A stretch of DNA of 64,000 bases from Isosphaeraceae bacterium. Its GTDB lineage: Bacteria > Planctomycetota > Planctomycetia > Isosphaerales > Isosphaeraceae. The stretch is from NCBI GenBank assembly GCA_031291845.1, contig JARLIH010000110.1, positions 1-64,000 of the forward strand. Direction: 5' to 3'. This document shows, one piece after another, positions 1 through 64,000 of this stretch (the stretch's first letter is position 1; every line of letters begins with the position of its first letter). The position numbers and the translations under genes were made by a program. The notes under the pieces were generated by a model. That model was not told the DNA's origin and did not search any database. It was given only the letters and a program-made list of their open reading frames with translations.

Positions 1-1092
1 GAGAGGTGTCCGGATTTCGTGGGTCACGGCCGAGACGAACGTTCCTCTGCGTTCGCTGAGGGCCAGCGTCCCGTGCAACACCCATGCGAACCCGACCGCC
101 GCAAGCAGCAGGCACGCCCACGCGATCCAGAGCGAAAGTCGGACCGGAGACCAGTGCTTTTCCGCCTCGGCTACGGTCAAACCCGGAACCAGTCGCACCG
201 GCAGCGACGCGAGCATGCGAGTCGCCTCCGGGGTGCTCGATGTCGGAACGGGTTCCAGGCGCGCACCCGGGACCAGGTCGGACACGTTGTTCAAGAGGTC
301 GCGCCTCAGGAAGTCCCAATCGAGCCAACACCCTTGGAGGAACGTCCCTTCCTCGACTTGCACGCGACGCGCGAGGACCAGCGTCGGCCCGATCCAGATG
401 GCCTGTAGAGCGCCCTGGACGAGAGTGGATCGTGACGACAACGGACGTGCCTCCGCGGGGGCAGCGTTCTGAGCCGCCTTCGTGCTCCGGAAGCGCATGA
501 TGTACTCATTCGACGTGGACAATCGCGACGGCGGGCCGGCAGCAAGCTGGCGATCGTTCTCAGCCGCGGGAGCGCGCAGGTCGAGCGCTGCGGCCAGACT
601 ACGGCGGTTGATCATGCGACTCAGTGCGTCCAGCCGGCGCGTGGCGTGCTCGAGCTGCTCCGTGGAGAGGTAGCGCGCCTCGGCCAGGTCGCGCATGTTG
701 CCGGCGGGAACCTGGGGCGAACTGAGACGGCCGGCGGGGTCGTATTGAAAGTGGAGACAAACTCGAGGTGAGCGAAATGTCAAAAGCGGCGATGGCATCA
801 AGACGTCGCCGCGTTGGATCTCGGCGAACATGCAGGTGAAGGCGCGCTCGGCCGGATACAGCGAACTGTAGGTGAAATAGGGCCTCGCGCTCTCCTCGGC
901 CATCAACGGAGCCAGTGCCGAATCCAGGCGCCAGAGCGCCAGTTGCACGTTTTCTTCCAGCGCCGCCTGGCGCCTGGCGGTGGCTTCGGCCCGCTCCAGA
1001 GAAAGCGCCACGGACCCAAGTCGTGCCAGCGCCCAGGCGGCGAGCACGATACAGATGCCGAAGATCGGCCACACGAGCCCCGGGCGTTTCAT
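1..1092 (-). CDS. Sensor histidine kinase, N-terminal part (runs off window)
   Basis: The frame is open from an ATG at 1092 to the window edge (364 codons). Residues about 5-25 form a hydrophobic segment, and a second one (WIAWACLLLAAVGFAWVL) lies near residues 325-345, so a periplasmic sensor domain of about 300 residues sits between two membrane helices. The last visible residues, SAVTHEIRTPL, are the HisKA H-box with the phosphorylated histidine; the ATPase domain lies outside the window. The ATG overlaps the stop of the response regulator (ATGA), so the two are translationally coupled and almost certainly form a two-component pair. The ligand cannot be told from the sequence. Confidence 0.85.
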   Translation of the reverse strand, partial: MKRPGLVWPIFGICIVLAAWALARLGSVALSLERAEATARRQAALEENVQLALWRLDSALAPLMAEESARPYFTYSSLYPAERAFTCMFAEIQRGDVLMPSPLLTFRSPRVCLHFQYDPAGRLSSPQVPAGNMRDLAEARYLSTEQLEHATRRLDALSRMINRRSLAAALDLRAPAAENDRQLAAGPPSRLSTSNEYIMRFRSTKAAQNAAPAEARPLSSRSTLVQGALQAIWIGPTLVLARRVQVEEGTFLQGCWLDWDFLRRDLLNNVSDLVPGARLEPVPTSSTPEATRMLASLPVRLVPGLTVAEAEKHWSPVRLSLWIAWACLLLAAVGFAWVLHGTLALSERRGTFVSAVTHEIRTPL

Positions 1093-1793
1093 GTCGGCCC
1101 CTCGGCTGCGAACATGTAGCCCTGGCCGCGGACCGTCACGACGATCCGGGGACTTCCCGGGTCGTCGTGGAGCTTTTCGCGCAAGCGCGCGATGTGCATG
1201 TCGATCGTCCGCGTTGTGATCCCGGCGGGGTTCAGGCCCCATACGCGTGCGAGCAGCTCGTCGCGCGAGACCGCCCGGCCGGTGTTGCTGACGAGGTACT
1301 TGAGCAACTGCTGCTCACGCTCTGAGAGTTCGCAGCGGCCGCCGTCGTCGAACTGTATTTGCTGCCGCGACAGATCGGCCTGGCCTCCCTCAAATCTCAC
1401 TCGCTCGAGAACCGGCGGTCGTTCGGGCACACGCCGCAGCACCGCCTCGATCCGGGCCAGCAGTTCCTTGACGCTGAACGGTTTGACCATGTAGTCGTCC
1501 GCCCCAAGGCGCAGGCCTTCGACGCGGTCGTTCTCCGCCCCCCGCGCAGTGAGCACGATCACGGGAAGCGGCGACCAGACCGAGCGGATCTCGCGCAGAA
1601 CGGACAGGCCGTCTCGGCCCGGCAGGACCAGATCGAGGACCAGCAGGTCGACGTCGTGATCGCGAGCGAGGGCCAGCCCATCGGATCCGTCGCTCGCTTC
1701 GAGAACGGCAAAACCGGCGAAGCTCAGCGCGTCGACCAAGCCTCGCCGGATCGCTGGGTCGTCCTCGACGACCAGAATCTGTCTGCGTTCCAT
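1089..1793 (-). CDS. OmpR/PhoB-family response regulator
   Basis: This 234-residue protein has a receiver domain (about 1-120) with the acidic pair D11/D12, phospho-acceptor D54 in LLVLDLVLPG, and the lysine of MVKPF near 105. A C-terminal winged-helix DNA-binding domain follows (about 130-230). The length is normal for the family. It starts 4 bases after the stop of the upstream vWA gene and overlaps the downstream kinase gene, so it is the third gene of an operon with two vWA-domain proteins. It probably regulates transcription in response to the kinase; targets are not visible. No strong ribosome binding site is seen, consistent with translational coupling. Confidence 0.9.
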   Translation of the reverse strand: MERRQILVVEDDPAIRRGLVDALSFAGFAVLEASDGSDGLALARDHDVDLLVLDLVLPGRDGLSVLREIRSVWSPLPVIVLTARGAENDRVEGLRLGADDYMVKPFSVKELLARIEAVLRRVPERPPVLERVRFEGGQADLSRQQIQFDDGGRCELSEREQQLLKYLVSNTGRAVSRDELLARVWGLNPAGITTRTIDMHIARLREKLHDDPGSPRIVVTVRGQGYMFAAEGPT

Positions 1794-1797
1794 GGGG

Positions 1798-2937
1798 CTA
1801 CTCGAACGTGAATCGGTGCTGAGTTGCCTGATCCCGGATTGCCTTGACGATCGCTTGATCGAGCGTTTGGTCCGTTGCCCCCGCTTGCTTTTTCCGTTCG
1901 GCGGCCAGGTAGCGGTCGCGATCCTTGCTCAGCGCAAGGATCTGCGCCTGGATCGCCTCACGTTCTTTCGTCGCCTCTTCGACCTTCGCCTTTCGGCCGG
2001 CCTGATCGAGTTTCCGAAGTTCCGGCGGCAGGTCCTCGTCCTTGACGTCCTCGAGCTTACACTTGCCGTGATTGATCGCGTCGACGAGATCCCAGGCGTC
2101 GTTGCAATAGAAGGCGTTGCCCTTCGAGATCGAGCGCGACACGAGCGCGCTCGGCGAAGCCGCGACCGCGTTCGCGTCCTGGGCAGACTGTCGCGCCAGT
2201 CCAGCTTGTCCCATCCTACCATAGGCGAGATAGGTCTTGTTCAGCGCGGCGCCCAGCGTGGCGATCTCCTTGTCCTGCGGGGCCGGAACGTCGACGATCT
2301 TCTGGTTCTGGTCGATGCTCATGTAGCGGCCGTCCGCCAGGACCGCGCCATCCTTCCAGCCCGAAAGCCCTCCCGCGGACTCCGGACCGCAGAAGATCGT
2401 ATTCACGAGGATTCCCTTCTCGATCGCGGCCCGACACGAGACGTGGAAGTCGACGGACCCTTGCGTGAACGGCTCGTTGCCGGCGATGAAGATGGCCTTG
2501 TACACCTCGGAAGACCCACTCCATTCCAGGCGCTTGACCGCTTCGCGGATCACCCAGCCGCAATACTCCTCGCCGCCGTGGGTGTTGAGCGCAAAGAGTT
2601 CTTCGGAGACGCGGTCGAGGTCGTCGGTGAGCGGGAGGATCTGCCGGATGAAGCCTTCGTTTGCCGGCAAGGATTGCTTGCCGTACTCAAACAGCGCGAC
2701 CTGGATCGACGGAGTTTGCCCTCCTTTCCGCGCACGAACGAACTCGTTCACGACGGTCCAGAGTTGCGTTTTGGCCTGGGCGATCAGGCCGTCCATGCTG
2801 TTGCTGGTGTCGAGCAGAATGGCGAGCTGCACCACCGGCCGTCGTGGCGGCTCAGGTTCCTTGGCCACGGCGGGTCCACGGCAAAGGAGTGTCGCCGCCG
2901 CCGCGCAGCTCAGGGACAAACTGACGAAACGCCGCAT
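1798..2937 (-). CDS. Secreted vWA-domain protein
   Basis: The start at 2937 is chosen because GGAGG lies about 8 bases upstream and the product (379 aa) then begins with a signal peptide, MRRFVSLSLSCAAAATLL. Residues about 35-250 look like a von Willebrand A domain with the metal-site motif DTSNSMDG (DxSxS). The C-terminal 100 residues are charged and helical, probably coiled coil. It lies between a VIT-vWA protein gene (46-base gap) and the response regulator (4-base gap). vWA domains bind proteins through a divalent metal, so an envelope-side role is inferred; the partner is unknown. Confidence 0.8.
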   Translation of the reverse strand: MRRFVSLSLSCAAAATLLCRGPAVAKEPEPPRRPVVQLAILLDTSNSMDGLIAQAKTQLWTVVNEFVRARKGGQTPSIQVALFEYGKQSLPANEGFIRQILPLTDDLDRVSEELFALNTHGGEEYCGWVIREAVKRLEWSGSSEVYKAIFIAGNEPFTQGSVDFHVSCRAAIEKGILVNTIFCGPESAGGLSGWKDGAVLADGRYMSIDQNQKIVDVPAPQDKEIATLGAALNKTYLAYGRMGQAGLARQSAQDANAVAASPSALVSRSISKGNAFYCNDAWDLVDAINHGKCKLEDVKDEDLPPELRKLDQAGRKAKVEEATKEREAIQAQILALSKDRDRYLAAERKKQAGATDQTLDQAIVKAIRDQATQHRFTFE

Positions 2938-2983
2938 GGGAAATGCCTCCATTCCAAGGACGAGAAGTGGATACGGGTCGCAA

Positions 2984-5242
2984 TCACGGCTCAACGGCGG
3001 GGGCCTTGATCAGGACGGGCCGCCCGTCGATGAGCATGAGGATGTCGCCGCGAAGCGCGATGCTTCCCTGGCGGCCCTCGGCCGCAAGCTTGGCGGCCAG
3101 AGCGCGGAATTCTTCGGAGCCGAAGGTGATGACCTTCTCAGGCCGAACCTCGGCCTCGGTCACGACGAGACGGCTGTCGACCCAGCCCTCGCGTCGCTTG
3201 TAGAACGCGAGGTCGCAGACCTGCTGGACCGTCGCCGTCGCGACCTCGTTCATCGTCGCGTCCCAGTACCGGTTGCGCGGGTTTACACATGCCATGCTCT
3301 TCTGGTACTGGTTATTCAGGTCTTGATTGGCCGCGGAGATGCCGCTACGAGTCTGGATCGCGCGGTCGCGGAAGAAGTTTTCGGCCTCGACGCGGATCTT
3401 GTCCTTCTGTGAGAAATCGGTTCCTTCGTGGGCGAGGAACGCCGTGTATTCGGTGAGGATGCCGAACTCCGTCGAGAGCCGTACAACCTCGTCGACGAGT
3501 TCGCGGGTCACGACGCTGGTGCTTGCCTTGCTCTCTCTCGAGACGACCCCCGGGGCCCCCCCTTGTTCGCGGATCGCGTCCACCAGCAGGCCAATCTTGC
3601 GACTGGCCCACAGCCGGGACACGAAGCCGTTGCGCGTGGTCGCCTGGTCGAGCGACAGGCGGAAGCTGAACGCGCGCGGCGTCCCGCGGTAGTTGCCGCG
3701 CAGCGTGAATTCGAGCGGTTCCGAGCCGCTGTACTGGCCGAGCACGACGATCTGATCGCCCTCGAAGACATCGCGGATCCGCCCGGGAATCAGCTCGCGC
3801 GTGCGCCGGCGTGTTCCGCCCTCGCCCTCGGAGAGCACGGGGTTCGCCAGCACGGGGCCTTGCAATCGCCTGAAGACCGCGGCGACCTTCACCTCGACGT
3901 CCTCGGCGGGCAGGATGAAGGTGGTGGTCGCTCGGCTCTCATAGGCGACTTTTTCCAGGAGCGGCGTGTTCACATCGACGCCGACGCCGAACGTGAAGAT
4001 CCGCCGCTCGTGCGGGTTCCCTTTGCGCGCCATTTCGCGGATCGCGGCTTCCGAGGTCTGGCCGATGGTGGGCAGTCCGTCGGTCATGAACAGGACGATC
4101 GGCAGTGTGCCTTCGGCCGAGGGCTGCCGGAGCGCCTCGAGAAGCGCATCGTGGATGTTCGTTCCCCCGCGTGCGGTCATGCCCTGGAGGAATTCGGTCG
4201 CATCGCGGACCGTTTCTCGCGACTTGCGGACCGGCCGCGTGGCGAAGGGCTCGACCGCTTCGTTATAAAGAATGACGTTGAACCGTTCGCCCTCATCAAG
4301 CCCTGCCAGCACCTGGAGCGCAGCCTCGCGGACCTGGTCGAGCTTCTCGCCCCGCATGCTGCCGGAGTGGTCGATCACCAGCGTGACCTCGCGCCGCAGC
4401 GCCGGTACTTCGGATCGCGCCGAGCGGGGGGGTAAGCCGGCGAGCAGCAAGAAGTAACCGCCGCCGACCTTCGGGTCGGGGTACGCGAAGAGGGAGGCTG
4501 AGATGTCGGCCTGCTCGCGCAACAACGAGAGCCGGAACGGTCCCGGCTCGCTCCCGGCCCCTTCGGCCAGCTCCACCGCCGCCGTCTTGGGTTGCGGGCG
4601 GGTCGTACGGAGCCGGTGGCTCGGGGAGTAGATGGCAGCGATCGGTGACGGAGACGAAATCTTGACCGCGACGTTCCAGGGAACGTTGTATTCGACCGAC
4701 TCGCTCCGCGGCAGGACGTAGTCGACACGATCGCCGTTCGCCGTCAGCAGGTGTTCGTACGTGAGACGCACCGCTTGCGTCCCCCCGGGCTCAACGGGAA
4801 AGACACTGGAGCGGACGAGGTTGAACCCTGCGAATTCAAGGAGGGCGGGATCGCGGGCCTGGGCAACGATCCGGTCGTACGTCTCTCGCGCTTCGTCCCG
4901 AGGCAGGAGCCGTGCCGAGGGCTCGGCGCTGGGCCCTTCGAAGGCGAATCCGCGCACCACGGCACCGTCCGGGACAGGAACGAGCAACTCGGCCTGTTGT
5001 CGGAGTGAGCCGGGATTGCGGAGGCGGACCTCCATCATCGTCGAGGCGACCTGGTCGCGGATGACGACGCCGACGTTCACGCCGGTGATCTGGAGCGCCT
5101 GCGATCGTCCGGGAGCATACGAGCGCGCTTGAGGGACGACGACGTGCGCCGACCACGGGTGGGCGGGTAAGGATTGCGCGTCGACCGTCCCTCCGAGGAA
5201 GGGGCTCGCGAATAACAATGTGAGAAGCCGCCGACCGTTCAT
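2984..5242 (-). CDS. VIT domain plus vWA domain secreted protein
   Basis: This 752-residue protein starts with a signal peptide (MNGRRLLTLLFASPFLGGTVDAQ), then a VIT (inter-alpha-trypsin inhibitor) domain at about 40-200 with the typical segments VRLRNPG and PVPDGAVVRGF. A vWA domain follows at about 300-480, with metal-site motif DHSGSMRG and the RGGTNIHDALL segment. The C-terminal third is not recognised. GGAGGG about 9 bases upstream supports the ATG at 5242. It heads an operon with a second vWA protein and a two-component system. The VIT-vWA pairing is common in surface proteins of planctomycetes and proteobacteria; the function here is not known. Confidence 0.85.
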   Translation of the reverse strand: MNGRRLLTLLFASPFLGGTVDAQSLPAHPWSAHVVVPQARSYAPGRSQALQITGVNVGVVIRDQVASTMMEVRLRNPGSLRQQAELLVPVPDGAVVRGFAFEGPSAEPSARLLPRDEARETYDRIVAQARDPALLEFAGFNLVRSSVFPVEPGGTQAVRLTYEHLLTANGDRVDYVLPRSESVEYNVPWNVAVKISSPSPIAAIYSPSHRLRTTRPQPKTAAVELAEGAGSEPGPFRLSLLREQADISASLFAYPDPKVGGGYFLLLAGLPPRSARSEVPALRREVTLVIDHSGSMRGEKLDQVREAALQVLAGLDEGERFNVILYNEAVEPFATRPVRKSRETVRDATEFLQGMTARGGTNIHDALLEALRQPSAEGTLPIVLFMTDGLPTIGQTSEAAIREMARKGNPHERRIFTFGVGVDVNTPLLEKVAYESRATTTFILPAEDVEVKVAAVFRRLQGPVLANPVLSEGEGGTRRRTRELIPGRIRDVFEGDQIVVLGQYSGSEPLEFTLRGNYRGTPRAFSFRLSLDQATTRNGFVSRLWASRKIGLLVDAIREQGGAPGVVSRESKASTSVVTRELVDEVVRLSTEFGILTEYTAFLAHEGTDFSQKDKIRVEAENFFRDRAIQTRSGISAANQDLNNQYQKSMACVNPRNRYWDATMNEVATATVQQVCDLAFYKRREGWVDSRLVVTEAEVRPEKVITFGSEEFRALAAKLAAEGRQGSIALRGDILMLIDGRPVLIKAPAVEP

Positions 5243-5819
5243 GACGCTCGCCCTCCGTTCTCAGCTCACGATCTCGCGCCGCTATCTCAATAGTACGGCC
5301 GACGGGAGCGAGCGAATGTCACAGCTTTGTAACAACGCGGGCGAGCTTGGCGTGCGAGAAGCGGTTATTGGGCGGATTGCGCGCGGTAACGAAGACGGTC
5401 GGCGATCGCCGGCCGATGGAATGACACTCCGGAGAAAGGGTGCCCGTGCTGCTAGGCATTTGGACCGGGTTTACTCACAGATTTCGATTCGTCGGCCTCG
5501 CCAGGCCCTTGGTGGACCGACGCTGTTCTCCGCGCCGGCAAGGAAGTTGTGAGATCACCTCTCCCCTCGGGAGAGGTCGACCGCGCAGCGGTCGGGTGAG
5601 GGCGCCGCGCGGGCACGTAGGGCGGTTCGCCCTCACCCGGCCGCTGCGCGGCCACCCTCTCCCGGGGGGGAGAGGATCGCGGTGTAGAGATCCCCTTGGC
5701 GCACTCCGAACAGGCAAAAGTGTCGGTCGGTAAGAAACTGGCCCTCCCCTCTTTGCAGGGACGGGTCGGCGCGGCGGGTGACCCACCGGTAATCCTCAAG
5801 GGAAACCGGTTCCAGGTGC
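5243..5819. other. Intergenic stretch between asnS and the VIT-vWA operon
   Basis: I see no convincing gene here. The upstream part (5243-5540) should hold the promoter of the VIT-vWA operon, which reads leftward. The stretch contains a palindromic repeat block (5550-5683, listed separately). Short open frames on both strands are low-complexity and follow the repeat. Confidence 0.6.
5550..5683. repeat. REP-like palindromic repeat block, copy 1
   Basis: Two C/G-rich hairpins (CCTCTCCC..GGGAGAGG at each end) flank a middle containing GACCGCGCAGCGGTC and CCTCACCCGG. The same plan recurs at about 8259-8387, inside the E2 coding region, and at 14708-14817 after lexA, so it is a dispersed element, not a gene-specific terminator. 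Confidence 0.65.
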
Positions 5820-7229
5820 TTAGAACTCCGCGTTGCCCGGCGTGCGGGGGAATGGGATGACGTCGCGAATGTTGGCCATCCCCGTGGCGTAGATGATCGT
5901 CCGCTCGAAGCCCAAGCCGAACCCGGCGTGCGGGACGGTGCCGTAGCGCCTCAGGTCGCGGTACCAGGCGTACTGTTCCTTCGAGAGGCCCATCTCGTCG
6001 AGCCGGGCGTCGAGCACGTCGAGCCGCTCCTCGCGCTGGGAGCCGCCGATGATCTCGCCGATGCCGGGGGCCAGCACGTCCATCGCGGCGACGGTGCGGC
6101 CGTCGTCGTTCTGGCGCATATAGAACGCCTTGATCTGCTTCGGATAGTTCATCACGACGACCGGCCGGCCCACGAGCGTTTCAGTCAAATAACGTTCGTG
6201 CTCGGACTGGAGGTCGATGCCCCACCGGACCGGAAACTCGAACTTCTCCCCCTTCGCCACCGCCGCCTCAAGGGCCTTGATCGCGTCGGAATACTCCATT
6301 CGCTCGAAGCTCGCGCCGATGAAGGTCTCGAGCCGCTGGATGCAGTCCTTGTCGATATGCTGCGCGAAGAACGCCATGTCGTCCGCGCGCTCCTCCAGCA
6401 CCGCGCGAAACAGATACTTTAAGAAGGCTTCCGCGAGGTCCGCGTCGTCCGCGAGGTTCGCGAACGCGATCTCCGGTTCGATCATCCAGAACTCGGCGAG
6501 GTGCCTGGTTGTGTTCGAATTCTCGGCGCGGAACGTGGGGCCGAAGGTGTAGACGCGGCTTAGAGCGAGGCAATACGCTTCGACGTTGAGTTGACCCGAA
6601 ACCGTCAGACTCGCGGCCTTGCCGAAGAAGTCCTGGGTGAAGTCGATCCCGCCGTGCTCGTCGCGCGGGGGGTTCGCCAGGTCAAGCGTCGAGACCCGGA
6701 ACATCGCCCCCGCGCCTTCGGCGTCGCTCGTCGTGATGATCGGCGTGTGGACCCACACAAAACCGCGCTCGTGGAAGAACCGGTGGACGGCCATCGAGAG
6801 AGTGTCGCGGACCCGCGCAATGGCGCCGAAGGTGTTCGTCCGCGGACGCAGGTGCGCGACGGTGCGCAGGAACTCGAACGAATGGCGCTTGGCCGAAACC
6901 GGGTAGTGGTCGGGATTCTCGACCGTCCCCACGACCTCGACGTGCTCGGCTTTGACCTCGAACCGCTGCCCCTTCCCCTGCGACTCCACGAGCGTTCCCT
7001 CGACCCGAAGCGCACAATGTGTCGTGAGGTGGAGGATCTCGCTCTGATAGTTTGCCAGCGACGCCTCGGCGACGACTTGGATCGGGTCGAAGCACGTGCC
7101 GTCGTGAACCTGGAGGAACGAGAGCCCGGCCTTCGAGTCGCGACGGGTGCGCAGCCACCCCTCAATCGTTACCGCCGACCCCAGCTCGGCCCGGCCGGCG
7201 AGGATGTCCTTGATCGTCAGACTGGTCAT
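5820..7229 (-). CDS. asnS: Asparagine--tRNA ligase
   Basis: This cytoplasmic class IIb synthetase charges tRNA-Asn. From the ATG at 7229 (GGGAGAG just upstream) it has 469 residues, the normal length. The N-terminal OB-fold anticodon-binding domain (about 20-110, [14 protein letters not shown]) is followed by the catalytic core with motif 2 ([21 protein letters not shown]) and motif 3 ([10 protein letters not shown]). The longer upstream reading frame runs into an inverted repeat and is not used. A tRNA-Asn(GUU) gene lies in the same window at 42229. Confidence 0.95.
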
Positions 7230-7314
7230 GATTCTCTCCCTAACTCCTTGCATACGACGGCGCAAGGCTATCGCGGGAGTGCGTTGGCTGCAATGCGGAA
7301 AGAGGGAAGAGGCT

Positions 7315-7413
7315 ATCCACAGATGACGCAGATGTACGCAGATGGAAGACAAAATCCCGATTCTAGTGAATTCTTTGAATTCTTATCTGTGTATATCTGT
7401 GTAATCTGCGGAT
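7315..7413. repeat. Imperfect 29-bp inverted repeat
   Basis: The arms 7315-7343 and 7385-7413 are imperfect reverse complements, matching at most positions and built from repeating CAGAT units. They enclose a 41-base A/T-rich loop containing GAATTCTTTGAATTC. The repeat lies between the end of the E2 gene (7424) and the start of asnS (7229), both minus strand, so it could end the dehydrogenase transcript. It resembles widespread short intergenic repeats. Confidence 0.7.
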
Positions 7414-7423
7414 CACTGCTTTC

Positions 7424-8683
7424 TCAGGGCATCAGCCACGGCCCCGGGTTTTCGAGGAGTTGGACGAGGCTCTGCAAGAAACGCGCGGCGGGGGCGCCGT
7501 CGACGATGCGGTGGTCGAAGGTCAGGCTGAGGACCATCTGGTCCCGGATCGCGACCTGGTCGTCGACCGCGACTGGCCGGCGCTGGATGCGGCCCATGCC
7601 GAGGATGGCGCACTCGGGGGTATTGATGATGGGCGTGAAGGCGTCGATACCGAACGCGCCGAGGTTCGTGACGGTGAACACGCCGCCGCGCATCTCGGAG
7701 CCGTTCAAGGCGCCGCGGCGCGCTCGCTCGGCCAGGTCCCTGGCCTGCGCGGCCACCGTTCGAAGGCTCTGGGCGGGCACGTCGCGCAGCACCGGGACGA
7801 GGAGGCCGGCCTCGGTGTCGACGGCGATCCCGATGTCGAGGCGTTGCGCCGGCACGAGGGTGCCGTTCTCCCAGCGCGCGCAGAGCGCGGCGTGCCTTTG
7901 AAGCGCGATGGCGGCAAGCTTCACCACGAAATCGGTGTAGCCCGGAACGACCTCATCGCGCGTCTGGGCGACCGCGCGGAACTGATTGCGGAGGTTGACG
8001 AGGTTCGAGGCATCGACCGTCGTGGTCAACGTGACCGGGGCCGTCGCGTGGGCGCTGGCCAGCATCCGCTCGGCGATCGCCTTGCGGACGGAAGTGACCG
8101 CGGACCCGGTTTGGGCGGTGGCGGCCGCACGGACGTCGCGCTCGCGGATCCGGCCGCTGGTCCCAGTGCCTCGGATGTTTTGCCACTCGACACCGAGCTC
8201 TCGTGCGACTCGCCGGGCGCGCGGCGAGCTTTTGGGTTGGTCGAGAAGCGCGTTCTTGCCCCCTCCCCCCTCGTGGGGGAGGGTTCGGGCGGTGGGGCGC
8301 GAAGAACCTGGCTCGGACTGTGGCTGCGCCGTTGGCGACTCGGACCCCTCACCCCGGCCATTGCCCACGGGGGGGGAGGGAGGAAGTGTTGGATCGGGCG
8401 ACGCCCCGTCTCCCCCTTTGCCAAACGGCGCTTCCTCACCAGCCTCGGTCAGATAACCGATCACGACGCCGACGGCAACGGTGTCGCCCGCCTTCGGACC
8501 GGCGGGATCGATCCGCAGAATGCCTTGGTCGAGCGACTCGATCTCCTCGGTCGCCTTCTCGCCTTCGAGCGTGAAGACGCGGTCGCCCGCGCGGACGACC
8601 TCGCCGTCCTGCTTGAGCCAGCCGGAGAAGACCCCCTCGTCCATGTTCCAGCCGAGGCGGGGGATGCTGATTGCGATGGCCAT
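7424..8683 (-). CDS. Dihydrolipoamide acyltransferase (E2) of a 2-oxoacid dehydrogenase
   Basis: The E2 subunit moves the acyl group from E1 to CoA. The 419-residue protein has an N-terminal lipoyl domain (1-80) with the lipoylated lysine in EGEKATEE, then a long Pro/Gly/Ser-rich linker (about 90-145), a peripheral subunit-binding domain (about 150-185, RARRVARELGVEW) and a catalytic domain with DHRIVDGAPAARFL near the end. It lies 10 bases after the E1 gene, so they form an operon. The linker DNA contains a REP-like palindrome (8259-8387) that stays in frame. The substrate is likely pyruvate but acetoin or a branched-chain acid cannot be excluded. Confidence 0.9.
   Translation of the reverse strand: MAIAISIPRLGWNMDEGVFSGWLKQDGEVVRAGDRVFTLEGEKATEEIESLDQGILRIDPAGPKAGDTVAVGVVIGYLTEAGEEAPFGKGGDGASPDPTLPPSPPVGNGRGEGSESPTAQPQSEPGSSRPTARTLPHEGGGGKNALLDQPKSSPRARRVARELGVEWQNIRGTGTSGRIRERDVRAAATAQTGSAVTSVRKAIAERMLASAHATAPVTLTTTVDASNLVNLRNQFRAVAQTRDEVVPGYTDFVVKLAAIALQRHAALCARWENGTLVPAQRLDIGIAVDTEAGLLVPVLRDVPAQSLRTVAAQARDLAERARRGALNGSEMRGGVFTVTNLGAFGIDAFTPIINTPECAILGMGRIQRRPVAVDDQVAIRDQMVLSLTFDHRIVDGAPAARFLQSLVQLLENPGPWLMP
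8259..8387. repeat. REP-like palindromic block inside the E2 coding region, copy 2
   Basis: A CCCTCCCCCC..GGGGGAGGG hairpin near 8261-8284, CCCCTCACCCCGG near 8346 and a GGGGGGGGAGGGAGG run ending near 8387 follow the plan of the intergenic repeats at 5550 and 14708. Here the element encodes the flexible linker of the E2 protein and keeps the frame open. Confidence 0.55.
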
Positions 8684-8693
8684 GGCGTGCGTG

Positions 8694-10694
8694 TCACTCC
8701 GCGATGAGGTCCCGGATGGCCCCGGCGATTCGCTCGACGTTCGGGACGATGGCCGCCTCCAGGGGCGGGCTGTACGGTGTGGGCGTGTAGGCTCCGTTCA
8801 AGCGGCGGATCGGCGCGTCGAGGTTATCGAAGCCTCGGTCAGCGAGCTGCGCGGCGACCTCGGCCCCCAGGCCGAAGGGGGCGAACGCCTCGTCCACGAT
8901 CAAGAGACGGCCCGTCTTCGCCACCGACTGCGCGATCGTCTCGGTGTCCAGCGGCGCCACGGTCCGCGGGTCGATGAGCTCGACCGAAATGCCTTCCTTC
9001 TCGAGTGCCTCGCTCGCCTTCAAAACGTGGTGGACCATCAGGGCCAGCGCCACGACGGTGATGTCGCGCCCCTCGCGCACGACCGCGGCTTGGCCGAACG
9101 GAATCTCGTATTCCTCCGTCGGGACGGAGCCTTTCACTCCCAGCACCTCCCGGTGTTCGAGGAAGATGACCGGGTCGTCGCTCTTGAGCGCGCGGATCAG
9201 CAGGCCCTTGGCGTCGTAGGGAGTCGACGGCGCCACGACCCGCAGGCCCGGGAAGTGGGCGTACATCGGGTAATAGTTGCCCGAATGGTGGGTGGCGGCC
9301 GAATGGCCGATGCCGATGCACCCTCGCAGCAGGATGGGCATTCTCAGGCGGCCGCTGCTCATGTACTGGATCTTGGCGACCTGGTTGATGATCTCGCCGA
9401 CGGCGTCGAGCACGAAGTCGGCGAACATGAAGTCGATGACCGGGCGCGTTCCCGTCATCGCCGCGCCGCAGCCGAGTCCGACGAACCCGCGCTCGCAGAT
9501 CGGCGTGTCGCAGAGGCGCTCGGGGCCGTAAAGGTCATAGAGGCCGAACGTCGTCCGGAAGTTGCCGCCCCGCTTGCCGATGCCCTCGCCCATGACGAAG
9601 ATGCGGGGATCGTCGGCCATGCGGGACGCCAGCGCTTCCAGTGTGGCCTGCATGTAGGTGATGTCTCGCCCTCCGGCAGGGGCAGGCGCAGGCGCGGGCT
9701 GGGCCGGCTCGGAAAAGACGTGGTGGGTGGCGGTCGCCGGGTCGGGCCAGGCACTTTGCTCCGCGTGCCGGTGCGCTTCCTGGACCTGGGTCTCGATCTC
9801 GGCATCGATCGCGTCCAGCTCCTCCGCGCTGGCCGCGCCGTCGTCGAGCAGCACCTGGCGGAGCCGGAGGATCGGACAGCGCTGCTTCCACTCGTCGACC
9901 TCGTCTCGCGTGCGGTAGCCGAAGTCGCCCATCCCCTCGGCGTGCGGCCGGGTGCGGTATGTGCGGCATTCGAGGAGCGTCGCGCCGCCGCCGGCCCGGG
10001 CCCGGCGGACGGCCTCGCCCGCAGCGCGGTGGATCGCGACGAGGTCGTTGCCGTCGAGCGCCACTCCCGGCAGGCCGTACAGGGGGCCCCGCGCGGCGAC
10101 GTCGGTGTTGCCCGCCGCGTATTCGAACGGGACCTCCGTGGCGTACTGGTTGTTCTCGCATACGAACAGGACCGGCAGCTTCCAGATGCCGGCCATGTTC
10201 AGGCCCTCGTGGAACGCCCCGTTGTTCACGGCTCCGTCGCCGAAGAAGGCGACGGCCACGCCGCTGTTTTTCAGCAGCTTGAAGCTGTAACCCGCCCCCG
10301 CGGCCTGGAGGATGCACGGACCGACGATCCCGCTCGTGCCCATCATCCCTACCTCGGGCGCGAACAGGTGCATGCTGCCGCCCCGGCCGCGCGAGCAGCC
10401 GCTTTCGCGGCCGTACAGTTCGGCGATGAGCTGGCGCGGGTCGAGTCCTTTGGCCAGCGCGTGGCCGTGCCCCCGGTGCGTGCTGAAAACCACGTCCTGC
10501 ACGCCCAGATGGGCACACACGCCGACGGCGATCGCCTCCTCGCCGACGTACGTGTGGCAGGCCCCGTGGATCAGCCCGCGCTGGTGCGACTTCGCCAACT
10601 GCTCCTCACAGCGCCGGATGAGGACCATCCGGCGGTAGAGGGTCAGCAGCGGGCCCTTGCCCAGCGCGGTCGAGGCGGCCGTCAACATGGTCAT
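8694..10694 (-). CDS. 2-oxoacid dehydrogenase E1, alpha and beta fused
   Basis: This 666-residue protein joins the E1 alpha domain (about 1-320) to the E1 beta domain (about 345-666). The alpha half has the thiamine diphosphate motif GDGAVNNGAFHEGLNMAGIWKLP. The beta half begins near YMQATLEALASRM and contains the typical EGIGKRGGNF and FADFVLDA segments. A Pro/Ala-rich linker (APAPAPAGG) separates the halves. The ATG at 10694 has GGGAG six bases upstream; a TTG one codon earlier is less likely. It decarboxylates a 2-oxoacid, probably pyruvate, and passes the acyl group to the E2 encoded next. No E3 gene is in the window. Confidence 0.9.
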   Translation of the reverse strand: MTMLTAASTALGKGPLLTLYRRMVLIRRCEEQLAKSHQRGLIHGACHTYVGEEAIAVGVCAHLGVQDVVFSTHRGHGHALAKGLDPRQLIAELYGRESGCSRGRGGSMHLFAPEVGMMGTSGIVGPCILQAAGAGYSFKLLKNSGVAVAFFGDGAVNNGAFHEGLNMAGIWKLPVLFVCENNQYATEVPFEYAAGNTDVAARGPLYGLPGVALDGNDLVAIHRAAGEAVRRARAGGGATLLECRTYRTRPHAEGMGDFGYRTRDEVDEWKQRCPILRLRQVLLDDGAASAEELDAIDAEIETQVQEAHRHAEQSAWPDPATATHHVFSEPAQPAPAPAPAGGRDITYMQATLEALASRMADDPRIFVMGEGIGKRGGNFRTTFGLYDLYGPERLCDTPICERGFVGLGCGAAMTGTRPVIDFMFADFVLDAVGEIINQVAKIQYMSSGRLRMPILLRGCIGIGHSAATHHSGNYYPMYAHFPGLRVVAPSTPYDAKGLLIRALKSDDPVIFLEHREVLGVKGSVPTEEYEIPFGQAAVVREGRDITVVALALMVHHVLKASEALEKEGISVELIDPRTVAPLDTETIAQSVAKTGRLLIVDEAFAPFGLGAEVAAQLADRGFDNLDAPIRRLNGAYTPTPYSPPLEAAIVPNVERIAGAIRDLIAE

Positions 10695-10730
10695 CAATCG
10701 CTCCCGTGCCCCTCGGGGCCGTCCACGTTC

Positions 10731-12062
10731 TTATTCGGCCGCGGGTGCTCGCTTCGGCACGCGCAGCAGCGCGACCACCGCGCCCCCGGCCGCGTAGCAA
10801 CCGGCCAGGAAGAGCAGGCACGCTCGCTCGCTGAAGCCGGCGTCCTTCATCTCGCCGATGATCGGCGATCCGAGAATGCCCGCGATATTCGCACAAATGT
10901 TAATAAACCCAATCGACACGGCGGCCGCCGATGACGACAGCGTCAACGTCGGTAGGACCCAGAACGGCGACGGCCACGCAAAGGCGAAGAACTCCGTCAG
11001 GCAAAGCCAGAAGAAAACGGCGCCCCAGGGCTGCCCCGGCACGATGCTGGCGGCGAGGAAGACGCCTGTCAACACCTGCGCGCCGACGCAGTGCCACTTC
11101 CGTTCCCCCGTGCGGTCGGACGACTGGCCCGACAGCCACACGCCCGCCAGCCCGAAGAGGTACAGCACGACCATCCAGTCGAGCGCGGCGGTCGCTCCGC
11201 CCACGCGCCCGGTCGCCGTGCGCAGGTTCGCGACGGCCGTCGGCAGCCAGAACACGAGCGCGTAGCCCCCGGTGTTCGTGACCAGGATGCCCAGCGCGAG
11301 CAGCCAGACCGTCGGACGCTTCAGCGCCTGGCTCAGACGGACGCCCCCGAGCACGGCCGTTTCCTGGCGTTCTTTCTCGAGCGTCTGCTCCAGCCACTCC
11401 CGCTCGGCCGGCTCGAGCCAGCGCGCGTTCCTGGGCCGGTCGGTCATGATCCAGGGCAAGCAGAGACCCAGGAGTACCGACGGCAGACCCTCGATGATGA
11501 AGACCCACTGCCAGCCTTGCAGTCCGAACCAATGGACCTGCATCACCGCGCCCGAGACCTTCGCGCCGAGGGCGAGACCGACCGGGATCGCCAGCACCAT
11601 CCCTGCCAGCGCCCGCCCGCGCTCGGCGCGGGGGAACCAGTGCGTGAAATAGATGATCACCCCGGGGAAGAACCCCGACTCGGCCAGCCCGAGCAGGAAC
11701 CGCGCGGAGTAGAACTCGGTCGGCGATCGGACGAGGGCCATCGCCATCGAGCAGGCGCCCCAGGTGATGAGGATGCGGGTGAACCACTTGCGGGCGCTCC
11801 AGTGCTGGACGAGCAGCGCCCCGGGGATTTCGAGCAAGAGGTAGCCGACGAAAAAGATCCCGAAACCGCGGCCGAAGACCTTCTCCGGGAACCCGAGGGA
11901 CTCTTGCATCTGGAGTTTCGCGAAGCCGACGTTGGCCCGGTCGAGGTAGGAGACGATGTAGAGGCAGAAGACCAGCGGCAGGAGGCGTCGGGCGACTTTT
12001 CGGCGCACGGCCTGCGGGTCGACCTCCGCGTGTGTGTCGGCGGGCGAGATTTCCAAGGACAT
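10731..12062 (-). CDS. MFS transporter, anion:cation symporter-like
   Basis: This 443-residue membrane protein has 12 likely helices. It begins with a charged cytoplasmic N-terminus and LLPLVFCLYIVSYLDRANVGFAK, a signature of the ACS family (tartrate, phthalate and hexuronate carriers). LGLAESGFFPGVIIYFTHWFPRAERGRA is the loop 4-5 signature. GGAGGGG lies upstream of the ATG. It sits 34 bases after an SDR gene and before the dehydrogenase operon, all minus strand, so uptake of an organic acid that feeds these enzymes is a reasonable inference. The substrate is not shown by the sequence. Confidence 0.85.
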   Translation of the reverse strand: MSLEISPADTHAEVDPQAVRRKVARRLLPLVFCLYIVSYLDRANVGFAKLQMQESLGFPEKVFGRGFGIFFVGYLLLEIPGALLVQHWSARKWFTRILITWGACSMAMALVRSPTEFYSARFLLGLAESGFFPGVIIYFTHWFPRAERGRALAGMVLAIPVGLALGAKVSGAVMQVHWFGLQGWQWVFIIEGLPSVLLGLCLPWIMTDRPRNARWLEPAEREWLEQTLEKERQETAVLGGVRLSQALKRPTVWLLALGILVTNTGGYALVFWLPTAVANLRTATGRVGGATAALDWMVVLYLFGLAGVWLSGQSSDRTGERKWHCVGAQVLTGVFLAASIVPGQPWGAVFFWLCLTEFFAFAWPSPFWVLPTLTLSSSAAAVSIGFINICANIAGILGSPIIGEMKDAGFSERACLLFLAGCYAAGGAVVALLRVPKRAPAAE

Positions 12063-12096
12063 CGTTGCCCCTCCGGATCAGGTGCGAGTGGTTCGC

Positions 12097-12903
12097 TCAG
12101 CGCGGCAGGCGTTGTCCCACCGTTCCGCCCGCGTTGACGGCGAGGTTCCCGCCGTCCATCGGGATCAAGGCCCCGGTGATCCACGACGAGGCGTCGGACG
12201 CGAGGAACAGGGCCAGGCCCTGGATGTCCTCGGGGCGTCCGAGGCGGCCGGCCGGGATGCCGCGCAGGAAGGTCGCCTCGAGCCCGGGGTCTTGCGCCAT
12301 GCGGTGGGCGAGGCCGGGGTTGAGCACCTGCGCCGGTAGGATGGCGTTGACCCGCACGCCGCGCGCGGCCCATTCGGTGCTGAGCTCGCGCGTCATCTGC
12401 GCGACGGCTCCCATGGCCATGCTGTAGGCGACGTGCCCCCGGCCCAGCGCCGTGATGCTGGCGAGCGAGCCGATGTTGATGATGGTCCCCTTGCCCGCGG
12501 CGAGCATGCGGCGGCCGGCCTCCTGGCAGGCGGCGAAGCGGCCGATCACCAGGTTGCGAAACTGCTCCTCGACCTGCGCGATCGTCAGCTCCTCGGGGCG
12601 GCCGAGAACGCCATCCCCCGCCACATTTCCCAGGATGTCGACCCGGCCGAACTCCCGGTCCACGCTCTCGAAGAGCTGTTGCAAGGCTTTCGGGTCCGAG
12701 ACGTCGGCCGCCATGGCGACCGCGCGGTGGCCGTTCGTAGCGGCCTCGGCGGCCGTGGCGTGTGCTCCTTCCGTATCGCGGTCGACGAGCACCAGGCTCG
12801 CCCCCGCCTCGGCGAAGGCCAGGGCCATCGCGCGGCCGAGGCCGCGCGCGGCTCCCGTTACGACCGCGACTCGGCCCGTCAAATCGAAAAGTGCATGGAT
12901 CAT
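12097..12903 (-). CDS. SDR-family protein with altered active site
   Basis: This 268-residue Rossmann protein has the NAD(P) motif TGAARGLG near residue 16 and the family segment NVAG. The catalytic Ser is likely in NIGSLAS. The usual YxxxK motif reads YSMAM, so the catalytic lysine is replaced by methionine. Otherwise the surroundings (GAVAQMTRELSTEWAARGVRVNAILP) match 3-oxoacyl-reductase-like SDRs. The protein may be inactive, use another residue, or act in binding. GAGGG precedes the ATG. Its neighbours are the MFS carrier downstream and a PIG-L deacetylase upstream on the same strand. Confidence 0.8.
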   Translation of the reverse strand: MIHALFDLTGRVAVVTGAARGLGRAMALAFAEAGASLVLVDRDTEGAHATAAEAATNGHRAVAMAADVSDPKALQQLFESVDREFGRVDILGNVAGDGVLGRPEELTIAQVEEQFRNLVIGRFAACQEAGRRMLAAGKGTIINIGSLASITALGRGHVAYSMAMGAVAQMTRELSTEWAARGVRVNAILPAQVLNPGLAHRMAQDPGLEATFLRGIPAGRLGRPEDIQGLALFLASDASSWITGALIPMDGGNLAVNAGGTVGQRLPR

Positions 12904-13019
12904 GCGGTCGCCCTCGGGGAGCTGCGCAGCGGTCGAGACCAGTCGGACGAAAGTCGGGTGAAGTGGACAGTATCCCGTGGCGGGACACCCTTCTCAACGG
13001 CCTAGCGGGTGAAAGATGT

Positions 13020-13811
13020 TTACGAGCCCGTGTCCGCCGCTTTCCCGCCGCGCCCGTCCTGGCCGACCAGCTTCAGAAGCAAATTGTCGTGCGGGTAGGC
13101 GTGGCCGAGGTACTGGCGGAACGCTTCCGCGTGGGCCACGCCGATCTCCGCGCCCCGGCGGGCGCTCCAGTTGGCCTGGCTGTCGAGGTACTCGTCGATG
13201 CCGTGCTGCTTCAGCAGCCAGTTCCGCTGGCTCGCGTGGCAGGCGAGCATCTGTCGCTTCAACTCGAAGACCGGCGTGACGTCGACGTGGAAGCCGACCG
13301 GCTGCGGCCGGCCGTCGTGGTCGGCCCCTTCGATCGCGTCGACGTAGTAGAGGTGGGGGATCTTCGGCAACGGGGGGGCGGGCTCCCACTGCCGGGTCGC
13401 GAAGTTGGGAATCGGCGCGCAAAAACACGCGTCGCGGACGAGCTGGCTCGTCGCCTCGTGGTCGCACAGGTAATCGACCGGAGGCGCGGTGAGCACGATG
13501 TCGGGTTGCGTGCGCCGGAGGGCCTCCGTCACACGCCGGCGCGACTCGTCGTCGCTGAAGATCGCGAGGTCGCGGAACTCCAGGCAAAGGCAGTCCGCGC
13601 CGAGGAGGTCGGCGGCGGCCTTCGCCTCCGTCCGGCGGATCGCCGCGATTTCCTCCGGCCCGTGCTCGGCGCTGCCGCAATCGCCTGGTGTCATCGTCGC
13701 GACCGTCACGTGGCAACCCGCTGCCCGCAGCAGGGCCAAAGTGCCGGCACACTGAAACTCGATATCATCGGGGTGCGTGTGGAGGGCAAGGACGCGGATC
13801 GGCGCGGGCAT
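13020..13811 (-). CDS. PIG-L family deacetylase
   Basis: From the ATG at 13811 the product has 263 residues and opens with IRVLALHTHPDDIEFQCAGTLALL. Its HPDD motif provides zinc ligands and the catalytic Asp of the PIG-L/LmbE fold. CDHEAT near residue 125 gives a further His ligand. The family removes N-acetyl groups from sugars such as GlcNAc-linked bacillithiol or mycothiol precursors; the substrate here is unknown. A much longer upstream frame exists but is antisense to lexA and rnhA and is not used. It is divergent from lexA, with 237 bases between the starts. Confidence 0.88.
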   Translation of the reverse strand: MPAPIRVLALHTHPDDIEFQCAGTLALLRAAGCHVTVATMTPGDCGSAEHGPEEIAAIRRTEAKAAADLLGADCLCLEFRDLAIFSDDESRRRVTEALRRTQPDIVLTAPPVDYLCDHEATSQLVRDACFCAPIPNFATRQWEPAPPLPKIPHLYYVDAIEGADHDGRPQPVGFHVDVTPVFELKRQMLACHASQRNWLLKQHGIDEYLDSQANWSARRGAEIGVAHAEAFRQYLGHAYPHDNLLLKLVGQDGRGGKAADTGS

Positions 13812-14048
13812 GATCGGCTCGGCTCCTGACGGTCGGGTATGGTCGAAAAGTCGGTGCGCCCGATTGAATCGTCCGCAACCGCCGTACGCCAGCCGTGAGT
13901 CGCCCGGGGCAGGATTTTCCGTTTTTCGGGAAAATGTTCTCGCGTGCGCTAGCCGACCGGTGTACATTAGCAGCCAAAGGGACAGGTGGTGATCGTCCGT
14001 CTGGTACGGACCGCCCCGTGCTCTTCGTCCGCAAATGGAGCCCCGGCC

Positions 14049-14657
14049 ATGGCCGACCTCGAAGCTTTGACGCCGCGCCAGCGGGAGATTTACAACTTCA
14101 TTCGCAGCAAGATCCAAGGTCGCGGCTACGGGCCGACCGTCCGAGAGATCGGCCTCCAGTTCGAGATCAAGAGCCCCAACGGCGTGATGTGTCACCTGAA
14201 GGCCCTGCAGAAGAAGGGCCTGATCCACCGCGAGCCGAACATGTCGCGGGCGATCCAGCTCCTGGACGACCCGACGACCGCCCGCCCCGCCGGGTTGAAG
14301 CTCGTCGGCCGCATCGCCGCCGGCCCGATGTCTGAGGCCATCGAACAGGCGGACGAAGAGCTCGAATTCACCGATTGGGAAGACGCCGACGACAAATTCG
14401 CCCTGCGCGTGAACGGCAACTCGATGATCGACGAGCACATCGCTGATGGCGATTACGTCGTCATCCAGAAGAAAGAGACCGCGCGCGACGGGCAGATCGT
14501 CGCCGTCCGCGACGAAGAGGGAGAGGCGACCCTCAAGAAGTTCTTCCGTGAGAAGAACCGGGTTCGCCTCGAGCCGGCCAACAAGACGATGAAGCCCATC
14601 TTCCGCGAGCGTGTCGACATCCTGGGCGTGCTGGTCGGGGTCGTGCGGAAGTACTGA
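14049..14657 (+). CDS. lexA: LexA repressor
   Basis: This 202-residue SOS repressor starts at MADLEALTPRQREIYNFI. The N-terminal winged helix (1-70) contains GYGPTVREIG and NGVMCHL. The autoprotease domain has an Ala91-Gly92 cleavage site (RIAAGPMSE), nucleophile Ser125 (GNSMIDEHI) and the general-base Lys163 (EATLKKFF). The length is typical. Activated RecA would trigger self-cleavage and relieve repression of DNA-repair genes. uvrA lies 11 kb away, but I cannot show a LexA site there. The operator for lexA itself is not identified with confidence in the 237 bases upstream. Confidence 0.95.
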   Translation: MADLEALTPRQREIYNFIRSKIQGRGYGPTVREIGLQFEIKSPNGVMCHLKALQKKGLIHREPNMSRAIQLLDDPTTARPAGLKLVGRIAAGPMSEAIEQADEELEFTDWEDADDKFALRVNGNSMIDEHIADGDYVVIQKKETARDGQIVAVRDEEGEATLKKFFREKNRVRLEPANKTMKPIFRERVDILGVLVGVVRKY

Positions 14658-14707
14658 GCGCGCGGGTCGTTCTTTGTCCGCGCGGAGAGAGAGGCACGTT
14701 CTGGTTC

Positions 14708-14817
14708 CCTCTCCCCGTTTTTGGGGAGAGGATAAGCGGCCGATGTGTGAAGCGGTCTCGGTGCGCAGACCCCTCACCTGCGCGGTCGACCTCTGCCCGC
14801 GGACGGGGAGAGGTGAC
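14708..14817. repeat. REP-like palindromic block, copy 3
   Basis: A perfect 9-bp stem (CCTCTCCCC/GGGGAGAGG, 14708-14716 with 14723-14731, GTTTTT loop) is followed by CCCCTCACCTGCGCGGTCG and a second GGGGAGAGG near 14804. It is in the gap between lexA and rnhA and has the same plan as 5550-5683 and 8259-8387. No T-run follows, so a terminator role is unproven. Confidence 0.6.
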
Positions 14818-14942
14818 TTGGGGCGCCCGCTGGCCGGAGGGCTGAGTGGCTTGTCCATCCCTGGCTCAACGGCTATCTTATGAGTTCGCCGGGGGCAGGG
14901 TGGTCGTGCCCCTCTGGGACCACGACACATCAGGAAAGACCT

Positions 14943-15440
14943 ATGGGAACGGACCCCACCGACTCCGTCGATTTTGTGCGGCTCTTCACCGACGGCGCGT
15001 GCAGCGGCAACCCCGGTCCGGGCGGCTGGGCTTACATTCTCGAGCACCCGGCCAGCGGTAAGGTCCGCGACGCCTCCGGCGCTGAGCCCGCCACGACGAA
15101 CAACCGGATGGAGTTGGCCGGAGTCATTGAGGGACTCTCCTCGCTCAAGCGCGATTGCACGGTGGAACTGATCACCGATAGCCAGTACGTTGCCAAGGGG
15201 ATCCAGGAATGGCTCCCCAAATGGAAGCGGCAGGGCTGGCAGCGCAAGGAGGGGGGACGGCTGAAGCCGGTCATGAATGCCGACCTTTGGCGCAGGATCG
15301 ATGAGCTGATCACACGGCACCGCGTGCGCGTGACCCACGTGCTCGGCCACAATGGCCATCCCGAGAACGAGGCGTGTGACCGCATGGCCGTCGCCGCGCT
15401 CAAGACGCTCAAGGCGGATATGAAGATGGACCGCGCCTGA
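14943..15440 (+). CDS. rnhA: Ribonuclease HI
   Basis: This 165-residue enzyme cleaves the RNA strand of RNA-DNA hybrids. The start at 14943 is preceded by AGGAAAG. The active-site carboxylates are visible: Asp17 in LFTDGACSGNPGPGGWA, Glu in NNRMELAGVI, Asp in ELITDSQYV and Asp in NEACDRMA. The basic helix region WLPKWKRQGWQRKEGG is the handle seen in the E. coli type. The length is normal. It is convergent with the HAD phosphatase gene, whose end is 8 bases away. Confidence 0.95.
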   Translation: MGTDPTDSVDFVRLFTDGACSGNPGPGGWAYILEHPASGKVRDASGAEPATTNNRMELAGVIEGLSSLKRDCTVELITDSQYVAKGIQEWLPKWKRQGWQRKEGGRLKPVMNADLWRRIDELITRHRVRVTHVLGHNGHPENEACDRMAVAALKTLKADMKMDRA

Positions 15441-15447
15441 GACATCC

Positions 15448-16218
15448 TCAGCCGAGCGCTTCGACCGGGATATGGCCCACGTCCTCGAAGACGAGCGTGG
15501 GCCGGAAGGGGAACGCCTCGATCGTCTCGCGCGTGCTGACGCCCGAGAGGACCAGGATGGTGCGCATGCCGGCCTCGGTGCCGGCGAGGATGTCGGTGTC
15601 CATGCGGTCGCCGACCATGAACGCCTCGGCCGAATGGGCGCCGAGCTTGCGCAAGGCCGTGCGCATCATCAACGGGTTGGGCTTGCCGATGAAATAGGGC
15701 TTGCGGCCGGTCGCCAGCTCGATCGGCGCGACCAGGGCGCCGCAGGCGGGCTGAACGCCCTCTTCGGAGGGACCGGTGACGTCCAGGTTCGTGGCGATGA
15801 ATCGCGCGCCGCCGAGGATCAAACGCACGGCGCGCTCGATCTTTTCATAGTCATAGCTGCGCGTGTCGCCCACCACGACGTAATCGGGGTTACGCTCGGT
15901 CAAGGTATAGCCGACGCCGTAGAGGGCGTTCGTGAGCCCCGCGCCGCCGATGACGTAGGCGGTGCCGCCGGCCCTCTGCTGGTGAAGGAACTCCGCGGTC
16001 GCCAGGGCGGCTGTGTGGAACGCGGTCTCTTCGACTTCGATGCCGATCTGCAACAAGCGGTGTCGAAGGTCCCGCGGAGTCCACTGGCTGTTATTCGTCA
16101 GGAAAAGGAACCGGTGGCCCCCCGTGCGCAGGCGCTCCACGAAATCGAGCGCCCCCGGGATCAGGCGGTGGCCGTGATAGACGACCCCGTCCATGTCGAC
16201 GACGTAGCTCGACGGCAT
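15448..16218 (-). CDS. HAD-IIA family phosphatase (NagD-like)
   Basis: This 256-residue cytoplasmic hydrolase has HAD motif I (VVDMDGVVYHG, nucleophile Asp near 8), motif II (FLTNNS), the family lysine region (FIGKPNP) and motif III (VGDRMDTDILAGTEAGM). The cap sits between motifs II and III, as in the NagD/PGP/AraL group that dephosphorylates small sugar phosphates, nucleotides or phosphoglycolate. Substrate specificity cannot be assigned. It is the last gene of a minus-strand run and is convergent with rnhA. Confidence 0.88.
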   Translation of the reverse strand: MPSSYVVDMDGVVYHGHRLIPGALDFVERLRTGGHRFLFLTNNSQWTPRDLRHRLLQIGIEVEETAFHTAALATAEFLHQQRAGGTAYVIGGAGLTNALYGVGYTLTERNPDYVVVGDTRSYDYEKIERAVRLILGGARFIATNLDVTGPSEEGVQPACGALVAPIELATGRKPYFIGKPNPLMMRTALRKLGAHSAEAFMVGDRMDTDILAGTEAGMRTILVLSGVSTRETIEAFPFRPTLVFEDVGHIPVEALG

Positions 16219-16306
16219 GCAGGAGGAACTCCCGGGCCTATTGTTTGTCTGATTTTCATCAATCGCGCGGCGATCGGTGGTCGAGGCTACCCTGACGAGC
16301 GGCGAA

Positions 16307-17836
16307 TCAACCCCGGGTCGGTCCCAGCACGCGGCCGATGGCCTCCCGTGCCCGGTTGATCAGGGCGTTGTCCGGGGTTTTTGCCCCAGGCAGGTTGAAG
16401 AACATTGCCGCCGCCAGGGGCGCGCGCCACTTTGGGTCGGAGGCCAGGACACACTCTTCCCACGCCGCTGCGCCATACTTGTAGTCGTGACTGTCGCGCC
16501 CCTTGTGGATGATCATGCGCCTGGCCGCGGCGAAGAGCAGGTCGGAGGAGCCGCCGTGGGTCAAATACCCCAGCGCCTTCTCGGCGGCCTTACCGCGGTT
16601 GACGTTCACCTCGGCGAAGATCTCGCCGACGGCATCCTCTCCCTTGGTCTCGGGCGGGGCGGCCTCCAGGGCATCGATCTTGGCTCCGGCCGCGCCCTTG
16701 TTCCGGTCGCGGTAGAGCGGCTGCCAGCCGGCGGCCTGGAGCAGGGCGAGCCGGCGGGTGGTGTCGTCGCCACTGGCGCTGAAGATGAAGTGAAGGGAGT
16801 TGGCCGAGGTGACGGCGTGGAGCGCGATGATGCCCGGCTTGCGCATCATTTCCTCGTTGCCGGCCAGCGCGACTGCGTCCCAGAGCGATTCGGGAGCCGC
16901 CCCTTGGTTCAAGAGGCGCACGACTTCGGCCGAGACATCCTCCGGATTCGACTGGCGGATCGTGTCGAGAAGGCTGCGGGTCGCGCCCGGATCGGCCTTG
17001 CCGGTCTGCCAGTCGTCGCGGATCTTCTTGGCGTTTTCGAGGTTCGCCTCATAGGGGCCGACGGGGACGTGCCGCGAATCGCCGTGCAGGTCGAGCAGTC
17101 CGAACGTGAGCGAGCGGAGCACGGGTTCAGCGTGCTGCCAGCCGATGGCCTGGAGGGTGCGCCAACTCTGCGCGGCGAAGATCGGCTTGTGGCCGATATT
17201 GCGCTGATCGCGGACGGCCATGCGCCAGATCGGTTCCATGGTCGCGGCCGCGCCCGACGTGCGGCAGAGCGCGGCGACGGCGGTATCGGCCTTCGCGGCG
17301 TCCCAATCTTCCATCGCCTTGAGGAAGTCGGTCCGCGCCGCGGCCGGTCCGGGCAAGCGGCTCTCGTCGACTTTGCCGAGCGTCCAGTCTCCCTCCTGGA
17401 CGTCCCGCGCCTGCGAGTTCTTGAAGTTGTCGAGCGCCCAGAACAAGGGGAGCAGCCGGTCGGTCACGGGCGCGGTCTGGGCGAGCAGGTGGGCCGAATT
17501 CACGGCGAGCACGGCGTGGAACTTGAAGCCGACCGGATGCGGCTTGATGTCGCGGATGCCGGCGAGGAAGACGGCGGCGAGCAGGTCACGATACGATAGG
17601 CCACCTTTGAGCTGCTCGACGGCGACGTCGAGGATGCGGTCTCCCGGCATTTCCTCGATCCAGGCCACGACCGGCTCGATTTCAGCGCGGAAGCGGACGG
17701 CATCGGGGCCGACCTTCAGGTCCGCCGCGTGTGCCGGCGTGATCGTTTGCAGGCCCGACCAGTTTCCCAGGCTCGCCCCGAGGCCGAGCGCCGAGGCGGA
17801 TTGCAAGAAGCGGCGCCTCCGGAGATTCGTGTCCAT
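16307..17836 (-). CDS. Tat-exported protein of unknown function
   Basis: This 509-residue protein begins with a twin-arginine leader (MDTNLRRRRFLQSASALGLGASLG) ending near AHA. No catalytic motif is recognised. The mature part is rich in helices and reads like a repeat-type or heme-free structural fold, with HAVLAVNSAHLLAQ and ALDNFKNSQARDVQEGDW. Similar Tat-leader proteins of this length are frequent in planctomycetes, but I cannot name the family. The gene stands alone between HAD and clpX. Transcription may start in the 121 bases before it, which hold a strong palindrome. Confidence 0.75.
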   Translation of the reverse strand: MDTNLRRRRFLQSASALGLGASLGNWSGLQTITPAHAADLKVGPDAVRFRAEIEPVVAWIEEMPGDRILDVAVEQLKGGLSYRDLLAAVFLAGIRDIKPHPVGFKFHAVLAVNSAHLLAQTAPVTDRLLPLFWALDNFKNSQARDVQEGDWTLGKVDESRLPGPAAARTDFLKAMEDWDAAKADTAVAALCRTSGAAATMEPIWRMAVRDQRNIGHKPIFAAQSWRTLQAIGWQHAEPVLRSLTFGLLDLHGDSRHVPVGPYEANLENAKKIRDDWQTGKADPGATRSLLDTIRQSNPEDVSAEVVRLLNQGAAPESLWDAVALAGNEEMMRKPGIIALHAVTSANSLHFIFSASGDDTTRRLALLQAAGWQPLYRDRNKGAAGAKIDALEAAPPETKGEDAVGEIFAEVNVNRGKAAEKALGYLTHGGSSDLLFAAARRMIIHKGRDSHDYKYGAAAWEECVLASDPKWRAPLAAAMFFNLPGAKTPDNALINRAREAIGRVLGPTRG

Positions 17837-17877
17837 CGTGGGTCCCTTTCTGCCAGTGGAGAGTTTGATTCGTTGTC

Positions 17878-17933
17878 GGGTGCATGAAATGCACCATTCT
17901 TGCGTTGAATGGCATGGTGCATTTCATGCACCC
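17878..17933. repeat. Perfect 20-bp inverted repeat made of two mini-hairpins
   Basis: Positions 17878-17897 are the exact reverse complement of 17914-17933, with a 16-base spacer. Each arm is itself a hairpin: GGTGCAT-GAA-ATGCACC on the left and GGTGCAT-TTC-ATGCACC on the right. It lies just after the clpX stop and upstream of the Tat-protein gene. No T-run follows, so it looks like a REP/BIME-type element that may also protect the clpX mRNA end. Confidence 0.85.
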
Positions 17934-17957
17934 TGCATGGGGTGCCTCCGCGCAGGA

Positions 17958-19247
17958 TCACGCGGCGACAGGCCCGAATAACGATTCCTCGCCCCGCACG
18001 ACGCGGTCGGTGATCGTGTAGGTCTCGCCGGCCGCACGCTCGGGCAGCTCGTACATGATGTCGAGCATCAGCTTTTCCATGATCGAACGCAGCGCCCGTG
18101 CGCCGGTGCCCCGGACCTTCGCCTGGCGGGCGATCTCCTGGATCGCGTCATCGGTGAACGCGAGCTTGGCGTTGTCGAAGTGGAACAGCACCTGGTACTG
18201 CTTCACCAGCGCGTCCTTCGGCTCCCTGAGGATGCGCGCGAGGTCCGCCTCGGAAAGCTGGTTGAGCGTCGTGATCACGGGGAGCCGCCCGATCAGCTCG
18301 GGGATCATGCCGAACCGCTCGAGGTCTTCGGGCGTGACCTGCGCGACGAGCTCGTTGCGCTCCTGCTCGCGGTCCAGGCTCTCGCCGCGGCCGAAGCCGA
18401 TCATCTTGCGGCCGAGCCGCTTGGCGATGATCTCGTCGAGCCCTACGAACGTGCCGCCGCACATGAACAGGACGTTCGTCGTGTCGACCTGAAGGTACTG
18501 CTGCTCGGGGTGTTTTCGCCCCCCCTGCGGCGGCACGTTCGCGACCGTTCCCTCGAGCATCTTCAAGAGTGCCTGCTGCACGCCTTCGCCCGAGACGTCA
18601 CGGGTAATCGAGACGTTCTGCGAAGTCTTGCCGATCTTGTCGATCTCGTCGATATAAATGATGCCGCGCTCGGCGAGCGCGACGTCGAAGTCAGCCTCGC
18701 GCACGAGCTTCAGCACGAGGTTTTCGACGTCTTCGCCGACGTAGCCGGCTTCGGTCAGCGTGGTCGCGTCGCCGATGGCGAACGGCACGTGCAGGCGACG
18801 GGCCAGCGTCTGTGCCAGCGCGGTCTTGCCGCAGCCGGTGGGGCCGATCAGCAGCACGTTGCTCTTCGAGACCTCAACGTCTTTGAGCGTGGGATCGTCG
18901 ATTTCCCGTGTGGGGGCGAACAGCCGCTTGTAATGGTTGACGACCGCAACGGCAAGAGTGCGTTTGACGCGTTCTTGCCCAATGATGTACTCGTCCAGGT
19001 GCGCGACGAGCTCGCGTGGGGTCGGCAGCTTACCCTCGAGCGCGTGTTTCCGATCGTGCTGTGCGAAGATCCCGTCGCATGCCTTTACGCACTCCGCGCA
19101 GACGTGTGCGGACTGGGACCGGAGGGTCTCCTTGACGAGCGCGTTCCCTTCAACCATGGGCCCGGCGTTGGTGGTCGTCCGACCGCAGAAATCGCAATAG
19201 GTTGCGGCGAACCCCTCGCCTTCCTTGCCCCCCGAATGTTGCGTCAC
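17958..19247 (-). CDS. clpX: ATP-dependent Clp protease ATPase subunit ClpX
   Basis: ClpX unfolds tagged proteins and feeds them to ClpP. The GTG at 19247 is preferred because GGGAGAG lies 7 bases upstream and the product (429 aa) then has the usual length. The N-terminal zinc domain (C-x2-C at CDFCG, C-x2-C at CAEC) is followed by the AAA+ core with Walker [13 protein letters not shown], Walker [12 protein letters not shown] and the pore loop GYVGEDVE. Sensor segments [11 protein letters not shown] and [13 protein letters not shown] follow. clpP is not in the window. Confidence 0.95.
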
Positions 19248-19303
19248 TATCGTCTCTCCCGGACACGAACCAATAAAACGAGCGGCAACAGGGCTGGAGG
19301 ATG

Positions 19304-19368
19304 ACCACTCGCTTGCGCTTCGTGCTCGTGGCAAACACCCATACTAGCACGAAGCGCAAGCAAGTGGT
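19304..19368. repeat. 26-bp near-perfect inverted repeat
   Basis: The arm 19304-19329 is the reverse complement of 19343-19368 at 24 of 26 positions, with a 13-base loop. The core ACGAAGCGCAAGC gives the TKRKR peptides seen when such repeats are mistranslated. It lies between the start of clpX and the stop of the ABC permease gene. I take it as a dispersed planctomycete palindromic repeat. Confidence 0.8.
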
Positions 19369-19426
19369 TGTCCGGAATCTCTCGCCCTGCGGCGGGTCGT
19401 TGACAAAAAAAGAGCCGACGTGCAGT

Positions 19427-21094
19427 TTAACCCAACCCCCCCGCGCGCCACCAGCGCCAGCGGAACGCGACGTAGGTCACGCCGTAGAGGATGAGGCAGA
19501 GCGGAGGGTAGAGAAGCAGGAACCACGTCCAGACCGGCAGGTCGACCCCCGGGATGAGCGACACGAGCAGGGGAGGCGGAATCTTGGGGGTCTCCGTCGA
19601 GAGGCCGAGGTTCTTGGTCAAGTGCATCGGGATGCTGAACGCCGCCGAGAACGGGCTCGTCACCGTGAACGCGGCCAGCCGCTCTTCCGAGATCGTGGCG
19701 AACTTCTGAAGGTACCAACCCAGGCCGAGCGGGCCGACGAACAGGATCAGGAGCGTCATATAGGTCAGGACCATCGCGACCGACGTCCTGCGCGAGAGTG
19801 CGGAGTAGAGCAGGCCGATCGTCGAGGTGGCGAGGCAGGTCGTCGCGATGATCACCATATAGACGCCCAGTGTCCAGATCCGCCCCCGCAGCTCGGGCAA
19901 GAGGAAGTAGGCCAGCAGCAACTGCTCGGTTAGCAGGAACGTGAGCACGGTCGATACCCGCAAGGCCGCGAGCAGCTTGGCGCTCAGAATTCGCCCCGGC
20001 CGCAGCAGGGTGGTCAACAGCAGGCTCATCGTTTGCCGCTCGCGCTCCTGAGTAATGCTCCCGGCTGAAAAGACGGGACCCACCAGGAGGTTGAACGTGA
20101 TGACGTACGCCACGTAATAACCAGCCTTCTCCGACCGCAAGAAAAGGAGCACGGCCATCAGCGGGATCGACAGAAGCATGCTCACCTGGATGACCACGCG
20201 CAGCATGAGGGTCCCCTGGCTGAAGATCTCGCTGCGCAGCTCTTTGTCGAGCACGGGGTTGGTCCCGTCGGGCATCAAGTCGGCACGCTTCGCCGGGGCG
20301 AACAGCTTGTCGGGGAACAGGTCACGGTCGATCACGACGCCGATGGCGTACTTCATCTCCTGCTCCTCGTCGATCACGACTTCCCCTTCGCTCCCGACGT
20401 CCGGCGGGCGCAGCAGGCGGCGGATGATCACGATACCGAGGACGGCCCAGATCGCGAGGCACCACGGAGGGAGCACCGCGATTGACACGAAATCGCGCAG
20501 CAGCGTGTCCTCCGTGCGCGTCAGGAGCACACAGGCGACGGCGAGCGGCAGAATGACGAGGTAGCTCACCACGAGCGCGGAACTCGTCCGGCGGAAAAAG
20601 CTCGAACAGGCCACACTGAGGAGCCCGAACGTGCCCGCGGCAAGCATGAGCACCAGGTACGCGCGGGTGATCTCCGAGAGCAGGATCCCGCCGAGCAGGA
20701 AGCAGAGGATCATGAGCGGGAGGCTCGACAGGATCAGGATCACGAGGTAGCTGAGCGAGCTGAGCAGCTTGCCGATCAGGATCGTCGCGGGTTGTAGGGG
20801 ACTCGCGAGCAGCATCTCATAAGTGCGCCGTTCCTTCTCGCCGGTGATACTTCCGGCGGCGAACGTGGGGGCCACGAGGGCGACCATGAAGAACTGGCCC
20901 AAAAAAAACAGCTCGAACAAGCGGCGCGCAGTGCCCGAGCCGACCTGCCGAGCCCCTTCGGACCCGCTGGGCCAATAGAAATACACGGCGACGGCGAGGA
21001 AGAGGACGTAGACGAACTGAAGAATGAACGCGCGATTGGATCGCAGGTTCACGAGCAGTTCGCGCGTCAGGACGGGATTATCGCGAAAAAACAT
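19427..21094 (-). CDS. ABC-2 type permease, internally duplicated
   Basis: This 555-residue membrane protein carries two tandem copies of the ABC-2 permease fold. Copy 1 has NPVLTRELL, then EKERRTYEMLLASPLQPATILIGKLL. Copy 2 has NPVLDKELR, then QERERQTMSLLLTTLLRPGRILSAKLL. About twelve hydrophobic helices are visible. It is the membrane part of an exporter whose ATPase is encoded at 21681-22610. The two genes belong to one minus-strand operon but are separated by a decayed element (21095-21680). The substrate is unknown; similar systems occur next to gliding-type or polysaccharide-type exporters. Confidence 0.88.
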   Translation of the reverse strand: MFFRDNPVLTRELLVNLRSNRAFILQFVYVLFLAVAVYFYWPSGSEGARQVGSGTARRLFELFFLGQFFMVALVAPTFAAGSITGEKERRTYEMLLASPLQPATILIGKLLSSLSYLVILILSSLPLMILCFLLGGILLSEITRAYLVLMLAAGTFGLLSVACSSFFRRTSSALVVSYLVILPLAVACVLLTRTEDTLLRDFVSIAVLPPWCLAIWAVLGIVIIRRLLRPPDVGSEGEVVIDEEQEMKYAIGVVIDRDLFPDKLFAPAKRADLMPDGTNPVLDKELRSEIFSQGTLMLRVVIQVSMLLSIPLMAVLLFLRSEKAGYYVAYVITFNLLVGPVFSAGSITQERERQTMSLLLTTLLRPGRILSAKLLAALRVSTVLTFLLTEQLLLAYFLLPELRGRIWTLGVYMVIIATTCLATSTIGLLYSALSRRTSVAMVLTYMTLLILFVGPLGLGWYLQKFATISEERLAAFTVTSPFSAAFSIPMHLTKNLGLSTETPKIPPPLLVSLIPGVDLPVWTWFLLLYPPLCLILYGVTYVAFRWRWWRAGGLG

Positions 21095-21128
21095 GGAAGA
21101 TTCTCACCACAGAGCACACCGACGAAGA

Positions 21129-21680
21129 GAGAAGATTTTACCGCAAAGCTCGCAGAGAACGCGGAGAGAGACCGAGCACAGAGAGAAGAGAAGAACTCGC
21201 ATAATTAAAGGAGGGAGAGCTATTCGCCGAGTCCATTCACGGTCCGCTTTAAGCCTTCGGTGAGCAAGCGAGCGTTAAAGTGTTAAGCAGTAGACCGACT
21301 TTGTAACCGGAGAGTTTCAAGTAGGAGAGAAGCTGGGCTTCGTGAATCGCTAGGAGCTTATCGACTGCCTTCAGTTCCAAGAGGACGCCGCCGTTGATAA
21401 GCAATTCGAGTCCCTTTGTAGACGACCGGCAGTTCTTTTTGCCTCTCCACTGTCAGTCCTCGTTGAACCAGCTCGAACGCAAGGCACGACTCGTACGTCG
21501 ACTCCAGTAAGTCCGGCCCCAGATGCCGATGGACCTCAATCGCGGCCCCAATGATCGTCTCGGTGAGAGCCTTGTAATCTCCGTTGAATCGATCTATGAC
21601 TTACTCCTTATCACTGATACTTCACTCGCTTTTCGCGGTCTTTCTCTCTGCGTCTTCCGCGAGCTCTGCGGTGAAATCTC
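21129..21680. mobile_element. Decayed GxxExxY-type element with terminal inverted repeats
   Basis: The segment 21129-21171 matches the reverse complement of about 21636-21680 over roughly 40 bases with few mismatches (shared core TTTCACCGCAGAGCTCGC-like). Between the arms lies a broken GxxExxY gene. The element sits between the ATPase and permease genes of one operon, where neighbouring genes normally touch. A/G-rich arms of this kind often flank GxxExxY genes; movement by a transposase supplied elsewhere is inferred. Confidence 0.55.
21220..21597 (-). pseudogene. GxxExxY (PDDEXK_3-like) protein, broken
   Basis: Read leftward from 21597, the sequence gives [18 protein letters not shown], then [16 protein letters not shown], the hallmark GxxxxExxY region. 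After PVVYKG the frame is lost and resumes in another frame with [15 protein letters not shown], the PDDEXK-like ELK core. A second shift occurs after VGLLLN, before FNARLLTEGLKRTVNG. The expected start codon is ATA. A short piece before the ELK core appears deleted. With a lost start and two frameshifts the gene cannot make the normal protein of about 125 residues. The family's role is not known; a nuclease-like fold is proposed. Confidence 0.8.
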
Positions 21681-22610
21681 CTAGTTAACGATGCCTTTCG
21701 TAATCATCATAAACACCTCTTCCAAGCTCAGCGGCTCTTCCGCAAACGACTGCACTACCACCCCCCCGCTGATCAGTCGCCCGAGCAGTCGGGCCATGTC
21801 CTCATCCTGCCCCTCGAACTCGGCCGAGAGGGTGTGGTCGTACGACTCGACCAGCCGTACCCCTTCATCGCTGCGGAGGATCCCCGCCGCGCGGTCGACC
21901 GTGTCGTCGAGCACCTTGACCTTCAGCACCCGGTGCGCTCGCAGTTGCCGCTGGATCTCCTGGATCGAGCCGGCCGCCAACAGCTTCCCGCGCTCGATGA
22001 TCCCGATCGAGGTGCAGAAGTCGGCCAGCTCCGACAGGATGTGGCTGGACACGAGGATCGTTTTGCCCATCCCCCGTAGCTCGTTCAGCAGCGCTTTCAT
22101 TTCGAGCCGCGCGCGGGGGTCGAGGCCTGAGGCCGGCTCGTCGAGGATCAGGACCGGTGGGTCGTGAACCAGCGTCTTCGCCAGGCAGAGCCGCTGCTTC
22201 ATCCCCCGCGACAGGCCGTTGACGTAGTCGTCGCGCTTGTGCGTCAGGTCGAGCAGCTCGAGCACCTCGCCGATGATCTTACGGCGGTACGACTGGGGAA
22301 TCTCGTACGCGACGGCGAAGAAGTCAAGGAACTCCCAGACCTTCATGCCGTCGTACACGCCGAAATCGTCCGGCATGAAGCCGATCACCCGGCGCACGGC
22401 CATCGGGTCGTCGACGACGGAGTGGCCGGCGACCGAGGCCGACCCCGAGGTGGGGCGGAGCAGCGTGGCCAGGAACCGGATCGTCGTGCTCTTGCCTGCG
22501 CCGTTGGGGCCGATGAAGCCGAACACCTCTCCCCGGCCGATCGTGAAGCTGAGGTCGTCGACCGCGACGAACTCGCCGTAGCGCTTCGTGAAGTTTCGCA
22601 CTTCGATCAT
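21681..22610 (-). CDS. ABC transporter ATP-binding protein
   Basis: This 309-residue cytoplasmic ATPase has Walker A (GPNGAGKST), signature motif (LSRGMKQRL), Walker B (VLILDEPASGLDP) and the switch His (VSSHI). The C-terminal 80 residues are the extension seen in ABC-2 exporter ATPases of the DrrA/CcmA/GldA group. GAGGAG lies about 11 bases before the ATG. It is downstream of a large membrane-anchored protein gene and upstream of the permease gene, so these form one exporter, though a decayed element now separates it from the permease gene. Confidence 0.92.
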   Translation of the reverse strand: MIEVRNFTKRYGEFVAVDDLSFTIGRGEVFGFIGPNGAGKSTTIRFLATLLRPTSGSASVAGHSVVDDPMAVRRVIGFMPDDFGVYDGMKVWEFLDFFAVAYEIPQSYRRKIIGEVLELLDLTHKRDDYVNGLSRGMKQRLCLAKTLVHDPPVLILDEPASGLDPRARLEMKALLNELRGMGKTILVSSHILSELADFCTSIGIIERGKLLAAGSIQEIQRQLRAHRVLKVKVLDDTVDRAAGILRSDEGVRLVESYDHTLSAEFEGQDEDMARLLGRLISGGVVVQSFAEEPLSLEEVFMMITKGIVN

Positions 22611-22693
22611 CTTCGCACGGTCTCCTCGCTCGGCCTCGGTCCCTGAATCCGGCAGCCGGATGCGGCCGCCGCGTTGTTCGCACTTTGAGGGTC

Positions 22694-25312
22694 CTAACGC
22701 GCGCCCGGTGTGCCGGGCCCCGGGAGGGCTTGTTGTCCCCGTGGACGTCTGCGCAGAGGTTGGCGGATGATCTCTTGCCCGATCCTACGCTCGATGGTCT
22801 CCACCGTGTCGCCGCCGGCCAGACTGTTGTACGCCGCGCCGTCGGGGGAGGGGGGAGGACCATTCCGCAGGTGGACCACCACGGCCGTGAATCCCCGATG
22901 ACGGTCGACCGCCGGCTCGAGCTTGTGTCCTCCCAGGGGGCGAGCCATCCACGCGACGAGGCGAATCTCACCGCTGCTTTCCGGCAGTTTCTCAAAGTGC
23001 TCCGTGAGCGCCTCGAGGACTGGCTTGGGGTCGATCGCCTTGCTCGCCGTGGCTTCGGACGAGCCGCTCTTGGGCGCGACGGTGACGGTGGCGCCGGGAC
23101 CGATGGTGCCGAGGGGGATGACCCTGCGGTCGGAGGGGCCGTTCAGGTCCACGATGACCGCGTCGCGCAGCTCGTAGTCGGTCTCGTTCACGACCCTGCG
23201 CGGACCTTCGTCGGTCGCCAGTCGCACGGTGCCCGAGAGGTTGGTCATCTGCTCGGCCCGGAACATCGCGAGGCTGCGCGGCTGGACCTGGTAGCCTTCG
23301 AGCGCCGGCACGGGAGAGGATCGCCAGGCGGCCGTCGAAACGTCTTCACCGCGGAGGAAGTGGCCCGTGTCCATCGGCAGGGCCAAGGCGGTCGCGTCGT
23401 CCGGAAACGAGACGCTCAAGCGCACGCGGCCTGACGAATAATAGGAGGCGAACCGGCTGACGTGCGCGCGGGGGTATCCTCCCTGGAGCTCCATCAAGTC
23501 GATCTCATCGCACGCGGAGTTGTAACCGACGTCGTATGCCGCGGCCCGCTCCACGACGACCGCGAACCCGAGCGCGAGCGCGGGGATGATAAGCCACGCC
23601 CACTCGCGCCGGCCGAGCACGTAGCGGCAGATCAGCCAGTTCAGCGGCACGAGCGCGATGAGGTACGCGACGATCACCTTCAGGACGAACGACGAACTGG
23701 GGATCTTGATGCCCGACGCGTCCTCGAGCAGCTTGCGGCTGATGGAGGGGAGACCCGACGAGTCGAGCCACTCGGCGACCGGGAGGCTCGGACGCTCGGC
23801 CTCTTCTTCGACAGGCGGAGTGACTCCTTGATTGAAATCTGGCGACAGCGCCGGTTTGGTCGCGGCTATGGGCGGAGCGTCGGCTTGTTCGAGCTCGCGG
23901 TACATCGGCGGTCGTTTCTCGGTCGCGCCGAGGTCGCGGCTGAGCAGGCGATACCAGGACAGTTGAGGGCCCGAGAGGGGTCGGTACGAAGTTGGGTGAA
24001 AGCCCCGTTCGTCGAGGTACGCGCCCGCGACTTTTGGTTCCTCGGGCCGGCGCAGCACCACGCGGCGGACGAACGAATCGAGCCCCGGCCAGCTTGCGAG
24101 CGCGGGGTCGGTGGGGCTGAGGCCGAGCATCAAGATCCGTCCGCGCCCGACACGCTCCTCGACCCCGAGCACGTGCGGGCTCCCTTCGCCGAGCGGGATG
24201 ACCGACGCTCCCGGCCGTGCCGGCCGTAGCGTGGCCAGGTAAACCGGCCGGTTCGATGCGGGGATAATCGGCTTCGGCGCCCCGTAGCGCCGGGAGCGGG
24301 CCTGGGCTTGCTCCAGGGTCAACGGTTCGGGCTGAACCTCGTCGGCCGGCGGCAGTGCCACGGGGGGCGGGTAGGACGCGGCCAGCGGCTCAAGGTCGGA
24401 TTGTTTCAGCAGGACGCTCTCGCCCGTCGGCTCCGCCGGCAAATAAGGCGCAAGGAAGCTGTCCTTGAGGACCTCGTAAGAATCGCCCGCGCCGCCGATG
24501 AAAATCAACTGGCCGCCCCAGTGCAGCCAGTCCAGGAGCGCCTGCCGCTGCGGCACCCGGAGGCGATCCGGCGGCATCGCGTCCCAGATCACGTGACTGA
24601 TCGCGCTCCAGGTCAGCGGGTGACTCGGTAACAGCGGCTTTTCCGGATCGAGCGGCAGGACCAGCCGGTAGTACTTCAGGCGATCGACCTCGTTCGGATC
24701 CTGCCGGTCGACCGATGCCGGGCTGAACGCCTGGTACCGCGCCCACGGCGCATACGCGTCGTTCGACTCTTTGGTCAGGACGACGACGAGCATCTGGTGC
24801 GGCTCGATCTTGCGCAGGGTCGCAGGCCAACCCTCGTCCGCCCGGATGGCGTCGGGACGAACCAATCGCATGTTCAACTCGCGCGGGATGCGCGGGAGCA
24901 TCACTTGAATGGGGATCGCCGCGCGCTGCGCCTTCAATAAGCGGGCATCGCGGAAGTACTCGATCTCGATCGGCATTGCACGGAGCGGGACGGCCTCCGT
25001 CTCGAGAATTCCCGTGTAGTCGTCGTGGTTGGCCCGCATCTCGACGTTCAGGGTGATCCACTGGTTCGCCTTGATGTACGGCAACGCGTCCCAGGGCATG
25101 ACCTGCGAGCGGAAGAACTCGAGCGGCGGGCGGATCTTTTCCTTGTCGAACTTCTTTTTGAGGTCTTCCGTGTCCGAGAGCAGCTTGTTGAGCTGTTCCT
25201 CCGCGGGCGACGCCGCCTGGGACCACGCCCGCGACGCGGGAAGGCACAGAAGCATCAAGCAGAGCCCGAAAAACGTTGCCTTGTGCCGGGCTAAGGGTGC
25301 GCGCGTTAGCAC
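22694..25312 (-). CDS. Large membrane-anchored protein of the ABC exporter operon
   Basis: The GTG at 25312 is chosen because AGGAGG lies 9 bases upstream and a signal peptide follows (ATFFGLCLMLLCLPASRAWSQA). The product has 872 residues. Residues about 30-600 are predicted extracytoplasmic. Two hydrophobic helices near 650-700 (VIVAYLIALVPLNWLICRYVL and WLIIPALALGFAVVV) anchor it, and a second soluble domain of about 150 residues follows. The glutamine-amidotransferase-like segment LDWLHWGGQLIFIGGAG recalls the DUF4350/GldG-like group. It is 83 bases before the ATPase gene, so it is probably an accessory part of the exporter. Confidence 0.75.
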   Translation of the reverse strand: MLTRAPLARHKATFFGLCLMLLCLPASRAWSQAASPAEEQLNKLLSDTEDLKKKFDKEKIRPPLEFFRSQVMPWDALPYIKANQWITLNVEMRANHDDYTGILETEAVPLRAMPIEIEYFRDARLLKAQRAAIPIQVMLPRIPRELNMRLVRPDAIRADEGWPATLRKIEPHQMLVVVLTKESNDAYAPWARYQAFSPASVDRQDPNEVDRLKYYRLVLPLDPEKPLLPSHPLTWSAISHVIWDAMPPDRLRVPQRQALLDWLHWGGQLIFIGGAGDSYEVLKDSFLAPYLPAEPTGESVLLKQSDLEPLAASYPPPVALPPADEVQPEPLTLEQAQARSRRYGAPKPIIPASNRPVYLATLRPARPGASVIPLGEGSPHVLGVEERVGRGRILMLGLSPTDPALASWPGLDSFVRRVVLRRPEEPKVAGAYLDERGFHPTSYRPLSGPQLSWYRLLSRDLGATEKRPPMYRELEQADAPPIAATKPALSPDFNQGVTPPVEEEAERPSLPVAEWLDSSGLPSISRKLLEDASGIKIPSSSFVLKVIVAYLIALVPLNWLICRYVLGRREWAWLIIPALALGFAVVVERAAAYDVGYNSACDEIDLMELQGGYPRAHVSRFASYYSSGRVRLSVSFPDDATALALPMDTGHFLRGEDVSTAAWRSSPVPALEGYQVQPRSLAMFRAEQMTNLSGTVRLATDEGPRRVVNETDYELRDAVIVDLNGPSDRRVIPLGTIGPGATVTVAPKSGSSEATASKAIDPKPVLEALTEHFEKLPESSGEIRLVAWMARPLGGHKLEPAVDRHRGFTAVVVHLRNGPPPSPDGAAYNSLAGGDTVETIERRIGQEIIRQPLRRRPRGQQALPGPGTPGAR

Positions 25313-25607
25313 GGCGATAGGCCTCCTGAATTGCCGGACGGGGACGTGTTCCCAGGACCGATTGCGCCAGACGGGTGACACGCCCGCACTCTTCGACGGG
25401 CGTGGCGCATCTCGCTGGCGGCTCGACCAACGCCCGTCGAAGACCGCGGGGGTGCCACCCAGCTCGGCCATTCCAGGCGAACGTTCACAAACGATGTGGT
25501 CGAATCTACCACGAATGTCATAAGACCGAAAGGGGCCGCCGCATGCCTTGCTGCCACGCGCGCGGCGGGAGTACGCTGGATCGTTTCTCACGGGGCGTAC
25601 ACAGGGA

Positions 25608-28466
25608 ATGACACCGATCGGGTTGGGCGCGATGGCGGAGCATCCGGACGATGACGGCGAGGCGATTCGCGTGCGGGGAGCGCGAGTGCACAACCTGCGC
25701 GATATCGACGTCGATTTGCCGCGCGACCGGCTGGTCGTTCTGACCGGGGTCAGTGGCTCGGGCAAGAGCTCGCTGGCTTTCGACACGCTCTACGCCGAGG
25801 GCCAGCGGCGGTACATCGAAAGCCTCTCCAGCTACGCCCGGCAGTTCCTCGACCAGCTCCAGCGACCGGACGTGGACCTGATCGACGGATTGCCGCCGAC
25901 CGTAGCGATCGACCAGCGCGCCGGGGCGGCGAACCCGCGCAGCACCGTGGCGACCGTGACCGAAATTCACGACTACCTCCGCCTCCTCTACGCGCGCACC
26001 GGCGTCCCGCACTGTCCCGACTGCGGCCAGCCCATCCGGCGCCAGACTCCCGAGCAGATGGTCGCCGGCGCGCTCGCATTGCCGGAGGGGCGCAAGGTGC
26101 TTGTGCTCGCCCCCTTGGTCCGCGGTCGCAAGGGGGAGCACCACGACGCGTTCCAAGCGGTGCGCCGGGAGGGATTGATCCGGGTCCGCGTCGACGGGCA
26201 GGTTCTCGAGCTGAGGGACGATCCCAAGCTCGCGCGCACGAAACCGCATGACATTGAGGCCGTGGTGGACCGCCTGGTGGTCCGCGAAGGGATCCGGCCC
26301 CGGCTTGCCGAGAGCATCGATCTGGCCCTGAAGCTCGGCCAGGGGACGGTGATCCTGTCGATTCAGAACGACCAGGCCTGGGATGACCGGGTGCTGAGCA
26401 TCCATTTCGCGTGCCCCGCGTGCGGGGCCGGTTTCGAGGAACTGGAGCCGCGTACCTTCAGCTTCAACAGCCCCTACGGCGCGTGCCGCGCGTGCGACGG
26501 CCTGGGGGTCGTGTCGTCGTTCGACCCGGAGCTCGTGGTTCCCGACCGCTCCCGCTCGGTCGCCAACGGCGCGATCGCTCCGTGGTCCGGGTCGAAAGAG
26601 CGCAACGCGTTCTCCCACTTGCCCGGGCTCGACGCGTACTTGAAACGAAATCGGCTGAAGGCTTCCACACCGCTCGCGAAATGGACTTCGAAGGCCGTCT
26701 CCTTGCTTCTGGAGGGAGAGCCGGGCGAGGGCTTCATGGGCGTCTTACCCCAGCTCCAGCAGCAGTTCGAGGCGGCAAAGACCGAGCGCCAGCGCGCTGC
26801 GCTGACCGCCTTCCGCGCGGAGGTCCCGTGCCCCGCTTGCCTCGGCGCGCGTCTCCGACCCGAGGCCAGGGCCGTGACCGTCGCCGGCCGGCCCATTCAT
26901 GAAGTCCAGGCGCTAGCGGTCGCGGCCTCCCGCCCGTTCTTCGCCGGGCTGACGTTCGATCCGCCGCTCGACCTGGTCGGGCCGCCGCTGACGCGCGAGA
27001 TCGTCAACCGGCTCGACTTTCTCGAGCGCGTCGGCCTCGGATATCTTAGCCTCGACCGCGCTGCCGACTCGCTCTCGGGGGGCGAGCTCCAGCGCGTCCG
27101 GCTGGCGACGCAGATCGGCTCGGGCCTGGTCGGCGTCTGCTATGTGCTCGACGAGCCCACGGCCGGACTCCACCCCCGCGACACCGACCGTCTGCTTGCG
27201 AGCCTCCGCGACCTGCGCGACCAGGGAAATAGCGTCGTGGTGGTCGAACACGACGAGGCCACGATCCGCGCGGCCGACTGGCTGATCGACCTGGGCCCCG
27301 GCGCAGGCCCCGATGGCGGCCGTATCGTCGCGCTCGGCCCGCCGAATCACTTACCCGACGCCCCTGAATCGCTCACCGCCCGCCACCTCCGCCACGAAGC
27401 CGCACGGCCGCTGCAACCGGGTGGCCGGCTCGCGCGCAGTCGCAGCGCGATCAAGGTGCTCGGCGCTGAGGAGCACAACTTGAAGGGCATCGACGTCACG
27501 ATCCCGGTCGGCACGCTCACGTGTGTCACAGGAGTCAGCGGCTCCGGAAAAAGCACGCTCATCAACGAGATCCTCGCGCGATCAGTCCGGCGCGCCCTCG
27601 ACCGCGCCGGCCCAAGGCCTGGCGCCCACGATCAGATCGCGGGTCTGGACGCGATCGACAAGCTAATCGAGGTCGACCAGTCGCCGATCGGCCGCGGCCC
27701 CCGGTCGACGCCCGGAACCTACACGGGCGTGTACGACGAGATCCGTAAAGTCTTCGCGCAAACGCGCGAGGCGAAGATCCGGGGCTACGGGCCGAGCCGT
27801 TTCAGCTTCAACGTGAAAGGCGGGCGCTGCGAGGCGTGCGAAGGGCAGGGGGTCCGCCGCGTCGAGATGCAGTTCCTCGCCGACTTGTACGTCGTGTGCG
27901 ACGCCTGCCGCGGCCAGCGGTTCAACCGCCAGACCTTGGAAGTGCGCTTCAAGGGGAAGTCGATCGGAGACGTCCTGGATATGCGGGTCGACGAGGCGCG
28001 CCTCTACTTCGACGCGCACCCGAAGGTCCGCCGGGCGCTCGACGCGCTGCACGAGGCGGGCCTTGGCTACGTCACGCTCGGGCAGTCGAGCACCACGCTC
28101 TCCGGCGGCGAAGCCCAGCGCGTGAAGCTTGCGGCCGAGCTCGGCCGGGTCGACACCGGCCGCACGCTCTACATCCTCGACGAGCCGACCACCGGTCTCC
28201 ACTTCGCCGACGTCGCCCGGCTCCTCTCCGTGCTCCACCACCTGGCCGACCTCGGGAACACGCTGGTCGTGATCGAGCACAACCTCGACGTGATCCGCAC
28301 GGCCGACTGGGTCATCGACCTCGGTCCCGACGGTGGCGAGGCAGGCGGCCAGGTCGTCGCGATGGGACCACCACAAAACATCGCTGAAGTGGCAGCCAGC
28401 TACACAGGCCAATACCTGAAGAGAATCGCCATAGAGCGCGCAGCCGAAGTACCGAAATCCGACTAA
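25608..28466 (+). CDS. uvrA: Excinuclease ABC subunit A
   Basis: UvrA finds DNA damage and loads UvrB. The protein is about 952 residues from the ATG at 25608; an in-frame ATG at 25632 is also possible. It has two ABC ATPase halves: Walker A GVSGSGKSS near 45 and again GVSGSGKST near 640, signature LSGGELQR and LSGGEAQR, and Walker B VLDEPTAGLHP and ILDEPTTGLH. The zinc modules are CPACGAGFEELEP..CRAC in the first half and CEACEGQG..CDACRG in the second; CPDCGQPI lies in the UvrB-binding region. It is divergent from the exporter operon. LexA control is plausible but no operator is shown. Confidence 0.96.
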   Translation: MTPIGLGAMAEHPDDDGEAIRVRGARVHNLRDIDVDLPRDRLVVLTGVSGSGKSSLAFDTLYAEGQRRYIESLSSYARQFLDQLQRPDVDLIDGLPPTVAIDQRAGAANPRSTVATVTEIHDYLRLLYARTGVPHCPDCGQPIRRQTPEQMVAGALALPEGRKVLVLAPLVRGRKGEHHDAFQAVRREGLIRVRVDGQVLELRDDPKLARTKPHDIEAVVDRLVVREGIRPRLAESIDLALKLGQGTVILSIQNDQAWDDRVLSIHFACPACGAGFEELEPRTFSFNSPYGACRACDGLGVVSSFDPELVVPDRSRSVANGAIAPWSGSKERNAFSHLPGLDAYLKRNRLKASTPLAKWTSKAVSLLLEGEPGEGFMGVLPQLQQQFEAAKTERQRAALTAFRAEVPCPACLGARLRPEARAVTVAGRPIHEVQALAVAASRPFFAGLTFDPPLDLVGPPLTREIVNRLDFLERVGLGYLSLDRAADSLSGGELQRVRLATQIGSGLVGVCYVLDEPTAGLHPRDTDRLLASLRDLRDQGNSVVVVEHDEATIRAADWLIDLGPGAGPDGGRIVALGPPNHLPDAPESLTARHLRHEAARPLQPGGRLARSRSAIKVLGAEEHNLKGIDVTIPVGTLTCVTGVSGSGKSTLINEILARSVRRALDRAGPRPGAHDQIAGLDAIDKLIEVDQSPIGRGPRSTPGTYTGVYDEIRKVFAQTREAKIRGYGPSRFSFNVKGGRCEACEGQGVRRVEMQFLADLYVVCDACRGQRFNRQTLEVRFKGKSIGDVLDMRVDEARLYFDAHPKVRRALDALHEAGLGYVTLGQSSTTLSGGEAQRVKLAAELGRVDTGRTLYILDEPTTGLHFADVARLLSVLHHLADLGNTLVVIEHNLDVIRTADWVIDLGPDGGEAGGQVVAMGPPQNIAEVAASYTGQYLKRIAIERAAEVPKSD

Positions 28467-28467
28467 C

Positions 28468-28560
28468 TACAAAGGCACAAAGACACAAAGGAAACAGATG
28501 AGAATAAAATCAATCAAAATATTCCTCTCGTATTTCCTTCGTGTCTTTGTGTCTTTGTGG
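28468..28560. repeat. Inverted repeat of CACAAAG units
   Basis: The segment 28468-28491 (CAAAGGCACAAAGACACAAAG) is mirrored at 28534-28560 as its near reverse complement. It lies between the convergent uvrA and phosphoglucose isomerase genes and may end both transcripts. It resembles common intergenic repeats. Confidence 0.65.
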
Positions 28561-28573
28561 TGAATCCTTCTTC

Positions 28574-30256
28574 TTACTTCGCCACAGCTTCCTTGATCAG
28601 CGTCAGCAGCCTCTTCAGCCCCAGATCCACGTCCGGTCCGAGGTCCAGGTTGATCGCTCGCCGGTGTCGTGACGTGAGGGACTGGAGGTCGCCGCGTGCC
28701 TGGGCCTTCACAAGCGTGGCGAAGCCGAACGGCTGACCCGGGATCGGGACGTCCTTGCCATCGTCGGCCGTGAGCTGCAAGAAGACGCCCGTGTCGGGTC
28801 CCCCCTTGTGGAACTGGCCGGTTGAGTGGAGGAAGCGCGGGCCGTAGCCGGTCGTCGTGGCGACTTTGAGCGTGTCGCGGAGGAAGGTGCGGAGCACCTG
28901 CAAGGTTTCGTCGCGGCCTTCCAGTTCGTCGACGTACTGGGTGATGGCGATATAGTCGCCCGGCTTCACCCGGTCGAAGTGGGCCTTGAGGCACGCGACG
29001 AACGCTTCGCGGCCCGACTTACCGCGAACCGCCGGCTCGAGTGTGGCCTTGTTACCCGGGTCGGCGCGAAGGGTCAGGTTCTCGAACGAGGCAACGGTCT
29101 CGGGCTCGCCGAGCGTTCCCTTCTCCTTGAAGTCGTTCAGGAGCGCCTTGGTGTTGTCTTTGCTCTCCTGCACGTTCGGCTGGTCGAACGGGTTGATGCC
29201 GAGGACCTTCCCGGCGAGGGCGGTGGCGACTTCCCAGCGGAAGAACTCCGCGCTCAGGTCGGTGACGTCGGTCACGACGAGGTCGATCACCGGGTGGCCG
29301 GCCTCGACGAGCGCCTGGAGCACGGGGTGTTCCTCGACGCCCGGGCGATCGGGCAGGCGGATCTGGACGAAGACGCGGTCGTCGCCATAGACGCCCGGAA
29401 CGCTAAGCGACTCGCCGGCGACGGGGAGGATGCCCGTGCCTTCCTTGCCGGTACTCTCCGCGATGAGCTGCTCGATCCAGAGGCCGAGTGCGTCGAACGG
29501 GGCCGGGGTGATCAGGGTCACCTTGTTGCGGCCCTGCGTCGCCAGGGCGCCGAGTGCCGCGCCGAGCGCTGCGCCCGGGTTCTGGCGGACCGGAGTCTTC
29601 GGCCCGCAAAGCTCCATCGCGACCTTCGCGCGGTCGAGGATCGTGGCGACGTCGAGCCCCATAAGCGCGGCGGGGACCATGCCGAAGTAGGAGAGGGCCG
29701 AGTAGCGGCCGCCGATGTCGCTCGGGTTCAGGAAGATGCGCCGGAAGGTATCGCGCTGGGCCTGCGCTTCCATGAGCGTGCCGGGGTCGGTGATCGCCAG
29801 GAAATTCTCCCCGGCGTTCGGGCCCTTGGTCTTCTCGACGACGTCGAAGAAGTAGGAATAGAAGACCGACGGCTCGGTCGTCGTGCCGCTCTTGCTTGCG
29901 ACGATGAAGAGCGAGTGGGCCGGGTCAATCGCGCCCTCGATGCGGCGAATCGTCGCGGGGACGGTGCTGTCGAGCACCATCAGCAATGGGTGGCCGGACA
30001 TCGGCACGAACGTCCTGCACAGCACTTCGGTGCAGAGGCTGGAGCCCCCCATCCCCATGAGCACCACGTGGGAGAATCCGGGCCCGCTGAGATCGTTGCC
30101 GAACGCCTCCAACTCGTTGGCGTGGGGACGCAGCTCGTCGACGACGCGCAGCCAGCCGAGCGAGTTCTGGATGATCTTGACGTGCTCGGGCTCGCTCTTC
30201 CACAGCGTCGCGTCCTTGTCCCACAGGCGGGCCACCGCGCGTTCCTTCTGGAACAT
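28574..30256 (-). CDS. pgi: Phosphoglucose isomerase domain (downstream part of a split transaldolase-PGI)
   Basis: The 560-residue frame holds a SIS-type glucose-6-phosphate isomerase with the sugar-binding segments MGMGGSSLCTEVL and ASKSGTTTEPSVFYSYF. The ATG at 30256 has no ribosome binding site. The same frame is open upstream to about 30357 and encodes LIAERRIGHTFALGKYGEAVSSALD, a plausible joining segment. Many bacteria have a single bifunctional transaldolase/PGI protein. Here the two parts are out of frame by one base at a run of ten A. The domain would convert glucose-6-phosphate and fructose-6-phosphate. Independent translation seems unlikely, so slippage or a sequencing error at the run should be considered. 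Confidence 0.85.
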   Translation of the reverse strand: MFQKERAVARLWDKDATLWKSEPEHVKIIQNSLGWLRVVDELRPHANELEAFGNDLSGPGFSHVVLMGMGGSSLCTEVLCRTFVPMSGHPLLMVLDSTVPATIRRIEGAIDPAHSLFIVASKSGTTTEPSVFYSYFFDVVEKTKGPNAGENFLAITDPGTLMEAQAQRDTFRRIFLNPSDIGGRYSALSYFGMVPAALMGLDVATILDRAKVAMELCGPKTPVRQNPGAALGAALGALATQGRNKVTLITPAPFDALGLWIEQLIAESTGKEGTGILPVAGESLSVPGVYGDDRVFVQIRLPDRPGVEEHPVLQALVEAGHPVIDLVVTDVTDLSAEFFRWEVATALAGKVLGINPFDQPNVQESKDNTKALLNDFKEKGTLGEPETVASFENLTLRADPGNKATLEPAVRGKSGREAFVACLKAHFDRVKPGDYIAITQYVDELEGRDETLQVLRTFLRDTLKVATTTGYGPRFLHSTGQFHKGGPDTGVFLQLTADDGKDVPIPGQPFGFATLVKAQARGDLQSLTSRHRRAINLDLGPDVDLGLKRLLTLIKEAVAK

Positions 30257-30320
30257 GTCGAGCGCGCTGCTGACGGCTTCCCCGTACTTGCCGAGCGCGA
30301 ACGTGTGGCCGATGCGCCGC

Positions 30321-31463
30321 TCAGCGATCAGTGTTTTTTTTTTCGAGAATCGCCTCGTTCAGCTTGTGAAACGCATCGGCGAAGAGGGCGACACCGTCTT
30401 TGAGTAGCTTGTCAGTCACATCATGGAAGTCGATCCCCGCATCGGCGAGCGATTGCATGATCTTGGGGGCATCGTCGATGCCGTCCAGCAGCGCGGTCGC
30501 GGCATGGCCGTGGTCCTTGAAGGCATCGTACGAAGCGCGGGGCATCGTGCTGACGGTCTCGGGACCGATCAGTCCGGCGGTGTAAAGCGTGTCGGGGTAT
30601 CTCGGGTTCTTGGTGCCCACCGACGCCCAGAGCACGCGCTGAACCTTCGCGTTCTTGGCCTTCAGAGGCGCGAACTCCTCTCCCTCGAAAATGCGCTGGT
30701 AAACGGCGTAGGCGTTCTTCGCGTTGGCGATCGCCGCCTTGCCGAGGAGCGACTCGAGCCGCCCTTTCTCCGTGGGGTCGTTCGTGGCCTTGATCTTGGC
30801 CTCGAGCCGCTTGTCGACCTCGGCGTCGATACGCGAGACGAAGAAGCTGGCGACGGAGGCGATGCGGTCGACCGGCAGCCCCTTCTCGACGCGCCGCTTG
30901 AGCGCCTTGACGTACGTGTGCGCAACGGCCTCATACGCATCGACGCTGAACAGGAGCGTGACGTTGACATTGATGCCGGAGAAGAGGCACTCCTCGATCG
31001 CGGGCAGGCCCTCGGGCGTGCCGGGGATCTTGATCATCGCGTTGGGGCGTCCGAGCAAAGCCCAGAGCTTCTTGGCCTCGGCGATGGTCTTCTCGGTGGA
31101 GTGGGCCAGGAGCGGAGAGACCTCGAGGCTGACGAAGCCGTCGCCGCCGTTGGTGCGGTCGTAGACCGGTCGGAAGAGATCGAGGGCCTCCTTGATGTCG
31201 GCGACGGTGAGCGCCTCGTAGATGCCGTCGACGGTCTTTCCTTCGGCGACGAGCTCGCGGATGGCGTCGTCGTAGTCATTGCTCGAGCTGATGGACTTAT
31301 GAAAGATGCTGGGGTTGGAAGTCATCCCCTGCAGGCCATCCTCTTCGATCAGCCGCTTGAGTTCCCCCTCGTTGAGCATCTTCCGGCTGATGTCGTCGAG
31401 CCAAACGCTCTGGCCGAGCGCCTGAAGCGCACTGAGCGGGGTGGTCGCGGATACGGTCGCCAT
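30321..31463 (-). CDS. tal: Transaldolase
   Basis: Transaldolase moves a dihydroxyacetone unit in the pentose phosphate pathway. The 380-residue protein starts at MATVSATTPL, with AGGAG about 10 bases upstream. It has the family motifs GMTSNPSIFHKSI and the Schiff-base lysine region NAMIKIPGTPEG, followed by NVNVTLLFS. It is longer than stand-alone transaldolases and ends in EAILEKKNTDR, where the A10 tract (30335-30344) shifts out of the isomerase frame. With one A fewer, the two genes would fuse to about 970 residues. Confidence 0.92.
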   Translation of the reverse strand: MATVSATTPLSALQALGQSVWLDDISRKMLNEGELKRLIEEDGLQGMTSNPSIFHKSISSSNDYDDAIRELVAEGKTVDGIYEALTVADIKEALDLFRPVYDRTNGGDGFVSLEVSPLLAHSTEKTIAEAKKLWALLGRPNAMIKIPGTPEGLPAIEECLFSGINVNVTLLFSVDAYEAVAHTYVKALKRRVEKGLPVDRIASVASFFVSRIDAEVDKRLEAKIKATNDPTEKGRLESLLGKAAIANAKNAYAVYQRIFEGEEFAPLKAKNAKVQRVLWASVGTKNPRYPDTLYTAGLIGPETVSTMPRASYDAFKDHGHAATALLDGIDDAPKIMQSLADAGIDFHDVTDKLLKDGVALFADAFHKLNEAILEKKNTDR

Positions 31464-31846
31464 GGTTGCAGACTCCTGGTGAAGCGTCCCCGGCCGATCG
31501 GCCATCGGGCGAACGGCCCCAACTCCTATCCGCGCCTCCTCGCGAAACGCACACGGAGCCGCCATTAGAAGGGCAGGGCCTCAGGCGCTCATCTTACCTG
31601 AGAACCGGCCGCCTGGCGAGCGTTTGGCCCGACACTTCGAGTCCGTTTTCGAATTGCGAAGGGTCCGCCGATTTCCCGATTCGGGCAACAGTGTTGGATG
31701 GCCCGTCTGGTCCCGGTGCTGTACGATTCAGACCCGAGATCCGGCGACGACGGATGGGTTCGTCCGGGGCGCCGCGATCGAACCTCGTGGTCAAGTTGGT
31801 CCCAATTCCTACTGTGTCAAGTCTCGCAATCGGGAGCCACTCGCGA
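31464..31846. other. Divergent intergenic region
   Basis: The region separates the leftward transaldolase gene and the rightward acyltransferase gene, so it should hold two promoters. No convincing gene, palindrome or RNA is seen. Open frames here lack a start with a ribosome binding site. Confidence 0.5.
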
Positions 31847-32965
31847 ATGACGACCGCCACCGCCCGGAGGGTCCCCGATGCCTCGCCGGTCACCCAGGCC
31901 GCAGGCGCCCGGATCGTCTCGCTGGACCAGTTTCGCGGCTATACGGTGGTGGGAATGCTACTGGTCAATTTCCTCGGCGGCTACAGAGTCGTCCCGGCGA
32001 TCCTCCAGCATCACAACACCTATTGTAGCTACGCCGACACGATCATGCCGCAGTTCTTCTTCGCGGTCGGCTTCGCCTACCGCCTGACGTTCCTGCGGCG
32101 GATCGAGGCCCTCGGCACGCGGGCCGCGTCGGTCGCGCTGCTGCGCCGTTGCGCCGGGCTGGCGTTGCTGGGGATCGCCGTGTATCACCTCGACGGCGGC
32201 GTGAAGACCTGGGCGGAGCTCCAATCGCTCGGGCTTCGCGGCTTCATCGCCACGGCGTTCCGCCGCGAGCCGTTCCAGACTCTGGTGCACATCGCGCTGG
32301 CGTCGGTCTGGGTGTTGCCGGTGATGGCGTCGGGGACCGCGACGCGAGTGGTCTTCCTGCTCGCGTCGGCCGCGCTCCACCTCGGGCTGTCGCGCTGGTT
32401 TTACTTCCAGTGGGCCTGGACCTGCCCGGTGATCGACGGTGGTCCGCTCGGGTTCCTGACGTGGTCGATCCCGCTTCTGGTCGGGTCGCTCGCGTACGAC
32501 GCGGTAGCGCATCGCGGGACAGGAACGGGCGTGCTGGTCCGGCTGGTCGTTTGGTCGACCGTCTTGATGGCGGTTGGCTATGCACTCTCGTGCCTCGGCG
32601 GCTTTCCGGCAGCGCTGCCGTTCTGCCCTCCTCAGAGCCCGGTAAACCTCTGGACGATGAGCCAGCGCACCGGCAGCGTCTCCTACCTGACATTCGCGGC
32701 CGGCTTCTCGCTGGCGGTGTATGCATTCTTTCTGGGGCTCTGCGACGGCAACCGCGGCCGCGTCGAGCTGGGCCTCTTCCGGGCGTTTGGACGCAACGCG
32801 CTCGTCGCTTACGTCCTCCATGACATGGTCGCCGGGGCCGTCAAGCCGTACGTCCCGAAGGATGCGCCGCTCTGGTACCTCGCGATCGGATTCGGGGTTT
32901 ATTTCGTCACGAACACCCTGTTCGTGCGGGGGCTCGAAAGGAGCGGGGTGTTCCTGCGGCTTTGA
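31847..32965 (+). CDS. Membrane acyltransferase-like protein (HGSNAT/DUF5009-type)
   Basis: This 372-residue membrane protein has about ten hydrophobic helices and opens with IVSLDQFRGYTVVGMLLVNFLGG, the typical start of the heparan-alpha-glucosaminide acetyltransferase-like and YeiB-like group. NTYCSYADTIMPQFFFAVGFAYRL carries an Asp in the position usual for this group. GGGAG lies 10 bases before the ATG. The next gene overlaps its stop (TGATG), so the two are co-translated. It may transfer acyl groups to sugars across the membrane; the substrate is unknown. Confidence 0.75.
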   Translation: MTTATARRVPDASPVTQAAGARIVSLDQFRGYTVVGMLLVNFLGGYRVVPAILQHHNTYCSYADTIMPQFFFAVGFAYRLTFLRRIEALGTRAASVALLRRCAGLALLGIAVYHLDGGVKTWAELQSLGLRGFIATAFRREPFQTLVHIALASVWVLPVMASGTATRVVFLLASAALHLGLSRWFYFQWAWTCPVIDGGPLGFLTWSIPLLVGSLAYDAVAHRGTGTGVLVRLVVWSTVLMAVGYALSCLGGFPAALPFCPPQSPVNLWTMSQRTGSVSYLTFAAGFSLAVYAFFLGLCDGNRGRVELGLFRAFGRNALVAYVLHDMVAGAVKPYVPKDAPLWYLAIGFGVYFVTNTLFVRGLERSGVFLRL

Positions 32966-34071
32966 TGTCCAAGAGCGTCGCGCAACGACTGACCGCCGTC
33001 TTCGATCTCGCGTTTGCCCTCACGGCCGCACTGAACTTGCCGTGGATGGTCGGCCAGATCGCGCGTGATGACTCGTGGGTGACGGGGCTGTGCTTCTACA
33101 TCCCCTCATTCTTTCTGGCTACGGCATTCCTCGGCTTCTGCGTCGTCTACGCCCTGTGTAAACGTTGGCGGAGGTGTCTGCTGGCCGTTGCGCTGTTCGT
33201 GCCGCCTTGCGCGTTCGTCGCGTTCGTCGAGAACCGGTTCTCCCGGCCCGAGATCGCCGCCCGTCCTGATGCCCTGAGCCTGGTTCACTGGAACGTCGGC
33301 GGCAAGCTGCGGCGGAACGGTACGCGACGGGTCTTGCTCAGCCACCGCGCGGATGCGTACGTCCTGTCCGAGATCGACGATCGTGCCACGGTCCAGGAGT
33401 TTCGCGACGCGCTCGGCGGCCCGTACCAGGCCTTGGAGTTCGGGAACATGGCGGTTGTTGCCAAAGGCGCTGTGCGCTCGAGGGGCTGGCTTCTCAACCA
33501 TCACGGAGCCAAGGCTCATTCCGTCATCTGGGAATTCGCAGGCCATTCGCTGACCTTGTGCGTCGTCGACCTGCCATCGAACGTCCTTATTCCCCGTGCG
33601 CCCCTGTTGCGGGAGGTGGTTGGTCTGATCGTGCGCGAGCGCCCGGACCTCGTGATCGGCGACTTCAATGCACCCCGGCGCTCACGCGCCCTTGCCGCTT
33701 TGCCGCTCGGCTACCAACACGCCTACGACACGGCCGGGTGCGGTCTGAGCTACACCTGGCCTGTCCCGTTCCCATTGTACGCGCTGGATCAGTGCATCCA
33801 CGCCCCGCGGATGATCCCGCTGCGATACGAGCTATTGAGCTCGATCCGGAGCGACCACCGTCGTCAGGTCCTCCGCTTTATTGTCGGTCCCGCACAGGGC
33901 CGGCCCGTGGCGCCGGTTGAAGTCGTCTCGTCCTTTCGCAACCCCCAACGGGTTCATGGAAAGGTTCCGTTGGATTTCGTTGTTGCCAACCGGCCCGATT
34001 GGCGATATGTTAAACAATGGGTTGAGCCGTCGCTGACGACTTCCGCGACTGCACCCGTTCCCACCCGCTGA
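32965..34071 (+). CDS. Membrane-anchored endonuclease/exonuclease/phosphatase-family protein
   Basis: This 368-residue protein has three N-terminal hydrophobic helices (about 10-90), then an EEP-fold domain with LSLVHWNVGGK (metal-binding Asn), YVLSEIDD (Glu), VIGDFNAP (Asp and Asn) and a C-terminal SDHRRQ (Asp-His pair). These are the key residues of the DNase I/sphingomyelinase/phosphatase superfamily. The ATG overlaps the upstream stop codon. The catalytic domain probably faces outward and may act on a phosphoester such as a lipid head group. The link with the acyltransferase suggests envelope lipid or glycan work. Confidence 0.8.
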   Translation: MSKSVAQRLTAVFDLAFALTAALNLPWMVGQIARDDSWVTGLCFYIPSFFLATAFLGFCVVYALCKRWRRCLLAVALFVPPCAFVAFVENRFSRPEIAARPDALSLVHWNVGGKLRRNGTRRVLLSHRADAYVLSEIDDRATVQEFRDALGGPYQALEFGNMAVVAKGAVRSRGWLLNHHGAKAHSVIWEFAGHSLTLCVVDLPSNVLIPRAPLLREVVGLIVRERPDLVIGDFNAPRRSRALAALPLGYQHAYDTAGCGLSYTWPVPFPLYALDQCIHAPRMIPLRYELLSSIRSDHRRQVLRFIVGPAQGRPVAPVEVVSSFRNPQRVHGKVPLDFVVANRPDWRYVKQWVEPSLTTSATAPVPTR

Positions 34072-34113
34072 GGCGTCGCTCGCCTCGGCCCTCCGCCCCG
34101 CCGGAAGCACGCC

Positions 34114-36744
34114 ATGACCTCGATATTCCGGTCGCGCTATCTCCGCATCCGTCATTTGCTGGTGGGCACGTTCCTCGTTCTCGTCCCCATGCCAGCGCGC
34201 GGCGAAGCACCGCTGGGGTTCGAGACGCATGTCCGGCCGATCTTGAAGGCCCACTGCTTTCAGTGCCACGGCGAAGAACCGAAGCCGAAGGGCGGTCTTG
34301 ACCTGCGGCTGGTGCGCGCGATGGTCAAAGGGGGGATCTCGGGCGAGGCCCTCGTGCCCGCCCGGCGCGACGAGAGCCTGCTCTGGGACCGGATCGAGGC
34401 CGGGGAGATGCCGCCGGGGGAGAAGAAACTGTCGGCCTCGGAGAAGGCGACGATCGCCGCCTGGATCGATCAAGGGGCCAAGACCCTCCGGACCGAGCCG
34501 GCCAAACTGCCTCCGGGCCCCGTGTTCACCGAAGAGGAACGCACGTTCTGGTCGTTCCAGCCCATCCGTCGGCCGGCCGAGCCGAAGGTCCGGCACATCA
34601 GCCTGGTTCGGAAGCCGGTCGACGCCTTCTTGCTCGCCAAGCTCGAGGAGAAAGGCCTGGCCTTCTCGCCCGAGGCCGACCGCCGTACCTTGATCCGTCG
34701 CGCGTCCTTCGACCTGCTCGGGCTGCCGCCGACCCCCGAGGAAGTCGACGCGTTCGTCAACGACGTTCGCCCGGACGCCTACGAACGGTTGATCGACCGC
34801 CTGCTCGAAAGTCCCCATTACGGCGAGCGCTGGGCGCGCCACTGGCTCGACGTGGCCGGGTACGCCGACAGCGACGGCGACCCCACGAGTGACGCATTAC
34901 GCCCCTATTCCTACAGATACCGCGATTACCTGGTGCGGTCGCTCAACGCCGATCGCCCCTGGGACGAGCTCGTCCGCGAACAGCTTGCGGGGGACGAGCT
35001 GCTGAAGCCTCCTTATCAGGACTTGTCGCCGGCGGACCGCGATCGGCTGATCGCTACGGGCTTCCTCCGCATGGCCCCCGACACGACCGCAGCCCCCGCG
35101 GGTGAGGTCGTTCAGGCGCGCGACGACGCGATCGCCGAGACGATCAAGGTGGTTTCGACCTCGCTGCTGGGGCTGACCGTCGGGTGCGCGCAGTGCCACT
35201 CACACCGCTACGACCCGATCTCTCAGGAAGACTACTATCGGTTCCGTGCCCTGTTCGAGCCCGCTCTCGACCCGGCGAATTGGCGCGTCCCTGCTGCGCG
35301 GTTGGTCTCGCTGTGGTCGGCCGCCGAACGCCAGCGCGCCGCGGAGGTTGACGCGGAAGTCGCCAAGATTTTCGAGGAACGGCAAAAGAAGCTCGGTGAC
35401 CTCGTTGCGAAAGTCCTGGAGCGCGAGCTGGCCGCGGCCCCCGCGGAGCTGCGCGACAAGCTGCGGGCGGCGCGCGACACGCCGGAGGCCAAGCGCGATG
35501 CCGGCCAGAAGGACTTGCTGAAGACTTACCCGCGCGTCCTGGTGTCGCTCGGGAACGTCAGTCTGTACGACCCCGTGGCCAGCCAGGCGATTGTCGCAGA
35601 GGCCGACAAGAAGACCGCCGACGCCCGCGCGAAGCGGCCGGCGGATGACTACGTCCATGCGCTCACGGAAGTATCCGGTCAGGTCCCCGTCACACACCTG
35701 CTCTTCCGGGGGAACCCGACGCAGCCCAAGCAGGCCGTTGGACCGGGTGAGCTCAGCCTGCTGGCGTCGCTCACAGGTGCAACGCCGATCGCCGCTGACG
35801 ACCCGGCCGTGCCCACGACCGGCCGGCGTCTTGCCTACGCCCGCTATCTGACGGGTGGTAAGCACCCACTGCTCCCGCGCGTGCTGGTCAACCGTGTCTG
35901 GATGCACCACTTCGGCCGGGGCATTGTCGCGACGCCGGCCGACTTCGGGGCCTTGGGCGAGCGGCCCACGCACCCCGAGCTGCTCGACTGGCTGGCTGAT
36001 GAATTCGTGAGGGACGGGTGGAGTCTCAAGCGACTGCACCGGTTGGTCATGAACTCCACCGCCTACCGCCAATCGTCGCGCCGGGATCCGAAGCTCGACG
36101 CGATTGACCCCGACAATCGCCTCCTGGGCCGCATGCCGGTGCGGCGTCTCGAGGCCGAAGCCTTGCGCGACGCACTCCTGGCGGCGAGCGGCCGGTTGAA
36201 CCGGACGATGTATGGCCCTGCGCTTCCGGTCGCCATGGACGAAGCGGGGCAGGTGCTGGTGGGTGTCGACACGCGCGACGCCGCCGGGCGCCAGCAAGGC
36301 AGGCCGGGTTCGCTCGGGGGGGCGGAGAACCGCCGCAGTCTTTACGTGCAGGTGCGTCGGACGTTGCCGCTGAGCTTCATGGAGACGTTCGACGCTCCGA
36401 CGCTGACCCCCAATTGCGAGCGCAGGGCGAGCTCGACGGTCGCCCCGCAAGCCCTTTCCCTGATGAACAACGAGTTTGTCATCGAGCAGTCCGAGGCGCT
36501 GGCCGAGCGCGTCGCTGCGGCCGCCGGCGCCGATCCGGGGGCCAGGGCCCGCCTGGCGTGGCGGCTCGCGCTCGGGAGCGAACCCTCGGCCGAGCGCATC
36601 TTGGCCGCGGCGCGGTTCCTGGTCGAGCAACGGGCCGAGTTTGCCGCTCAGGCTCCCAAGCCGCCGGCCGACCCCGACCGCAGCGCGCTCGCGACGTTCT
36701 GCCAGGTGCTGTACGGGTCGAACGCATTCCTCTATGTCGATTGA
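34114..36744 (+). CDS. PSCyt1-DUF1549-DUF1553 (PSD1) cytochrome-like protein
   Basis: This 876-residue planctomycete protein starts with a signal peptide ([18 protein letters not shown]). A cytochrome-c-like PSCyt1 domain (about 35-120) has the heme motif CFQCHG. DUF1549 (about 165-390) includes [19 protein letters not shown] and a second CxxCH, CAQCHSH. DUF1553/PSD1 (about 560-840) includes [14 protein letters not shown] and [19 protein letters not shown]. The family is almost restricted to planctomycetes and allied phyla and is encoded next to DUF1501 genes, as here. Roles in exported polysaccharide or sulfatase-linked redox reactions are proposed but not proven. Confidence 0.93.
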
Positions 36745-36769
36745 GACGTGCTTCGATGGAGGTTGGACC

Positions 36770-38215
36770 GTGACCGACGACGTCCGCTCGATCTCGAGCC
36801 GCAGGCACTTCCTGGCGCAGCAGGGGATGAGTCTCGGTGGCGTGGCGCTGGCGTGGCTGTTGCACCGCGACGGGGTGCTCGCGGCCGAGGCGCGCAAGCC
36901 CACGCTCGAACGTCCGGTGTACGACCTCCGGCCGAAGGTGCCGCCCCAGGCGCCGAAGGCGCGGGCGATGATCTCGCTGTTCATGCAGGGGGGGCCGAGC
37001 CACCACGACCTGTTCGACCCCAAGCCCGAGCTGACGAAGCGGCACGGCCAGACCTTCAAGGGCGATCTGCAGATCGACAACGCGGGGGAGGCCAGCTCGA
37101 AGCTCTTCGCCACCCCCTGGAAGTTCCACAAGCGGGGCGAGTGCGGCATGGAGCTGAGCGAGCTCTTGCCGGGCCTGGGCGAGATCGCCGATGACATCTG
37201 CCTCGTGCGCTCGATGCATACGGGGGTGAACAATCACGGCCAGTCGATCAACGCGTTGAATTCGGGGCGGATCACCGGGGGACGGCCCGTGGTGGGGTCT
37301 TGGCTGACATACGGGCTGGGGACTGAGAGCGATCAACTTCCCGCGTATTGCGTCCTTTCCGACCCCAGCGGTGTGCCGGTCCTCGGTGTCGATAACTGGT
37401 CGAGCGGCTGGCTGCCGGGCCTGTACCAGGGGACCGTGATCCGCCCGCGCGAGCCGCGCATCCCCAACCTCGACCCACCCCCGCACTTGAAGGGACGCGT
37501 GCAGGAGCGGTACCTCCGCCAGCTCGACGAGCTGAACCGCGAGCACCTCGCCGCGCACCCGGGCGAGCACGAGCTGTCCGCTCGCATCGCCAGCTACGAG
37601 CTCGCCGCCCGCATGCAGTCGGCCGCCAAGGACGCCCTCGACCTCTCCGGAGAGAGCGAGGACACCAAGCGGATGTACGGCCTGGACGACCCCGCGAGCC
37701 AGGAGTTCGGCACGCGCTGCCTCATCGCGCGCCGGCTGGTGGAGCGCGGGGTGCGGTTCGTCCAGGTCTGCACCGGGAACCAGGAGTGGGATCACCACGG
37801 CGGGATCATCTCCGCGCTGCCGGCCAAGTGCCGCAAGGTCGATCGCCCCTCCGCTGCGCTCGTCAAGGATCTCAAGCGGCGCGGCCTGCTCGACGAGACC
37901 GTCGTGTTCTGGGGGGGCGAGATGGGCCGCCTGCCCGTCATCCAGAACGAGAAGAACATCGGCCGCGACCACAACACGTACGGCTTCAGCGTCTGGCTCG
38001 CCGGCGGCGGCTTCCGCGCGGGGCGCGTTCATGGAGCGACCGACGAGCTCGGAACCAAGGCCGTCGAGGGCGTGGTCACCCATAGCGACTACCACGCGAC
38101 CCTCTTGTCCCTGTTCGGTCTTGACTACAAGACGCTCGTCTTCAAGCGGCCGAACGGTGACGCATCGCTCGTCGATGGGCAGCAGGCGCGGGTTGTCAGC
38201 GAGCTGCTCGCCTGA
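36770..38215 (+). CDS. DUF1501 family protein, Tat-exported
   Basis: The GTG at 36770 is preferred: GGAGG lies 7 bases upstream and the product (481 aa) then begins with a twin-arginine-like leader (SSRRHFLAQQGMSLGGVALAWLL). An ATG at 36734 overlaps the previous gene and has no ribosome binding site. The mature protein resembles the alkaline phosphatase/sulfatase fold, with FMQGGPSHHDLFDPKPEL, DDICLVRSMHTGVNNH, WGGEMGRLP and SDYHATLLSLFGLD. It is paired with the PSCyt1 gene, the usual planctomycete arrangement. The substrate is unknown. Confidence 0.92.
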   Translation: MTDDVRSISSRRHFLAQQGMSLGGVALAWLLHRDGVLAAEARKPTLERPVYDLRPKVPPQAPKARAMISLFMQGGPSHHDLFDPKPELTKRHGQTFKGDLQIDNAGEASSKLFATPWKFHKRGECGMELSELLPGLGEIADDICLVRSMHTGVNNHGQSINALNSGRITGGRPVVGSWLTYGLGTESDQLPAYCVLSDPSGVPVLGVDNWSSGWLPGLYQGTVIRPREPRIPNLDPPPHLKGRVQERYLRQLDELNREHLAAHPGEHELSARIASYELAARMQSAAKDALDLSGESEDTKRMYGLDDPASQEFGTRCLIARRLVERGVRFVQVCTGNQEWDHHGGIISALPAKCRKVDRPSAALVKDLKRRGLLDETVVFWGGEMGRLPVIQNEKNIGRDHNTYGFSVWLAGGGFRAGRVHGATDELGTKAVEGVVTHSDYHATLLSLFGLDYKTLVFKRPNGDASLVDGQQARVVSELLA

Positions 38216-38223
38216 GAATTCCA

Positions 38224-38241
38224 GCCGGCAATGGCCGGCCC
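38224..38241. repeat. GCCGGC-AATG-GCCGGC palindromic repeat
   Basis: A perfect 6-bp stem with a 4-base loop lies between the DUF1501 and iron-sulfur genes. Related copies are at 46867-46913 and 57813-57830, so this is a dispersed REP-like unit. Confidence 0.7.
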
Positions 38242-38314
38242 TACATAATGGGCTTCCCCTCGGATACGATCCTGAGACAGGGCGATGCAATCGCGGTCTT
38301 CGGGGGAGGGCCAC

Positions 38315-38797
38315 ATGATGGACAGAGTCAACGAACTCCACGTCAACGGCTCAGCGCGGCGGACTGACGCCGACCCGGAGCGAAGCCTGCTGAGCGTTCT
38401 GCGCGACGATCTCGACCTGACGGGCGCCAAGTACGGTTGCGGCGAGGGGCGCTGCGGCGCCTGTACGGTGCTGGTTGACGGCCAGCCGGTCCGCTCCTGC
38501 CTCACGCGTGTCGGGGCAGTCGGCGGCAGGGCGGTCACCACCATCGAGGGCCTGGAGCGCGAAGGCCGGCTGCATCCGCTCCAGCAGGCGTTCCTCGACC
38601 AGGAGGCGTTTCAGTGCGCCTACTGCACCTCCGGAATGATCATGGCAGGGGTCGGGCTGCTGGAGAAAACGCCTTCGCCCCGTGACGAGGACATCGTTCG
38701 CGCGATGGACGGCAATATCTGCCGGTGCGGCACCTACACCCGCATCCTGGCTGCTGTCCGCCAGGCCGCCGCATCGCTGAAGGGAGGTGCCCGATGA
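38315..38797 (+). CDS. (2Fe-2S) subunit of a molybdenum hydroxylase (IorA-like)
   Basis: This 160-residue electron-transfer subunit has the plant-ferredoxin cluster motif CGEGRCGACTVLVDG..C in its N-terminal half, and the second cluster motif CAYCTSGM plus CRCGTYTRI in its C-terminal half. Starts at 38315 or 38318 both follow a GGGGGAGGG ribosome site. The stop overlaps the start of the large subunit (ATGA). The pair lacks an FAD subunit, as in isoquinoline 1-oxidoreductase-type enzymes that donate electrons to a cytochrome. The substrate is unknown. Confidence 0.92.
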   Translation: MMDRVNELHVNGSARRTDADPERSLLSVLRDDLDLTGAKYGCGEGRCGACTVLVDGQPVRSCLTRVGAVGGRAVTTIEGLEREGRLHPLQQAFLDQEAFQCAYCTSGMIMAGVGLLEKTPSPRDEDIVRAMDGNICRCGTYTRILAAVRQAAASLKGGAR

Positions 38798-40941
38798 GCA
38801 CGGCACCTGTCTGGGAAGCGGGTTGGGAGCCGGAGCGGTACGAGCTTGACGAAGGCGCGCCTTGGCCGTGGGACCGCCGCGAGTTCCTCGGGGTCCTCGG
38901 TGGCGGGCTGGTCGTCCTCTGCCTCTTGCGTGACGCACCGGCCCAGCAAGCGCGTCGGCGGGGCTTTGGAGGCGGCGGCGCGGCGCCCCGCGAGGTGGGC
39001 GCGTGGATTCATATCGCGGAGGACGGCACCGTCACGGCCCACACGGGCAAGGCCGAGGTGGGCCAGAATATTCGCACGTCCTTGAGCCAGGCGGTGGCGG
39101 ACGAGTTGCGCATGCCGCTCGAGTCGGTCCGGATGGTGATGGCGGACACGGCGAAAACGCCGTTCGACATGGGCACGTTCGGCAGTCGCACGACGCCCAC
39201 AATGGCACCTCAACTGCGCCGGGCGGCCGCGGTGGCGCGGGAGCGGCTCATCGAGCTGGCCGCCGAGCAGTGGAAGATCGCGCGCGACCACGTCGAAGTC
39301 CGCGGCGGTAAGGTCGTTGAACGGGGTACTGAGCGGAGCGCTGGCTTTGGCGAGTTGACGCAGGGGCAGAAGCTCGTGGCGACGATCGGCGACGACGTCC
39401 CGCTCGCTCCCGCAAACCGCTGGGACGTTGCTGGGCGCTCGGCACCGAAAGTGGACGGGCGGACGTTCGTCACGGGCCGGCACCAGTACACGTCGGACCA
39501 GAAGCGGCTGGGGATGCTCTACGGCAAGGTGCTGCGTCCGCCCGCCTACCAGGCCAAGCTGGAGTCGATCGACGCTTCCGCCGCGGAGTCGGTCGGCGGG
39601 GCGACGCTCGTCCGCGACGGCGAATTCGTCGGTGTGGTTGCTCCTGACGAGCATGCGGCCGCTCGCGCGGTCAGAGCGCTCAACGCGCGCTGGAAGACAA
39701 CGTCTCAGCCGTCCGACGCCGAGTTGTTCAGGGTCCTCAAGGCGCCGGCCGGCGAAGCTCGGGGCGGGTCCTCGCGTGCGCAGACCGGCTCGATCGAAGA
39801 TGGCCTATCGTCGGCGGCCGTGAAGGCGGAGCGAACCTTCACCGTCGCGTACATCGCCCACGCCCCCTTGGAGCCGCGGGCGGCCGTCGCGGAGTGGGAG
39901 GACAACCGGCTGACCGTCTGGACGGGCACGCAGCGGCCGTTCGGCGTGCGCAGCGAGCTGGCTCAGGCGTTCGGCTTGCCCGAGGATCGCGTCCGCGTGA
40001 TCGTTCCCGACACGGGCGCGGGCTACGGCGGCAAGCACACGGGCGAGGCGGCCGTCGAAGCCGCTCGTCTGGCGAGGGCCGCCAAGAGGCCCGTCAAGCT
40101 CGTCTGGACCCGCGAGGAGGAGTTCACGTGGGCTTATTTCCGCCCTGCTGGGGTGATCGAGGCCCGCGCGGGGGTGAGCAAGGACGGCCTGCTCACGGCC
40201 TGGGAGTTTCACAACTACAACTCGGGTGGGTCCGGGCTGGAGACGCCGTATAGCGTGGCGAATCACCGCGTGGCGTTCCATAATTCGCGATCGCCGCTCC
40301 GGCAGGGCTCGTATCGTGCTTTGGCGTCCACGGCGAACCACTTCGCGCGCGAGTCGCTCATGGACGAGCTGGCGAAGGGTGTCGGGCTGGACCCGCTGGC
40401 GTTTCGCCTGAAGAACCTCCGCGACGAGCGGTTGCGGGCCGTCCTCGAAGCCGCCGCCGAACGGTTCGGCTGGGCCGCCGCGAAGGCCACGCCGGGCCGA
40501 GGCGTTGGCCTTGCCGGCGGAACGGAGAAGGGGGGCTTCGTCGCCACTTGTGCCGAGGTTTCCATCGACCGATCGAGCGGCGCCGTCAAAGTGACGCGGG
40601 TCGTGGCCGCCTTCGAGTGCGGCGCGATCGTGAACCCCGACCAACTCAAGAACCAGGTCGAAGGGGCACTCGTGATGGGCCTCGGTGGCGCGCTCTTCGA
40701 GGCGATCCGGTTCGAGGACGGCAAGATTACCAATGGGCGGTTCTCGCGCTATCGCGTCCCTCGGTTCAGCGACACGCCGACGATCGAGGTCGTTCTCCTC
40801 GACCGCAAGGACCTCCCCTCCGCCGGCGCGGGCGAAGCGCCGATCGTCGCGATCGCCCCGGCGATCGGCAACGCAATCCACGCGGCGTCGGGCGTCCGTC
40901 TCGCCGCATTGCCGATGGTTCCCGACGGGCTCAAGTCCTGA
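38794..40941 (+). CDS. Molybdopterin-binding subunit of a molybdenum hydroxylase (IorB-like)
   Basis: This 715-residue large subunit begins with a Tat-like leader (WDRREFLGVLGGGLVVLCLL), so the enzyme is probably exported folded. It has the domains of the xanthine dehydrogenase superfamily: HTGKAEVGQNIRTSLSQ, GTFGSRTTPTM, TGAGYGGKHTGEAAVEAARLA and the C-terminal segment PSAGAGEAPIVAIAPAIGNAI, with the catalytic Glu region GAGEAP. GGGAGGT precedes the ATG. With the overlapping 2Fe-2S gene it forms a two-subunit enzyme hydroxylating an aromatic or aldehyde substrate; the natural substrate is not evident. Confidence 0.9.
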   Translation: MSTAPVWEAGWEPERYELDEGAPWPWDRREFLGVLGGGLVVLCLLRDAPAQQARRRGFGGGGAAPREVGAWIHIAEDGTVTAHTGKAEVGQNIRTSLSQAVADELRMPLESVRMVMADTAKTPFDMGTFGSRTTPTMAPQLRRAAAVARERLIELAAEQWKIARDHVEVRGGKVVERGTERSAGFGELTQGQKLVATIGDDVPLAPANRWDVAGRSAPKVDGRTFVTGRHQYTSDQKRLGMLYGKVLRPPAYQAKLESIDASAAESVGGATLVRDGEFVGVVAPDEHAAARAVRALNARWKTTSQPSDAELFRVLKAPAGEARGGSSRAQTGSIEDGLSSAAVKAERTFTVAYIAHAPLEPRAAVAEWEDNRLTVWTGTQRPFGVRSELAQAFGLPEDRVRVIVPDTGAGYGGKHTGEAAVEAARLARAAKRPVKLVWTREEEFTWAYFRPAGVIEARAGVSKDGLLTAWEFHNYNSGGSGLETPYSVANHRVAFHNSRSPLRQGSYRALASTANHFARESLMDELAKGVGLDPLAFRLKNLRDERLRAVLEAAAERFGWAAAKATPGRGVGLAGGTEKGGFVATCAEVSIDRSSGAVKVTRVVAAFECGAIVNPDQLKNQVEGALVMGLGGALFEAIRFEDGKITNGRFSRYRVPRFSDTPTIEVVLLDRKDLPSAGAGEAPIVAIAPAIGNAIHAASGVRLAALPMVPDGLKS

Positions 40942-41218
40942 CACGAAAGAATTTCGCGAACCGCGCGAACATCTCGTTGGGGAGCCGCGTCTCTTAGGGT
41001 GTGACGACGAGACGAGGGGCTGAGTGAAACACACCGGCCCTCGGTCACGTCGGGTTGAAACGACACGAGAGGTTGTGATGTACGCCTTGTGTTCTTATTC
41101 GGATCGCAGTGGTTATGAAGCGCGACGCTTCGCCCGGCAACAGGCGAACCCGCTGTCGCTCCATCCCCTGCGGTTGTGACATCAGGCCTTTGAACATCCT
41201 CCTCGTGGAGTCTTCAAG
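40942..41218. other. Leader region before the tRNA array
   Basis: No protein gene is seen. The region starts with CACGAAAG and, 12 bases on, CGCGCGAACATC (40962-40973); both words recur in the same order upstream of the second tRNA group (46001-46044). A weak promoter-like pair (TTGTGA near 41074, TATTCG 17 bases later) precedes about 120 bases that end in a strong terminator hairpin, so a small RNA or a leader/attenuator is possible. This is inference. Confidence 0.35.
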
Positions 41219-41248
41219 GCCCGGTGTCACCAGACACCGGGCTTTTTT
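41219..41248 (+). terminator. Rho-independent terminator before the tRNA array
   Basis: A perfect 10-bp stem (41219-41228 with 41233-41242, GCCCGGTGTC/GACACCGGGC) has a 4-base loop and is followed by six T (41243-41248). It lies 9 bases before the first tRNA gene. It could end the hydroxylase transcript, end a small RNA, or act as an attenuator for the array. Confidence 0.85.
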
Positions 41249-41257
41249 CGTGGACAC

Positions 41258-41329
41258 GGGTCGGTAGCTGAGACGGACTAGCGGCTGGTTGAAGCCCAGC
41301 AGACGGGGATTCGAGCGCCTCCCGACCCA
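41258..41329 (+). tRNA. tRNA-Phe(GAA)
   Basis: Acceptor GGGTCGG pairs with CCGACCC; discriminator A. Anticodon loop TTGAAGC lies between GCTGG and CCAGC. The T-stem has one A-G mismatch at its inner pair. First gene of the array. Confidence 0.88.
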
Positions 41330-41342
41330 CTCCCAAAAGCAC

Positions 41343-41415
41343 GGCCTGTTCGTCTAGCGGCGCAGGATACCGCTCTTTCAAGGCGGAGAGGTGGGTTCGA
41401 CCCCCACACGGGCTG
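41343..41415 (+). tRNA. tRNA-Glu(TTC)
   Basis: Acceptor GGCCTGT pairs with ACGGGCT (first pair G-U); discriminator G, as usual for Glu. Loop CTTTCAA gives anticodon TTC. The T-arm GTGGG/CCCAC is perfect. Confidence 0.88.
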
Positions 41416-41441
41416 CTCGCACCGTTCGCGGTCTGTCCATC

Positions 41442-41516
41442 CAGGGCGTGGGAAAGCCTGGCTAATCCGCAAGCTCGGGGAGCTTGAGAGCGCCGGTTCA
41501 AATCCGGCCGCCCTGA
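41442..41516 (+). tRNA. tRNA-Pro(GGG)
   Basis: Acceptor CAGGGCG pairs with CGCCCTG; discriminator A. Loop TCGGGGA between CAAGC and GCTTG gives GGG. Confidence 0.9.
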
Positions 41517-41535
41517 TTGTCCGTGTGTCGACTGC

Positions 41536-41610
41536 CGGGACGTAGGAAAGCCTGGCTAATCCGCCTGCCTTGGGCGCAGGAGAACGCCGGTTCGAATCCG
41601 GCCGTCCCGA
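41536..41610 (+). tRNA. tRNA-Pro(TGG)
   Basis: Acceptor CGGGACG pairs with CGTCCCG; discriminator A. Loop CTTGGGC between CCTGC and GCAGG gives TGG. A 63-base spacer follows, with CCCCGG able to pair with the next tRNA's 5' end. Confidence 0.9.
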
Positions 41611-41673
41611 CTGAAGTGGAGGCGTAGTGATGTGTGATTGGAAACGCAAACCCCGGGTTGCTCGGTGTCATCC

Positions 41674-41745
41674 GGGGTCGTGGTGTAACGGCGGCACATC
41701 GGCCTTTTAAGCCGGGAGGTGGGGGTTCGAGTCCCTCCGGCCCCA
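41674..41745 (+). tRNA. tRNA-Lys(TTT)
   Basis: Acceptor GGGGTCG pairs with CGGCCCC; discriminator A. Loop CTTTTAA gives TTT. All stems form. Confidence 0.88.
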
Positions 41746-41760
41746 TTTGAGAAAACATGA

Positions 41761-41833
41761 CGGCGCGTAGCTCAACGGTCAAGAGCATCCGGCTGATAAC
41801 CGGACGACGAAGGTTCGACTCCTTCCGGGCCGA
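41761..41833 (+). tRNA. tRNA-Ile(GAT)
   Basis: Acceptor CGGCGCG pairs with CGGGCCG with one G-G mismatch; discriminator A. Loop CTGATAA between TCCGG and CCGGA gives GAT. Confidence 0.85.
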
Positions 41834-41857
41834 TCGGAGAGGTGAATAGGAATGCAC

Positions 41858-41930
41858 GGGACCAAAGTTCTAGCGGCAGAACATCTGGCTCTTAACCAGC
41901 ACGGTGAGGGTTCGAGCCCCTCTGGTCCCA
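41858..41930 (+). tRNA. tRNA-Lys(CTT)
   Basis: Acceptor GGGACCA pairs with TGGTCCC; discriminator A. Loop CTCTTAA between CTGG and CCAG gives CTT; the outer anticodon-stem pair is mismatched. Confidence 0.87.
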
Positions 41931-41945
41931 CTCGGGTGGTTTGTT

Positions 41946-42017
41946 GCACTGGTCGTCTAGCGGCGAAGACTCCGCACTCGTAAGGCGGCGACGTGGGTTC
42001 GAGTCCCACCCGGTGCT
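41946..42017 (+). tRNA. tRNA-Thr(CGT)
   Basis: Acceptor GCACTGG pairs with CCGGTGC; discriminator T. Loop CTCGTAA gives CGT; the inner anticodon-stem pair is A-G. Confidence 0.85.
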
Positions 42018-42049
42018 CTCTGCTCATTGACAATTCGGTGACCGCGAAA

Positions 42050-42120
42050 GTGCCCATGATGTAGCGGCAGCCTACTGCCTTGCCATGGCGGATGTGCGGG
42101 TTCGACTCCCGCTGGGCACT
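42050..42120 (+). tRNA. tRNA-Gly(GCC)
   Basis: Acceptor GTGCCCA pairs with TGGGCAC; discriminator T. Loop TTGCCAT between CTGCC and GGCGG gives GCC. Confidence 0.88.
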
Positions 42121-42135
42121 CTGTCGGAAACGTTC

Positions 42136-42210
42136 CGGGATGTGGGAAAGCTTGGCTAATCCGCCTGCTTCGGGAGCAGGAGAACGCCGGTTCAAATCCG
42201 GCCATCCCGA
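42136..42210 (+). tRNA. tRNA-Pro(CGG)
   Basis: Acceptor CGGGATG pairs with CATCCCG; discriminator A. Loop TTCGGGA between CCTGC and GCAGG gives CGG. Very similar to tRNA-Pro(TGG) at 41536. Confidence 0.9.
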
Positions 42211-42228
42211 CTGAGACGCGAGATTGAT

Positions 42229-42303
42229 TCCGGTGGAGTTCGTGCTGGAACGAGCGCCCGGCTGTTAACCGGGAGGTCGCAGGTTCGATTCCTGCCGCCG
42301 GAG
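42229..42303 (+). tRNA. tRNA-Asn(GTT)
   Basis: Acceptor TCCGGTG pairs with CGCCGGA; discriminator G, as usual for Asn. Loop CTGTTAA between CCCGG and CCGGG gives GTT. Confidence 0.9.
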
Positions 42304-42315
42304 CTGACGGTTTTC

Positions 42316-42399
42316 GGAAGGGCCAGCCGATGGGCGACGGCACCCGGCTCGAACCCGGGCGAGCGATGAGCCTTGAGGGTTCGACTCCCTCTCCTTCCG
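42316..42399 (+). tRNA. tRNA-Ser(CGA)
   Basis: Acceptor GGAAGGG pairs with TCCTTCC; discriminator G. Loop CTCGAAC gives CGA. A long variable arm (about 15 bases) marks a class II tRNA. Confidence 0.9.
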
Positions 42400-42410
42400 C
42401 CTCGCGATTT

Positions 42411-42482
42411 GTGCCCTTGGCCGAGCGGCTGAGGCTCTGCCCTCCCAAGGCAGTCAGGCGGGTTCGACTCCCGCAGGGCACT
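42411..42482 (+). tRNA. tRNA-Gly(CCC)
   Basis: Acceptor GTGCCCT pairs with AGGGCAC; discriminator T. Loop CTCCCAA between CTGCC and GGCAG gives CCC. Confidence 0.9.
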
Positions 42483-42483
42483 C

Positions 42484-42554
42484 TCGGGAATCGGCTAATG
42501 GCAGGCTGCTTGGCTTTGAACCAGGTGGTGGAGGTTCGAGTCCTCCTTCCCGAA
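42484..42554 (+). tRNA. tRNA-Gln(TTG)
   Basis: Acceptor TCGGGAA pairs with TTCCCGA; discriminator A. Loop CTTTGAA gives TTG. Only one base separates it from the preceding gene. Confidence 0.9.
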
Positions 42555-42565
42555 CTTTCTGTGAC

Positions 42566-42640
42566 TCCGGGGCAGTTGCGGTTGGTCGTGACGCCACGCT
42601 CTGAACGTGGAGGCCGCTGGTTCGATTCCAGCCCCCGGAA
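42566..42640 (+). tRNA. tRNA-Gln(CTG)
   Basis: Acceptor TCCGGGG pairs with CCCCGGA; discriminator A. Loop CTCTGAA between CCACG and CGTGG gives CTG. Confidence 0.9.
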
Positions 42641-42653
42641 CTCTCGTGCTGAC

Positions 42654-42740
42654 GGAAGCCAACCGGCCGGATGAGGGACCTGTCTTGAAAACAGGCGGCG
42701 GCCCCTGGGCCGCTTGTGGGTTCGAGTCCCACGGCTTCCG
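42654..42740 (+). tRNA. tRNA-Ser(TGA)
   Basis: Acceptor GGAAGCC pairs with GGCTTCC; discriminator G. Loop CTTGAAA between CCTGT and ACAGG gives TGA. Long variable arm with GCGGCCC..GGGCCGC hairpin. Confidence 0.92.
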
Positions 42741-42752
42741 CCTCGAAGCGCC

Positions 42753-42826
42753 GCCCAGGTACGCCAACCGGCTGAGCGGCTCGGCTTAAACCCGGGCGTC
42801 TGTGGGTTCGAATCCCACCCTGGGCA
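42753..42826 (+). tRNA. tRNA-Leu(TAA), short variable arm
   Basis: Acceptor GCCCAGG pairs with CCTGGGC; discriminator A. Loop CTTAAAC between CTCGG and CCGGG gives TAA. The variable region is only CGTCT, so this is a class I shape, unlike normal bacterial tRNA-Leu. D-stem CGC/GCG is shared with the Leu genes at 43013 and 43363. Confidence 0.85.
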
Positions 42827-42839
42827 CTGCGATCAAAAC

Positions 42840-42913
42840 GGCTCGGTAGGCAACCGGTAGACCACTCTCGCTCAGACCGAGAGATGCTGAGGGTTCGAAT
42901 CCCTCCTGAGCCA
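42840..42913 (+). tRNA. tRNA-Leu(CAG), short variable arm
   Basis: Acceptor GGCTCGG pairs with CTGAGCC; discriminator A. Loop CTCAGAC between TCTCG and CGAGA gives CAG. Variable region about 5 bases. Confidence 0.85.
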
Positions 42914-42929
42914 CTTGCCTCGCGTTATC

Positions 42930-43002
42930 GCCCTCGTAGAGTCGGTGGGAGGCTCGCCTGGTTGTCAGCCAGGAGATACGGGTTCAACTCCCGTCGAGGG
43001 CG
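42930..43002 (+). tRNA. tRNA-Asp(GTC)
   Basis: Acceptor GCCCTCG pairs with CGAGGGC; discriminator G, as expected for Asp. Loop TTGTCAG between CCTGG and CCAGG gives GTC. Confidence 0.92.
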
Positions 43003-43012
43003 CTCGGAGGAT

Positions 43013-43087
43013 CGCACGGTACGCAAACCGGTAAAGCGGCCAAGCTCAAACCTTGGTGAGCTGTGGGTTCGACTCCCACTCGTGCGA
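43013..43087 (+). tRNA. tRNA-Leu(CAA), short variable arm
   Basis: Acceptor CGCACGG pairs with TCGTGCG; discriminator A. Loop CTCAAAC between CCAAG and CTTGG gives CAA. The variable region is about 5 bases. Confidence 0.85.
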
Positions 43088-43100
43088 CTCGATCCAACAT

Positions 43101-43183
43101 GCGTCGGCTGGGCATTGGCGGGCCCGCGTGCCTGTAGAGCACGTTCCCCTGCGGACTTGGCGGTTCAACTCCGTCCCGGCGCA
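43101..43183 (+). tRNA. tRNA-Tyr(GTA)
   Basis: Acceptor GCGTCGG pairs with CCGGCGC; discriminator A. Loop CTGTAGA between CGTGC and GCACG gives GTA. A long variable arm is present, as usual for bacterial Tyr. Confidence 0.9.
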
Positions 43184-43188
43184 CTCAT

Positions 43189-43260
43189 GGCTCTGTCGTC
43201 TACCGGCTAGGACACCACCCTCTCAAGGTGGAGAAGCGGGTTCGACTCCCGTCAGGGCTA
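43189..43260 (+). tRNA. tRNA-Glu(CTC)
   Basis: Acceptor GGCTCTG pairs with CAGGGCT (first pair G-U); discriminator A. Loop CTCTCAA between CCACC and GGTGG gives CTC. Confidence 0.88.
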
Positions 43261-43283
43261 CTTTGGAAGAGATTCTCCCATTT

Positions 43284-43351
43284 TGCGGGTGGGCCGGCGC
43301 TCGTCCGAGTTTCATACGCTTGGAGGCGGGGTTCGACTCCCCGACCCGCAA
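43284..43351 (+). tRNA. tRNA-Met(CAT) or Ile2, shortened D-arm
   Basis: Acceptor TGCGGGT pairs with ACCCGCA; discriminator A. Loop TTCATAC between CGAGT and GCTTG gives CAT. Only about 13 bases are left for the D-arm, so the gene is 68 bases. It lacks the G-C-rich anticodon stem of an initiator. A CAT anticodon could also be modified to read AUA. Confidence 0.72.
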
Positions 43352-43362
43352 CTCTCAACGTT

Positions 43363-43436
43363 GGCACGGTACGCTAACTGGCATCGCGGCCAGAATGAGA
43401 TTCTGGTGCTTGTGGGTTCGACTCCCTCCCGTGCTA
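43363..43436 (+). tRNA. tRNA-Leu(GAG), short variable arm
   Basis: Acceptor GGCACGG pairs with CCGTGCT (first pair G-U); discriminator A. Loop ATGAGAT between CCAGA and TCTGG gives GAG. Variable region about 5 bases; one T-T mismatch in the T-stem. Confidence 0.82.
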
Positions 43437-43449
43437 CTGCCTTCGGTTT

Positions 43450-43522
43450 CGTCCCGTCGTCTAGCGGCGAAGACGCCTGTCTTACAAACAGGTTAGCGCA
43501 GGTTCGAGTCCTGCCGGGACGA
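43450..43522 (+). tRNA. tRNA-Val(TAC)
   Basis: Acceptor CGTCCCG pairs with CGGGACG; discriminator A. Loop CTTACAA between CCTGT and ACAGG gives TAC. Confidence 0.9.
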
Positions 43523-43539
43523 CTCGCTGTGATGTCATC

Positions 43540-43611
43540 GGTCCGCAGGTGTTACCGGCGGCACGCCTCCGTGGTAGGGAGGTGGACCGGGTTCGAGTCC
43601 CGGGCGGACCT
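43540..43611 (+). tRNA. tRNA-Thr(GGT)
   Basis: Acceptor GGTCCGC pairs with GCGGACC; discriminator T. Loop GTGGTAG between CCTCC and GGAGG gives GGT. Confidence 0.9.
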
Positions 43612-43621
43612 TTGCGGTGAT

Positions 43622-43692
43622 GGGCGGCTGGTCCAATGGGACGACACCTGGCCTGCAACCAGGAAATCGGGGTTCGACTCCCCGGCTGTCCA
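43622..43692 (+). tRNA. tRNA-Ala(TGC), C at position 33
   Basis: Acceptor GGGCGGC pairs with GCTGTCC and includes a G3-U70 pair, the known Ala identity element; discriminator A. Loop CCTGCAA between CCTGG and CCAGG gives TGC, but position 33 is C instead of the near-universal U. Reading it as Cys would need a shifted loop and does not fit the acceptor. Confidence 0.78.
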
Positions 43693-43705
43693 CTCGCGGT
43701 GTTTC

Positions 43706-43791
43706 GGAAGGTAGCCGGATACGGTTGGCCGGGCCTCGGTGCTAACGAGTGCGCCTGAAAGGGTGTGAGGGTTCGACTCCCTTGCCTTCCG
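43706..43791 (+). tRNA. tRNA-Ser(GCT)
   Basis: Acceptor GGAAGGT pairs with GCCTTCC (T-G inner pair); discriminator G. Loop GTGCTAA between CTCG and CGAG gives GCT. Long variable arm. Confidence 0.88.
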
Positions 43792-43801
43792 CTTGCTGTT
43801 C

Positions 43802-43874
43802 GTCCCGATGGTGAAACGGAGGATCATGCCTCGGTCCTAACGAGGAGTTCCGGGTTCGAGTCCTGGTCGGGGCA
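43802..43874 (+). tRNA. tRNA-Arg(CCT)
   Basis: Acceptor GTCCCGA pairs with TCGGGGC; discriminator A. Loop GTCCTAA between CCTCG and CGAGG gives CCT. Nearly identical over its core to the next gene, so the two are a tandem duplication with diverged anticodon. Confidence 0.9.
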
Positions 43875-43879
43875 TGTTG

Positions 43880-43952
43880 GCCCTGGTGGTGAAACGGAGG
43901 ATCATGCCTCGCTTCTAACGAGGAGTTCCGGGTTCGAGTCCTGGCCGGGGCA
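43880..43952 (+). tRNA. tRNA-Arg(TCT)
   Basis: Acceptor GCCCTGG pairs with CCGGGGC; discriminator A. Loop CTTCTAA between CCTCG and CGAGG gives TCT. Tandem relative of tRNA-Arg(CCT). Confidence 0.9.
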
Positions 43953-43965
43953 TTGGAGAGAAAAC

Positions 43966-44038
43966 GATCCCGTCGTCTAGCGGCGAAGACATCCCTTTGA
44001 CGTGGGGAAGAGCGGTGGTTCGAGTCCACCCGGGATTA
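43966..44038 (+). tRNA. tRNA-Val(GAC)
   Basis: Acceptor GATCCCG pairs with CGGGATT (first pair G-U); discriminator A. Loop TTGACGT between TCCCT and GGGGA gives GAC. Confidence 0.87.
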
Positions 44039-44041
44039 TTG

Positions 44042-44126
44042 GGAAGGGCCACCCGATCTGGCGACGGGACCCGCTTGGAAAGCGGGCGAGCCATTGGCCT
44101 TGCGGGTTCGACTCCCGCCCCTTCCG
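44042..44126 (+). tRNA. tRNA-Ser(GGA)
   Basis: Acceptor GGAAGGG pairs with CCCTTCC; discriminator G. Loop TTGGAAA between CCCGC and GCGGG gives GGA. Long variable arm. Confidence 0.92.
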
Positions 44127-44157
44127 CTCCGGCGCGTTGCCGGTATTTCGCTGTGAT

Positions 44158-44229
44158 GGTGTCCGTGGTGTAAAGGCAGCACTCCTGCTTGTGAGGCAGG
44201 CGGCATCGGTTCGAGTCCGTTCGGGCACC
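44158..44229 (+). tRNA. tRNA-His(GTG)
   Basis: Acceptor GTGTCCG pairs with CGGGCAC; the extra 5' G (44158) can pair with discriminator C (44229), the His hallmark. Loop TTGTGAG between CCTGC and GCAGG gives GTG. Last gene of the first group. Confidence 0.92.
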
Positions 44230-44258
44230 CTCGTCGTAACCTTGCCGTGGAGGCTATG

Positions 44259-44849
44259 ATGACCACCAACGTATTGGAGCTCCCCACTCTCGTTCTGAAC
44301 CGGCAGTGGCAACCGATCCACGTCACGACCGTCGTGCGGGCGCTCGTGATGCTCTGGAATGAGACGGCGAAGGTCGTCGAGCCCGACGAGTTCCGGCTCT
44401 ACGACTGGGAGGCGTGGGCCGAGCTCGAGCCGGCCGAGGGCGCGCCCTGTGTGCGGGCCGCGCGGCTGCGGCTGCGGGTCCCGGAAGTCGTGAGCCTGGC
44501 CCACTATGACCGGCTCCCGAGCACGGCCGTCACCTTCAGCCGGCGCAACGTTGCGAAGCGCGACCACCACACGTGCCAGTACTGCGGCACCCAGCCGGGA
44601 GGCGAGTCGATCACCGTCGACCACGTCGTGCCGCGGTCGCAGGGTGGGGCGTCGAGCTGGACCAACTGCGTCGCCGCGTGCGTGGAGTGTAATGCCCGCA
44701 AGGCCGACCGCACCCCCGAGCAGGCCGGGATGCGCCTGCGCAAGCGCCCCGTCCGGCCCGAATGGAAGCCGTTTTACGCCGCCCAGGGGGCCCGCGTCTC
44801 GAGCTGGGCCAGGTTCATGGCCCACGAGCCGGCCCTGGTCACGGCCTGA
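44259..44849 (+). CDS. HNH endonuclease
   Basis: This 196-residue protein has an HNH module at about 105-155: zinc pair CQYC, then VDHVVPRSQGG (catalytic DH), the central Asn in WTNCV, and a second zinc pair CVECN followed by ARK. The N-terminal 90 residues (LNRQWQPIHVTTVVRALVMLWN) are the domain usual for this bacterial HNH group. Starts at 44256 and 44259 are both ATG; 44259 fits the GGAGG site better. It begins about 30 bases after the last tRNA of the array, so it may share its transcript. The DNA or RNA target is unknown. It could be a stand-alone housekeeping HNH or part of a mobile tRNA island. Confidence 0.88.
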   Translation: MTTNVLELPTLVLNRQWQPIHVTTVVRALVMLWNETAKVVEPDEFRLYDWEAWAELEPAEGAPCVRAARLRLRVPEVVSLAHYDRLPSTAVTFSRRNVAKRDHHTCQYCGTQPGGESITVDHVVPRSQGGASSWTNCVAACVECNARKADRTPEQAGMRLRKRPVRPEWKPFYAAQGARVSSWARFMAHEPALVTA

Positions 44850-44964
44850 TCCATCCCAACGCCCCGGCCCGGCGCGACACCGTGCCGCGCCGGGGCCACG
44901 TCACAGGGTATGCTTCAAAGATAATCACGTGTAATTGTGCGGAATGGGTGTATCGTTTCAGAGC

Positions 44965-45399
44965 CTACCAGTTTGGCGGGAGTCGATAGAAAAAGGCACA
45001 AAGGTGGTCTCTGGAAGCATCAATGGAAATCGGATGTCCAATATCCTCTCTCTCGTGGATGAGATCATTGCGGTACTCTCGGACCAAGTGGGCGTCCTCG
45101 ATCAGTTGGTTTGGAATCCCAAGCCTCGCAGCCAAGCCGTTAAGGAGGTCTTCCGTCTTCGGGTGGGTGCTCCTGATCGTTTCCCAGTACATGCGTAGTC
45201 CGGTCTCGAATTCGGCAATGAGAAGTATCGTATAAGTGGCTTCCAGCATGCCCGACGCCCGAGCGATATCACGATACTTGAAATCAGTCTTGATAAGCTG
45301 AGCGTTCTCCATCAATCGATCGAATGCGTAGCGAGCGATCCGATAATCCAACTCTACCGTTTTGATCCTCGAATTCCATTCGAATCTCTTAAGCGGCAT
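44965..45399 (-). CDS. HEPN-like protein (possible RNase toxin)
   Basis: This 144-residue, mostly helical protein carries RNDLIH at 110-115, which fits the R-x4-6-H catalytic motif of HEPN ribonucleases, including the usual polar residue after Arg. A helix with acidic residues (LIAEFETGLRMYWETI, about 60-75) precedes it, as in the HEPN fold. Its start overlaps the end of the upstream gene by 11 bases, so the two are co-translated, like many two-gene toxin modules. Known HEPN toxins cut tRNAs or mRNA. The location between two tRNA groups is suggestive. Fold and activity are inference. Confidence 0.5.
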   Translation of the reverse strand: MPLKRFEWNSRIKTVELDYRIARYAFDRLMENAQLIKTDFKYRDIARASGMLEATYTILLIAEFETGLRMYWETIRSTHPKTEDLLNGLAARLGIPNQLIEDAHLVREYRNDLIHEREDIGHPISIDASRDHLCAFFYRLPPNW

Positions 45400-45838
45400 G
45401 CTGCCTCATCTCCTCGAGGACCTCGTTGAGGGCGTCCTTGGAGAGCGGCTTGGAGTCGGCTTCCCGGATCGTGGCGACGGCCTTCTGGTCGTGAGACAGA
45501 GAGTGCAGGTTCCACTCCCCACCATAGTAGTAAAGGCTCGCAATGTCGTCGTAAGTCGGCATCAGATAGAGATCGACAACTCCATCTGCGCCCGGCGCAG
45601 AACGCGCGACCGGTTCGAGCAGTACCGGAGTGGTGTCTTTCTGCATGAGAAGAGCAACGGCCAGATATGACCCGATTTCAGAGTCGCGCAGCTTCTTGTC
45701 GATGCGCCTCGTGAACCAGCCGAGTTCCTTGGCCCAGCCTTCCACCTGATCAACCAGGGTCGTGAGCCGGCCCAGCCACTCATCGCGCAGGTCTGCCGAC
45801 TCTTCGGCGGGTCGCTCCGGTGCATTGGCAGAAGACAT
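45389..45838 (-). CDS. Unknown protein upstream of the HEPN-like gene
   Basis: This 149-residue protein starts at an ATG with AGGAGG nine bases upstream. It is acidic, with a helical N-terminal half (LVDQVEGWAKELGWFTRRIDKKL) and a beta-rich middle (YLAVALLMQKDTTPVLLEPVAR, GVVDLYLMPTYDDIASLYYY). It lacks the GSxxRG motif of MNT nucleotidyltransferases that commonly partner HEPN toxins. I do not recognise the family. As the first gene of a two-gene operon with the HEPN-like protein, it could be an antitoxin or regulator, but this is only positional inference. Confidence 0.7.
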   Translation of the reverse strand: MSSANAPERPAEESADLRDEWLGRLTTLVDQVEGWAKELGWFTRRIDKKLRDSEIGSYLAVALLMQKDTTPVLLEPVARSAPGADGVVDLYLMPTYDDIASLYYYGGEWNLHSLSHDQKAVATIREADSKPLSKDALNEVLEEMRQHAA

Positions 45839-46184
45839 TGATCCATCCTCCTGGCGTGCCGCAGGGCTTGTTGGCCGATCGAACTCGCCCGGCCCACTAC
45901 GTCATTCTACGGACTGGATGGGTGCAGGGCCAGAGACCGTCAATGCGTCTTATGCCCCAGGATCAACCTGTTGACGGGTCGGCCGCGAGGTGGCGATCGA
46001 CACGAAAGGAATCGGCGAAGGCCGGCGAGAATCGCGCGAACATCAGGGTAGAGAACGGCGTCCATCTACTTGACACGATTTCGTACGTTGCACCGCGCGG
46101 AGAAGCAACGAATGTGGAAAAAAGAAAGTCGACCATTGAGAGGGGTGTAAAGAAAGCAGTCGCTGCGAATCGTGTAGTATTGAC
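45839..46184. other. Divergent region between the HEPN operon and the second tRNA group
   Basis: No gene is seen. The region should hold the promoter of the leftward HEPN operon and that of the rightward tRNA group. It shares CACGAAAG (46001-46008) and CGCGCGAACATC (46033-46044) with the leader of the first array. TTGACA occurs at 46070 and TAGTAT at 46175, but they are not correctly spaced, so no promoter is assigned. Confidence 0.4.
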
Positions 46185-46254
46185 AGGGGCGTGCTCCTGG
46201 GAGAGCAACGAGCCTCCAAAACTCGCGCACAGGGTTCGAATCCTTGCGCCCCTG
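46185..46254 (+). tRNA. tRNA-Trp(CCA)
   Basis: Acceptor AGGGGCG pairs with CGCCCCT; discriminator G, as expected for Trp. Loop CTCCAAA gives CCA. The D-loop is short (about 6 bases), and the anticodon stem has one C-A mismatch. First gene of the second group. Confidence 0.85.
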
Positions 46255-46266
46255 CTTTTGCCAAAT

Positions 46267-46339
46267 GCCCTTGGAGTGTGACGGATGCGCACGCGACCCT
46301 CCGAAGGTCGCAGACCAGGTTCGACTCCTGGCGAGGGCA
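46267..46339 (+). tRNA. tRNA-Arg(CCG)
   Basis: Acceptor GCCCTTG pairs with CGAGGGC; discriminator A. Loop CTCCGAA between GCGACC and GGTCGC gives CCG. Confidence 0.88.
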
Positions 46340-46340
46340 C

Positions 46341-46411
46341 TCTCCGCGAGTGTGGTGGACGCACGGCGGTCTTCGAAGCCGCCAGGCCGGGTTCAACTCC
46401 CGGGCGGAGGA
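46341..46411 (+). tRNA. tRNA-Arg(TCG)
   Basis: Acceptor TCTCCGC pairs with GCGGAGG (first pair T-G); discriminator A. Loop CTTCGAA between GCGGT and GCCGC gives TCG. Confidence 0.83.
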
Positions 46412-46417
46412 AACCGA

Positions 46418-46490
46418 GTCCTCGGAGTGTGCCGGATTCGCACGCGACTTTGCGAAGGTCGTAGACCAGGTTCAATTCCTGGCGAGGACA
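46418..46490 (+). tRNA. tRNA-Arg(GCG)
   Basis: Acceptor GTCCTCG pairs with CGAGGAC; discriminator A. Loop TTGCGAA between CGACT and GGTCG gives GCG. Bacteria normally use ACG (inosine) for CGN codons, so GCG is unusual. Confidence 0.87.
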
Positions 46491-46506
46491 TGTCTTCTTC
46501 ACGAAT

Positions 46507-46577
46507 GACGCTGGAGCCAGACGGCCAGGCGACCGGCTGCAACCCGGTTCAAGTGGGTTCGACTCCCACCGGCGTCT
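46507..46577 (+). tRNA. tRNA-Cys(GCA)
   Basis: Acceptor GACGCTG pairs with CGGCGTC; discriminator T, as expected for Cys. Loop CTGCAAC between ACCGG and CCGGT gives GCA. Only 4 bases separate it from the mini Y-RNA candidate. Confidence 0.9.
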
Positions 46578-46581
46578 CTGT

Positions 46582-46645
46582 CCCCAACTGCCGGCTCGGA
46601 TTACATGTACGAGAGGAACGTATCTGGGCCTGTCCTTCGTTGGGG
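46582..46645 (+). ncRNA. Candidate mini Y RNA (Ro-binding-stem-like hairpin)
   Basis: CCCCAAC (46582-46588) pairs perfectly with GTTGGGG (46639-46645). Next comes an internal loop with TGCC on one side and TTC on the other, then GG-CC. This internal-loop arrangement is the same as in the two larger candidates at 46935 and 47076. The inner part has a small CTCG..CGAG hairpin and no tRNA-like module. It may be a minimal Ro ligand or a relic. Confidence 0.5.
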
Positions 46646-46866
46646 GCTCGACCCAGCCTGGCTGCCCGCTGGGAGTACACGATGACGGTCCTAAGGCAGC
46701 GATGCCGGGCGACCGGCGGAGCGAGCTTCCCGAGTCTCTCCGAGAAACGGGCCGCGTGCCAGCGGTCGGACCTTCGCACAAACGAAGGCTGATGCGGGCG
46801 GCCGTGGGATTCTTTCCCGCTCTCGGCGAACCTTCGCCGGGCTGATCTTGTCGATCAAATCGTGTA

Positions 46867-46913
46867 GGGCCGGCCATTGCGGGCCGCGAGATCCGGCCGG
46901 CAATGGCCGGCCC
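46867..46913. repeat. GCCGGC-type palindrome, 14-bp arms
   Basis: The arms 46867-46880 and 46900-46913 are perfect reverse complements (GGGCCGGCCATTGC / GCAATGGCCGGCCC) with a 19-base loop. It is the same repeat family as at 38224 and 57813, here inserted between Y-RNA candidates. Confidence 0.8.
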
Positions 46914-46934
46914 GACAATCTGGACCTTCCCGAA

Positions 46935-47068
46935 ACAAGGCCGACTGCCGGTTGGAGTCCATGCCTGAAAGCAGGAGGTTGTGGGTTCGAGTCCCGCCGG
47001 CGCTGCGAGGTGCCGTAGCTCAATGGTAGAGCGCCAAAAAGCTCTGGCCAATCCTTCGTCGGTCTTGT
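46935..47068 (+). ncRNA. YrlA-type Y RNA with permuted tRNA-like module
   Basis: The ends form an 11-bp helix (46935-46945 with 47058-47068, one G-U). Inside are the TGCC/TTC internal loop and a second helix, GGTTGG/CCAATCC. The centre is a tRNA in permuted order: T-arm GTGGG-TTCGAGT-CCCGC (46981-46997), acceptor 3' strand CGGCGCT, GCGA tetraloop (47005-47008), acceptor 5' strand GGTGCCG, bases TA, then D-arm GCTC-AATGGTA-GAGC (47018-47032). Acceptor strands pair over 7 bp. YrlA RNAs, known partners of bacterial Ro proteins, have exactly this plan. The TROVE gene starts about 400 bases downstream. Confidence 0.85.
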
Positions 47069-47075
47069 CCGAAAC

Positions 47076-47181
47076 ATGCTCGACTGCCGGTGTGGAGTCC
47101 ATGGCTTATCGAGTTCGACTCTCGACCGGCCCGCTCTGGTTCGATCGGGCCGGAAACTCTGCCCAACACTTCGTCGAGCAT
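47076..47181 (+). ncRNA. Second Y RNA candidate with partial tRNA-like module
   Basis: ATGCTCGAC (47076-47084) pairs perfectly with GTCGAGCAT (47173-47181). The TGCCG/TTC internal loop and a TGTGG/CCAACA helix follow, as in the first copy. Inside are a perfect T-arm TCGAG-TTCGACT-CTCGA (47109-47125) and a perfect 7-bp acceptor-like helix CCGGCCC/GGGCCGG, capped by a 14-base loop instead of a GNRA tetraloop. No D-arm follows. It is 7 bases after the first candidate, so the two are probably co-transcribed. Confidence 0.72.
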
Positions 47182-47463
47182 TCTTGAATTCATGCAAATC
47201 CGGTGAAGTCTTCCCGACCACCGGCCTTCTTGGTGTGAGCCCGATGACCCGAACGCGACCGATTCTGCGGCGTCCGTTCCTCCGTGACCCACCGCGGCGC
47301 GGCTCACACCGTCACGAACCTCTGCCCGAATCTTCGTTGCGCGCGGCAACGGGCCGCGTCCCAACTGCCCGAGCGGAGTCCATCGCCATCTCGAACGCCA
47401 GGGAGCGTGCGCCCCCGGTTTGAGACGGACGATCGCACTCCGCACAGTGAAGGAGGTGACCCC

Positions 47464-49083
47464 ATGGCCAACAAGAGCTTGTTCTCCAGCGCGCAAACCC
47501 TGCTGCCCCGCGCGGATACGGTGAACATGGAAGGCGCCCGCGCCTACGCGCTGCCCCCGAAGCACGCGCTGGCCCAGCTTGCGGCGACCGGCTGCTTTGG
47601 CGGGACCTTCTACGCGGGCGCCGAGGCCCAGTTGGCCAACCTCCTGTCGCTGGCCGAGCAGGTCGAGGACAACGTCTTCCTGGCGAAGCTCGCTGTGTAC
47701 AGCCGTGAGAAGGCGTTCCTGAAGGACATGCCGGCGGCGTTGCTGCTCGTGCTCTCGCGGCGCGACCGGGCGCTGTTCCACCAGGTGTTCGACCGGGTCG
47801 TCGACAACGGGCGCGTCCTGCGCACGTTGTTCCAGATGCTGCGCTCCGGGCAGTTCGGCCGCAAGAGCCTGTCGTACTCGGTGCAGCGCGCCTTCCAGCG
47901 CTGGCTGAACGAGGCGTCGGTGAGCCGCCTGCTCGCCGCGTCGATCGGGCACGACCCGAGCCTGCGCGACGTCCTGCGCCTGGCGCGGCCCACGCCGCCC
48001 GACAACGCGCGCCGGGCGTTGTTCGGCTGGTTGACCGACAAGCCGGTCGATCGCTGGGCGCCGGCGACGGCCGATGACCTGCCGGACGAGGTCCGCGCCC
48101 TCAAGGCTTACCGAGAGGCCGCGACCGAGGCAGCGCAGGCCGCCGTGCTGGCCGAGTCGCGGTTCCGCTGGGACCTGCTCGCCGACGCGGCCAAGGGACC
48201 GCTCGTCTGGAAGGCGATCGCCCGGCAGATGGGTCCGCAGGCCCTGCGCATGAACCTGAACACGCTGCGCCGGCACGGTGTCCTCGATGACGCCGAGTTG
48301 GTCGACCATGTCGCGGGTCGCCTCGCCGACGCGGACGAGATCCGTTCGTCGCGGCAGTTTCCGTACCAGTACCTCGCCGCGTACCTGAATGCCGGGGACG
48401 ACGTTCCGCAGGCGCTCAAGGCCGCGCTGGGGGAGGCCGCGGAAACGGCGTGCGGCAACGTCCCCGAGTTGGCGGGTCCGGTCGTGATCGGGGTCGACGT
48501 TTCGGGCTCGATGCAGTCACCCATCACGGGGCACCGCGGCGCGGGCTCCACGACGAAGGTGCGGTGCGTGGACGTCGCGGCTCTGTTTGCGGCGGCCATC
48601 CTGCGCCGCAATCCCGACAGCCTGATCGTTCCGTTCGACGACCGGGCACACCAGGCGCAGGTCGACCCGGGGGATGCGATCCTCAGCTTGGCAGCTCGCC
48701 TGGCGGAGTACGGCGGCGGCGGGACTGACTGCTCCCTTCCGCTCGCTGAGGCGAACCGTGCGCACCGCGACCGCAAGTTCGCCGGCTGCGTTCTGGTCAG
48801 CGACAACCAGAGCTGGGTCGGCGATGGCCTGTACGGCTCGACAGCCGTCATGACCGCGTGGCAGGAGTTCGTGAAGAACCAGGTTCGGCTGCACGGTCGC
48901 GAATTCACCGGCCCCAAGCTGGTGTGCATCGACTTGCAGCCCTACGGCTCGACGCAGGCTCCCGAACGCTCGGACATCCTCAACGTCGGCGGCTTCAGCG
49001 ACGCCGTGTTCTCCGTGGTCGTGTCGTTCCTGGGGGACGGCCCCGCGCGGTTCGTCGCGGAGGTCGAGTCGGTCGTCTTGTAG
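47464..49083 (+). CDS. TROVE/Ro60-family RNA-binding protein (Rsr-like)
   Basis: This 539-residue protein starts at [15 protein letters not shown], with AAGGAGGTG well placed upstream. The N-terminal TROVE domain (about 25-330, helical repeats; [39 protein letters not shown]) would form a ring that holds RNA ends. The C-terminal vWA-like domain (about 340-539) has the metal-site motif DVSGSMQ plus GGTDCSLP. The length matches bacterial Rsr and animal Ro60, which bind Y RNAs and misfolded RNAs and work with exonucleases. The Y-RNA-like genes directly upstream and the 38 tRNAs nearby support an RNA quality-control role. Confidence 0.93.
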
Positions 49084-49164
49084 TCTTCTCGCGTGCGTGC
49101 AGGGCCCAGGCGCGTTGCACGCACGCACAAACTCAACTGATCAACATATCAAATTGCGTAAAGA

Positions 49165-49911
49165 TCACATCGCCGCGATCAGCCAATCCGGAGCCCATCG
49201 GCCAAGCTTGGCGAGCATGGCGGTCGGCCAGGGGAAGTTGTAGATCTTCCGCCGCCCGCGCAAGGCGCGCACGATCCGTGCTGCGGCGTCCTCGGCCGTC
49301 AGGACGAAGGGCATGGACGTGTTGTTCGCGGTCATCGGCGTGTGCACATAACCGGGGCAGATCGTCGTCACGGCGATTCCTCGCTTCCGGGCCCGGATGC
49401 GGAACCCATCGAGGTAGGCGTTTACCGCGGCCTTGCTGGCGGCGTACGCTTCGATTCCCGGGAGGCTGCGGTAGGCCGCCAGGCTCGAGATGGCCGCGAT
49501 GTGGCCGTTGCCGCGCGCGAGCATCGCCGGGAGCACCGCGTCGATCGCGTAGATCACGCCCAGGACGTTGATCTGGAACGTTTGCTCGGCCGCCTCGACA
49601 TTCACGGGCTCGATCGTGGAGTTAATGCCGACGCCCGCATTCGCCACCAGGAGGTCGATGGGGCCGATCGTGGCGGCGATCCCCGCGATCGCCTGGCGGA
49701 TCTGTTCGCGGTCACCGACGTCGGCCGCGGCCGCGGCGACGGTGCCGCCGGCTTGGCGGATCGCGCCGGCGAGCTCGTCCAAGAGGGCCTGTCGGCGCGC
49801 GACGAGCCCGACCCGGCATCCTTCGCGGGCCAAGGCCTTCGCCAGTTCCCGGCCGATGCCGCTCGACGCTCCGGTGATCACGGCCGCGCGGTCGACGAAC
49901 GAACGCTTCAC
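49165..49911 (-). CDS. SDR-family oxidoreductase
   Basis: From the GTG at 49911 the protein has 248 residues and begins VKRSFVDRAAVITGASSGIG, with the NADP motif TGASSGIG. NAGVG, catalytic Ser (AAISSLA) and YAASKAAV (YxxxK) are intact. The C-terminal part (RALRGRRKIYNFPWPTAMLAKLGRWAPDWL) is typical of DltE/YqjQ-like short-chain enzymes acting on lipid-like substrates. The exact substrate is unknown. It follows the photolyase gene convergently with the TROVE gene. Confidence 0.88.
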   Translation of the reverse strand: MKRSFVDRAAVITGASSGIGRELAKALAREGCRVGLVARRQALLDELAGAIRQAGGTVAAAAADVGDREQIRQAIAGIAATIGPIDLLVANAGVGINSTIEPVNVEAAEQTFQINVLGVIYAIDAVLPAMLARGNGHIAAISSLAAYRSLPGIEAYAASKAAVNAYLDGFRIRARKRGIAVTTICPGYVHTPMTANNTSMPFVLTAEDAAARIVRALRGRRKIYNFPWPTAMLAKLGRWAPDWLIAAM

Positions 49912-50088
49912 AGGAAGGAACTCCGCAAACGCACAAGAGGGTTTAGCCCGGCACGCGAGGGCGGCGCGCACTGGCCTACTACTCTCCCGAGGTCAGAGGT
50001 GGCATGCAAGACGAGGATGGAGCCAGCTTTTGTGGCTCCGACCGCAGATAGTCACGACGAGCGTATCCGCTGCGCGTCGGCAACGGGT

Positions 50089-51474
50089 CTATTCGAGCGA
50101 TTTGACCCACGCGATGTAGCGTTCCGAGTCGAACTTGCGCCGAGTGCTTGCGTAGCTCATGAACCGGACCGTACCGAAGATCGGGCGCTCGGGCCAGGGC
50201 CGGTCGTGCTTGCCGCCGATGGCCCAGGCGACCCCCGCGTAGCCGTTCGGGTCGCGGCCGTCCATCTCGTACCGGTCGTTCAGGTTGAGCGCGATGGCAA
50301 AGGCGCTCTCGGCATCGGGCGTCCATTCCAGGATCTTCTTCGCCCAGTACATGCGCAGATAAGTGTGCATGCGGCCGGTGACGAGCATTTCCTTCTGAGC
50401 GGCGTTCCAGAGCGGGTCGTGGGTTTCGGCCGCTTCGAGCTGGGCGGCGGAATAGAGCGTCGGGCGAGGGTCGCTGGCGTGCTTCGCCAGCGTGGCCCGG
50501 GCCCAAGCGGGGCAGCCGTCGAGGTGGTCGTAGCGTGGGTTTCGGGCGACGAAGTTGATGGCCAGCTCGCGGCGGACGATCAGCTCTTCAAGGTAGGCAT
50601 CGATGCAGGTGGCGGGAGCCCCGCTCTCGCGCACGGCCAGCGCGAGCGTGATGGGGCTGATGTGCCCGAAGTGCAGGTGCGCGGAGAGCTCGCTTGTCAT
50701 GGAAGGGATCGGTTGGTTGCGCTCCGTGGCATAGCGAGGCAGCCGCTCGGTCAGAAAACGCTGGAGCCGGCGCCGTGCCTCAACCGAGCCCCCTTGGTAC
50801 TCGCGGACCTCGCCTGCGCCCCCGATCTTCAACGCATCGAGGAGCCGGTCGGTGTCGATCAACTCGCCGGGTGGGAGCACCTCTTCGGCCCAGGCGAAGT
50901 GCGCCTTGGGGTTTGGAACGGGTTGGAGGTACTCGTCCCAGGTGCGCTGGAGCTTCGGGCGGATCGTGCGCGCAGCGTATTCCTCGTGGGGAAACAGTGC
51001 GGAAGGAACGACGACATCGGCGTCAACTAAGAGGAACGGTACGTTGAGGCGTGCGGCGATCGTGTTGCGCCACTCCTGGCCGATGCGCACGGGGTTCTCG
51101 TCCGCGACGACGATCGCGGCTTGCACTTCATGGGTGATTGCAGGCACGACCGTGCTCGGTTCACCGAGCCGCAAGACGAACGGAACGCCACGGCGCCGGA
51201 GGTCATCGCGGGCGTTCTCGAGCCCTTGGAGCAAGAACCGGTAGTGCCGCCGTTGCGCCGACGGGTAGGCGGCCGTCAGCGCGAAGACCACAAGCACCGG
51301 CAGCCGCAGGGCGTTGCCCAGCGTGATCGCCCGGTTCACTGCGGGGTTGTCGCGTCCCCGTTGCGCCCGCTGCATCCAGCACACCACGCAGCGGCCGCCC
51401 GGATCCGGCATTCCGTGACGCAGGACCCGGATTCCCGCTTTCGGGTCGTTGACCTGGTCGACACCTATTTTCAC
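50089..51474 (-). CDS. phr: Class II deoxyribodipyrimidine photolyase
   Basis: This 461-residue enzyme uses blue light and FADH- to split cyclobutane pyrimidine dimers. The N-terminal domain (about 25-190) is the antenna-binding fold. The C-terminal FAD domain has class II features: TSELSAHLHFGHISP, LDGCPAWARATL, GRMHTYLRMYWAKKILEWTPDAE and LNDRYEMDGRDPNGYAG, ending with GGKHDRPW. The N-terminus is not fixed; an in-frame Met at residue 22 is a second possible start. It appears single-gene. Repair context (uvrA, lexA) is elsewhere in the window. Confidence 0.93.
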   Translation of the reverse strand: MKIGVDQVNDPKAGIRVLRHGMPDPGGRCVVCWMQRAQRGRDNPAVNRAITLGNALRLPVLVVFALTAAYPSAQRRHYRFLLQGLENARDDLRRRGVPFVLRLGEPSTVVPAITHEVQAAIVVADENPVRIGQEWRNTIAARLNVPFLLVDADVVVPSALFPHEEYAARTIRPKLQRTWDEYLQPVPNPKAHFAWAEEVLPPGELIDTDRLLDALKIGGAGEVREYQGGSVEARRRLQRFLTERLPRYATERNQPIPSMTSELSAHLHFGHISPITLALAVRESGAPATCIDAYLEELIVRRELAINFVARNPRYDHLDGCPAWARATLAKHASDPRPTLYSAAQLEAAETHDPLWNAAQKEMLVTGRMHTYLRMYWAKKILEWTPDAESAFAIALNLNDRYEMDGRDPNGYAGVAWAIGGKHDRPWPERPIFGTVRFMSYASTRRKFDSERYIAWVKSLE

Positions 51475-51771
51475 GCCTCGTTCTCCCGCTCTTCTTGCGT
51501 CCGTGAATCACCTGCGGTCTAGGCCAATCCCGAACGTTCATCGCCGGCACGCTTAGCGAAGAAAACATCGCAGCCGATTCGTGATCTTTTTCACAAAATC
51601 TTCAAGATGATTCACATCTGACTTGTTAGGATGGTCCCACCTCAGGAAGAGCGTTCCGCTCGTCCGCGGCAATGGCCTGCCCCGCTGTCATATCCCGGAT
51701 ATTTTGTCGCGAATTGTCAAACTGTGCGTTCGTTGTCTGCCCAAGACGTGCCGACTTCAGGAGTGCTGAAC

Positions 51772-52839
51772 ATGATCTCCCCGAGCCCCTGCAAGCGACG
51801 CCCCGGTTTCACGCTGATCGAACTGTTGGTGGTGATCGCAATCATTGCGGTGTTGATCGCGTTATTGCTCCCTGCTGTACAGGCGGCGCGCGAGGCCGCC
51901 CGTCGCGCCCAATGTGTCAACAACCTGAAACAATTGGGGCTCGCCGCCGCCAACTATGAGTCGGCGAACGGGTGCTTCCCCGGCAACGGCTATGATGCCC
52001 CGACGGGAAACACTTACCCCAATTTCAGCATCTTCGTGCTCATGGCGCAGTATATGGAGCAGCAGGCCGTCTACAACGCCACCAATTTCCAGTGGACGAA
52101 CTACGACCCACCGAATATCACGCTCGCGGGCGTGAAGATCAATACACTCGCGTGTCCGAGCGATCCGTGGACGCCGCAATCAATCAGCGCGTCGACTCCG
52201 AACGCGAGCTTCAAGAGCAACTATAACAAGACGCTCTTGGACCAGGGATTCTTCCAGCAGTTCACGAGTTACGCGGCGTGCCAGGGGACCTTTCCGGGAA
52301 CCTATCAAACCAAGTATCCAACCGAGTTTGCGCAGTATAACGGTGTGGTTGTCAACGACAGCTCGGTGAAGATTGCCATGATCACCGATGGCACGAGCAA
52401 CACGCTGCTTTTCGGCGAACACGCAATTACCTTGGCTCCCTTCTTCGGAGAATCGGCCTACTTCAATTCCGATGGAGCCTGGAACGGATACCACTGGTTC
52501 GACACGCAGTTCTCTGCCTATTATCCGCCCAATCCTCAAGTGGCAGGGGTAGCCGGTCCGTTCCAGAACGTTTTTCAGGGTCAGGCGTCGAGCCTGCATC
52601 CGGGCGGCTGCAACTTCACCTTCTGCGACGGGTCAGTGCGCTTCATCAAGAACTCGATCAGCTCGTGGCAAATGAATCCGAGCAACACCGCTACCTTCTC
52701 CAGTTCGCCGATTGCCATGCCCACTGGCGTTAGCTATGCAAGTTACATCTTCACGATCGCTGCCGGAACGCAGCTTGGAGTCTACCAGCAGTTAGCGACG
52801 CGAGCCGGGGGAGAGGTTGTTAGCGCTGACCAATACTGA
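51772..52839 (+). CDS. DUF1559 prepilin-like protein
   Basis: This 355-residue planctomycete protein starts with a type IV pilin-like leader: RRPGFTLIELLVVIAIIAVLIALLLPAVQAAREAARR, with the G-FTLIE prepilin peptidase site at about residue 12-13. The C-terminal DUF1559 part has DGTSNTLLFGEH and the family motif HPGGCNFTFCDGSVRFI. AGGAGTG precedes the ATG. Such genes are highly repeated in planctomycetes and are often followed by a small lipoprotein gene, as here. Proteins of this kind are thought to form surface pseudopilin structures, but the function is unsettled. Confidence 0.94.
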   Translation: MISPSPCKRRPGFTLIELLVVIAIIAVLIALLLPAVQAAREAARRAQCVNNLKQLGLAAANYESANGCFPGNGYDAPTGNTYPNFSIFVLMAQYMEQQAVYNATNFQWTNYDPPNITLAGVKINTLACPSDPWTPQSISASTPNASFKSNYNKTLLDQGFFQQFTSYAACQGTFPGTYQTKYPTEFAQYNGVVVNDSSVKIAMITDGTSNTLLFGEHAITLAPFFGESAYFNSDGAWNGYHWFDTQFSAYYPPNPQVAGVAGPFQNVFQGQASSLHPGGCNFTFCDGSVRFIKNSISSWQMNPSNTATFSSSPIAMPTGVSYASYIFTIAAGTQLGVYQQLATRAGGEVVSADQY

Positions 52840-52939
52840 CATCCCGTCCAATTGCCTTCCGCTAGCTGATGATAGTTCGGCACAGCCCCCGGAGCGGCTT
52901 TTCCCTGCTCTCGATTCCCGCCTCGTTAACGAGACGCCT

Positions 52940-53404
52940 ATGTTGCGATTCTTGATTCAATTGCCCACGTGCCTCGCGCTGGCGAGTTGTCTTGGGTGTG
53001 GTGCTTCCCAATCTCCCGCGTCGGGGAGCCGGGCTGAACTCGGCCCGCACCACGCGGTCCTCTACCGGTTGCCCGAAAACCAGGGCTTTGCCGAGATCGT
53101 GAACGAGCCCGAAGTGACGGACCGGCGCGGCAAGGTGGCTACCGCGATCGTGGTCTATTTCCTTCAGCCGGACGAGAAGAGTCCCTTGAATCCAGCGCCT
53201 ACGGACGTTCGCGTGACTCTGGAGCAGGGCCGCAAACGAGCGGAAACGCTGACTCTGAAACCTGAGCCCAAGTCGGACGATCCGGCCGGCGCTTGCCGGT
53301 TCGTCACGAGTCAAGGTCCGTATCTTCTCGAGGGCGTTCACGGAAAACTGAGCGGGTCTGTGGGTGGAAAGACCTTCGATCAGGCCTTTACCGGAGGGCG
53401 TTGA
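52940..53404 (+). CDS. Small lipoprotein
   Basis: This 154-residue protein has a lipoprotein leader (MLRFLIQLPTCLALASCLGCGAS) with possible lipid-modified cysteines near 19-22. The mature part is beta-rich with no known catalytic motif. It starts about 100 bases after the DUF1559 stop. Pairing of a lipoprotein with DUF1559 is common in planctomycetes. No ribosome binding site is obvious, so translational coupling is possible. Confidence 0.72.
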   Translation: MLRFLIQLPTCLALASCLGCGASQSPASGSRAELGPHHAVLYRLPENQGFAEIVNEPEVTDRRGKVATAIVVYFLQPDEKSPLNPAPTDVRVTLEQGRKRAETLTLKPEPKSDDPAGACRFVTSQGPYLLEGVHGKLSGSVGGKTFDQAFTGGR

Positions 53405-53666
53405 GCGGATTTCGCTCAGAGAATGGCCTGTGCGCTATTTTGGCGCACGACGCGCAAGTCACCGGGTTCTTTTGCCTGTGCCTCTCGCCCGCTCTAGAGG
53501 GTAGTGTCCTGCCCCCTAGCGACTCTTGCCTCGAGCGATCCTCAATCTGCGGGCCAGCAATATCAAGACCCGCCGCCGGATAACCCCTGTCTTGCGATCC
53601 ACATGACGCAGCAAACGCAGGGGGAGACAGAGTCTCCCCTGCGTCCTCGCCTCGCTGATGGCAATT

Positions 53667-53906
53667 TCAGAGCGGCTCGAAGCACGCCCGGTTCACGTCG
53701 CAGCAGTCCTCTCTGCTGACGTACTCGTCGTCGGGCCCGAAGCCCTTCATCGTTTTCAGGCACCAATAGATGGTGTTGTCGTAGTCGCCGTGCGACTCGC
53801 CGGCGACGCCGTCGGTGTAGACGTACATCCCCTTGTTCCGCAGGTGACGGCAGGGGATGGACGTCTCGGCGATGGGGAGCTGCGGAGGAGAGTCAGCGCT
53901 CGACAT
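53667..53906 (-). CDS. Small cysteine-containing protein of the hydroxylase operon
   Basis: This 79-residue protein begins MSSADSPPQLPIAETSIPC and has five cysteines: IPCRHLRNKGMYVY, YWCLKTMKG, and DCCDVNRAC near the end. It has no leader and no recognised family. It lies 6 bases downstream of the FAD subunit gene on the same strand, so it is likely the last gene of the molybdenum hydroxylase operon. The cysteines suggest metal or cluster binding; this is inference. Confidence 0.65.
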   Translation of the reverse strand: MSSADSPPQLPIAETSIPCRHLRNKGMYVYTDGVAGESHGDYDNTIYWCLKTMKGFGPDDEYVSREDCCDVNRACFEPL

Positions 53907-53912
53907 GACGGG

Positions 53913-54899
53913 TCACCCTTCCTCCCAGTAGCGGTTGCCGACGGCGGCCAGCAGGGCGCGCTTGACGACGGTCTTTGTCAGGGCGACCTTGTAGGCGTTC
54001 ATTGAGAGGGGTTTGGCGTCCTGCACGGCCGCCTCGGCGGCCGCAGCGGCGGTTTCGAGCGTCACCGGTTTGCCCGTGATGGCCTTCTCGGCAGCCTCAC
54101 TTCGCAAGGGCACCGGCGCCACCGCGCCCAGGACGATCCGCGCAGAGCGGACGCGGTCGCCATCCAAGTCCAACACGGCCGAGGCTAGCGCGAGTGGCCA
54201 GTCGTGCGACTGCTTCTGACGCGCCTCGACCGACGCATTCTTGGCCTTGGTCACCGGGATCGTGACCTTGGTCAAAAGCTCGCCGTGCTGGAGCGACAGT
54301 TCCCGTTCCTGGGCGCTCTTCGGGACCCGGTAGAGGTCGGCGACCGGGATCGTGCGCTCTCCCTTAAGCCCTTGGACGGTCGCCTTGGCCCCAAGCGCGA
54401 TCAAGGCGGGCGCGAGACTCGACGGGCTGACGAAGAGTGCGTCGCCGTCCGTCAAGAAGATGGCGTGGTAGCGGTTGTCACCGGCCCGGACGAGGCTCTT
54501 GCCATCCTTGATCGCCAGCAGGCCGTTCCCTGACCGGTAGTACCAGCAACGGGGGCGCTGGAGCAGGTTGCCCCCGACGGTCGCCATGTTCCGGATCTGG
54601 GGCGTGCCGACCTCGTAGGCCGACTGCCAGACGGCCGGGTATGACGTCTTGACCTCGTCGCTCGCCAGCAGCGCGGCCAGCGTCGTATTGGCGCCGATGG
54701 TCAGGGCGTTGCGGCCCGACTCGATGCCGGCCAGGGACTTGACGTCCTTGAGGTAGACGATGTGCTCGGGGCTCGAGACGTAGTCCTTCATCCGATTGAT
54801 CAGGTCGGTGCCGCCGCCGAGCGCGGCGGTGTGCCGCGGCTCCAGGAGCTTGACGGCGTCCTCGACGCTCGCGGGGGCGGCGTAGTCAAAGGCTTTCAT
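53913..54899 (-). CDS. FAD-binding subunit of a molybdenum hydroxylase (xanthine dehydrogenase family)
   Basis: This 328-residue medium subunit has the FAD motifs ALGGGTDLINRM near residue 27-38 and TPQIRNMATVGGNLLQ near 100, typical of CoxM/XdhB-like flavoproteins. It passes electrons between the 2Fe-2S clusters and an acceptor. It starts 3 bases after the large-subunit gene ends, so both are in one operon. CWYYRSGNGL is an extra Cys-containing segment seen in some members. Confidence 0.92.
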   Translation of the reverse strand: MKAFDYAAPASVEDAVKLLEPRHTAALGGGTDLINRMKDYVSSPEHIVYLKDVKSLAGIESGRNALTIGANTTLAALLASDEVKTSYPAVWQSAYEVGTPQIRNMATVGGNLLQRPRCWYYRSGNGLLAIKDGKSLVRAGDNRYHAIFLTDGDALFVSPSSLAPALIALGAKATVQGLKGERTIPVADLYRVPKSAQERELSLQHGELLTKVTIPVTKAKNASVEARQKQSHDWPLALASAVLDLDGDRVRSARIVLGAVAPVPLRSEAAEKAITGKPVTLETAAAAAEAAVQDAKPLSMNAYKVALTKTVVKRALLAAVGNRYWEEG

Positions 54900-54902
54900 G
54901 GG

Positions 54903-57038
54903 TCACGCCTTCCCTTCTTTGGAAGCCAGGGCGTTCAGGACGTTCCGGGGGGACATCGGCCAATCGGGCACGCGGACGCCGATGGCGTTCGTGACGGCGT
55001 TGCCGATCGCGGCGGCCGTCGCGATCGTGGGCGGCTCGCCGATACCGATCACCCCGCGCTTCTTTTGGTCCTCGGGCTCATAGGCCCGCACGATGATCTC
55101 AGGGATGTCGGAGGCGCCCGCGAGCTTGTACAGCTCCATGTCCGGGTTGAGCATCACGCCCGTACCGGGGTCCATGACGCGCTCCTCGAACAGGCCGTAG
55201 TTCAGGCCGCCGATCACGCCGCCGTAGACCTGGCTCTCCCAGGTCAACTTGTCGATGATGAGGCCCGAATCCTGGACCGCCACGATCTTGTGGACCTTCA
55301 CGACGCCGGTCTCGGTGTCTACCGAGACCTCGGCGAACTGGCAGCCGCCGACGCCGACGGACGAGAGCCCTTGCTCGAACTTGCCGGTCTCGGAAATCGG
55401 CATCATGCCGAGCTTGCGGCAGGCATCCTTCCAGGAGACGGTCGGCTCCCCCTTGACCCAGAGCTGTCCCCCCTTGAGCGAAAGGTCATCCTCGCTCACG
55501 TTCAGCCCCGGCGCGATCTTTTTGAAGAGCGCGTCGCGGGCGGCCGTCACGGCCATGTAGCACGGCGGGCTCATCGACGGTGTCGTCGTCGAACCGCCGG
55601 AGGCCTGGCCGGGGGGGAAGGTCGAGTTGCCGATGTTCGACTTGATGTCCGTCACCTGCAGGCCGAGGATCTCGGCCGCGATGATCGCCAGGACCGTGCG
55701 AGCGCCCGTACCGATGTCCTGTGTGGCGCTCTTGACCTCGACCGAACCGTCGGGGTTGATGATGCAGGTGACCTGCTTGTCGTTTGCGCCGCCGCCGCCC
55801 CAGGTGTGCAGGGCCATGCCGAGCCCGCGCTTGATGACCCCCTTGCCGTTCTGCCCACGCGGCTTGCGCTTCTCGCGCCAGCCGATCAGCTCGGCGCCCA
55901 ACTTGACCTCGCCGTTGTAGATCGGGGTCTTGAAGTCGTCGGGCAGGTTCTTGAGCCGGAACTCCAGCGGATCGATGCCGAGCTTGTCGGCCAGGTCGTC
56001 CATCGCCGCTTCCATGATGGCACAGCCTTGTGGGTGCCCCGGCGCCCGCATGGCCCGCGCACCGCCGCCGTTAACGAAGACCTCGGCGTGGGAACGCGAT
56101 GAATTCGGCAGGTCGTAGACATACGGGAGCGGGAAGTTGGAGCCGCCGCGGCTGCCGCCGGTGCCGAAGGTCTCGGCGATCATGGAGACGAGCTTCCCGT
56201 CCTTGGTCGCCGCAAGCTTGACGTGGCCCGTGGCGCTGGGGCGGTTCCCGGCGGCGAGGTGTTCCTGGGCGCGGTCGAGGAAGACCTTGACCGGCCGCCC
56301 GCCACACTTCTTGGAAAGCTCCGCCGCGGTGCGTCCCCAGATATCAGCGCCGAACTTCGAGCCGAATCCGCCCCCCATCACTTCGGTCAAGACGGTGATG
56401 TTGGTCTTGGGGATGTTGAATGCGCCGGCGAGCTCATCGGCGACGACGGTCACGGCCTGGGTGCTGGCCCAGGCGGTCAGCTTGTCGTCCGGCTCGAACT
56501 TGGCGGTCAGTCCGTGGGGTTCGAGGCACACGTGTGTGATGACCGGGACGGAGTAGGTCGCCTCGATGACGGCGTCGGCCTTCTCGAGCGCGGCGTCGGG
56601 GTTCCCCTTGACCAGTGCGCGGCCCTTGCGGACGTTGCCCCCCTTGACGATCTCGGGTGCGCCTTCGGCCATCGCCTGCGTCTCGGTGACGCAATGGGGG
56701 AGCACCTCGTAATCGACCTTGATCGCGCGGACGCCGTCGCGGGCCTGTTCCTCGGTCTCGGCGGCGACGATGGCGATGTCGTCGCCATGATAGCGGAGGG
56801 TCGCTCCCTCTTTGGCGATGACGACGACGGCCTTGACGCCCGGCAGTTTTTCGGCGGCGGTGGTGTCGATCGCCTTGATCTTGGCGTGTGCGTGCGGGCT
56901 ATACAGCACCGCGCCGAAGAGGGTTCCCTCGGGGCGGACGTCGGAGGGGTACTTCGCCTTGCCGGACGCCTTGGCGAGGCCGTCGAGGCGGGGGATCTTG
57001 GTCCCGATGAGGCGGGGTTGGTCGGGCCAGGCAGCCAT
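54903..57038 (-). CDS. Molybdopterin-binding subunit of a molybdenum hydroxylase (xanthine dehydrogenase family)
   Basis: From the ATG at 57038 (AGGAG upstream) the large subunit has 711 residues, with IPRLDGLAKASGKAKYPSD at the start. Segments typical of the family include GGGFGSKFGADIWGRTAAELSK, ARAMRAPGHPQGCAIMEAAMDD and GVGGCQFAEVSVDTETG. The C-terminal GVIGIGEPPTIATAAAIGNAV has a glutamate at the catalytic position. It hydroxylates an aldehyde, purine or aromatic ring; the substrate is not evident. It is the second gene of a four-gene operon (2Fe-2S, Mo, FAD, small protein). Confidence 0.92.
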   Translation of the reverse strand: MAAWPDQPRLIGTKIPRLDGLAKASGKAKYPSDVRPEGTLFGAVLYSPHAHAKIKAIDTTAAEKLPGVKAVVVIAKEGATLRYHGDDIAIVAAETEEQARDGVRAIKVDYEVLPHCVTETQAMAEGAPEIVKGGNVRKGRALVKGNPDAALEKADAVIEATYSVPVITHVCLEPHGLTAKFEPDDKLTAWASTQAVTVVADELAGAFNIPKTNITVLTEVMGGGFGSKFGADIWGRTAAELSKKCGGRPVKVFLDRAQEHLAAGNRPSATGHVKLAATKDGKLVSMIAETFGTGGSRGGSNFPLPYVYDLPNSSRSHAEVFVNGGGARAMRAPGHPQGCAIMEAAMDDLADKLGIDPLEFRLKNLPDDFKTPIYNGEVKLGAELIGWREKRKPRGQNGKGVIKRGLGMALHTWGGGGANDKQVTCIINPDGSVEVKSATQDIGTGARTVLAIIAAEILGLQVTDIKSNIGNSTFPPGQASGGSTTTPSMSPPCYMAVTAARDALFKKIAPGLNVSEDDLSLKGGQLWVKGEPTVSWKDACRKLGMMPISETGKFEQGLSSVGVGGCQFAEVSVDTETGVVKVHKIVAVQDSGLIIDKLTWESQVYGGVIGGLNYGLFEERVMDPGTGVMLNPDMELYKLAGASDIPEIIVRAYEPEDQKKRGVIGIGEPPTIATAAAIGNAVTNAIGVRVPDWPMSPRNVLNALASKEGKA

Positions 57039-57040
57039 GG

Positions 57041-57670
57041 TCAGGCTCCTTTCTGGGCTTTGGCCGCGGCGAGCGCCGCTTCGAGGACGCCGATGTACGT
57101 GCCGCAGCGACAAATGTTGCCGTCAAGCCCGCGCCGGACTTCTTCGAGCGTCGGGTTCGGGTTCTTGTCCAGAAGCGCCTTGCACGCGGTGACGAAGCCC
57201 GGGGTGCAGTAGCCGCACATGAGGCCGTCGTGCTGATGGAAGGCGTGGGGCACGCCCGTGGGGCCGGTGTCGAAGCTTTCGAGAGTCTCGATCGTCTTGC
57301 CCTGGCAGGCGACGGCCAGGGTGGTACACGAATAGACAGGGACGCCGTCGACGATGGTCGTGCAGGCGCCGCAGCTCGAGCGGTCGCAGACCCGTTTCGG
57401 CCCGGTGACGTCGAGCCGGTTGCGCAGGGTATCGAGCAACGTGCTGCGCGGCTCGACCGTGACGGAGCGGCTCTCGCCGTTGACCTGCAGGGTGAGCTTG
57501 ACCTCTCCGGACAGAACCTTGGGCTCGCTTTCCGCAGCCTTGGCCTCGTCGAGCGCCGTGGTGGCCTGGCCGGTCAGGACGGCCGTCGCAGCCGCAACGC
57601 CGGAGCCGCGAAAGAAATCGCGGCGGCTGTGTCCACGGGGGCCGCTTTCATAAGGATCGTATTCTGCCAT
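57041..57670 (-). CDS. (2Fe-2S) subunit with Tat leader
   Basis: The start at 57670 has GGGAG upstream and gives 209 residues. A twin-arginine leader (SRRDFFRGSGVAAATAVLTG) is followed by a plant-type ferredoxin domain with CDRSSCGACTTIVDG..C, and by the helical domain with CGYCTPGFV and CRCGTYIGV. The leader suggests that the whole complex is exported by hitch-hiking on this subunit. It is the first gene of the operon. Confidence 0.92.
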   Translation of the reverse strand: MAEYDPYESGPRGHSRRDFFRGSGVAAATAVLTGQATTALDEAKAAESEPKVLSGEVKLTLQVNGESRSVTVEPRSTLLDTLRNRLDVTGPKRVCDRSSCGACTTIVDGVPVYSCTTLAVACQGKTIETLESFDTGPTGVPHAFHQHDGLMCGYCTPGFVTACKALLDKNPNPTLEEVRRGLDGNICRCGTYIGVLEAALAAAKAQKGA

Positions 57671-57812
57671 CGCGTTTCTCCCGGACCATTCCGCCCCCTC
57701 GGCTCGGTTCCCAGGGGGCATGCAACGCTTGAACGGGGATGCTGCACTATCGCGAGCGCGGGGCCCTTTCGCAAGGAGCTTGTACCGCGTCGTATTTTGT
57801 TTTCTTGTGTGC

Positions 57813-57830
57813 GGTCGGCCATTGCCGGCC
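57813..57830. repeat. GCCGGC-type palindromic repeat
   Basis: GGTCGGCCATTGCCGGCC is a further copy of the family at 38224 and 46867. It lies just beyond the end of the sulfurtransferase gene and upstream of the hydroxylase operon. Confidence 0.65.
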
Positions 57831-57857
57831 GTGAATTGACCAGGAATGGGGCTACCC

Positions 57858-58718
57858 CTACCTCACGGGGAGTTCGGTTCTCGCCCCCCACTCATTCCAG
57901 GAGCCGTCGTAGTTTGCCAGGCGGGGGTAGCCGAGCCGCGCGAGGTGAAACAGGACGACGGTGGCCGCGACGCCGCCGTTGCAATATGCGACCGTCGGCC
58001 GGTCGGGCGTTACGCCTCGCTCGGCGACGCGCCGACGGATTTCGTCGAGAGCGAGGAATCCCCCGTCGGGATCGAAAAAGAGTTCCCGCGGCAGGTTGAC
58101 CGCGCCCGGTATGTGGCCCCCCCGCGGGCCGCGCCGGCGAGCGCCCGTGAACTGTCCGGCGTCGCGTGCGTCGATCAGTTGCAGGCCGGCATCGCCGAGG
58201 CGTCCCAGAAGCTGCTCGGCCGTGACGCGCCACTCGGGCCGAACCCGCGGGGTAAAATGGGCAGGCGGAACGACGACCGGGCCGATCTCGACCTCTCGCT
58301 CCTCTTCGACCCAGCGGTTCCAGCCGCCATCGAGCACGCTGACGGCGTCGTGGCCATAGTAGGTCAGCGCCCACCAGAGCCGCGTGGCGAATTGGCCCCC
58401 CATGTGGTCGACGGCAACGACATGGGTGGCGTCGCCGACTCCCCGTTCCGCCATCGCCCGCGCGAAGCGCTCGGGTGGGGCGACTTGGGCCGGGACGGGG
58501 TCGTCGGGATCGACGATGTCTCGGGTCCAATCGACATAGACAGCGCCTGGGATGTGCCCGGAGAGGTACTCCTCCTCGGCGCCGCGGTAGGTGGCTTCCT
58601 CAACCCCGTGCGCGACGGGGCGGGTCGTCACGTAGCCCCGCATGTCGACGATGCGGACGGCAGGGTCGTGGAGGTGCGCTTCGAGCCAGTCGGTCGTGAC
58701 CAAGTGATCGTCTTGCAT
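57858..58718 (-). CDS. Two-domain sulfurtransferase (rhodanese family)
   Basis: From MQDDHLVTTDWLEAHL (58718) the protein has 286 residues, normal for SseA-type thiosulfate/3-mercaptopyruvate sulfurtransferases. The first rhodanese domain (1-140) is inactive, with DHMGG at the loop. The second (160-286) has the active cysteine in VAYCNGGVAATV. It moves sulfur to cyanide or thiols. A much longer frame exists upstream but is antisense to the next gene. It is divergent from the MDR reductase gene. Confidence 0.92.
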   Translation of the reverse strand: MQDDHLVTTDWLEAHLHDPAVRIVDMRGYVTTRPVAHGVEEATYRGAEEEYLSGHIPGAVYVDWTRDIVDPDDPVPAQVAPPERFARAMAERGVGDATHVVAVDHMGGQFATRLWWALTYYGHDAVSVLDGGWNRWVEEEREVEIGPVVVPPAHFTPRVRPEWRVTAEQLLGRLGDAGLQLIDARDAGQFTGARRRGPRGGHIPGAVNLPRELFFDPDGGFLALDEIRRRVAERGVTPDRPTVAYCNGGVAATVVLFHLARLGYPRLANYDGSWNEWGARTELPVR

Positions 58719-58854
58719 GTTCGGCTCTTCGGGTAGTTTACGGGTCGGCGTCAAATAGGATAGCCTGGCGGCCCGGCGATGCCCAACCCCTGGGTCCCTG
58801 GGGGTGGGGCCGCCGGACCCGGCGAGCATCCCTGAGCCACGAGAACCCGCGACC

Positions 58855-59856
58855 ATGAAAGCCGTTGTATTCGACCGTTTCGGCGAGCCGGCCGAAGTCC
58901 TGCGCATCCTGGACGTCCCCATCCCCGAGCCCGGGCCGGGACAGGTACGCGTACGCATGATCGCCAGCCCGGTCAACCCGTCCGACCTCCTCGTCGTGCG
59001 CGGCCTGTACGGCGTGCTGCCGACGCTCCCTGCCACGCCGGGGTTCGAGGGGGTGGGCGTGGTCGACAAGGTTGGTCCGGGTCTGAACCTCCTAGGACGG
59101 TTCGCGCTGGGGAAGCGGGTTGCCGTGATTAACTCGAAGGGGGGGGACTGGGCCGAGTATGCCGTGATCCCTTCCCGCCAGGCGCGCCCGTTTCCGGACG
59201 ACATTCCGGACGAGCAGGTCGCGTCGTGCTTCGTCAACCCCGCGACCGTGCTGGCGATGGTCCGGCACGTCTTGGCGGTGCCGAAGGGGGAGTGGTTGCT
59301 CCAGTCGGCCGCGGGGTCGTCCCTCGGGCGAATGATCATCAAGCTGGGGCGCCACGATGGGTTCAAGACGATCAACGTTGTTCGCCGTCGCGAGGCGATC
59401 GACGAGCTCAAGGCCCTGGGCGCCGACGAAGTCGTCGCCGCTTCCGACGGGCCGATCGAGGAGCAAGTACGGCGGGTCGTGGGGCCGGACGGTGTGAAGT
59501 ACGCGCTCGACCCCGTCGGCGGCGACACCGGCACAGCGCTCTTCCGCTCGCTGGCCGCCGAGGGACGCCTGATCCTTTACGGCACGCTCTCCGGCGAGCC
59601 GGTCCAAATCGACTCCCGCCTGATGATCGCTGGTAAACGCGTCGTCGAGGGGTTCTGGCTCGGGCACTGGATGCCTAAGCAAAGCATCCCTGCTGCGCTC
59701 GGGGTCTTCCACGAAATTGCCAACCTGATCCGCGCGGGTGTGCTCGCGACCGACCGCGGGACCGCGTTTTCCCTCGATGCGATCGGCGAGGCGGTGCGCG
59801 AGGCCGAAGTCGTGGCGCGTCAAGGAAAAGTCTTGCTCAAAATTAGTGAGCGTTGA
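58855..59856 (+). CDS. Zinc-less MDR oxidoreductase (enoyl reductase/quinone reductase-like)
   Basis: This 333-residue protein begins MKAVVFDRFGEPAEVLRI. It has the MDR N-terminal fold (PVNPSDLLVVRGLYG, PGFEGVGVVDKVG) and a Rossmann domain with LQSAAGSSLGRMIIKLGRHDG. No zinc-ligand cysteines are seen, so it belongs to the quinone oxidoreductase / mitochondrial-type 2-enoyl thioester reductase branch using NADPH. The substrate is unknown. It stands alone, divergent from the sulfurtransferase gene. Confidence 0.9.
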   Translation: MKAVVFDRFGEPAEVLRILDVPIPEPGPGQVRVRMIASPVNPSDLLVVRGLYGVLPTLPATPGFEGVGVVDKVGPGLNLLGRFALGKRVAVINSKGGDWAEYAVIPSRQARPFPDDIPDEQVASCFVNPATVLAMVRHVLAVPKGEWLLQSAAGSSLGRMIIKLGRHDGFKTINVVRRREAIDELKALGADEVVAASDGPIEEQVRRVVGPDGVKYALDPVGGDTGTALFRSLAAEGRLILYGTLSGEPVQIDSRLMIAGKRVVEGFWLGHWMPKQSIPAALGVFHEIANLIRAGVLATDRGTAFSLDAIGEAVREAEVVARQGKVLLKISER

Positions 59857-60368
59857 TGCAATACTGCGTTTTCGCATGCTTGGGCGCTTCCCCAAAACCT
59901 TGGCAAGAGGCCGGTTGCATCAATTTCGCAGGATTTTCTCGGAATTCATTCGCCCTGGGCAGGACACCTCGCTACAATACTGCGGACGAGCATCAGAAAC
60001 GGATATCTAAAGAGATATCTTTTCGTGCGCGCCGGTTCGCTTCGCGCCGGAAGTCCATCCTCCCTCCGACGACCTGTTCAACGGCAACGTGACGCCACCC
60101 TCGGCCGGCCCCTGCGGAAGCCTTTGGGAGTCCTTGCGTTGATTCGTATGTGTTGTCGATTATGCTTTCGGGGCGTATGGTTCCGAGTGAGGGGAGAGGA
60201 TGCTCCCCCGCCTTTTTCGATTTTCGCGGAAGCGACCGGTCTTCGATCCTACCTGAATTGTGACTTGGCACTCGGCTTAGAAGACCTGGCGTGACGTTTC
60301 GTTCGAGTTTCCCGCGTCTTCTGGGGAATCGGTGGAACGGCCGGCGCCGGGCGGGGATTTTAACAACG
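59857..60368. other. Intergenic stretch after the MDR reductase
   Basis: No convincing gene is seen; the open frames lack ribosome sites and family signals. TTGATGCAA near 59853 and TTGCATCAA near 59923 can pair across about 60 bases, with a smaller G/C hairpin between them, which may end the MDR transcript. The last 80 bases should hold the promoter of the small gene at 60369. Confidence 0.45.
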
Positions 60369-60668
60369 ATGAGCATGACGGAATCGACGGGCGCTCAGGA
60401 TTGGCGAGCGGTGGCGTGTCTGGCGCCGGGTGGAGAGCGCTTGTTGTGCGTGGGTGAGAGTTCGTCTCAGGTCCGGGCCGCGTACGCCGGCGCCTGGGGC
60501 GAAGTGATCCGGGATGAGGACCGCCCTACGGTCCGTGCGATCTCCTTGCAGCGCTGGGCCGGACAGGCCTGGGCCGGTCAGTGGGAGCACCAGACGTATC
60601 TTGCCGTCCCGACTACGCGGAGTGGCAAGGGTGCGGCTGGAGAGACGGCTGAAGCGGCGACCACCTGA
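60369..60668 (+). CDS. Small unknown protein
   Basis: The predicted product, 99 residues from the ATG at 60369, begins MSMTESTGAQDWRAVACLAPGGERLLCVGES. It reads like a soluble alpha/beta protein with a Trp-rich middle (ISLQRWAGQAWAGQWEHQ). I do not recognise the family. A strong terminator 77 bases after its stop supports a real transcript. An in-frame earlier ATG at 60291 is less likely. Confidence 0.6.
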   Translation: MSMTESTGAQDWRAVACLAPGGERLLCVGESSSQVRAAYAGAWGEVIRDEDRPTVRAISLQRWAGQAWAGQWEHQTYLAVPTTRSGKGAAGETAEAATT

Positions 60669-60744
60669 ACGTTGCGGTCCTCCGCCCGGCTGGGATGAGG
60701 GACGATGCGGTCGAATTTGCCGTGAAATGGTTCCACGTTTTTAG

Positions 60745-60774
60745 CCCCCGGTTTCGCCCGGGGGTTCTTTTTTT
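60745..60774 (+). terminator. Rho-independent terminator
   Basis: A 7-bp G/C stem (CCCCCGG 60745-60751 with CCGGGGG 60758-60764) is followed by a T-rich run to 60774. It ends plus-strand transcription from the small gene at 60369, just before the convergent nif3-like gene. Confidence 0.85.
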
Positions 60775-60811
60775 GGCGGCCTTGCGCGAGACGGCATCGA
60801 AGGCTGTCCGG

Positions 60812-61927
60812 CTACGGAAGGGTCGCACCGTTCCAGAGGGGATCGGCTTCAGACCGGCTGGGCCAGACGTCGAGATCGGGAAAGGCGCGGGTGATCCGGG
60901 TGGCGAGGTCTTCGACGCCCGGCCGTTCGGTGGCGTGGTGCCCCGCGACGATGAGGCCGACGCCCAGCGCCTCGGCCTCGAGGGCGCGATGGAAGCGGGC
61001 TTCTCCAGTGAGCAATGCGTCGGCACCGGCGCGGGCGGCGTCGTGCAGGAAATCGTCCCCTGCGCCGCAGACGACGGCGAGCCGCGCCACAGCGCGCTCG
61101 GGATCACCGACCGCCTGGAGGCCAGGCGCCTTGAGCAATTGCCCAACCTGGGCCGCGAGCGCGCGGAGCGTCGTTGTGTGCGGCAAGCGGCCGACCCGAC
61201 CCGCCCCGGGACCGTGGGGCGACGGGTGGAGGGGGTGAACGTCAATCGCCGGTTCCTCGTACGAGTGGGCCGCCCGGATCGCGGCGAGCACCGGGGCGAG
61301 GCGATCGGTCGGGCAGACGACTTCGACCCGCAGCTCATTGACGGTCTCCCGCCGGCCGGCTTGCCCGACGGTCGGGTTCGTCTCTTCGCCGCCGTAAAAT
61401 GTGCCCCGGCCAGGGATCGCGAACGAGCATTCGTGGTACGCCCCGATGCGCCCGGCCCCGGCGCCGAAGGCGGCGGCGAGTACCGCCTCGTGGTCGCTCT
61501 CAGGCGTGAAGACGACGATCTTGAACGACTCCGACGTCCGGCCCGGCCGGAGCGGATGAACGTCGCGCAGGCCGAGCCGCCCTGCCAGGCCGTCGTTGAT
61601 CCCGCCGGCCGTGTTGTCGAACGCCGTGTGCGGGCTCAGGACCGAGACCCCTGCGCGGGCGAGTGTCCAGAGCGCGCCGGTCTCGGGCCGATCGGCCCGA
61701 ATGCGCTGGACCGGGCGAAACAGCACCGGATGATGGCTGACAATCAACTCGGCCCGCTCGTGCACGGCCTCCAGGGCCGTCTTCTGCGTGACGGTCAGAC
61801 ACGTCATCACGCGCTCGACATCGTTTCCCGGGTCTCCCCAGATCAGGCCGACGTTGTCCCACGACTCGGCCAGGCGCGCGGGAGCGAACTCTTCGAGCCA
61901 GCGCGCGACCTCCGCGACGGCGGTCAT
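60812..61927 (-). CDS. Nif3-like dinuclear metal centre protein
   Basis: This 371-residue protein starts at MTAVAEVARWLEEFAPARLAESWDNVGLIWGDP. The paired histidines in LIVSHHPVLFRP and the C-terminal VVCGAGDDFL and LLTGEARFH (metal ligands) mark the NIF3/YbgI family. The extra middle domain of about 130 residues (FKIVVFTPESDHEAVLAAAF) is the PII-like insertion seen in longer members. Proposed activities include GTP cyclohydrolase-like or phosphatase roles, unproven. The start overlaps the stop of the pabC-like gene (ATGA). Confidence 0.9.
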   Translation of the reverse strand: MTAVAEVARWLEEFAPARLAESWDNVGLIWGDPGNDVERVMTCLTVTQKTALEAVHERAELIVSHHPVLFRPVQRIRADRPETGALWTLARAGVSVLSPHTAFDNTAGGINDGLAGRLGLRDVHPLRPGRTSESFKIVVFTPESDHEAVLAAAFGAGAGRIGAYHECSFAIPGRGTFYGGEETNPTVGQAGRRETVNELRVEVVCPTDRLAPVLAAIRAAHSYEEPAIDVHPLHPSPHGPGAGRVGRLPHTTTLRALAAQVGQLLKAPGLQAVGDPERAVARLAVVCGAGDDFLHDAARAGADALLTGEARFHRALEAEALGVGLIVAGHHATERPGVEDLATRITRAFPDLDVWPSRSEADPLWNGATLP

Positions 61928-62781
61928 GCGGGTTTGCCTCCTTGGGAATCCAGCCGGTCGGCGAGCAGGAGCGAGAGCCGTTGTGTCCAGGGCCCCGGTG
62001 CGGGCCACCGTCTCGGTGTTGCGGGCCATGCGCCAAAATAGTGGGCCGAGGAAACGGGGATGATCCCCCGCACGGAGTTGGTCAGGAACACCTCGTCGGC
62101 CTCGAAGAGTATATCGGGTGTAACCGTGTCGTCCTGCCGCACCGTCAACGGAAGGTCGCGTGCCAGGACGAGGAGCAGGTCGCGCATGATTCCGGGCACG
62201 ATCGGTCCAGACTTGGTGGGGGTGATCACTGTATCTCCCGCGAGCAGGAACAGGTTCGTACGGCTTCCTTCCCAGAGGGTCCCGTCGGGAGCAATGCTGA
62301 TCGCCTCGTCGAAGCCGAGCTCTCGTGCGGACTCGTGCGCGGAGCGCCGGCCCCAGTAGTTCAAGACCTTATGCCGTGCGAGACGATCGCCGCGCAGAAC
62401 GCTCCACTCGCCGATCGTCACGACCGCCCCCTCGTGCCGAGCGGGTGGTGGTAGCGGGAGCGTGCGCATCCAGATCAGGCCAGCGCCTCTCGGGGAGAGC
62501 CCACCGGACATCGTGATCCGGAGGACGACGTCTCCGTCAGCACGTTCGGCCCGGAGAAGTGCCTCCACCGCGTCTTGGTTCGGGAGCGCGGTCGGATCCA
62601 GAGGCAGGCCGAGGACGAGCGCTGAGTCCCGCAGCCGATCGAGATGCTTCGAGAGGAGGACCGCCTTGCCGTTCCACGTGCGCAAGGTCTCGAATAGCCC
62701 CAGCCCGTGCTCGAACGAGCGGTCGAGCACGCTGATGCTCAGCTCTTCGTCGCGCACGATCCGGCCTGCCACCCAGATCAC
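61924..62781 (-). CDS. pabC: Aminotransferase class IV (aminodeoxychorismate lyase-like)
   Basis: The GTG at 62781 has GAGGAG 8 bases upstream; a TTG at 62787 overlaps the previous stop. The 285-residue PLP enzyme has the fold-type IV start VAGRIVRDEELSISVLDRSFEHGLGLFETLR, the PLP lysine in ARHKVLNYWG and GTLWEGSRTNLFL near 190. The overlap with pabB argues that it removes pyruvate from aminodeoxychorismate to make p-aminobenzoate for folate. Branched-chain or D-amino acid aminotransferase activity is possible. Confidence 0.85.
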   Translation of the reverse strand: MIWVAGRIVRDEELSISVLDRSFEHGLGLFETLRTWNGKAVLLSKHLDRLRDSALVLGLPLDPTALPNQDAVEALLRAERADGDVVLRITMSGGLSPRGAGLIWMRTLPLPPPARHEGAVVTIGEWSVLRGDRLARHKVLNYWGRRSAHESARELGFDEAISIAPDGTLWEGSRTNLFLLAGDTVITPTKSGPIVPGIMRDLLLVLARDLPLTVRQDDTVTPDILFEADEVFLTNSVRGIIPVSSAHYFGAWPATPRRWPAPGPWTQRLSLLLADRLDSQGGKPA

Positions 62782-62783
62782 GC

Positions 62784-64000
62784 TCAAGTCTCCTCGATCA
62801 CCGCGCGCATCCCGCGGGCTTTGTGAAGGGTTTCATGGTACTCGGTTTCGGGGTCGGAATCGGCAACGATTCCGCCGCCGGCCTGGAAGCTGATGAGATT
62901 TCCTTCGATGAGCATCGTCCTGATCGCAATATTGAATGCGCTTGTGCCCCCGCGGCTAAAGTAGCCGATAGCGCCGGTGTAAAGGCTGCGGCGGGTGGGC
63001 TCGAGCTCGTCGATGATCTCCATCGCGCGGATCTTCGGGGCTCCGGTGATGGACCCGCCCGGAAAGAGTGCGCGGACGATGTCCATGGGTGCGGTCTCGG
63101 GTCGCAGCCGGCCCTCGACGGTCGCGACCAGGTGGTGGACCTGCGCGAACGTTTCCACCGTCAGCGCCTCGCTGACGCGGACCGTGCCATAGCGGCAGAC
63201 GCGGCCGAGGTCGTTGCGCTCCAGGTCCACGATCATGGTCAGCTCGGCGCGGTCCTTGGGGCTCTGGGCCAGCTCGGCGGCAAGCCGTTCGTCGTCGTCG
63301 TGACTTGCGCCGCGGGGTCGGGTGCCCTTGATCGGGCGGGTGACGATGGCGTCGCCGCGGGTCTGGTAGAACCACTCCGGACTGGCGCTCACGACGGCTG
63401 CATTCTCCCAAGCCAGAAAGGTCGAGAACGGGGCCGGGCTGCGCTCTTTGAGCCGGAGGTAGAGGTCGAGCGGTGCCGGCTTGCCCACGCAGTGAAAGCG
63501 CTGGGAGAGGTTGACCTGGAAAACGTCGCCCGCCGCGATGTATTCGAGCGCGCGGCGGGCGGCGTCGAGGTAACCCTCGTACGTGAAGTTGCTCCGCAGC
63601 GGCGAGAGCGCGGTTGTGCGAGCCGGCGCAGGACGCTGCTTCGCGAGAGCCTTGCTCCACTCCCGGCCGCGGCGGGCGGTGGCGGCGTAGCCTTCGTCGA
63701 GGAGGTCGTAGGCCCAGAGGACGACGTCTCCCTTGAGATGGTCGACCGTCACCACGGTGTCGTAGAGGGCGAACCGCACGTCGGGGAGCGCCGACTCGCG
63801 CGGAGCCCTGCGGGGAAGGCGCTCCAGCCGGGGGGCCAGGTCGTAGCCGAAGAAGCCCACGAGGCCCCCCTGGAAGGGAGGGAGCTCGGGGTCGGGCGTA
63901 TCGCGAGGGTCGGCAAGACCGTACGTGTCCAGGTAGCGGCCGAGGGCCTGGAGCGGGTCGCCGATCGTCAGCGTTGTCCGACCGTCCGGCGTTCGGACCG
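62784..64000 (-). CDS. pabB: Aminodeoxychorismate synthase component I (5' end outside window)
   Basis: The frame is open to the right edge of the window, so the true start is beyond 64000. About 405 residues are visible. They include GGLVGFFGYDLAPRLE, QVNLSQRFHC, and PIKGTRPRG: lysine in place of the alanine of anthranilate synthase marks the PabB type, where this residue attacks chorismate. ELTMIVDLERNDLGRVC and PGGSITGAPKIRAMEIIDELEP are the chorismate/metal motifs. It leads into the pabC-like gene with overlapping codons, giving a folate-precursor pair. Confidence 0.92.
   Translation of the reverse strand, partial: VRTPDGRTTLTIGDPLQALGRYLDTYGLADPRDTPDPELPPFQGGLVGFFGYDLAPRLERLPRRAPRESALPDVRFALYDTVVTVDHLKGDVVLWAYDLLDEGYAATARRGREWSKALAKQRPAPARTTALSPLRSNFTYEGYLDAARRALEYIAAGDVFQVNLSQRFHCVGKPAPLDLYLRLKERSPAPFSTFLAWENAAVVSASPEWFYQTRGDAIVTRPIKGTRPRGASHDDDERLAAELAQSPKDRAELTMIVDLERNDLGRVCRYGTVRVSEALTVETFAQVHHLVATVEGRLRPETAPMDIVRALFPGGSITGAPKIRAMEIIDELEPTRRSLYTGAIGYFSRGGTSAFNIAIRTMLIEGNLISFQAGGGIVADSDPETEYHETLHKARGMRAVIEET

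Follow-up and report, generated by a model that had tools for sequence, protein, structure and literature searches.

The window (a 64,000-nt stretch of a 69-kb contig) comes from a planctomycete genome of 9.7 Mb, with a completeness of 98.5% and a contamination of 9.2%. It carries a two-block tRNA array together with an HNH gene, Y RNA-like genes and a Ro60 gene, as follows:

41258 to 44230, forward strand: block 1 of the tRNA array, from Phe to His (ARAGORN; Ser(TGA) via Rfam)
42654 to 42740, forward strand: tRNA-Ser(TGA) with a long variable arm (Rfam RF00005, 33.4 bits; missed by ARAGORN)
44256 to 44849, forward strand: HNH endonuclease gene, lying between block 1 and block 2 (Pfam HNH, 5.6e-14)
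46185 to 46578, forward strand: block 2 of the tRNA array, with Trp, three Arg and Cys (ARAGORN)
46938 to 47068 and 47077 to 47183, forward strand: two YrlA-like (Y RNA-like) genes (Rfam RF02553)
47464 to 49083, forward strand: Ro60/Rsr (TROVE) gene (Pfam TROVE and Ro60 vWA), the only one found in the genome

Thirty-seven tRNA genes were called by ARAGORN and Ser(TGA) was added from Rfam, giving 38 genes, each with its own anticodon, that together serve all 20 amino acids and under strict wobble read 55 of the 61 sense codons. With 37–38 tRNA genes in 5.3 kb, the array exceeds in both number and density the threshold of PMC5966550 for a tRNA array unit, which is 20 or more tRNA genes at 2 or more per kb. 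It is supernumerary, since 72 tRNA matches were obtained genome-wide, with chromosomal Leu, Ser, Tyr, Thr and Arg tRNAs, besides others, among them. The tRNA-Met(CAT) gene at 43284–43352 has only 69 bases and a very short D arm. The few flanking genes that were scanned look chromosomal, and are planctomycetal in protein type. Searches by DNA similarity recovered homologous arrays from many genomes in at least three planctomycete families, with a tRNA content that varies from genome to genome; comparison with phages and plasmids gave DNA similarity only at single tRNAs (2–5% of the query). Long tRNA arrays described previously (Tran 2016; Morgado and Vicente, PMC5966550; PMC12803027) likewise consist of dense extra tRNAs for all amino acids, carry an HNH gene, and accompany a complete host set. 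The present array is a member of this known kind, and a variant with class I tRNA-Leu, an attenuator-like head and a Ro60/YrlA neighbour; in the part of the array literature that was covered, no description was found of a leader ORF and attenuator, of a Ro60/YrlA neighbour, or of consistently class I tRNA-Leu.

Homologues of the HNH gene are found within or next to the arrays of many planctomycetes, and likewise at arrays of Elusimicrobia, of Cyanobacteria and of proteobacterial plasmids; mycobacterial arrays likewise carry an HNH gene (PMC5966550), and the Anabaena HNH gene all8564 is regulated by TrcR (PMC10272220). The Anabaena TrcR box, TGTAGTAT, is absent at the array head. Its only copy in the window (0.06 expected) is at 46173–46180, 4 nt before tRNA-Trp, which is too close for a −10 box. 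The two YrlA-like genes score 49.7 bits (E = 5.6e-10) and 18.6 bits, both under the gathering score of 69. An array from another planctomycete family (L067, 1258–3438) has the same Ro60 gene and two tandem YrlA-like RNAs downstream. The combination that marks an Rsr–YrlA module, a TROVE gene with an adjacent YrlA-like RNA, is thus present here with YrlA below the gathering score. Ro60 and YrlA occur in bacterial RNA-repair contexts, and their position next to the array points to RNA damage as the occasion for its use, which would tie bacterial tRNA arrays to RNA damage. In Rsr–YrlA–RtcBA RNA-repair operons a Ro60 gene likewise adjoins YrlA-like RNAs, whereas the module in the window is linked to a tRNA array, and RtcB is encoded elsewhere in the genome (C392).

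Four tRNA-Leu genes lie within block 1, with variable-region lengths counted using a 5-bp anticodon stem:

42753 to 42827, forward strand: tRNA-Leu(TAA), variable region 5 nt (ARAGORN; Rfam tRNA, 52.0 bits)
42840 to 42914, forward strand: tRNA-Leu(CAG), variable region 6 nt (ARAGORN; Rfam tRNA, 43.1 bits)
43013 to 43088, forward strand: tRNA-Leu(CAA), variable region 6 nt (ARAGORN; Rfam tRNA, 51.7 bits)
43363 to 43437, forward strand: tRNA-Leu(GAG), variable region 5 nt, single T-stem mismatch (ARAGORN; Rfam tRNA, 41.7 bits)

The original prediction had described these genes as having variable regions of about 5 bases and discriminator A, and this is borne out by lengths of 5, 6, 6 and 5 nt and by A73 in all four. 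It had also assigned long arms to the array Ser and Tyr tRNAs, which were found at 15–16 nt in Ser(CGA), Ser(GCT), Ser(GGA) and Tyr, with Ser(TGA) long too, and a common CGC/GCG D-stem to three of the Leu genes, which are TAA, CAA and GAG, the D-stem of Leu(CAG) being different. Class I tRNAs have variable regions of 4–5 nt (PMC7609411); at 5–6 nt, the array tRNA-Leu lack the long arm that is the bacterial norm and are counted here as class I. All five chromosomal tRNA-Leu genes found in the same genome (CAA, L030; TAA, L032; TAG, L035; CAG, L036; GAG, L037) are normal class II, with arms of 13–18 nt, so that the short-armed chromosomal genes that would have spoken against the original prediction were not found.

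The short form is not confined to this genome. Among homologous arrays and loci added later, ARAGORN identified 60 distinct short-armed and 11 long-armed tRNA-Leu, a ratio biased towards the short form, as the DNA query that found most of these loci contained short Leu genes. The variable regions of the 60 measure 4–9 nt (29 with 5, 18 with 6, 10 with 7). Because short Leu genes of this type turn up again in homologous arrays, those in the window are not a product of chance. GTDB contigs were then scanned with a degenerate pattern (Leu anticodon, A14 A15, short variable region), yielding at least 83 short-armed tRNA-Leu (83 of 85 among the places read). Among the matches listed, short Leu occur in arrays of Cyanobacteria, Actinobacteria, Elusimicrobia, Bacillota, Bacteroidota and Planctomycetota, so that arrays with the short form are present in at least five phyla besides Planctomycetota, and all five Leu anticodons are short in Cylindrospermum (L190) and in an elusimicrobial array (L152). 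In many Actinobacteria (L125–L201, e.g. L128, L143 and L174), including Nocardia, Mycobacterium, Streptomyces and Bifidobacterium, a class I tRNA-Leu gene stands alone; its anticodon is mostly UAA or CAA, and it has a GCC/GGC D-stem and A9. The short shape is recurrent in arrays, yet not obligatory: its presence in every array is excluded by plasmid arrays of Variovorax, Methylibium and Curtobacterium, which have normal class II Leu. Leu variable regions of 11–13 nt, between class I and class II, were observed in an Acidiphilium plasmid array (L045). The textbook rule that bacterial tRNA-Leu is class II therefore has many exceptions.

As to origin, the array Leu are 67–73% identical among themselves and only 51–62% identical to chromosomal Leu, which excludes their being recent copies of host tRNA-Leu; in A9 and a distinct D-stem they resemble class I Leu of other arrays and of Actinobacteria, and not the class II Leu of the host. 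Of the interpretation offered originally, the suggestion of a separate origin is accordingly supported and the implied uniqueness of the short arms is wrong, class I tRNA-Leu being widespread in bacteria; the further suggestion that the shape avoids an enzyme is unlikely to apply to LeuRS, as the known bacterial LeuRS determinants are largely kept.

In E. coli, these determinants are A73, A14, the A15–U48 Levitt pair, G18G19 and A20a (A14 named for the mitochondrial comparison), and tRNA-Leu variants without the long arm remain chargeable (PMC9976931). Among the 60 short Leu, A14 is present in 57, U48 in 59, GG in 59 and A73 in 58, with A15–U48 (43/60) and A20a (47/60) less constant; all six determinants occur together in 34 of the 60, whereas among the 430 remaining class I array tRNAs 26 have all six. 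Ten of the sequences without A15 have C at that position; they are of the Leu NAG type, whose D arm is shorter by one base. Of the genes in the window, Leu(CAA) and Leu(GAG) carry all determinants, Leu(TAA) lacks A20a, and Leu(CAG) has C at aligned position 15 and one base fewer in its D arm. The host genome encodes one LeuRS, of bacterial type, and no second LeuRS dedicated to the array was found in it. The LeuRS gene (G000:C150:2153-4966) is a single frame of 1011 aa that the bacterial model covers in two separate matches, ~40 extra codons apart. From the retained determinants we infer that the short array tRNAs would accept leucine from the single host LeuRS. Animal mitochondrial tRNA-Leu also lack the long arm and are recognised by LeuRS via A73 and A14 (PMC9976931); the tRNAs in the window differ in being bacterial, in belonging to an extra set, and in having a canonical class I core, in a host that keeps class II Leu. 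Dispensability of the long arm for bacterial LeuRS has so far rested on engineered E. coli variants and on mitochondria, and class I tRNA-Leu with LeuRS determinants constitute a natural test that a bacterial LeuRS can do without it.

The short arms may be explained if LeuRS has no need of the long arm, as in animal mitochondria, and the arm disappears from tRNAs whose evolution is separate from that of the host set. SerRS requires the long arm of serine tRNAs (PMC7609411), a need that the long arms of the array Ser fit, and the array Tyr and Ser have probably kept their arms because their own synthetases need them. Evasion of nucleases that act on long arms is a plausible alternative; since array Ser and Tyr keep long arms, a general arm-cutting threat is weakened as an explanation, and any protection would be limited.

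The region ahead of the array contains the following elements:

40965 to 40992, forward strand: ECF-type promoter-like site, GCGAACATC-N13-GCGTCT, ahead of the array and upstream of tRNA-Phe
41078 to 41179, forward strand: leader ORF of 33 codons, MYALCSYSDRSGYEARRFARQQANPLSLHPLRL and a stop, with GAGAGG ahead (ORF kept in related leaders)
41176 to 41230, forward strand: predicted antiterminator, in which GTGACATC (41176–41183) pairs with GGTGTCAC (41223–41230) (MFE fold)
41216 to 41248, forward strand: intrinsic terminator, AAGGCCCGGTGTC-ACCA-GACACCGGGCTTT-TTT, kept in relatives, ~10 nt 5′ of the first tRNA
46036 to 46063, forward strand: second copy of the promoter-like site, with one mismatch, before block 2

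The motif G[CT]GAAC-N14-19-CGTCT was found in 28 of 36 array heads, with 0.05 expected from shuffles, and only five sites with at most one mismatch to the promoter-like site occur in the 9.7 Mb, two of which precede the two tRNA blocks of the window. We take its GAAC/CGTC pair to resemble ECF sigma-factor promoters. The same order of promoter-like site, leader ORF and terminator precedes arrays of several planctomycete families. In 12 of 20 curated related leaders the ORF is exactly 33 codons long (30–39 in the others), and its sequences are divergent, with an end that is often PLR[L/M/T]-stop encoded by different codons, which suggests that selection acts on the leader peptide. The MFE fold of the window leader contains the antiterminator (z = −3.7), with an inner helix at 41185–41194/41213–41221, and GTGACATC includes the leader stop codon. 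As this stop-codon segment base-pairs with the terminator's 5′ arm, antiterminator and terminator are predicted to be mutually exclusive.

The pairing was assessed across a hand-picked table of 25 heads, a small sample whether counted as 25 rows or as 20 distinct pairs of curated sequences. Standard pairing holds at 111 of the 120 positions in the 20 pairs, and 18 of the 25 heads are fully paired. The compensatory score, 117, compares with a mean of 33 under shuffling, and in this control, which takes no account of relatedness, a value as high arose once in 5000 shuffles. Coupled exchanges include GACACC/GGTGTC, GACTCC/GGAGTC, AACACC/GGTGTT (with a TAA stop) and AGCACC/GGTGCT (with a TAG stop), so that the pairing is found with TGA, TAA and TAG stops; some array heads have no terminator or use another pairing register. 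Since the head elements are conserved and covary across planctomycete families, ribosome-sensed attenuation at the array head is likely on comparative grounds. A leader that senses all amino acids is not supported, its variety (25 different codons, 15 different amino acids) not exceeding the background (21.5 and 14.1; matched or beaten by 9% and 41% of background stretches), and no bias to particular amino acids was found, which makes general translation failure or the end of the nascent peptide a more likely signal than any single amino acid. Attenuators of the trp type likewise have a leader ORF and a competing antiterminator and terminator, followed by structural genes; the head described here differs in preceding tRNAs, in having no single-amino-acid run, in placing the stop codon inside the antiterminator strand, and in its PLR[L/M/T] end. 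No known Rfam leader element matches the array head, and no earlier description of such a leader before tRNA arrays was found in the portion of the literature covered; to that extent the array-head ECF-like promoter, the leader ORF, and the stop-codon antiterminator competing with a terminator are new.

We regard it as probable that the array is a stress-inducible spare tRNA set under leader attenuation, whose short Leu can be charged by the host LeuRS. This reading draws on the observed anatomy, conservation, covariation and retained identity elements, and has a precedent in the Anabaena trn operon, which stays silent until translational stress induces it (PMC10272220). The array would be off by default, with the ECF-like promoter yielding a leader RNA. 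A ribosome reaching the stop of the 33-codon leader would cover the 5′ strand of the antiterminator, so that the terminator forms and transcription ends; when translation of the leader fails, with tRNAs damaged or cleaved or ribosomes inhibited, the antiterminator would form and the array would be transcribed. Its four tRNA-Leu, having dropped the long arm and kept the D-loop, Levitt-pair and A73 determinants, would receive leucine from the host LeuRS, and the array tRNAs would serve as substitutes alongside the RNA-repair-type Ro60/YrlA module. A conserved, covarying attenuator would give long tRNA arrays a direct signal, namely failed translation of the leader. The Anabaena operon is a plasmid tRNA array, silent and stress-induced, with an HNH gene and RtcB co-regulated; control there is by TrcR, an RHH repressor at the −10 box, whereas the array in the window has an ECF-like promoter, a translated leader and a terminator. 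On this reading, the array looks like an emergency kit, with spare tRNAs that can be induced when translation or RNA is damaged, and not like genetic debris. A more specific version, put forward tentatively and in our judgement somewhat improbable, holds that bacteria keep a complete, attenuated second tRNA set, that it is released when the 33-codon leader is left unfinished, and that its host-LeuRS-charged Leu were remade as class I to survive attacks on long arms.

The foremost alternative, which we consider unlikely, sees the array as a passenger that was acquired horizontally and is in decay, relaxed selection having allowed the Leu arms, on which nothing would depend, to disappear. It would account for the low Rfam scores, for odd genes such as the 69-nt Met and the Leu(GAG) with its T-stem mismatch, and for the varying array content; a published study judged planctomycete tRNA clusters degenerate and dispensable (PMC4807772), which counts against a stress-inducible spare set. 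Decay does not fit the conservation of the tRNA bodies: between the host and a congener (G001), array tRNA identity is 0.909 versus 0.54 for spacers (random 0.44), and against G005 the tRNAs are 84% and the spacers 50% identical, the spacers being near saturation, so that by sequence comparison the array tRNAs appear to be under purifying selection. Acceptor stems differ among arrays by compensatory types (ARAGORN itself selects paired stems), short-Leu variable regions cluster at 5–7 nt with U48 kept, and promoter, leader and terminator are conserved, all of which argue against decay.

A role of the array tRNAs as decoys or sponges that draw off a tRNA-attacking toxin or a phage nuclease, with no need of a translation function, is less probable still. 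Arrays have been discussed as anti-defence elements (PMC12803027), and an HNH gene and Ro60 lie within the cluster; a near-complete anticodon set and retained identity elements would however be superfluous for decoys, and the short Leu lack an arm that such a nuclease could bind. Charging of the short Leu with another amino acid, recoding Leu codons under stress, is highly improbable: the shape departs from normal Leu and a class I form could conceivably admit other synthetases, but A73, A14, A15–U48 and G18G19 are largely kept and homologous arrays hold all Leu anticodon families in one design. A supply of short Leu to a non-ribosomal aminoacyl-tRNA-dependent reaction, which the solitary class I tRNA-Leu of many Actinobacteria, with no obvious translational need, would bring to mind, is equally remote, as the neighbours that were scanned include no recognisable aminoacyl-tRNA-using enzyme and the short Leu here stand within a full tRNA set, with four Leu anticodons.

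What the first reader, a model, noticed from the sequence alone, without database searches (positions are those of the whole stretch)
46935..47068. YrlA-type Y RNA: a permuted tRNA mimic next to a Ro60-family gene
Seen directly: a T-arm, a 7-bp acceptor helix closed by a GCGA tetraloop, and a D-arm occur in permuted order, all inside an 11-bp outer helix with a conserved-looking internal loop. Known: YrlA Y RNAs mimic tRNA in this permuted way and bind bacterial Ro (Rsr) proteins. Inference: this is the Y RNA of the TROVE protein at 47464, apparently derived from a tRNA of the adjacent array.
Basis: partly seen in the sequence, partly recalled or inferred. Interest (0 to 1): 0.93.

Follow-up and report, generated by a model that had tools for sequence, protein, structure and literature searches.

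The report
Y RNAs mimicking tRNA and rRNA
The flagged RNA is a genuine bacterial Y RNA shaped like a rearranged tRNA, sitting beside the gene of its likely partner protein Ro60, and next to it lies an apparently undescribed Y RNA that carries a rearranged copy of a piece of the ribosome's large RNA.

Summary
46935-47068 is a YrlA-class Y RNA upstream of a Ro60 gene (47464-49083): 11-bp outer helix, T-arm, 7-bp acceptor closed by GCGA, D-arm, in permuted order. Rfam YrlA matches at E 8.6e-10 (49.7 bits, below the curated cut-off of 69). Relatives show strong covariation; 52 of 64 planctomycete Ro60 loci with enough upstream sequence carry a YrlA. Derivation from a tRNA of the adjacent array is not supported.

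It is not alone. The 0.9 kb between a second-set tRNA array (37 tRNAs, all 20 amino acids) and Ro60 holds at least four Y RNAs with one Ro-type handle. The surprise is 46654-46844: its head mimics 23S rRNA helix 69, its 3' flank and helix 71, with the two strands of H69 in swapped order and the handle replacing the H69 loop. Thirty-five homologues (up to 28 nt identical to 23S) give 94.7% pairing and 31 pairs with compensatory change; the swapped H69 helix is 99.4% paired. About 10% of sampled genomes of the class have it; the 11 other genomes with a strong match all carry Ro60. I found no prior description. Function (adaptor or decoy) is inferred.

The parts
46580..46647 (+). short Y RNA, handle only (architecture like YrlB)
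   Evidence: pairing scan; fold z -2.94; R1 34.1 bits; not matched by Rfam YrlB
46654..46844 (+). Y RNA whose head is a permuted mimic of 23S rRNA H69/H71 (new class)
   Evidence: R2 123.7 bits, E 1.7e-28 (the window is one of the 14 seeds of R2); fold z -4.30; covariation in 14 and in 35 relatives
46682..46702 (+). ATGACGGTCCTAAGGCAGCGA: 20 of 21 bases of 23S (3' strand of H69 and the following single strand)
   Evidence: longest exact match 15 nt here, 21-28 nt in ten relatives; shuffled maxima 11-15
46704..46717 (+). hairpin in the place of H71 (GCCGGGCGACCGGC)
   Evidence: helix 4: 97.1% paired, 2 pairs with double change
46797..46805 (+). GGCGGCCGT: 5' strand of H69, which in 23S lies upstream of the 46682 segment, here downstream (permuted)
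   Evidence: 9-nt exact match at offset -18 of 23S; pairs with ACGGTC, helix 3
46935..47068 (+). YrlA Y RNA (the finding)
   Evidence: Rfam RF02553 49.7 bits E 8.6e-10; R1 117.1 bits; covariation
46981..46997 (+). T-arm mimic
   Evidence: alignment; helix 3, 99.4% paired
46998..47015 (+). acceptor-stem mimic closed by GCGA
   Evidence: helix 4, 7 of 7 pairs with double changes
47018..47032 (+). D-arm mimic
   Evidence: helix 5, 98.4% paired
47076..47181 (+). second YrlA-like Y RNA: T-arm and long acceptor-like hairpin, no D-arm
   Evidence: Rfam YrlA 18.6 bits (weak); R1 61.2 bits E 1.2e-12; fold z -3.79
47464..49083 (+). Ro60/Rsr protein, 539 aa, TROVE + Ro60 vWA with MIDAS motif DVSGSM
   Evidence: PF25045 2.9e-13, PF05731 2e-8; 2NVO; sequence
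41258..46578 (+). tRNA array: 37 tRNAs covering 20 amino acids, second to a scattered canonical set
   Evidence: ARAGORN; genome scan; comparison with 42 tRNAs elsewhere in the genome
44256..44849 (+). HNH endonuclease gene inside the tRNA array
   Evidence: PF01844 5.3e-14; relatives in 19 of 80 planctomycete Ro60 loci

Best explanation
The locus encodes a Ro60 ribonucleoprotein with several interchangeable RNAs. Each Y RNA has the same handle: a terminal helix, the conserved internal loop ACUGCC..GGAGUACAU / CUCU..CUUCGU, and an inner helix. I infer that Ro60 binds this handle. The head differs: none (46580), a permuted 23S H69-H71 (46654), a permuted tRNA (46935), a partial tRNA (47076). 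In both mimics the handle is grafted where the natural RNA faces the decoding centre (the anticodon arm of tRNA, the loop of H69), leaving the rest of the fold free to be recognised. Shown: the RNA architectures, their conservation and covariation, and their linkage to Ro60. Inferred: the heads recruit to Ro60 enzymes that normally act on tRNA or on the H69-H71 region of 23S (modifying enzymes, exonuclease PNPase), so that one protein serves surveillance or decay of both tRNA and rRNA; the neighbouring tRNA array supplies a second tRNA set. My estimates: Y RNA identity 0.95, rRNA mimicry 0.9, adaptor mechanism about 0.45.
For: YrlA. rRNA mimic: the 16-base 23S core, within two mismatches, in 24 other Ro60 loci, in nearly all upstream of Ro60 on its strand; 28-nt identity to 23S in two loci, 21-24 nt in eight more; covariation score 0.387 against 0.175 shuffled and at most 0.131 slid, 0.472 against 0.181 in 35 sequences; the swapped H69 helix 99.4% paired with C-G to G-C and G-C to A-U changes. 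Linkage: 12 of 119 genomes of the class have a match of 81 bits or more, and the 11 besides this one all encode Ro60. YrlA in 52 of 64 and rRNA mimic in 24 of 64 Ro60 loci with at least 1.5 kb upstream. Up to about 11 Y-type hits in one locus (L051). Published: the tRNA-like part of YrlA is a substrate of DusA and TruB, and Y RNA tethers Rsr to PNPase (PMC8394870; PMC7790460).
Against: No transcript or binding data. Handle binding by this Ro60 is by analogy. The Rfam YrlA score is below the curated cut-off. The 23S bases between GCGA and H71 are missing from the mimic, so it is not a full copy of domain IV. In one group (L016, L034, L035, L041, L064, L080) the H69 hairpin is local rather than swapped, so the topology varies. 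One genome (G377) has the element on another contig than Ro60, with a poor 3' handle.
Confidence: 0.72

Rival explanations
1. Decoy or repair function: the tRNA and H69-H71 heads are uncleavable bait for ribotoxins (anticodon nucleases, 23S nucleases) and the tRNA array replaces cleaved tRNAs; the cassette protects translation under attack.
For: Salmonella YrlA is not cut by the anticodon nuclease and was proposed as its competitor (PMC7790460). The cassette pairs mimics with a complete second tRNA set. Ro60 with tRNA arrays also occurs in phages and viral contigs. The mimic lacks the bases between GCGA and H71, a region that I recall as a toxin target in mycobacteria.
Against: No toxin gene or RNA ligase was found beside the cassette, though I did not search for them systematically; the HEPN-like ORF in the array has no relatives in the other loci. 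A plain decoy would not need a Ro60 handle.
Confidence: 0.27
2. The elements are a structured leader of the Ro60 mRNA and not separate RNAs.
For: Same strand, directly upstream; no sigma-70-like promoter or convincing terminator between them.
Against: Each unit closes on its own handle helix; units number up to about 11 and lie up to about 2.3 kb away; in phage and viral loci YrlA lie before or after Ro60; known Y RNAs are separate RNAs. The promoter scan does not cover planctomycete promoters.
Confidence: 0.08
3. The 23S-like stretch is a fragment of rRNA caught by recombination or a DNA target of a homing endonuclease (the stretch includes the I-CeuI-type site), not an RNA mimic.
For: 28-nt exact identity in two loci; HNH genes in many of the arrays.
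Against: The two H69 strands are in swapped order and covary (L051, L053: AGGAGC with GTTCTT or GCTCCT); conserved across distant genomes inside the Y handle; a DNA target would not need RNA pairing.
Confidence: 0.03
4. The YrlA was derived from a tRNA of the neighbouring array.
For: 22-nt match (91%) between its T/acceptor part and the array tRNA-Cys (family D5).
Against: YrlA of other species match better on both halves, and chromosomal tRNAs match the D half better than array tRNAs; YrlA stands in loci where no tRNA array was found upstream, such as L011 and L069.
Confidence: 0.04

Closest known systems
YrlA (Rfam RF02553), Y RNA of Salmonella and other bacteria
   Same: permuted T-arm, acceptor, D-arm on a Ro-type helix; next to rsr/Ro60; match over the whole model
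   Different: score under the curated cut-off; no rtcBA seen in the flank that I annotated; several Y RNAs per locus; upstream tRNA array
YrlB (Rfam RF02565)
   Same: short handle-only Y RNA in the same cluster as YrlA; present in L008 together with YrlA
   Different: the window's short Y RNA is not matched by the Rfam model
Rsr / RYPER of Deinococcus radiodurans (Ro60-Y RNA-PNPase)
   Same: the protein is of the Rsr kind, nearest solved structure 2NVO
   Different: a 23S-like head is not described for those Y RNAs in the papers I could read
tRNA arrays with TROVE, HNH or GOLLD (archaea, mycobacteria, phages) and 'degenerate tRNA gene clusters' of planctomycetes
   Same: TROVE gene in 20 of 29 archaeal tRNA clusters (PMC6333295); HNH and GOLLD with mycobacterial clusters (PMC9569102); planctomycete clusters noted (PMC4807772)
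   Different: TROVE and Ro60 are not mentioned in the planctomycete paper; the Y RNA cluster between array and Ro60 was not found described
rRNA-mimicking leaders of ribosomal protein genes
   Same: an RNA element that copies a piece of rRNA
   Different: here on a Y handle, beside Ro60 and not a ribosomal protein gene, and permuted

Membership tests
YrlA (RF02553) | match of sequence and structure to the family model | tested here: inconclusive
   49.7 bits, E 8.6e-10, whole model, but under the gathering score of 69; Ro60-linked YrlA of other planctomycetes also score about 43-44
YrlA (RF02553) | T-arm, acceptor and D-arm in permuted order, acceptor closed by a loop | tested here: met
   by reading; alignment; helices 3-5
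YrlA (RF02553) | terminal Ro-type helix with conserved internal loop | tested here: met
   helix 1 97.6% paired in 32 sequences, 5 of 8 pairs with double change
YrlA (RF02553) | gene linked to a Ro60/Rsr gene | tested here: met
   Ro60 starts 396 nt downstream; YrlA in 52 of 64 Ro60 loci
YrlA (RF02553) | stable RNA bound by Ro60/Rsr | not testable with these tools
   no expression or binding data
Ro60 / Rsr | TROVE ring and vWA domain with MIDAS | tested here: met
   PF05731 and PF25045 above their cut-offs; DVSGSM; 2NVO 2.8e-21
RYPER (Ro60-Y RNA-PNPase) | Y RNA tethers Ro60 to PNPase | not testable with these tools
   no interaction data
RNA repair operon (rsr-yrlBA-rtcBA) | rtcB/rtcA next to rsr | tested here: not met
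   the two genes annotated after Ro60 are a short-chain dehydrogenase and a photolyase; none of the neighbouring ORFs scanned is RtcB or RtcA. Only part of the window was scanned
Y RNA with 23S H69/H71 head (proposed here) | Y handle around a head with both H69 strands and H71 | tested here: met

The most novel reading that the evidence does not exclude
Bacterial Y RNAs are not only tRNA mimics. In planctomycetes a Ro60 locus encodes a panel of Y RNAs whose heads mimic different parts of the translation machinery, including a permuted 23S rRNA H69-H71, making Ro60 an adaptor or decoy platform for both tRNA- and ribosome-acting enzymes.
Probability: 0.7. Interest if true: 0.88.

Novelty: new variant of a known kind. 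Interest (0 to 1): 0.82.

Why it matters
The flagged YrlA itself is a new member of a known family. The neighbouring Y RNA, if the RNA is made, extends Y RNA mimicry from tRNA to ribosomal RNA and shows that the head can be exchanged on a fixed Ro handle. That gives a direct test of the open question of what bacterial Y RNA heads are for: an H69-H71 head predicts binding to enzymes acting on that part of 23S. It also links Ro60, Y RNAs and complete second tRNA sets in one recurrent cassette.

Tried and rejected
The own 23S is not in the assembly; 23S of relatives in the same family was used. Whole-element local alignment to 23S was weak for the window (56 against a shuffled maximum of 57), because the order is swapped and the spacer shortened; segment matches and covariation were used instead. 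Search for the rRNA mimic in viral contigs, phages and plasmids: none (L091 is a planctomycete-like fragment). Sigma-70 promoters and terminators: nothing informative. Relatives of the two small ORFs in the array: none in the other loci. A Ro60 tree was too poorly supported to date the gain of the rRNA mimic; many loci are cut by contig ends. Literature: no paper found joining Y RNA with H69 or rRNA mimicry; the key YrlA paper (PMC4201824) is not held, so absence of a description is not proven. Origin of YrlA from an array tRNA: rejected. The first version of that comparison misread part of the ARAGORN output for the tRNAs and was repeated; only its YrlA scores are used.

Full report
What was claimed and what is there. 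Reading the bases gives exactly the helices described: 11-bp outer helix, T-arm 46981-46997, 7-bp acceptor 46998-47015 with a GCGA loop, D-arm 47018-47032. The stretch folds better than all 200 shuffles (z -4.2). Rfam's YrlA model matches over its full length with E 8.6e-10 but 49.7 bits, under the curated cut-off of 69, which is why a default scan does not list it. The protein at 47464 carries TROVE and Ro60 vWA domains and is closest among solved structures to Deinococcus Rsr.

Relatives. A scan of genome contigs with a Ro60 alignment returned 80 loci, titled almost throughout as planctomycetes, and a scan of viral contigs another 80. Thirty-two YrlA aligned by MAFFT support the fold: 96.7% of cells paired against 84.7% in shuffles, 18 of 28 pairs with changes on both sides, covariation 0.378 against 0.156 shuffled and at most 0.113 when slid. 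Among 64 planctomycete loci with at least 1.5 kb upstream, 52 have a YrlA of 60 bits or more. YrlA also occurs in most viral Ro60 loci. Some of the loci scored by these models were also used to build them.

Setting. The genome is in the family of an assembly titled Isosphaeraceae (G006, whose 8218-base contig C303 corresponds to the record L088); only 2 of 45 genomes of the order have this Ro60. The tRNA array upstream has 37 tRNAs for all 20 amino acids and lower covariance scores than the scattered canonical set; array tRNAs are at most 78% identical to the chromosomal ones compared. Five or more tRNAs lie upstream of Ro60 in 28 of 54 planctomycete loci with at least 3 kb upstream, against 1 of 59 downstream; all 579 upstream tRNAs are on the Ro60 strand. 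TROVE genes with tRNA clusters are already reported in archaea (PMC6333295), and degenerate tRNA clusters in planctomycetes (PMC4807772). Myxococcus phage Mx1 has Ro60, a YrlA match and a tRNA array with HNH genes.

More Y RNAs. A scan for the handle and covariance models found four Y RNAs in the window: 46580-46647 (handle only), 46654-46844, 46935-47068 (the finding) and 47076-47181 (T-arm and acceptor-like hairpin). Halves of possible decayed copies lie at about 47250-47347 and 47356-47385. Other loci have up to about 11 (L051).

The rRNA mimic. The head of 46654-46844 contains ATGACGGTCCTAAGGCAGCGA, 20 of 21 bases of the 23S stretch that begins in the loop of H69. The 16-base core occurs, with up to two mismatches, in 24 other planctomycete Ro60 loci, 328 to 2,302 nt upstream of Ro60 on its strand in all but two, and within a Y handle in nearly all (three were not framed by the automatic pairing scan, two of them read by eye, one truncated). 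In L035 and L064 the identity to 23S is 28 nt, in eight others 21-24, with shuffled maxima of 11-15. It is followed by a hairpin in the place of H71 and, in some loci (L022, L029), by TGAATGGCG as in 23S; the 23S bases between GCGA and H71 are missing. The other strand of H69, GGCGGCCGT in the window and CGGCCGTAA in relatives, lies downstream although it is upstream in 23S. The two strands pair, and the pairing covaries: L051 and L053 have AGGAGC with GTTCTT and GCTCCT. On the MAFFT alignment of 14 elements 93.9% of cells pair, 24 pairs have double changes, covariation 0.387 against 0.175 shuffled. With 35 elements (aligned to the model, so leaning towards it) the values are 94.7%, 31 pairs, 0.472 against 0.181; the swapped H69 helix is 99.4% paired. 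The model does not match genuine 23S (L172). So the head is a circular permutation of the H69-H71 region with the handle in the H69 loop, just as YrlA is a permuted tRNA with the handle at the anticodon arm. The parallel with the decoding centre is my inference. In six loci H69 is instead a local hairpin with its full loop.

How common. In 119 genomes drawn from the class, 12 (this one included) have a match of 81 bits or more. The other 11 all have Ro60; in ten of them the element lies about 515-835 nt upstream of Ro60 on the same contig and strand (positions). A stricter sequence pattern found 4 of 392 genomes of the phylum. No viral contig, phage or plasmid has it.

Origin of the YrlA. Halves of the tRNA-like part match YrlA of other species better (21 and 19) than array tRNAs (18 and 14) or chromosomal tRNAs (18 and 17). 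Derivation from the array is not supported.

Mechanism. Shown: architecture, conservation, covariation, linkage to Ro60. Inferred: Ro60 binds the handle; heads recruit or distract enzymes that act on tRNA or on H69-H71. Published support for the principle: tRNA enzymes DusA and TruB modify YrlA, and Y RNA tethers Rsr to PNPase (PMC8394870); a decoy role against an anticodon nuclease was proposed for Salmonella (PMC7790460). I rate adaptor about 0.45, decoy 0.27, the rest open.

Novelty. The YrlA is a new member of a known family. The Y RNA with a 23S head appears undescribed in the library I could search and is a new variant of the Y RNA kind. The main YrlA paper is not held, so this is not proof of absence.

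Noticed in passing
window 44965-45399 and 45389-45838, minus strand: Two overlapping small ORFs inside the tRNA array; the first has RNDLIH, resembling a HEPN RNase motif. No Pfam match and no relatives in the other Ro60 loci.
   Followed up: partly
window 46863-46917: Large palindrome (24-nt arms, 92% complementary, 7-nt loop) between the rRNA-mimic Y RNA and YrlA.
   Followed up: no
L023:1300-1418, L053:7842-7968, L051:7987-8113, L022:9252-9373: Another Y class: a head with a CCAGTGAGTCTGG hairpin, a long variable-arm-like stem and a T-arm; the one in L051 overlaps a weak Rfam tRNA-Sec match. Possibly a mimic of a tRNA with a long variable arm.
   Followed up: partly
L016:1466-1591, L080:7217-7340: Further Y class with a head that resembles neither tRNA nor the 23S piece.
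   Followed up: no
window 47250-47347 and 47356-47385: Unpaired Y-like 3' and 5' halves before Ro60, perhaps decayed Y RNAs.
   Followed up: partly
L009 / L006: Same-family genome with Ro60, two good YrlA and a weaker third Y hit, plus a short Y-like element by eye (L006 about 2820-2865), but neither tRNA array nor rRNA mimic found near its Ro60.
   Followed up: partly
L230 (G377): rRNA-mimic element on another contig than Ro60 and without a proper 3' handle.
   Followed up: no
L008: A 1.7-kb record labelled Escherichia phage holds the 3' part of a Ro60 gene followed by YrlB and two YrlA; possibly not phage DNA.
   Followed up: no

Follow-up and report, generated by a model that had tools for sequence, protein, structure and literature searches.

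A conserved Y RNA class without a D-arm in a multi-headed Y RNA cluster beside a planctomycete Ro60 gene

Reviews describe a bacterial Y RNA as a stem for Ro60 joined to one tRNA-like domain. The window analysed here, a stretch of 64,000 nucleotides from an Isosphaeraceae bacterium (contig JARLIH010000110.1), holds an element at 47076-47181 on the plus strand, named Yd, that carries a T-arm and an acceptor-like helix, the top half of a tRNA, without a D-arm, as judged from sequence, fold, covariation and a leave-one-out covariance model. The question that this locus raises is whether such an RNA is a paralogue drifting away from a full tRNA mimic or a Y RNA with a different effector role, the two alternatives that had been offered in a first-pass annotation of the sequence.

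Yd ends 282 nt before a gene on the same strand (47464-49083) that encodes a Ro60/Rsr protein with TROVE and vWA domains (PF05731 TROVE, E 2e-8; PF25045 vWA_Ro60, E 2.9e-13; Rsr 2nvo, E 2.8e-21), close kin of which are found in Gemmataceae and Pirellulales. The initial reading of Yd as a Y RNA-type element with a tRNA-like T-arm and acceptor head beside a Ro60/TROVE gene holds, and its description as the second copy undercounts the locus, which has at least four tandem Y RNAs, all on the plus strand. Upstream of Yd lie Ya (46580-46647), a short form scoring 34.9 bits, Yb (46654-46844), the head of which reproduces part of 23S rRNA domain IV in permuted order (ACGGTCCTAAGGCAGCGA at 46685-46702), and Yc (46937-47068), a full permuted tRNA mimic of the YrlA type (Rfam YrlA 49.7 bits, E 7e-10, below the gathering score of 69) with a T-arm at 46981-46997 and a D-arm at 47018-47032. 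Yc, which had been counted as the first copy, lies 7-10 nt upstream of Yd. In the leader of the Ro60 gene, 47316-47383 of the plus strand holds scaffold halves without partners, their order reversed (CTCTGCCCGAATCTTCGTTG, then CCCAACTGCCCGAGCGGAGTCCAT; direct repeats D3/D4), for which closing strands were sought and none found, and which might be either a remnant or a permuted element/Ro60-binding site.

Most of the architecture of Yd can be read directly from the sequence and agrees with the first-pass annotation. The outer, Ro60-type helix consists of 9 perfectly paired bp, with ATGCTCGAC (47076-47084) as its 5' strand and GTCGAGCAT (47173-47181) as its 3' strand, both also backed by covariation. 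It leads into the internal loop that had been noted as common to the first copy, in which TGCC (47085-47088) stands opposite CTTC (47169-47172; whole opposite side AACACTTC, 47165-47172), the same as in Yc. Between this loop and the head sits an inner scaffold helix (GG-U-GUGGAG/CUCUGC-CC), an addition to the first-pass annotation, in which GGUGUGGAG (47089-47097) pairs with CUCUGCCC (47157-47164). The T-arm, TCGAG-TTCGACT-CTCGA (47109-47125), is as perfect as claimed and has the acceptor-like helix (47126-47153) stacked directly on it; here the perfect pairing stood and the length was one pair short, the helix having 8 bp (CCGGCCCG, 47126-47133, with CGGGCCGG, 47146-47153) and a 12-nt closing loop rather than 7 bp and a 14-base loop. 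Directly 3' of it, only AAA separates the acceptor helix from the inner-helix strand CTCTGC, and hence the D-arm is indeed absent; this spacing of 3 nt is comparable to the few nt found in compact relatives. Folded as a single sequence, Yd adopts the same architecture (MFE -46.8 kcal/mol, z -3.15 against shuffles).

The head places a T-arm before a closed acceptor hairpin, the permutation also seen in YrlA (RF02553; crystal structure 6CU1 of Salmonella YrlA), and the resemblance extends to a Y stem with a UGC/CUU internal loop and to a gene beside Ro60/Rsr. However, Yd lacks the D-arm of YrlA, its acceptor meets the handle within a few nt, and its score of 18.6 bits against the YrlA model is far under the gathering score of 69. 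At the gathering threshold, Rfam reports no Y RNA in the window, with YrlA appearing only in a relaxed search. By analogy, Yd probably works like YrlA, yet by the D-arm and the model score it is not a YrlA. It also resembles YrlB (RF02565) in being a short Y RNA beside Ro60, from which it differs by its T-arm/acceptor head; the YrlB model gave no match to Yd at E up to 5, and a short copy in a related cluster (L070 3620-3692) matched it weakly (30.3 bits). Two broader features of bacterial Y RNAs are both found here, namely a long terminal stem with a conserved internal loop, a handle that Yd has in common with Yc and about 197 elements at 47 loci, and a gene adjoining Ro60/Rsr (47464-49083), a linkage that recurs in the relatives. 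Similarly, the 5-bp T-stem placed on an 8-bp acceptor helix with no linker recalls tRNA minihelices and D-armless tRNAs, whereas in Yd the acceptor strands are joined by a loop, there is no CCA end and the whole is grafted on a Y stem; neither tRNA models (RF00005) nor ARAGORN called a tRNA cloverleaf in Yd. As a single tRNA species from which the head could stem, tRNA-Ser(GGA) scored best over T-arm plus acceptor in most compact members. We did not adopt this assignment, which is a lead only, the match of Yd being weak (17/25) and the variable-arm-like hairpin of several compact members being absent from it.

The relatives of Yd bear on the origin of the D-arm-less form, about 30 members of which lie upstream of Ro60/TROVE genes in other planctomycetes. 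An alignment of 12 compact members drawn from different genera (alignment A1) was given to RNAalifold, which, supplied with no structure, returned the proposed fold with 29 pairs, 13 of them compensated; compensatory changes across homologues, the absence of which the first-pass annotation would have taken as a refutation, are thus present. In these 12 sequences 92.5% of the cells of the fold are paired, compared with 34-47% when the strands are slid, and 13 pairs are changed on both sides, where shuffles give 6.0 and slid strands no more than 3. The inner helix is paired in 99% of cells, one of its pairs occurring as U-A, G-C, U-G or A-U, the T-arm is 98% paired with three of its five pairs compensated (including a T-stem swap from G-C to A-U), and four of the eight pairs of the acceptor-like helix are compensated, with swaps from C-G to G-C and from C-G to U-A among them. 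In the same alignment UGC and C-TTC of the internal loop are nearly invariant, and G-TTC-R-A of the T-loop and C61 are invariant, as would be expected if proteins read the T-arm. A covariance model built from the eleven other members, with the window sequence excluded, finds Yd at 92.8 bits (E 3e-22).

The first model also found D-arm-less members outside its training set (L063, L051, L065, L037, L033, L039 and L064), and G254 is a further independent one. Rhodopirellula rubra CECT 8075 and Rubripirellula obstinata, both in culture, are among the carriers of the class. The Gemmataceae loci L024 and G006, in which the Y RNA cluster ends in a T-arm/acceptor head without a D-arm, are probably members of the class as well. 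Loci of more distant planctomycetes (L112, L113) and plasmids of alphaproteobacteria (L120, L122) have heads of this kind too, and a subgroup (L041, L045, L047, L058, L061, L038, L035, L052) has another hairpin in the D-arm position. At the plasmid Ro60 loci, three to five tandem Y RNAs, some of them D-arm-less, were seen (L122 7575-8321, L120 7609-7995, L121 7600-8118), and rtcR is present at the annotated ones, one of which also has an RtcB gene.

It is very improbable, given these data, that Yd is a tRNA gene in decay or a copy that has drifted from the full YrlA mimic and lost its function. Degeneration has been reported for planctomycete tRNA clusters, which contain partially degraded tRNAs (PMC4807772), and a full mimic does lie only 7-10 nt upstream, but every helix of Yd is intact with compensatory changes across genera, so that covariation largely refutes decay, and the match of 92.8 bits was to an independently built model. 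The D-arm slot of the compact members is consistently closed to a few nt, about 20 compact relatives retain the D-arm-less form, with compensatory changes, and the full version with its D-arm usually sits beside it, all of which goes against the drifting paralogue that had been proposed. Given the compensated pairs, the match to the leave-one-out model and the consistently closed D-arm slot, we conclude on comparative sequence grounds that Yd represents a class of Y RNA in its own right, real and conserved, and is a working type rather than a copy in decay. The different effector role was therefore the better of the two original alternatives, the nature of that role being our own conjecture.

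The handle can also be followed beyond this class. Public genomes scanned for the Ro60 protein yielded 53 loci, almost all of them in planctomycetes, and a descriptor of the handle (an 8-bp helix, TGC..GGANTNCA and YTTC) had 123 plus-strand matches in the 130 kb upstream of 54 Ro60 genes, the window's included, against none on the reverse strand, one in 478 kb downstream and one in five shuffled sets. Seven of the eight outer-helix positions vary among these matches with pairing kept, and all covariance-model matches in 601 kb (198/198) lie on the Ro60 strand. Thirteen of the 14 phylum genomes with a model match have a Ro60 homologue too, the exception (G152) being a weak match. Ro60 itself is patchy, as a protein query found homologues in 29 of 294 phylum genomes and Ro60 is present in 2 of 45 genomes of the same family. 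The Pfam TROVE model at E 1e-10 found no Ro60 across the phylum, an artefact of model sensitivity in view of the 29 genomes recovered by the protein query. A DNA-level search of the 45 same-family genomes for the element returned fragments only, because its sequence diverges faster than its structure; the viral contigs searched held no relative, and a scan for promoters and terminators gave nothing above shuffles.

The 47 related loci together hold about 197 Y elements, up to nine per locus, with different heads on one common scaffold: full tRNA mimics (YrlA-like), the tRNA top half, short YrlB-like forms and the permuted 23S domain IV. Parsing separates the heads into full mimics (T-arm and D-arm), T-arm-only, 23S-like and others, with class counts that are approximate because the parser misfiles a few. 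Some short Y RNAs have a 7-nt hairpin loop, CTNNNAA (L025 3438, L026 1546, L042 4594, L043 5526, L045 5337, L072 5242), which varies mainly at its three middle bases and resembles an anticodon arm. The 23S-like head is possibly the strangest feature of the locus. Sequence of 23S rRNA around E. coli 1916-1965 is found in Yb and 13 relatives, identity with planctomycete 23S rRNA being exact over 21 nt in six of these heads and over 28 nt in one, and the 23S rRNA site is recovered with a profile of the group at E 7e-7. ACGGTCCTAAGGTAGCGA stands first and GGACGGCCGTAA, in many copies, last, the order opposite to that of 23S rRNA, and the handle seems to replace the loop of helix 69 in these heads as it does the anticodon end in the tRNA mimics. 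Y RNAs with such heads, which correspond to a permuted segment of about E. coli 1906-2010, lie in the window at 46654-46844 and at L026 1649, L027 2615, L034 4975, L042 5187, L057 4717 and other loci. Their presence in the same clusters makes Y RNA heads look like chosen ligands.

Of 150 gaps separating neighbouring Y RNAs, 73 measure 1-15 nt, a spacing suggestive of processing from a single precursor. The final Y RNA of 26 of the 47 loci stops 16-28 nt short of the Ro60 start codon, covering the ribosome-binding region, an arrangement through which Ro60 might regulate its own translation. A last Y RNA just upstream of the Ro60 gene was observed in L027, L028, L034, L044, L046, L068, L070 and others. 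Both spacings would suit a role in cis within the Y RNA/Ro60 transcript, whether as a signal for processing or as a leader that binds Ro60 and controls its production. For Yd, however, we regard such a role as improbable, since it ends 282 nt before the Ro60 gene, its class elsewhere usually lies further upstream than the leader copy, and a cis element needs no elaborate tRNA-like head.

Here we propose as the probable function of Yd that of a Ro60-bound adaptor that presents a T-arm/acceptor minihelix to a tRNA-maturation or RNA-decay enzyme, where transcription, Ro60 binding, partner and outcome are what we infer by analogy with better-known Y RNAs. YrlA superposes on tRNA with a circular permutation (PMC11472068), and while its Y stem binds Rsr, its tRNA-like head is modified by DusA and TruB (PMC8394870, PMC7790460); the Deinococcus Y RNA tethers PNPase in the RYPER complex (Ro60-Y RNA-PNPase), from which we borrow the proposed mode, with Ro60 on the stem and the head recruiting another protein (PMC8394870). 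Yd is made up of two modules. The handle (outer helix, TGCC/CTTC loop and inner GGAG/CTCT helix), common to all Y RNAs of the cluster, is most likely held by the adjacent Ro60/Rsr, to judge from this adjacency and the common handle. The head is the tRNA top half, a T-arm on a loop-joined acceptor helix, which with the D-arm slot closed stacks directly on the handle. It probably serves as a docking site for proteins that recognise the T-arm/acceptor minihelix alone, such as TruB- or TrmA-type enzymes, RNase P, the CCA-adding enzyme or, as in the Deinococcus complex, PNPase. A T-loop that is invariant without a D-loop partner likewise suggests recognition by protein instead of an elbow contact within the RNA. 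A reader of the D-arm, in turn, would be served by the neighbouring full mimic.

The genes upstream of the cluster bring in another explanation. A co-directional array of 37 tRNA genes (ARAGORN) occupies 41258-46578 of the plus strand, and it looks like a second set, as the genome has about 40 further tRNA genes outside it. The order of the array near related loci is the same as in the window; an array precedes the Y RNAs also in L025, L027, L032, L038, L065 and others, and its end in relatives is commonly Arg(ccg)-Arg(tcg)-Arg(gcg)-Cys(gca). Inside it lies an HNH endonuclease gene (44247-44849, PF01844, E 5.5e-14), with a similar HNH motif in L025, L027, L035, L038 and L065 and likewise in mycobacterial tRNA arrays. 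Comparable units in mycobacteria and cyanobacteria also group redundant tRNA genes, in many cases together with an HNH gene (PMC12803027, PMC9569102, PMC10272220), but the array of the window has a Y RNA cluster and a Ro60 gene at its end.

It is conceivable, if rather unlikely, that the head of Yd is a decoy, drawing away from real tRNAs an enzyme or hostile nuclease that acts on the T-arm/acceptor. It would then belong to a tRNA-array island that shields translation during attack or stress, with Ro60 mainly stabilising the decoy. A second, divergent tRNA gene set with an HNH gene resembles the mycobacterial arrays called putative anti-defence units (PMC12803027), and such a role has been suggested earlier for the tRNA-like domain of YrlA (PMC7790460). 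RNA-repair genes are also present at proteobacterial Ro60 loci. However, the tRNA-attacking nucleases known so far mostly cut in the anticodon loop, which the head of Yd does not have, and the 23S-like head of its neighbour fits an adaptor for maturation or decay at least as well.

Against the single tRNA-like domain of current descriptions, a conserved T-arm/acceptor-only form in clusters with a full tRNA mimic or a 23S piece suggests exchangeable heads, each recruiting a different enzyme. What these heads bind becomes directly testable, as the heads name their own candidate partners, and the full and D-arm-less mimics paired in one locus provide a natural comparison. We give about even weight to the broader idea that planctomycete Ro60 loci encode a Y RNA library, in which one handle is combined with permuted pieces of the translation apparatus (whole tRNA, tRNA top half, possibly an anticodon arm, and helices 69-72 of 23S domain IV) and which would couple one Ro60 ring to several enzymes of RNA maturation and quality control, with Yd as its T-arm/acceptor member.
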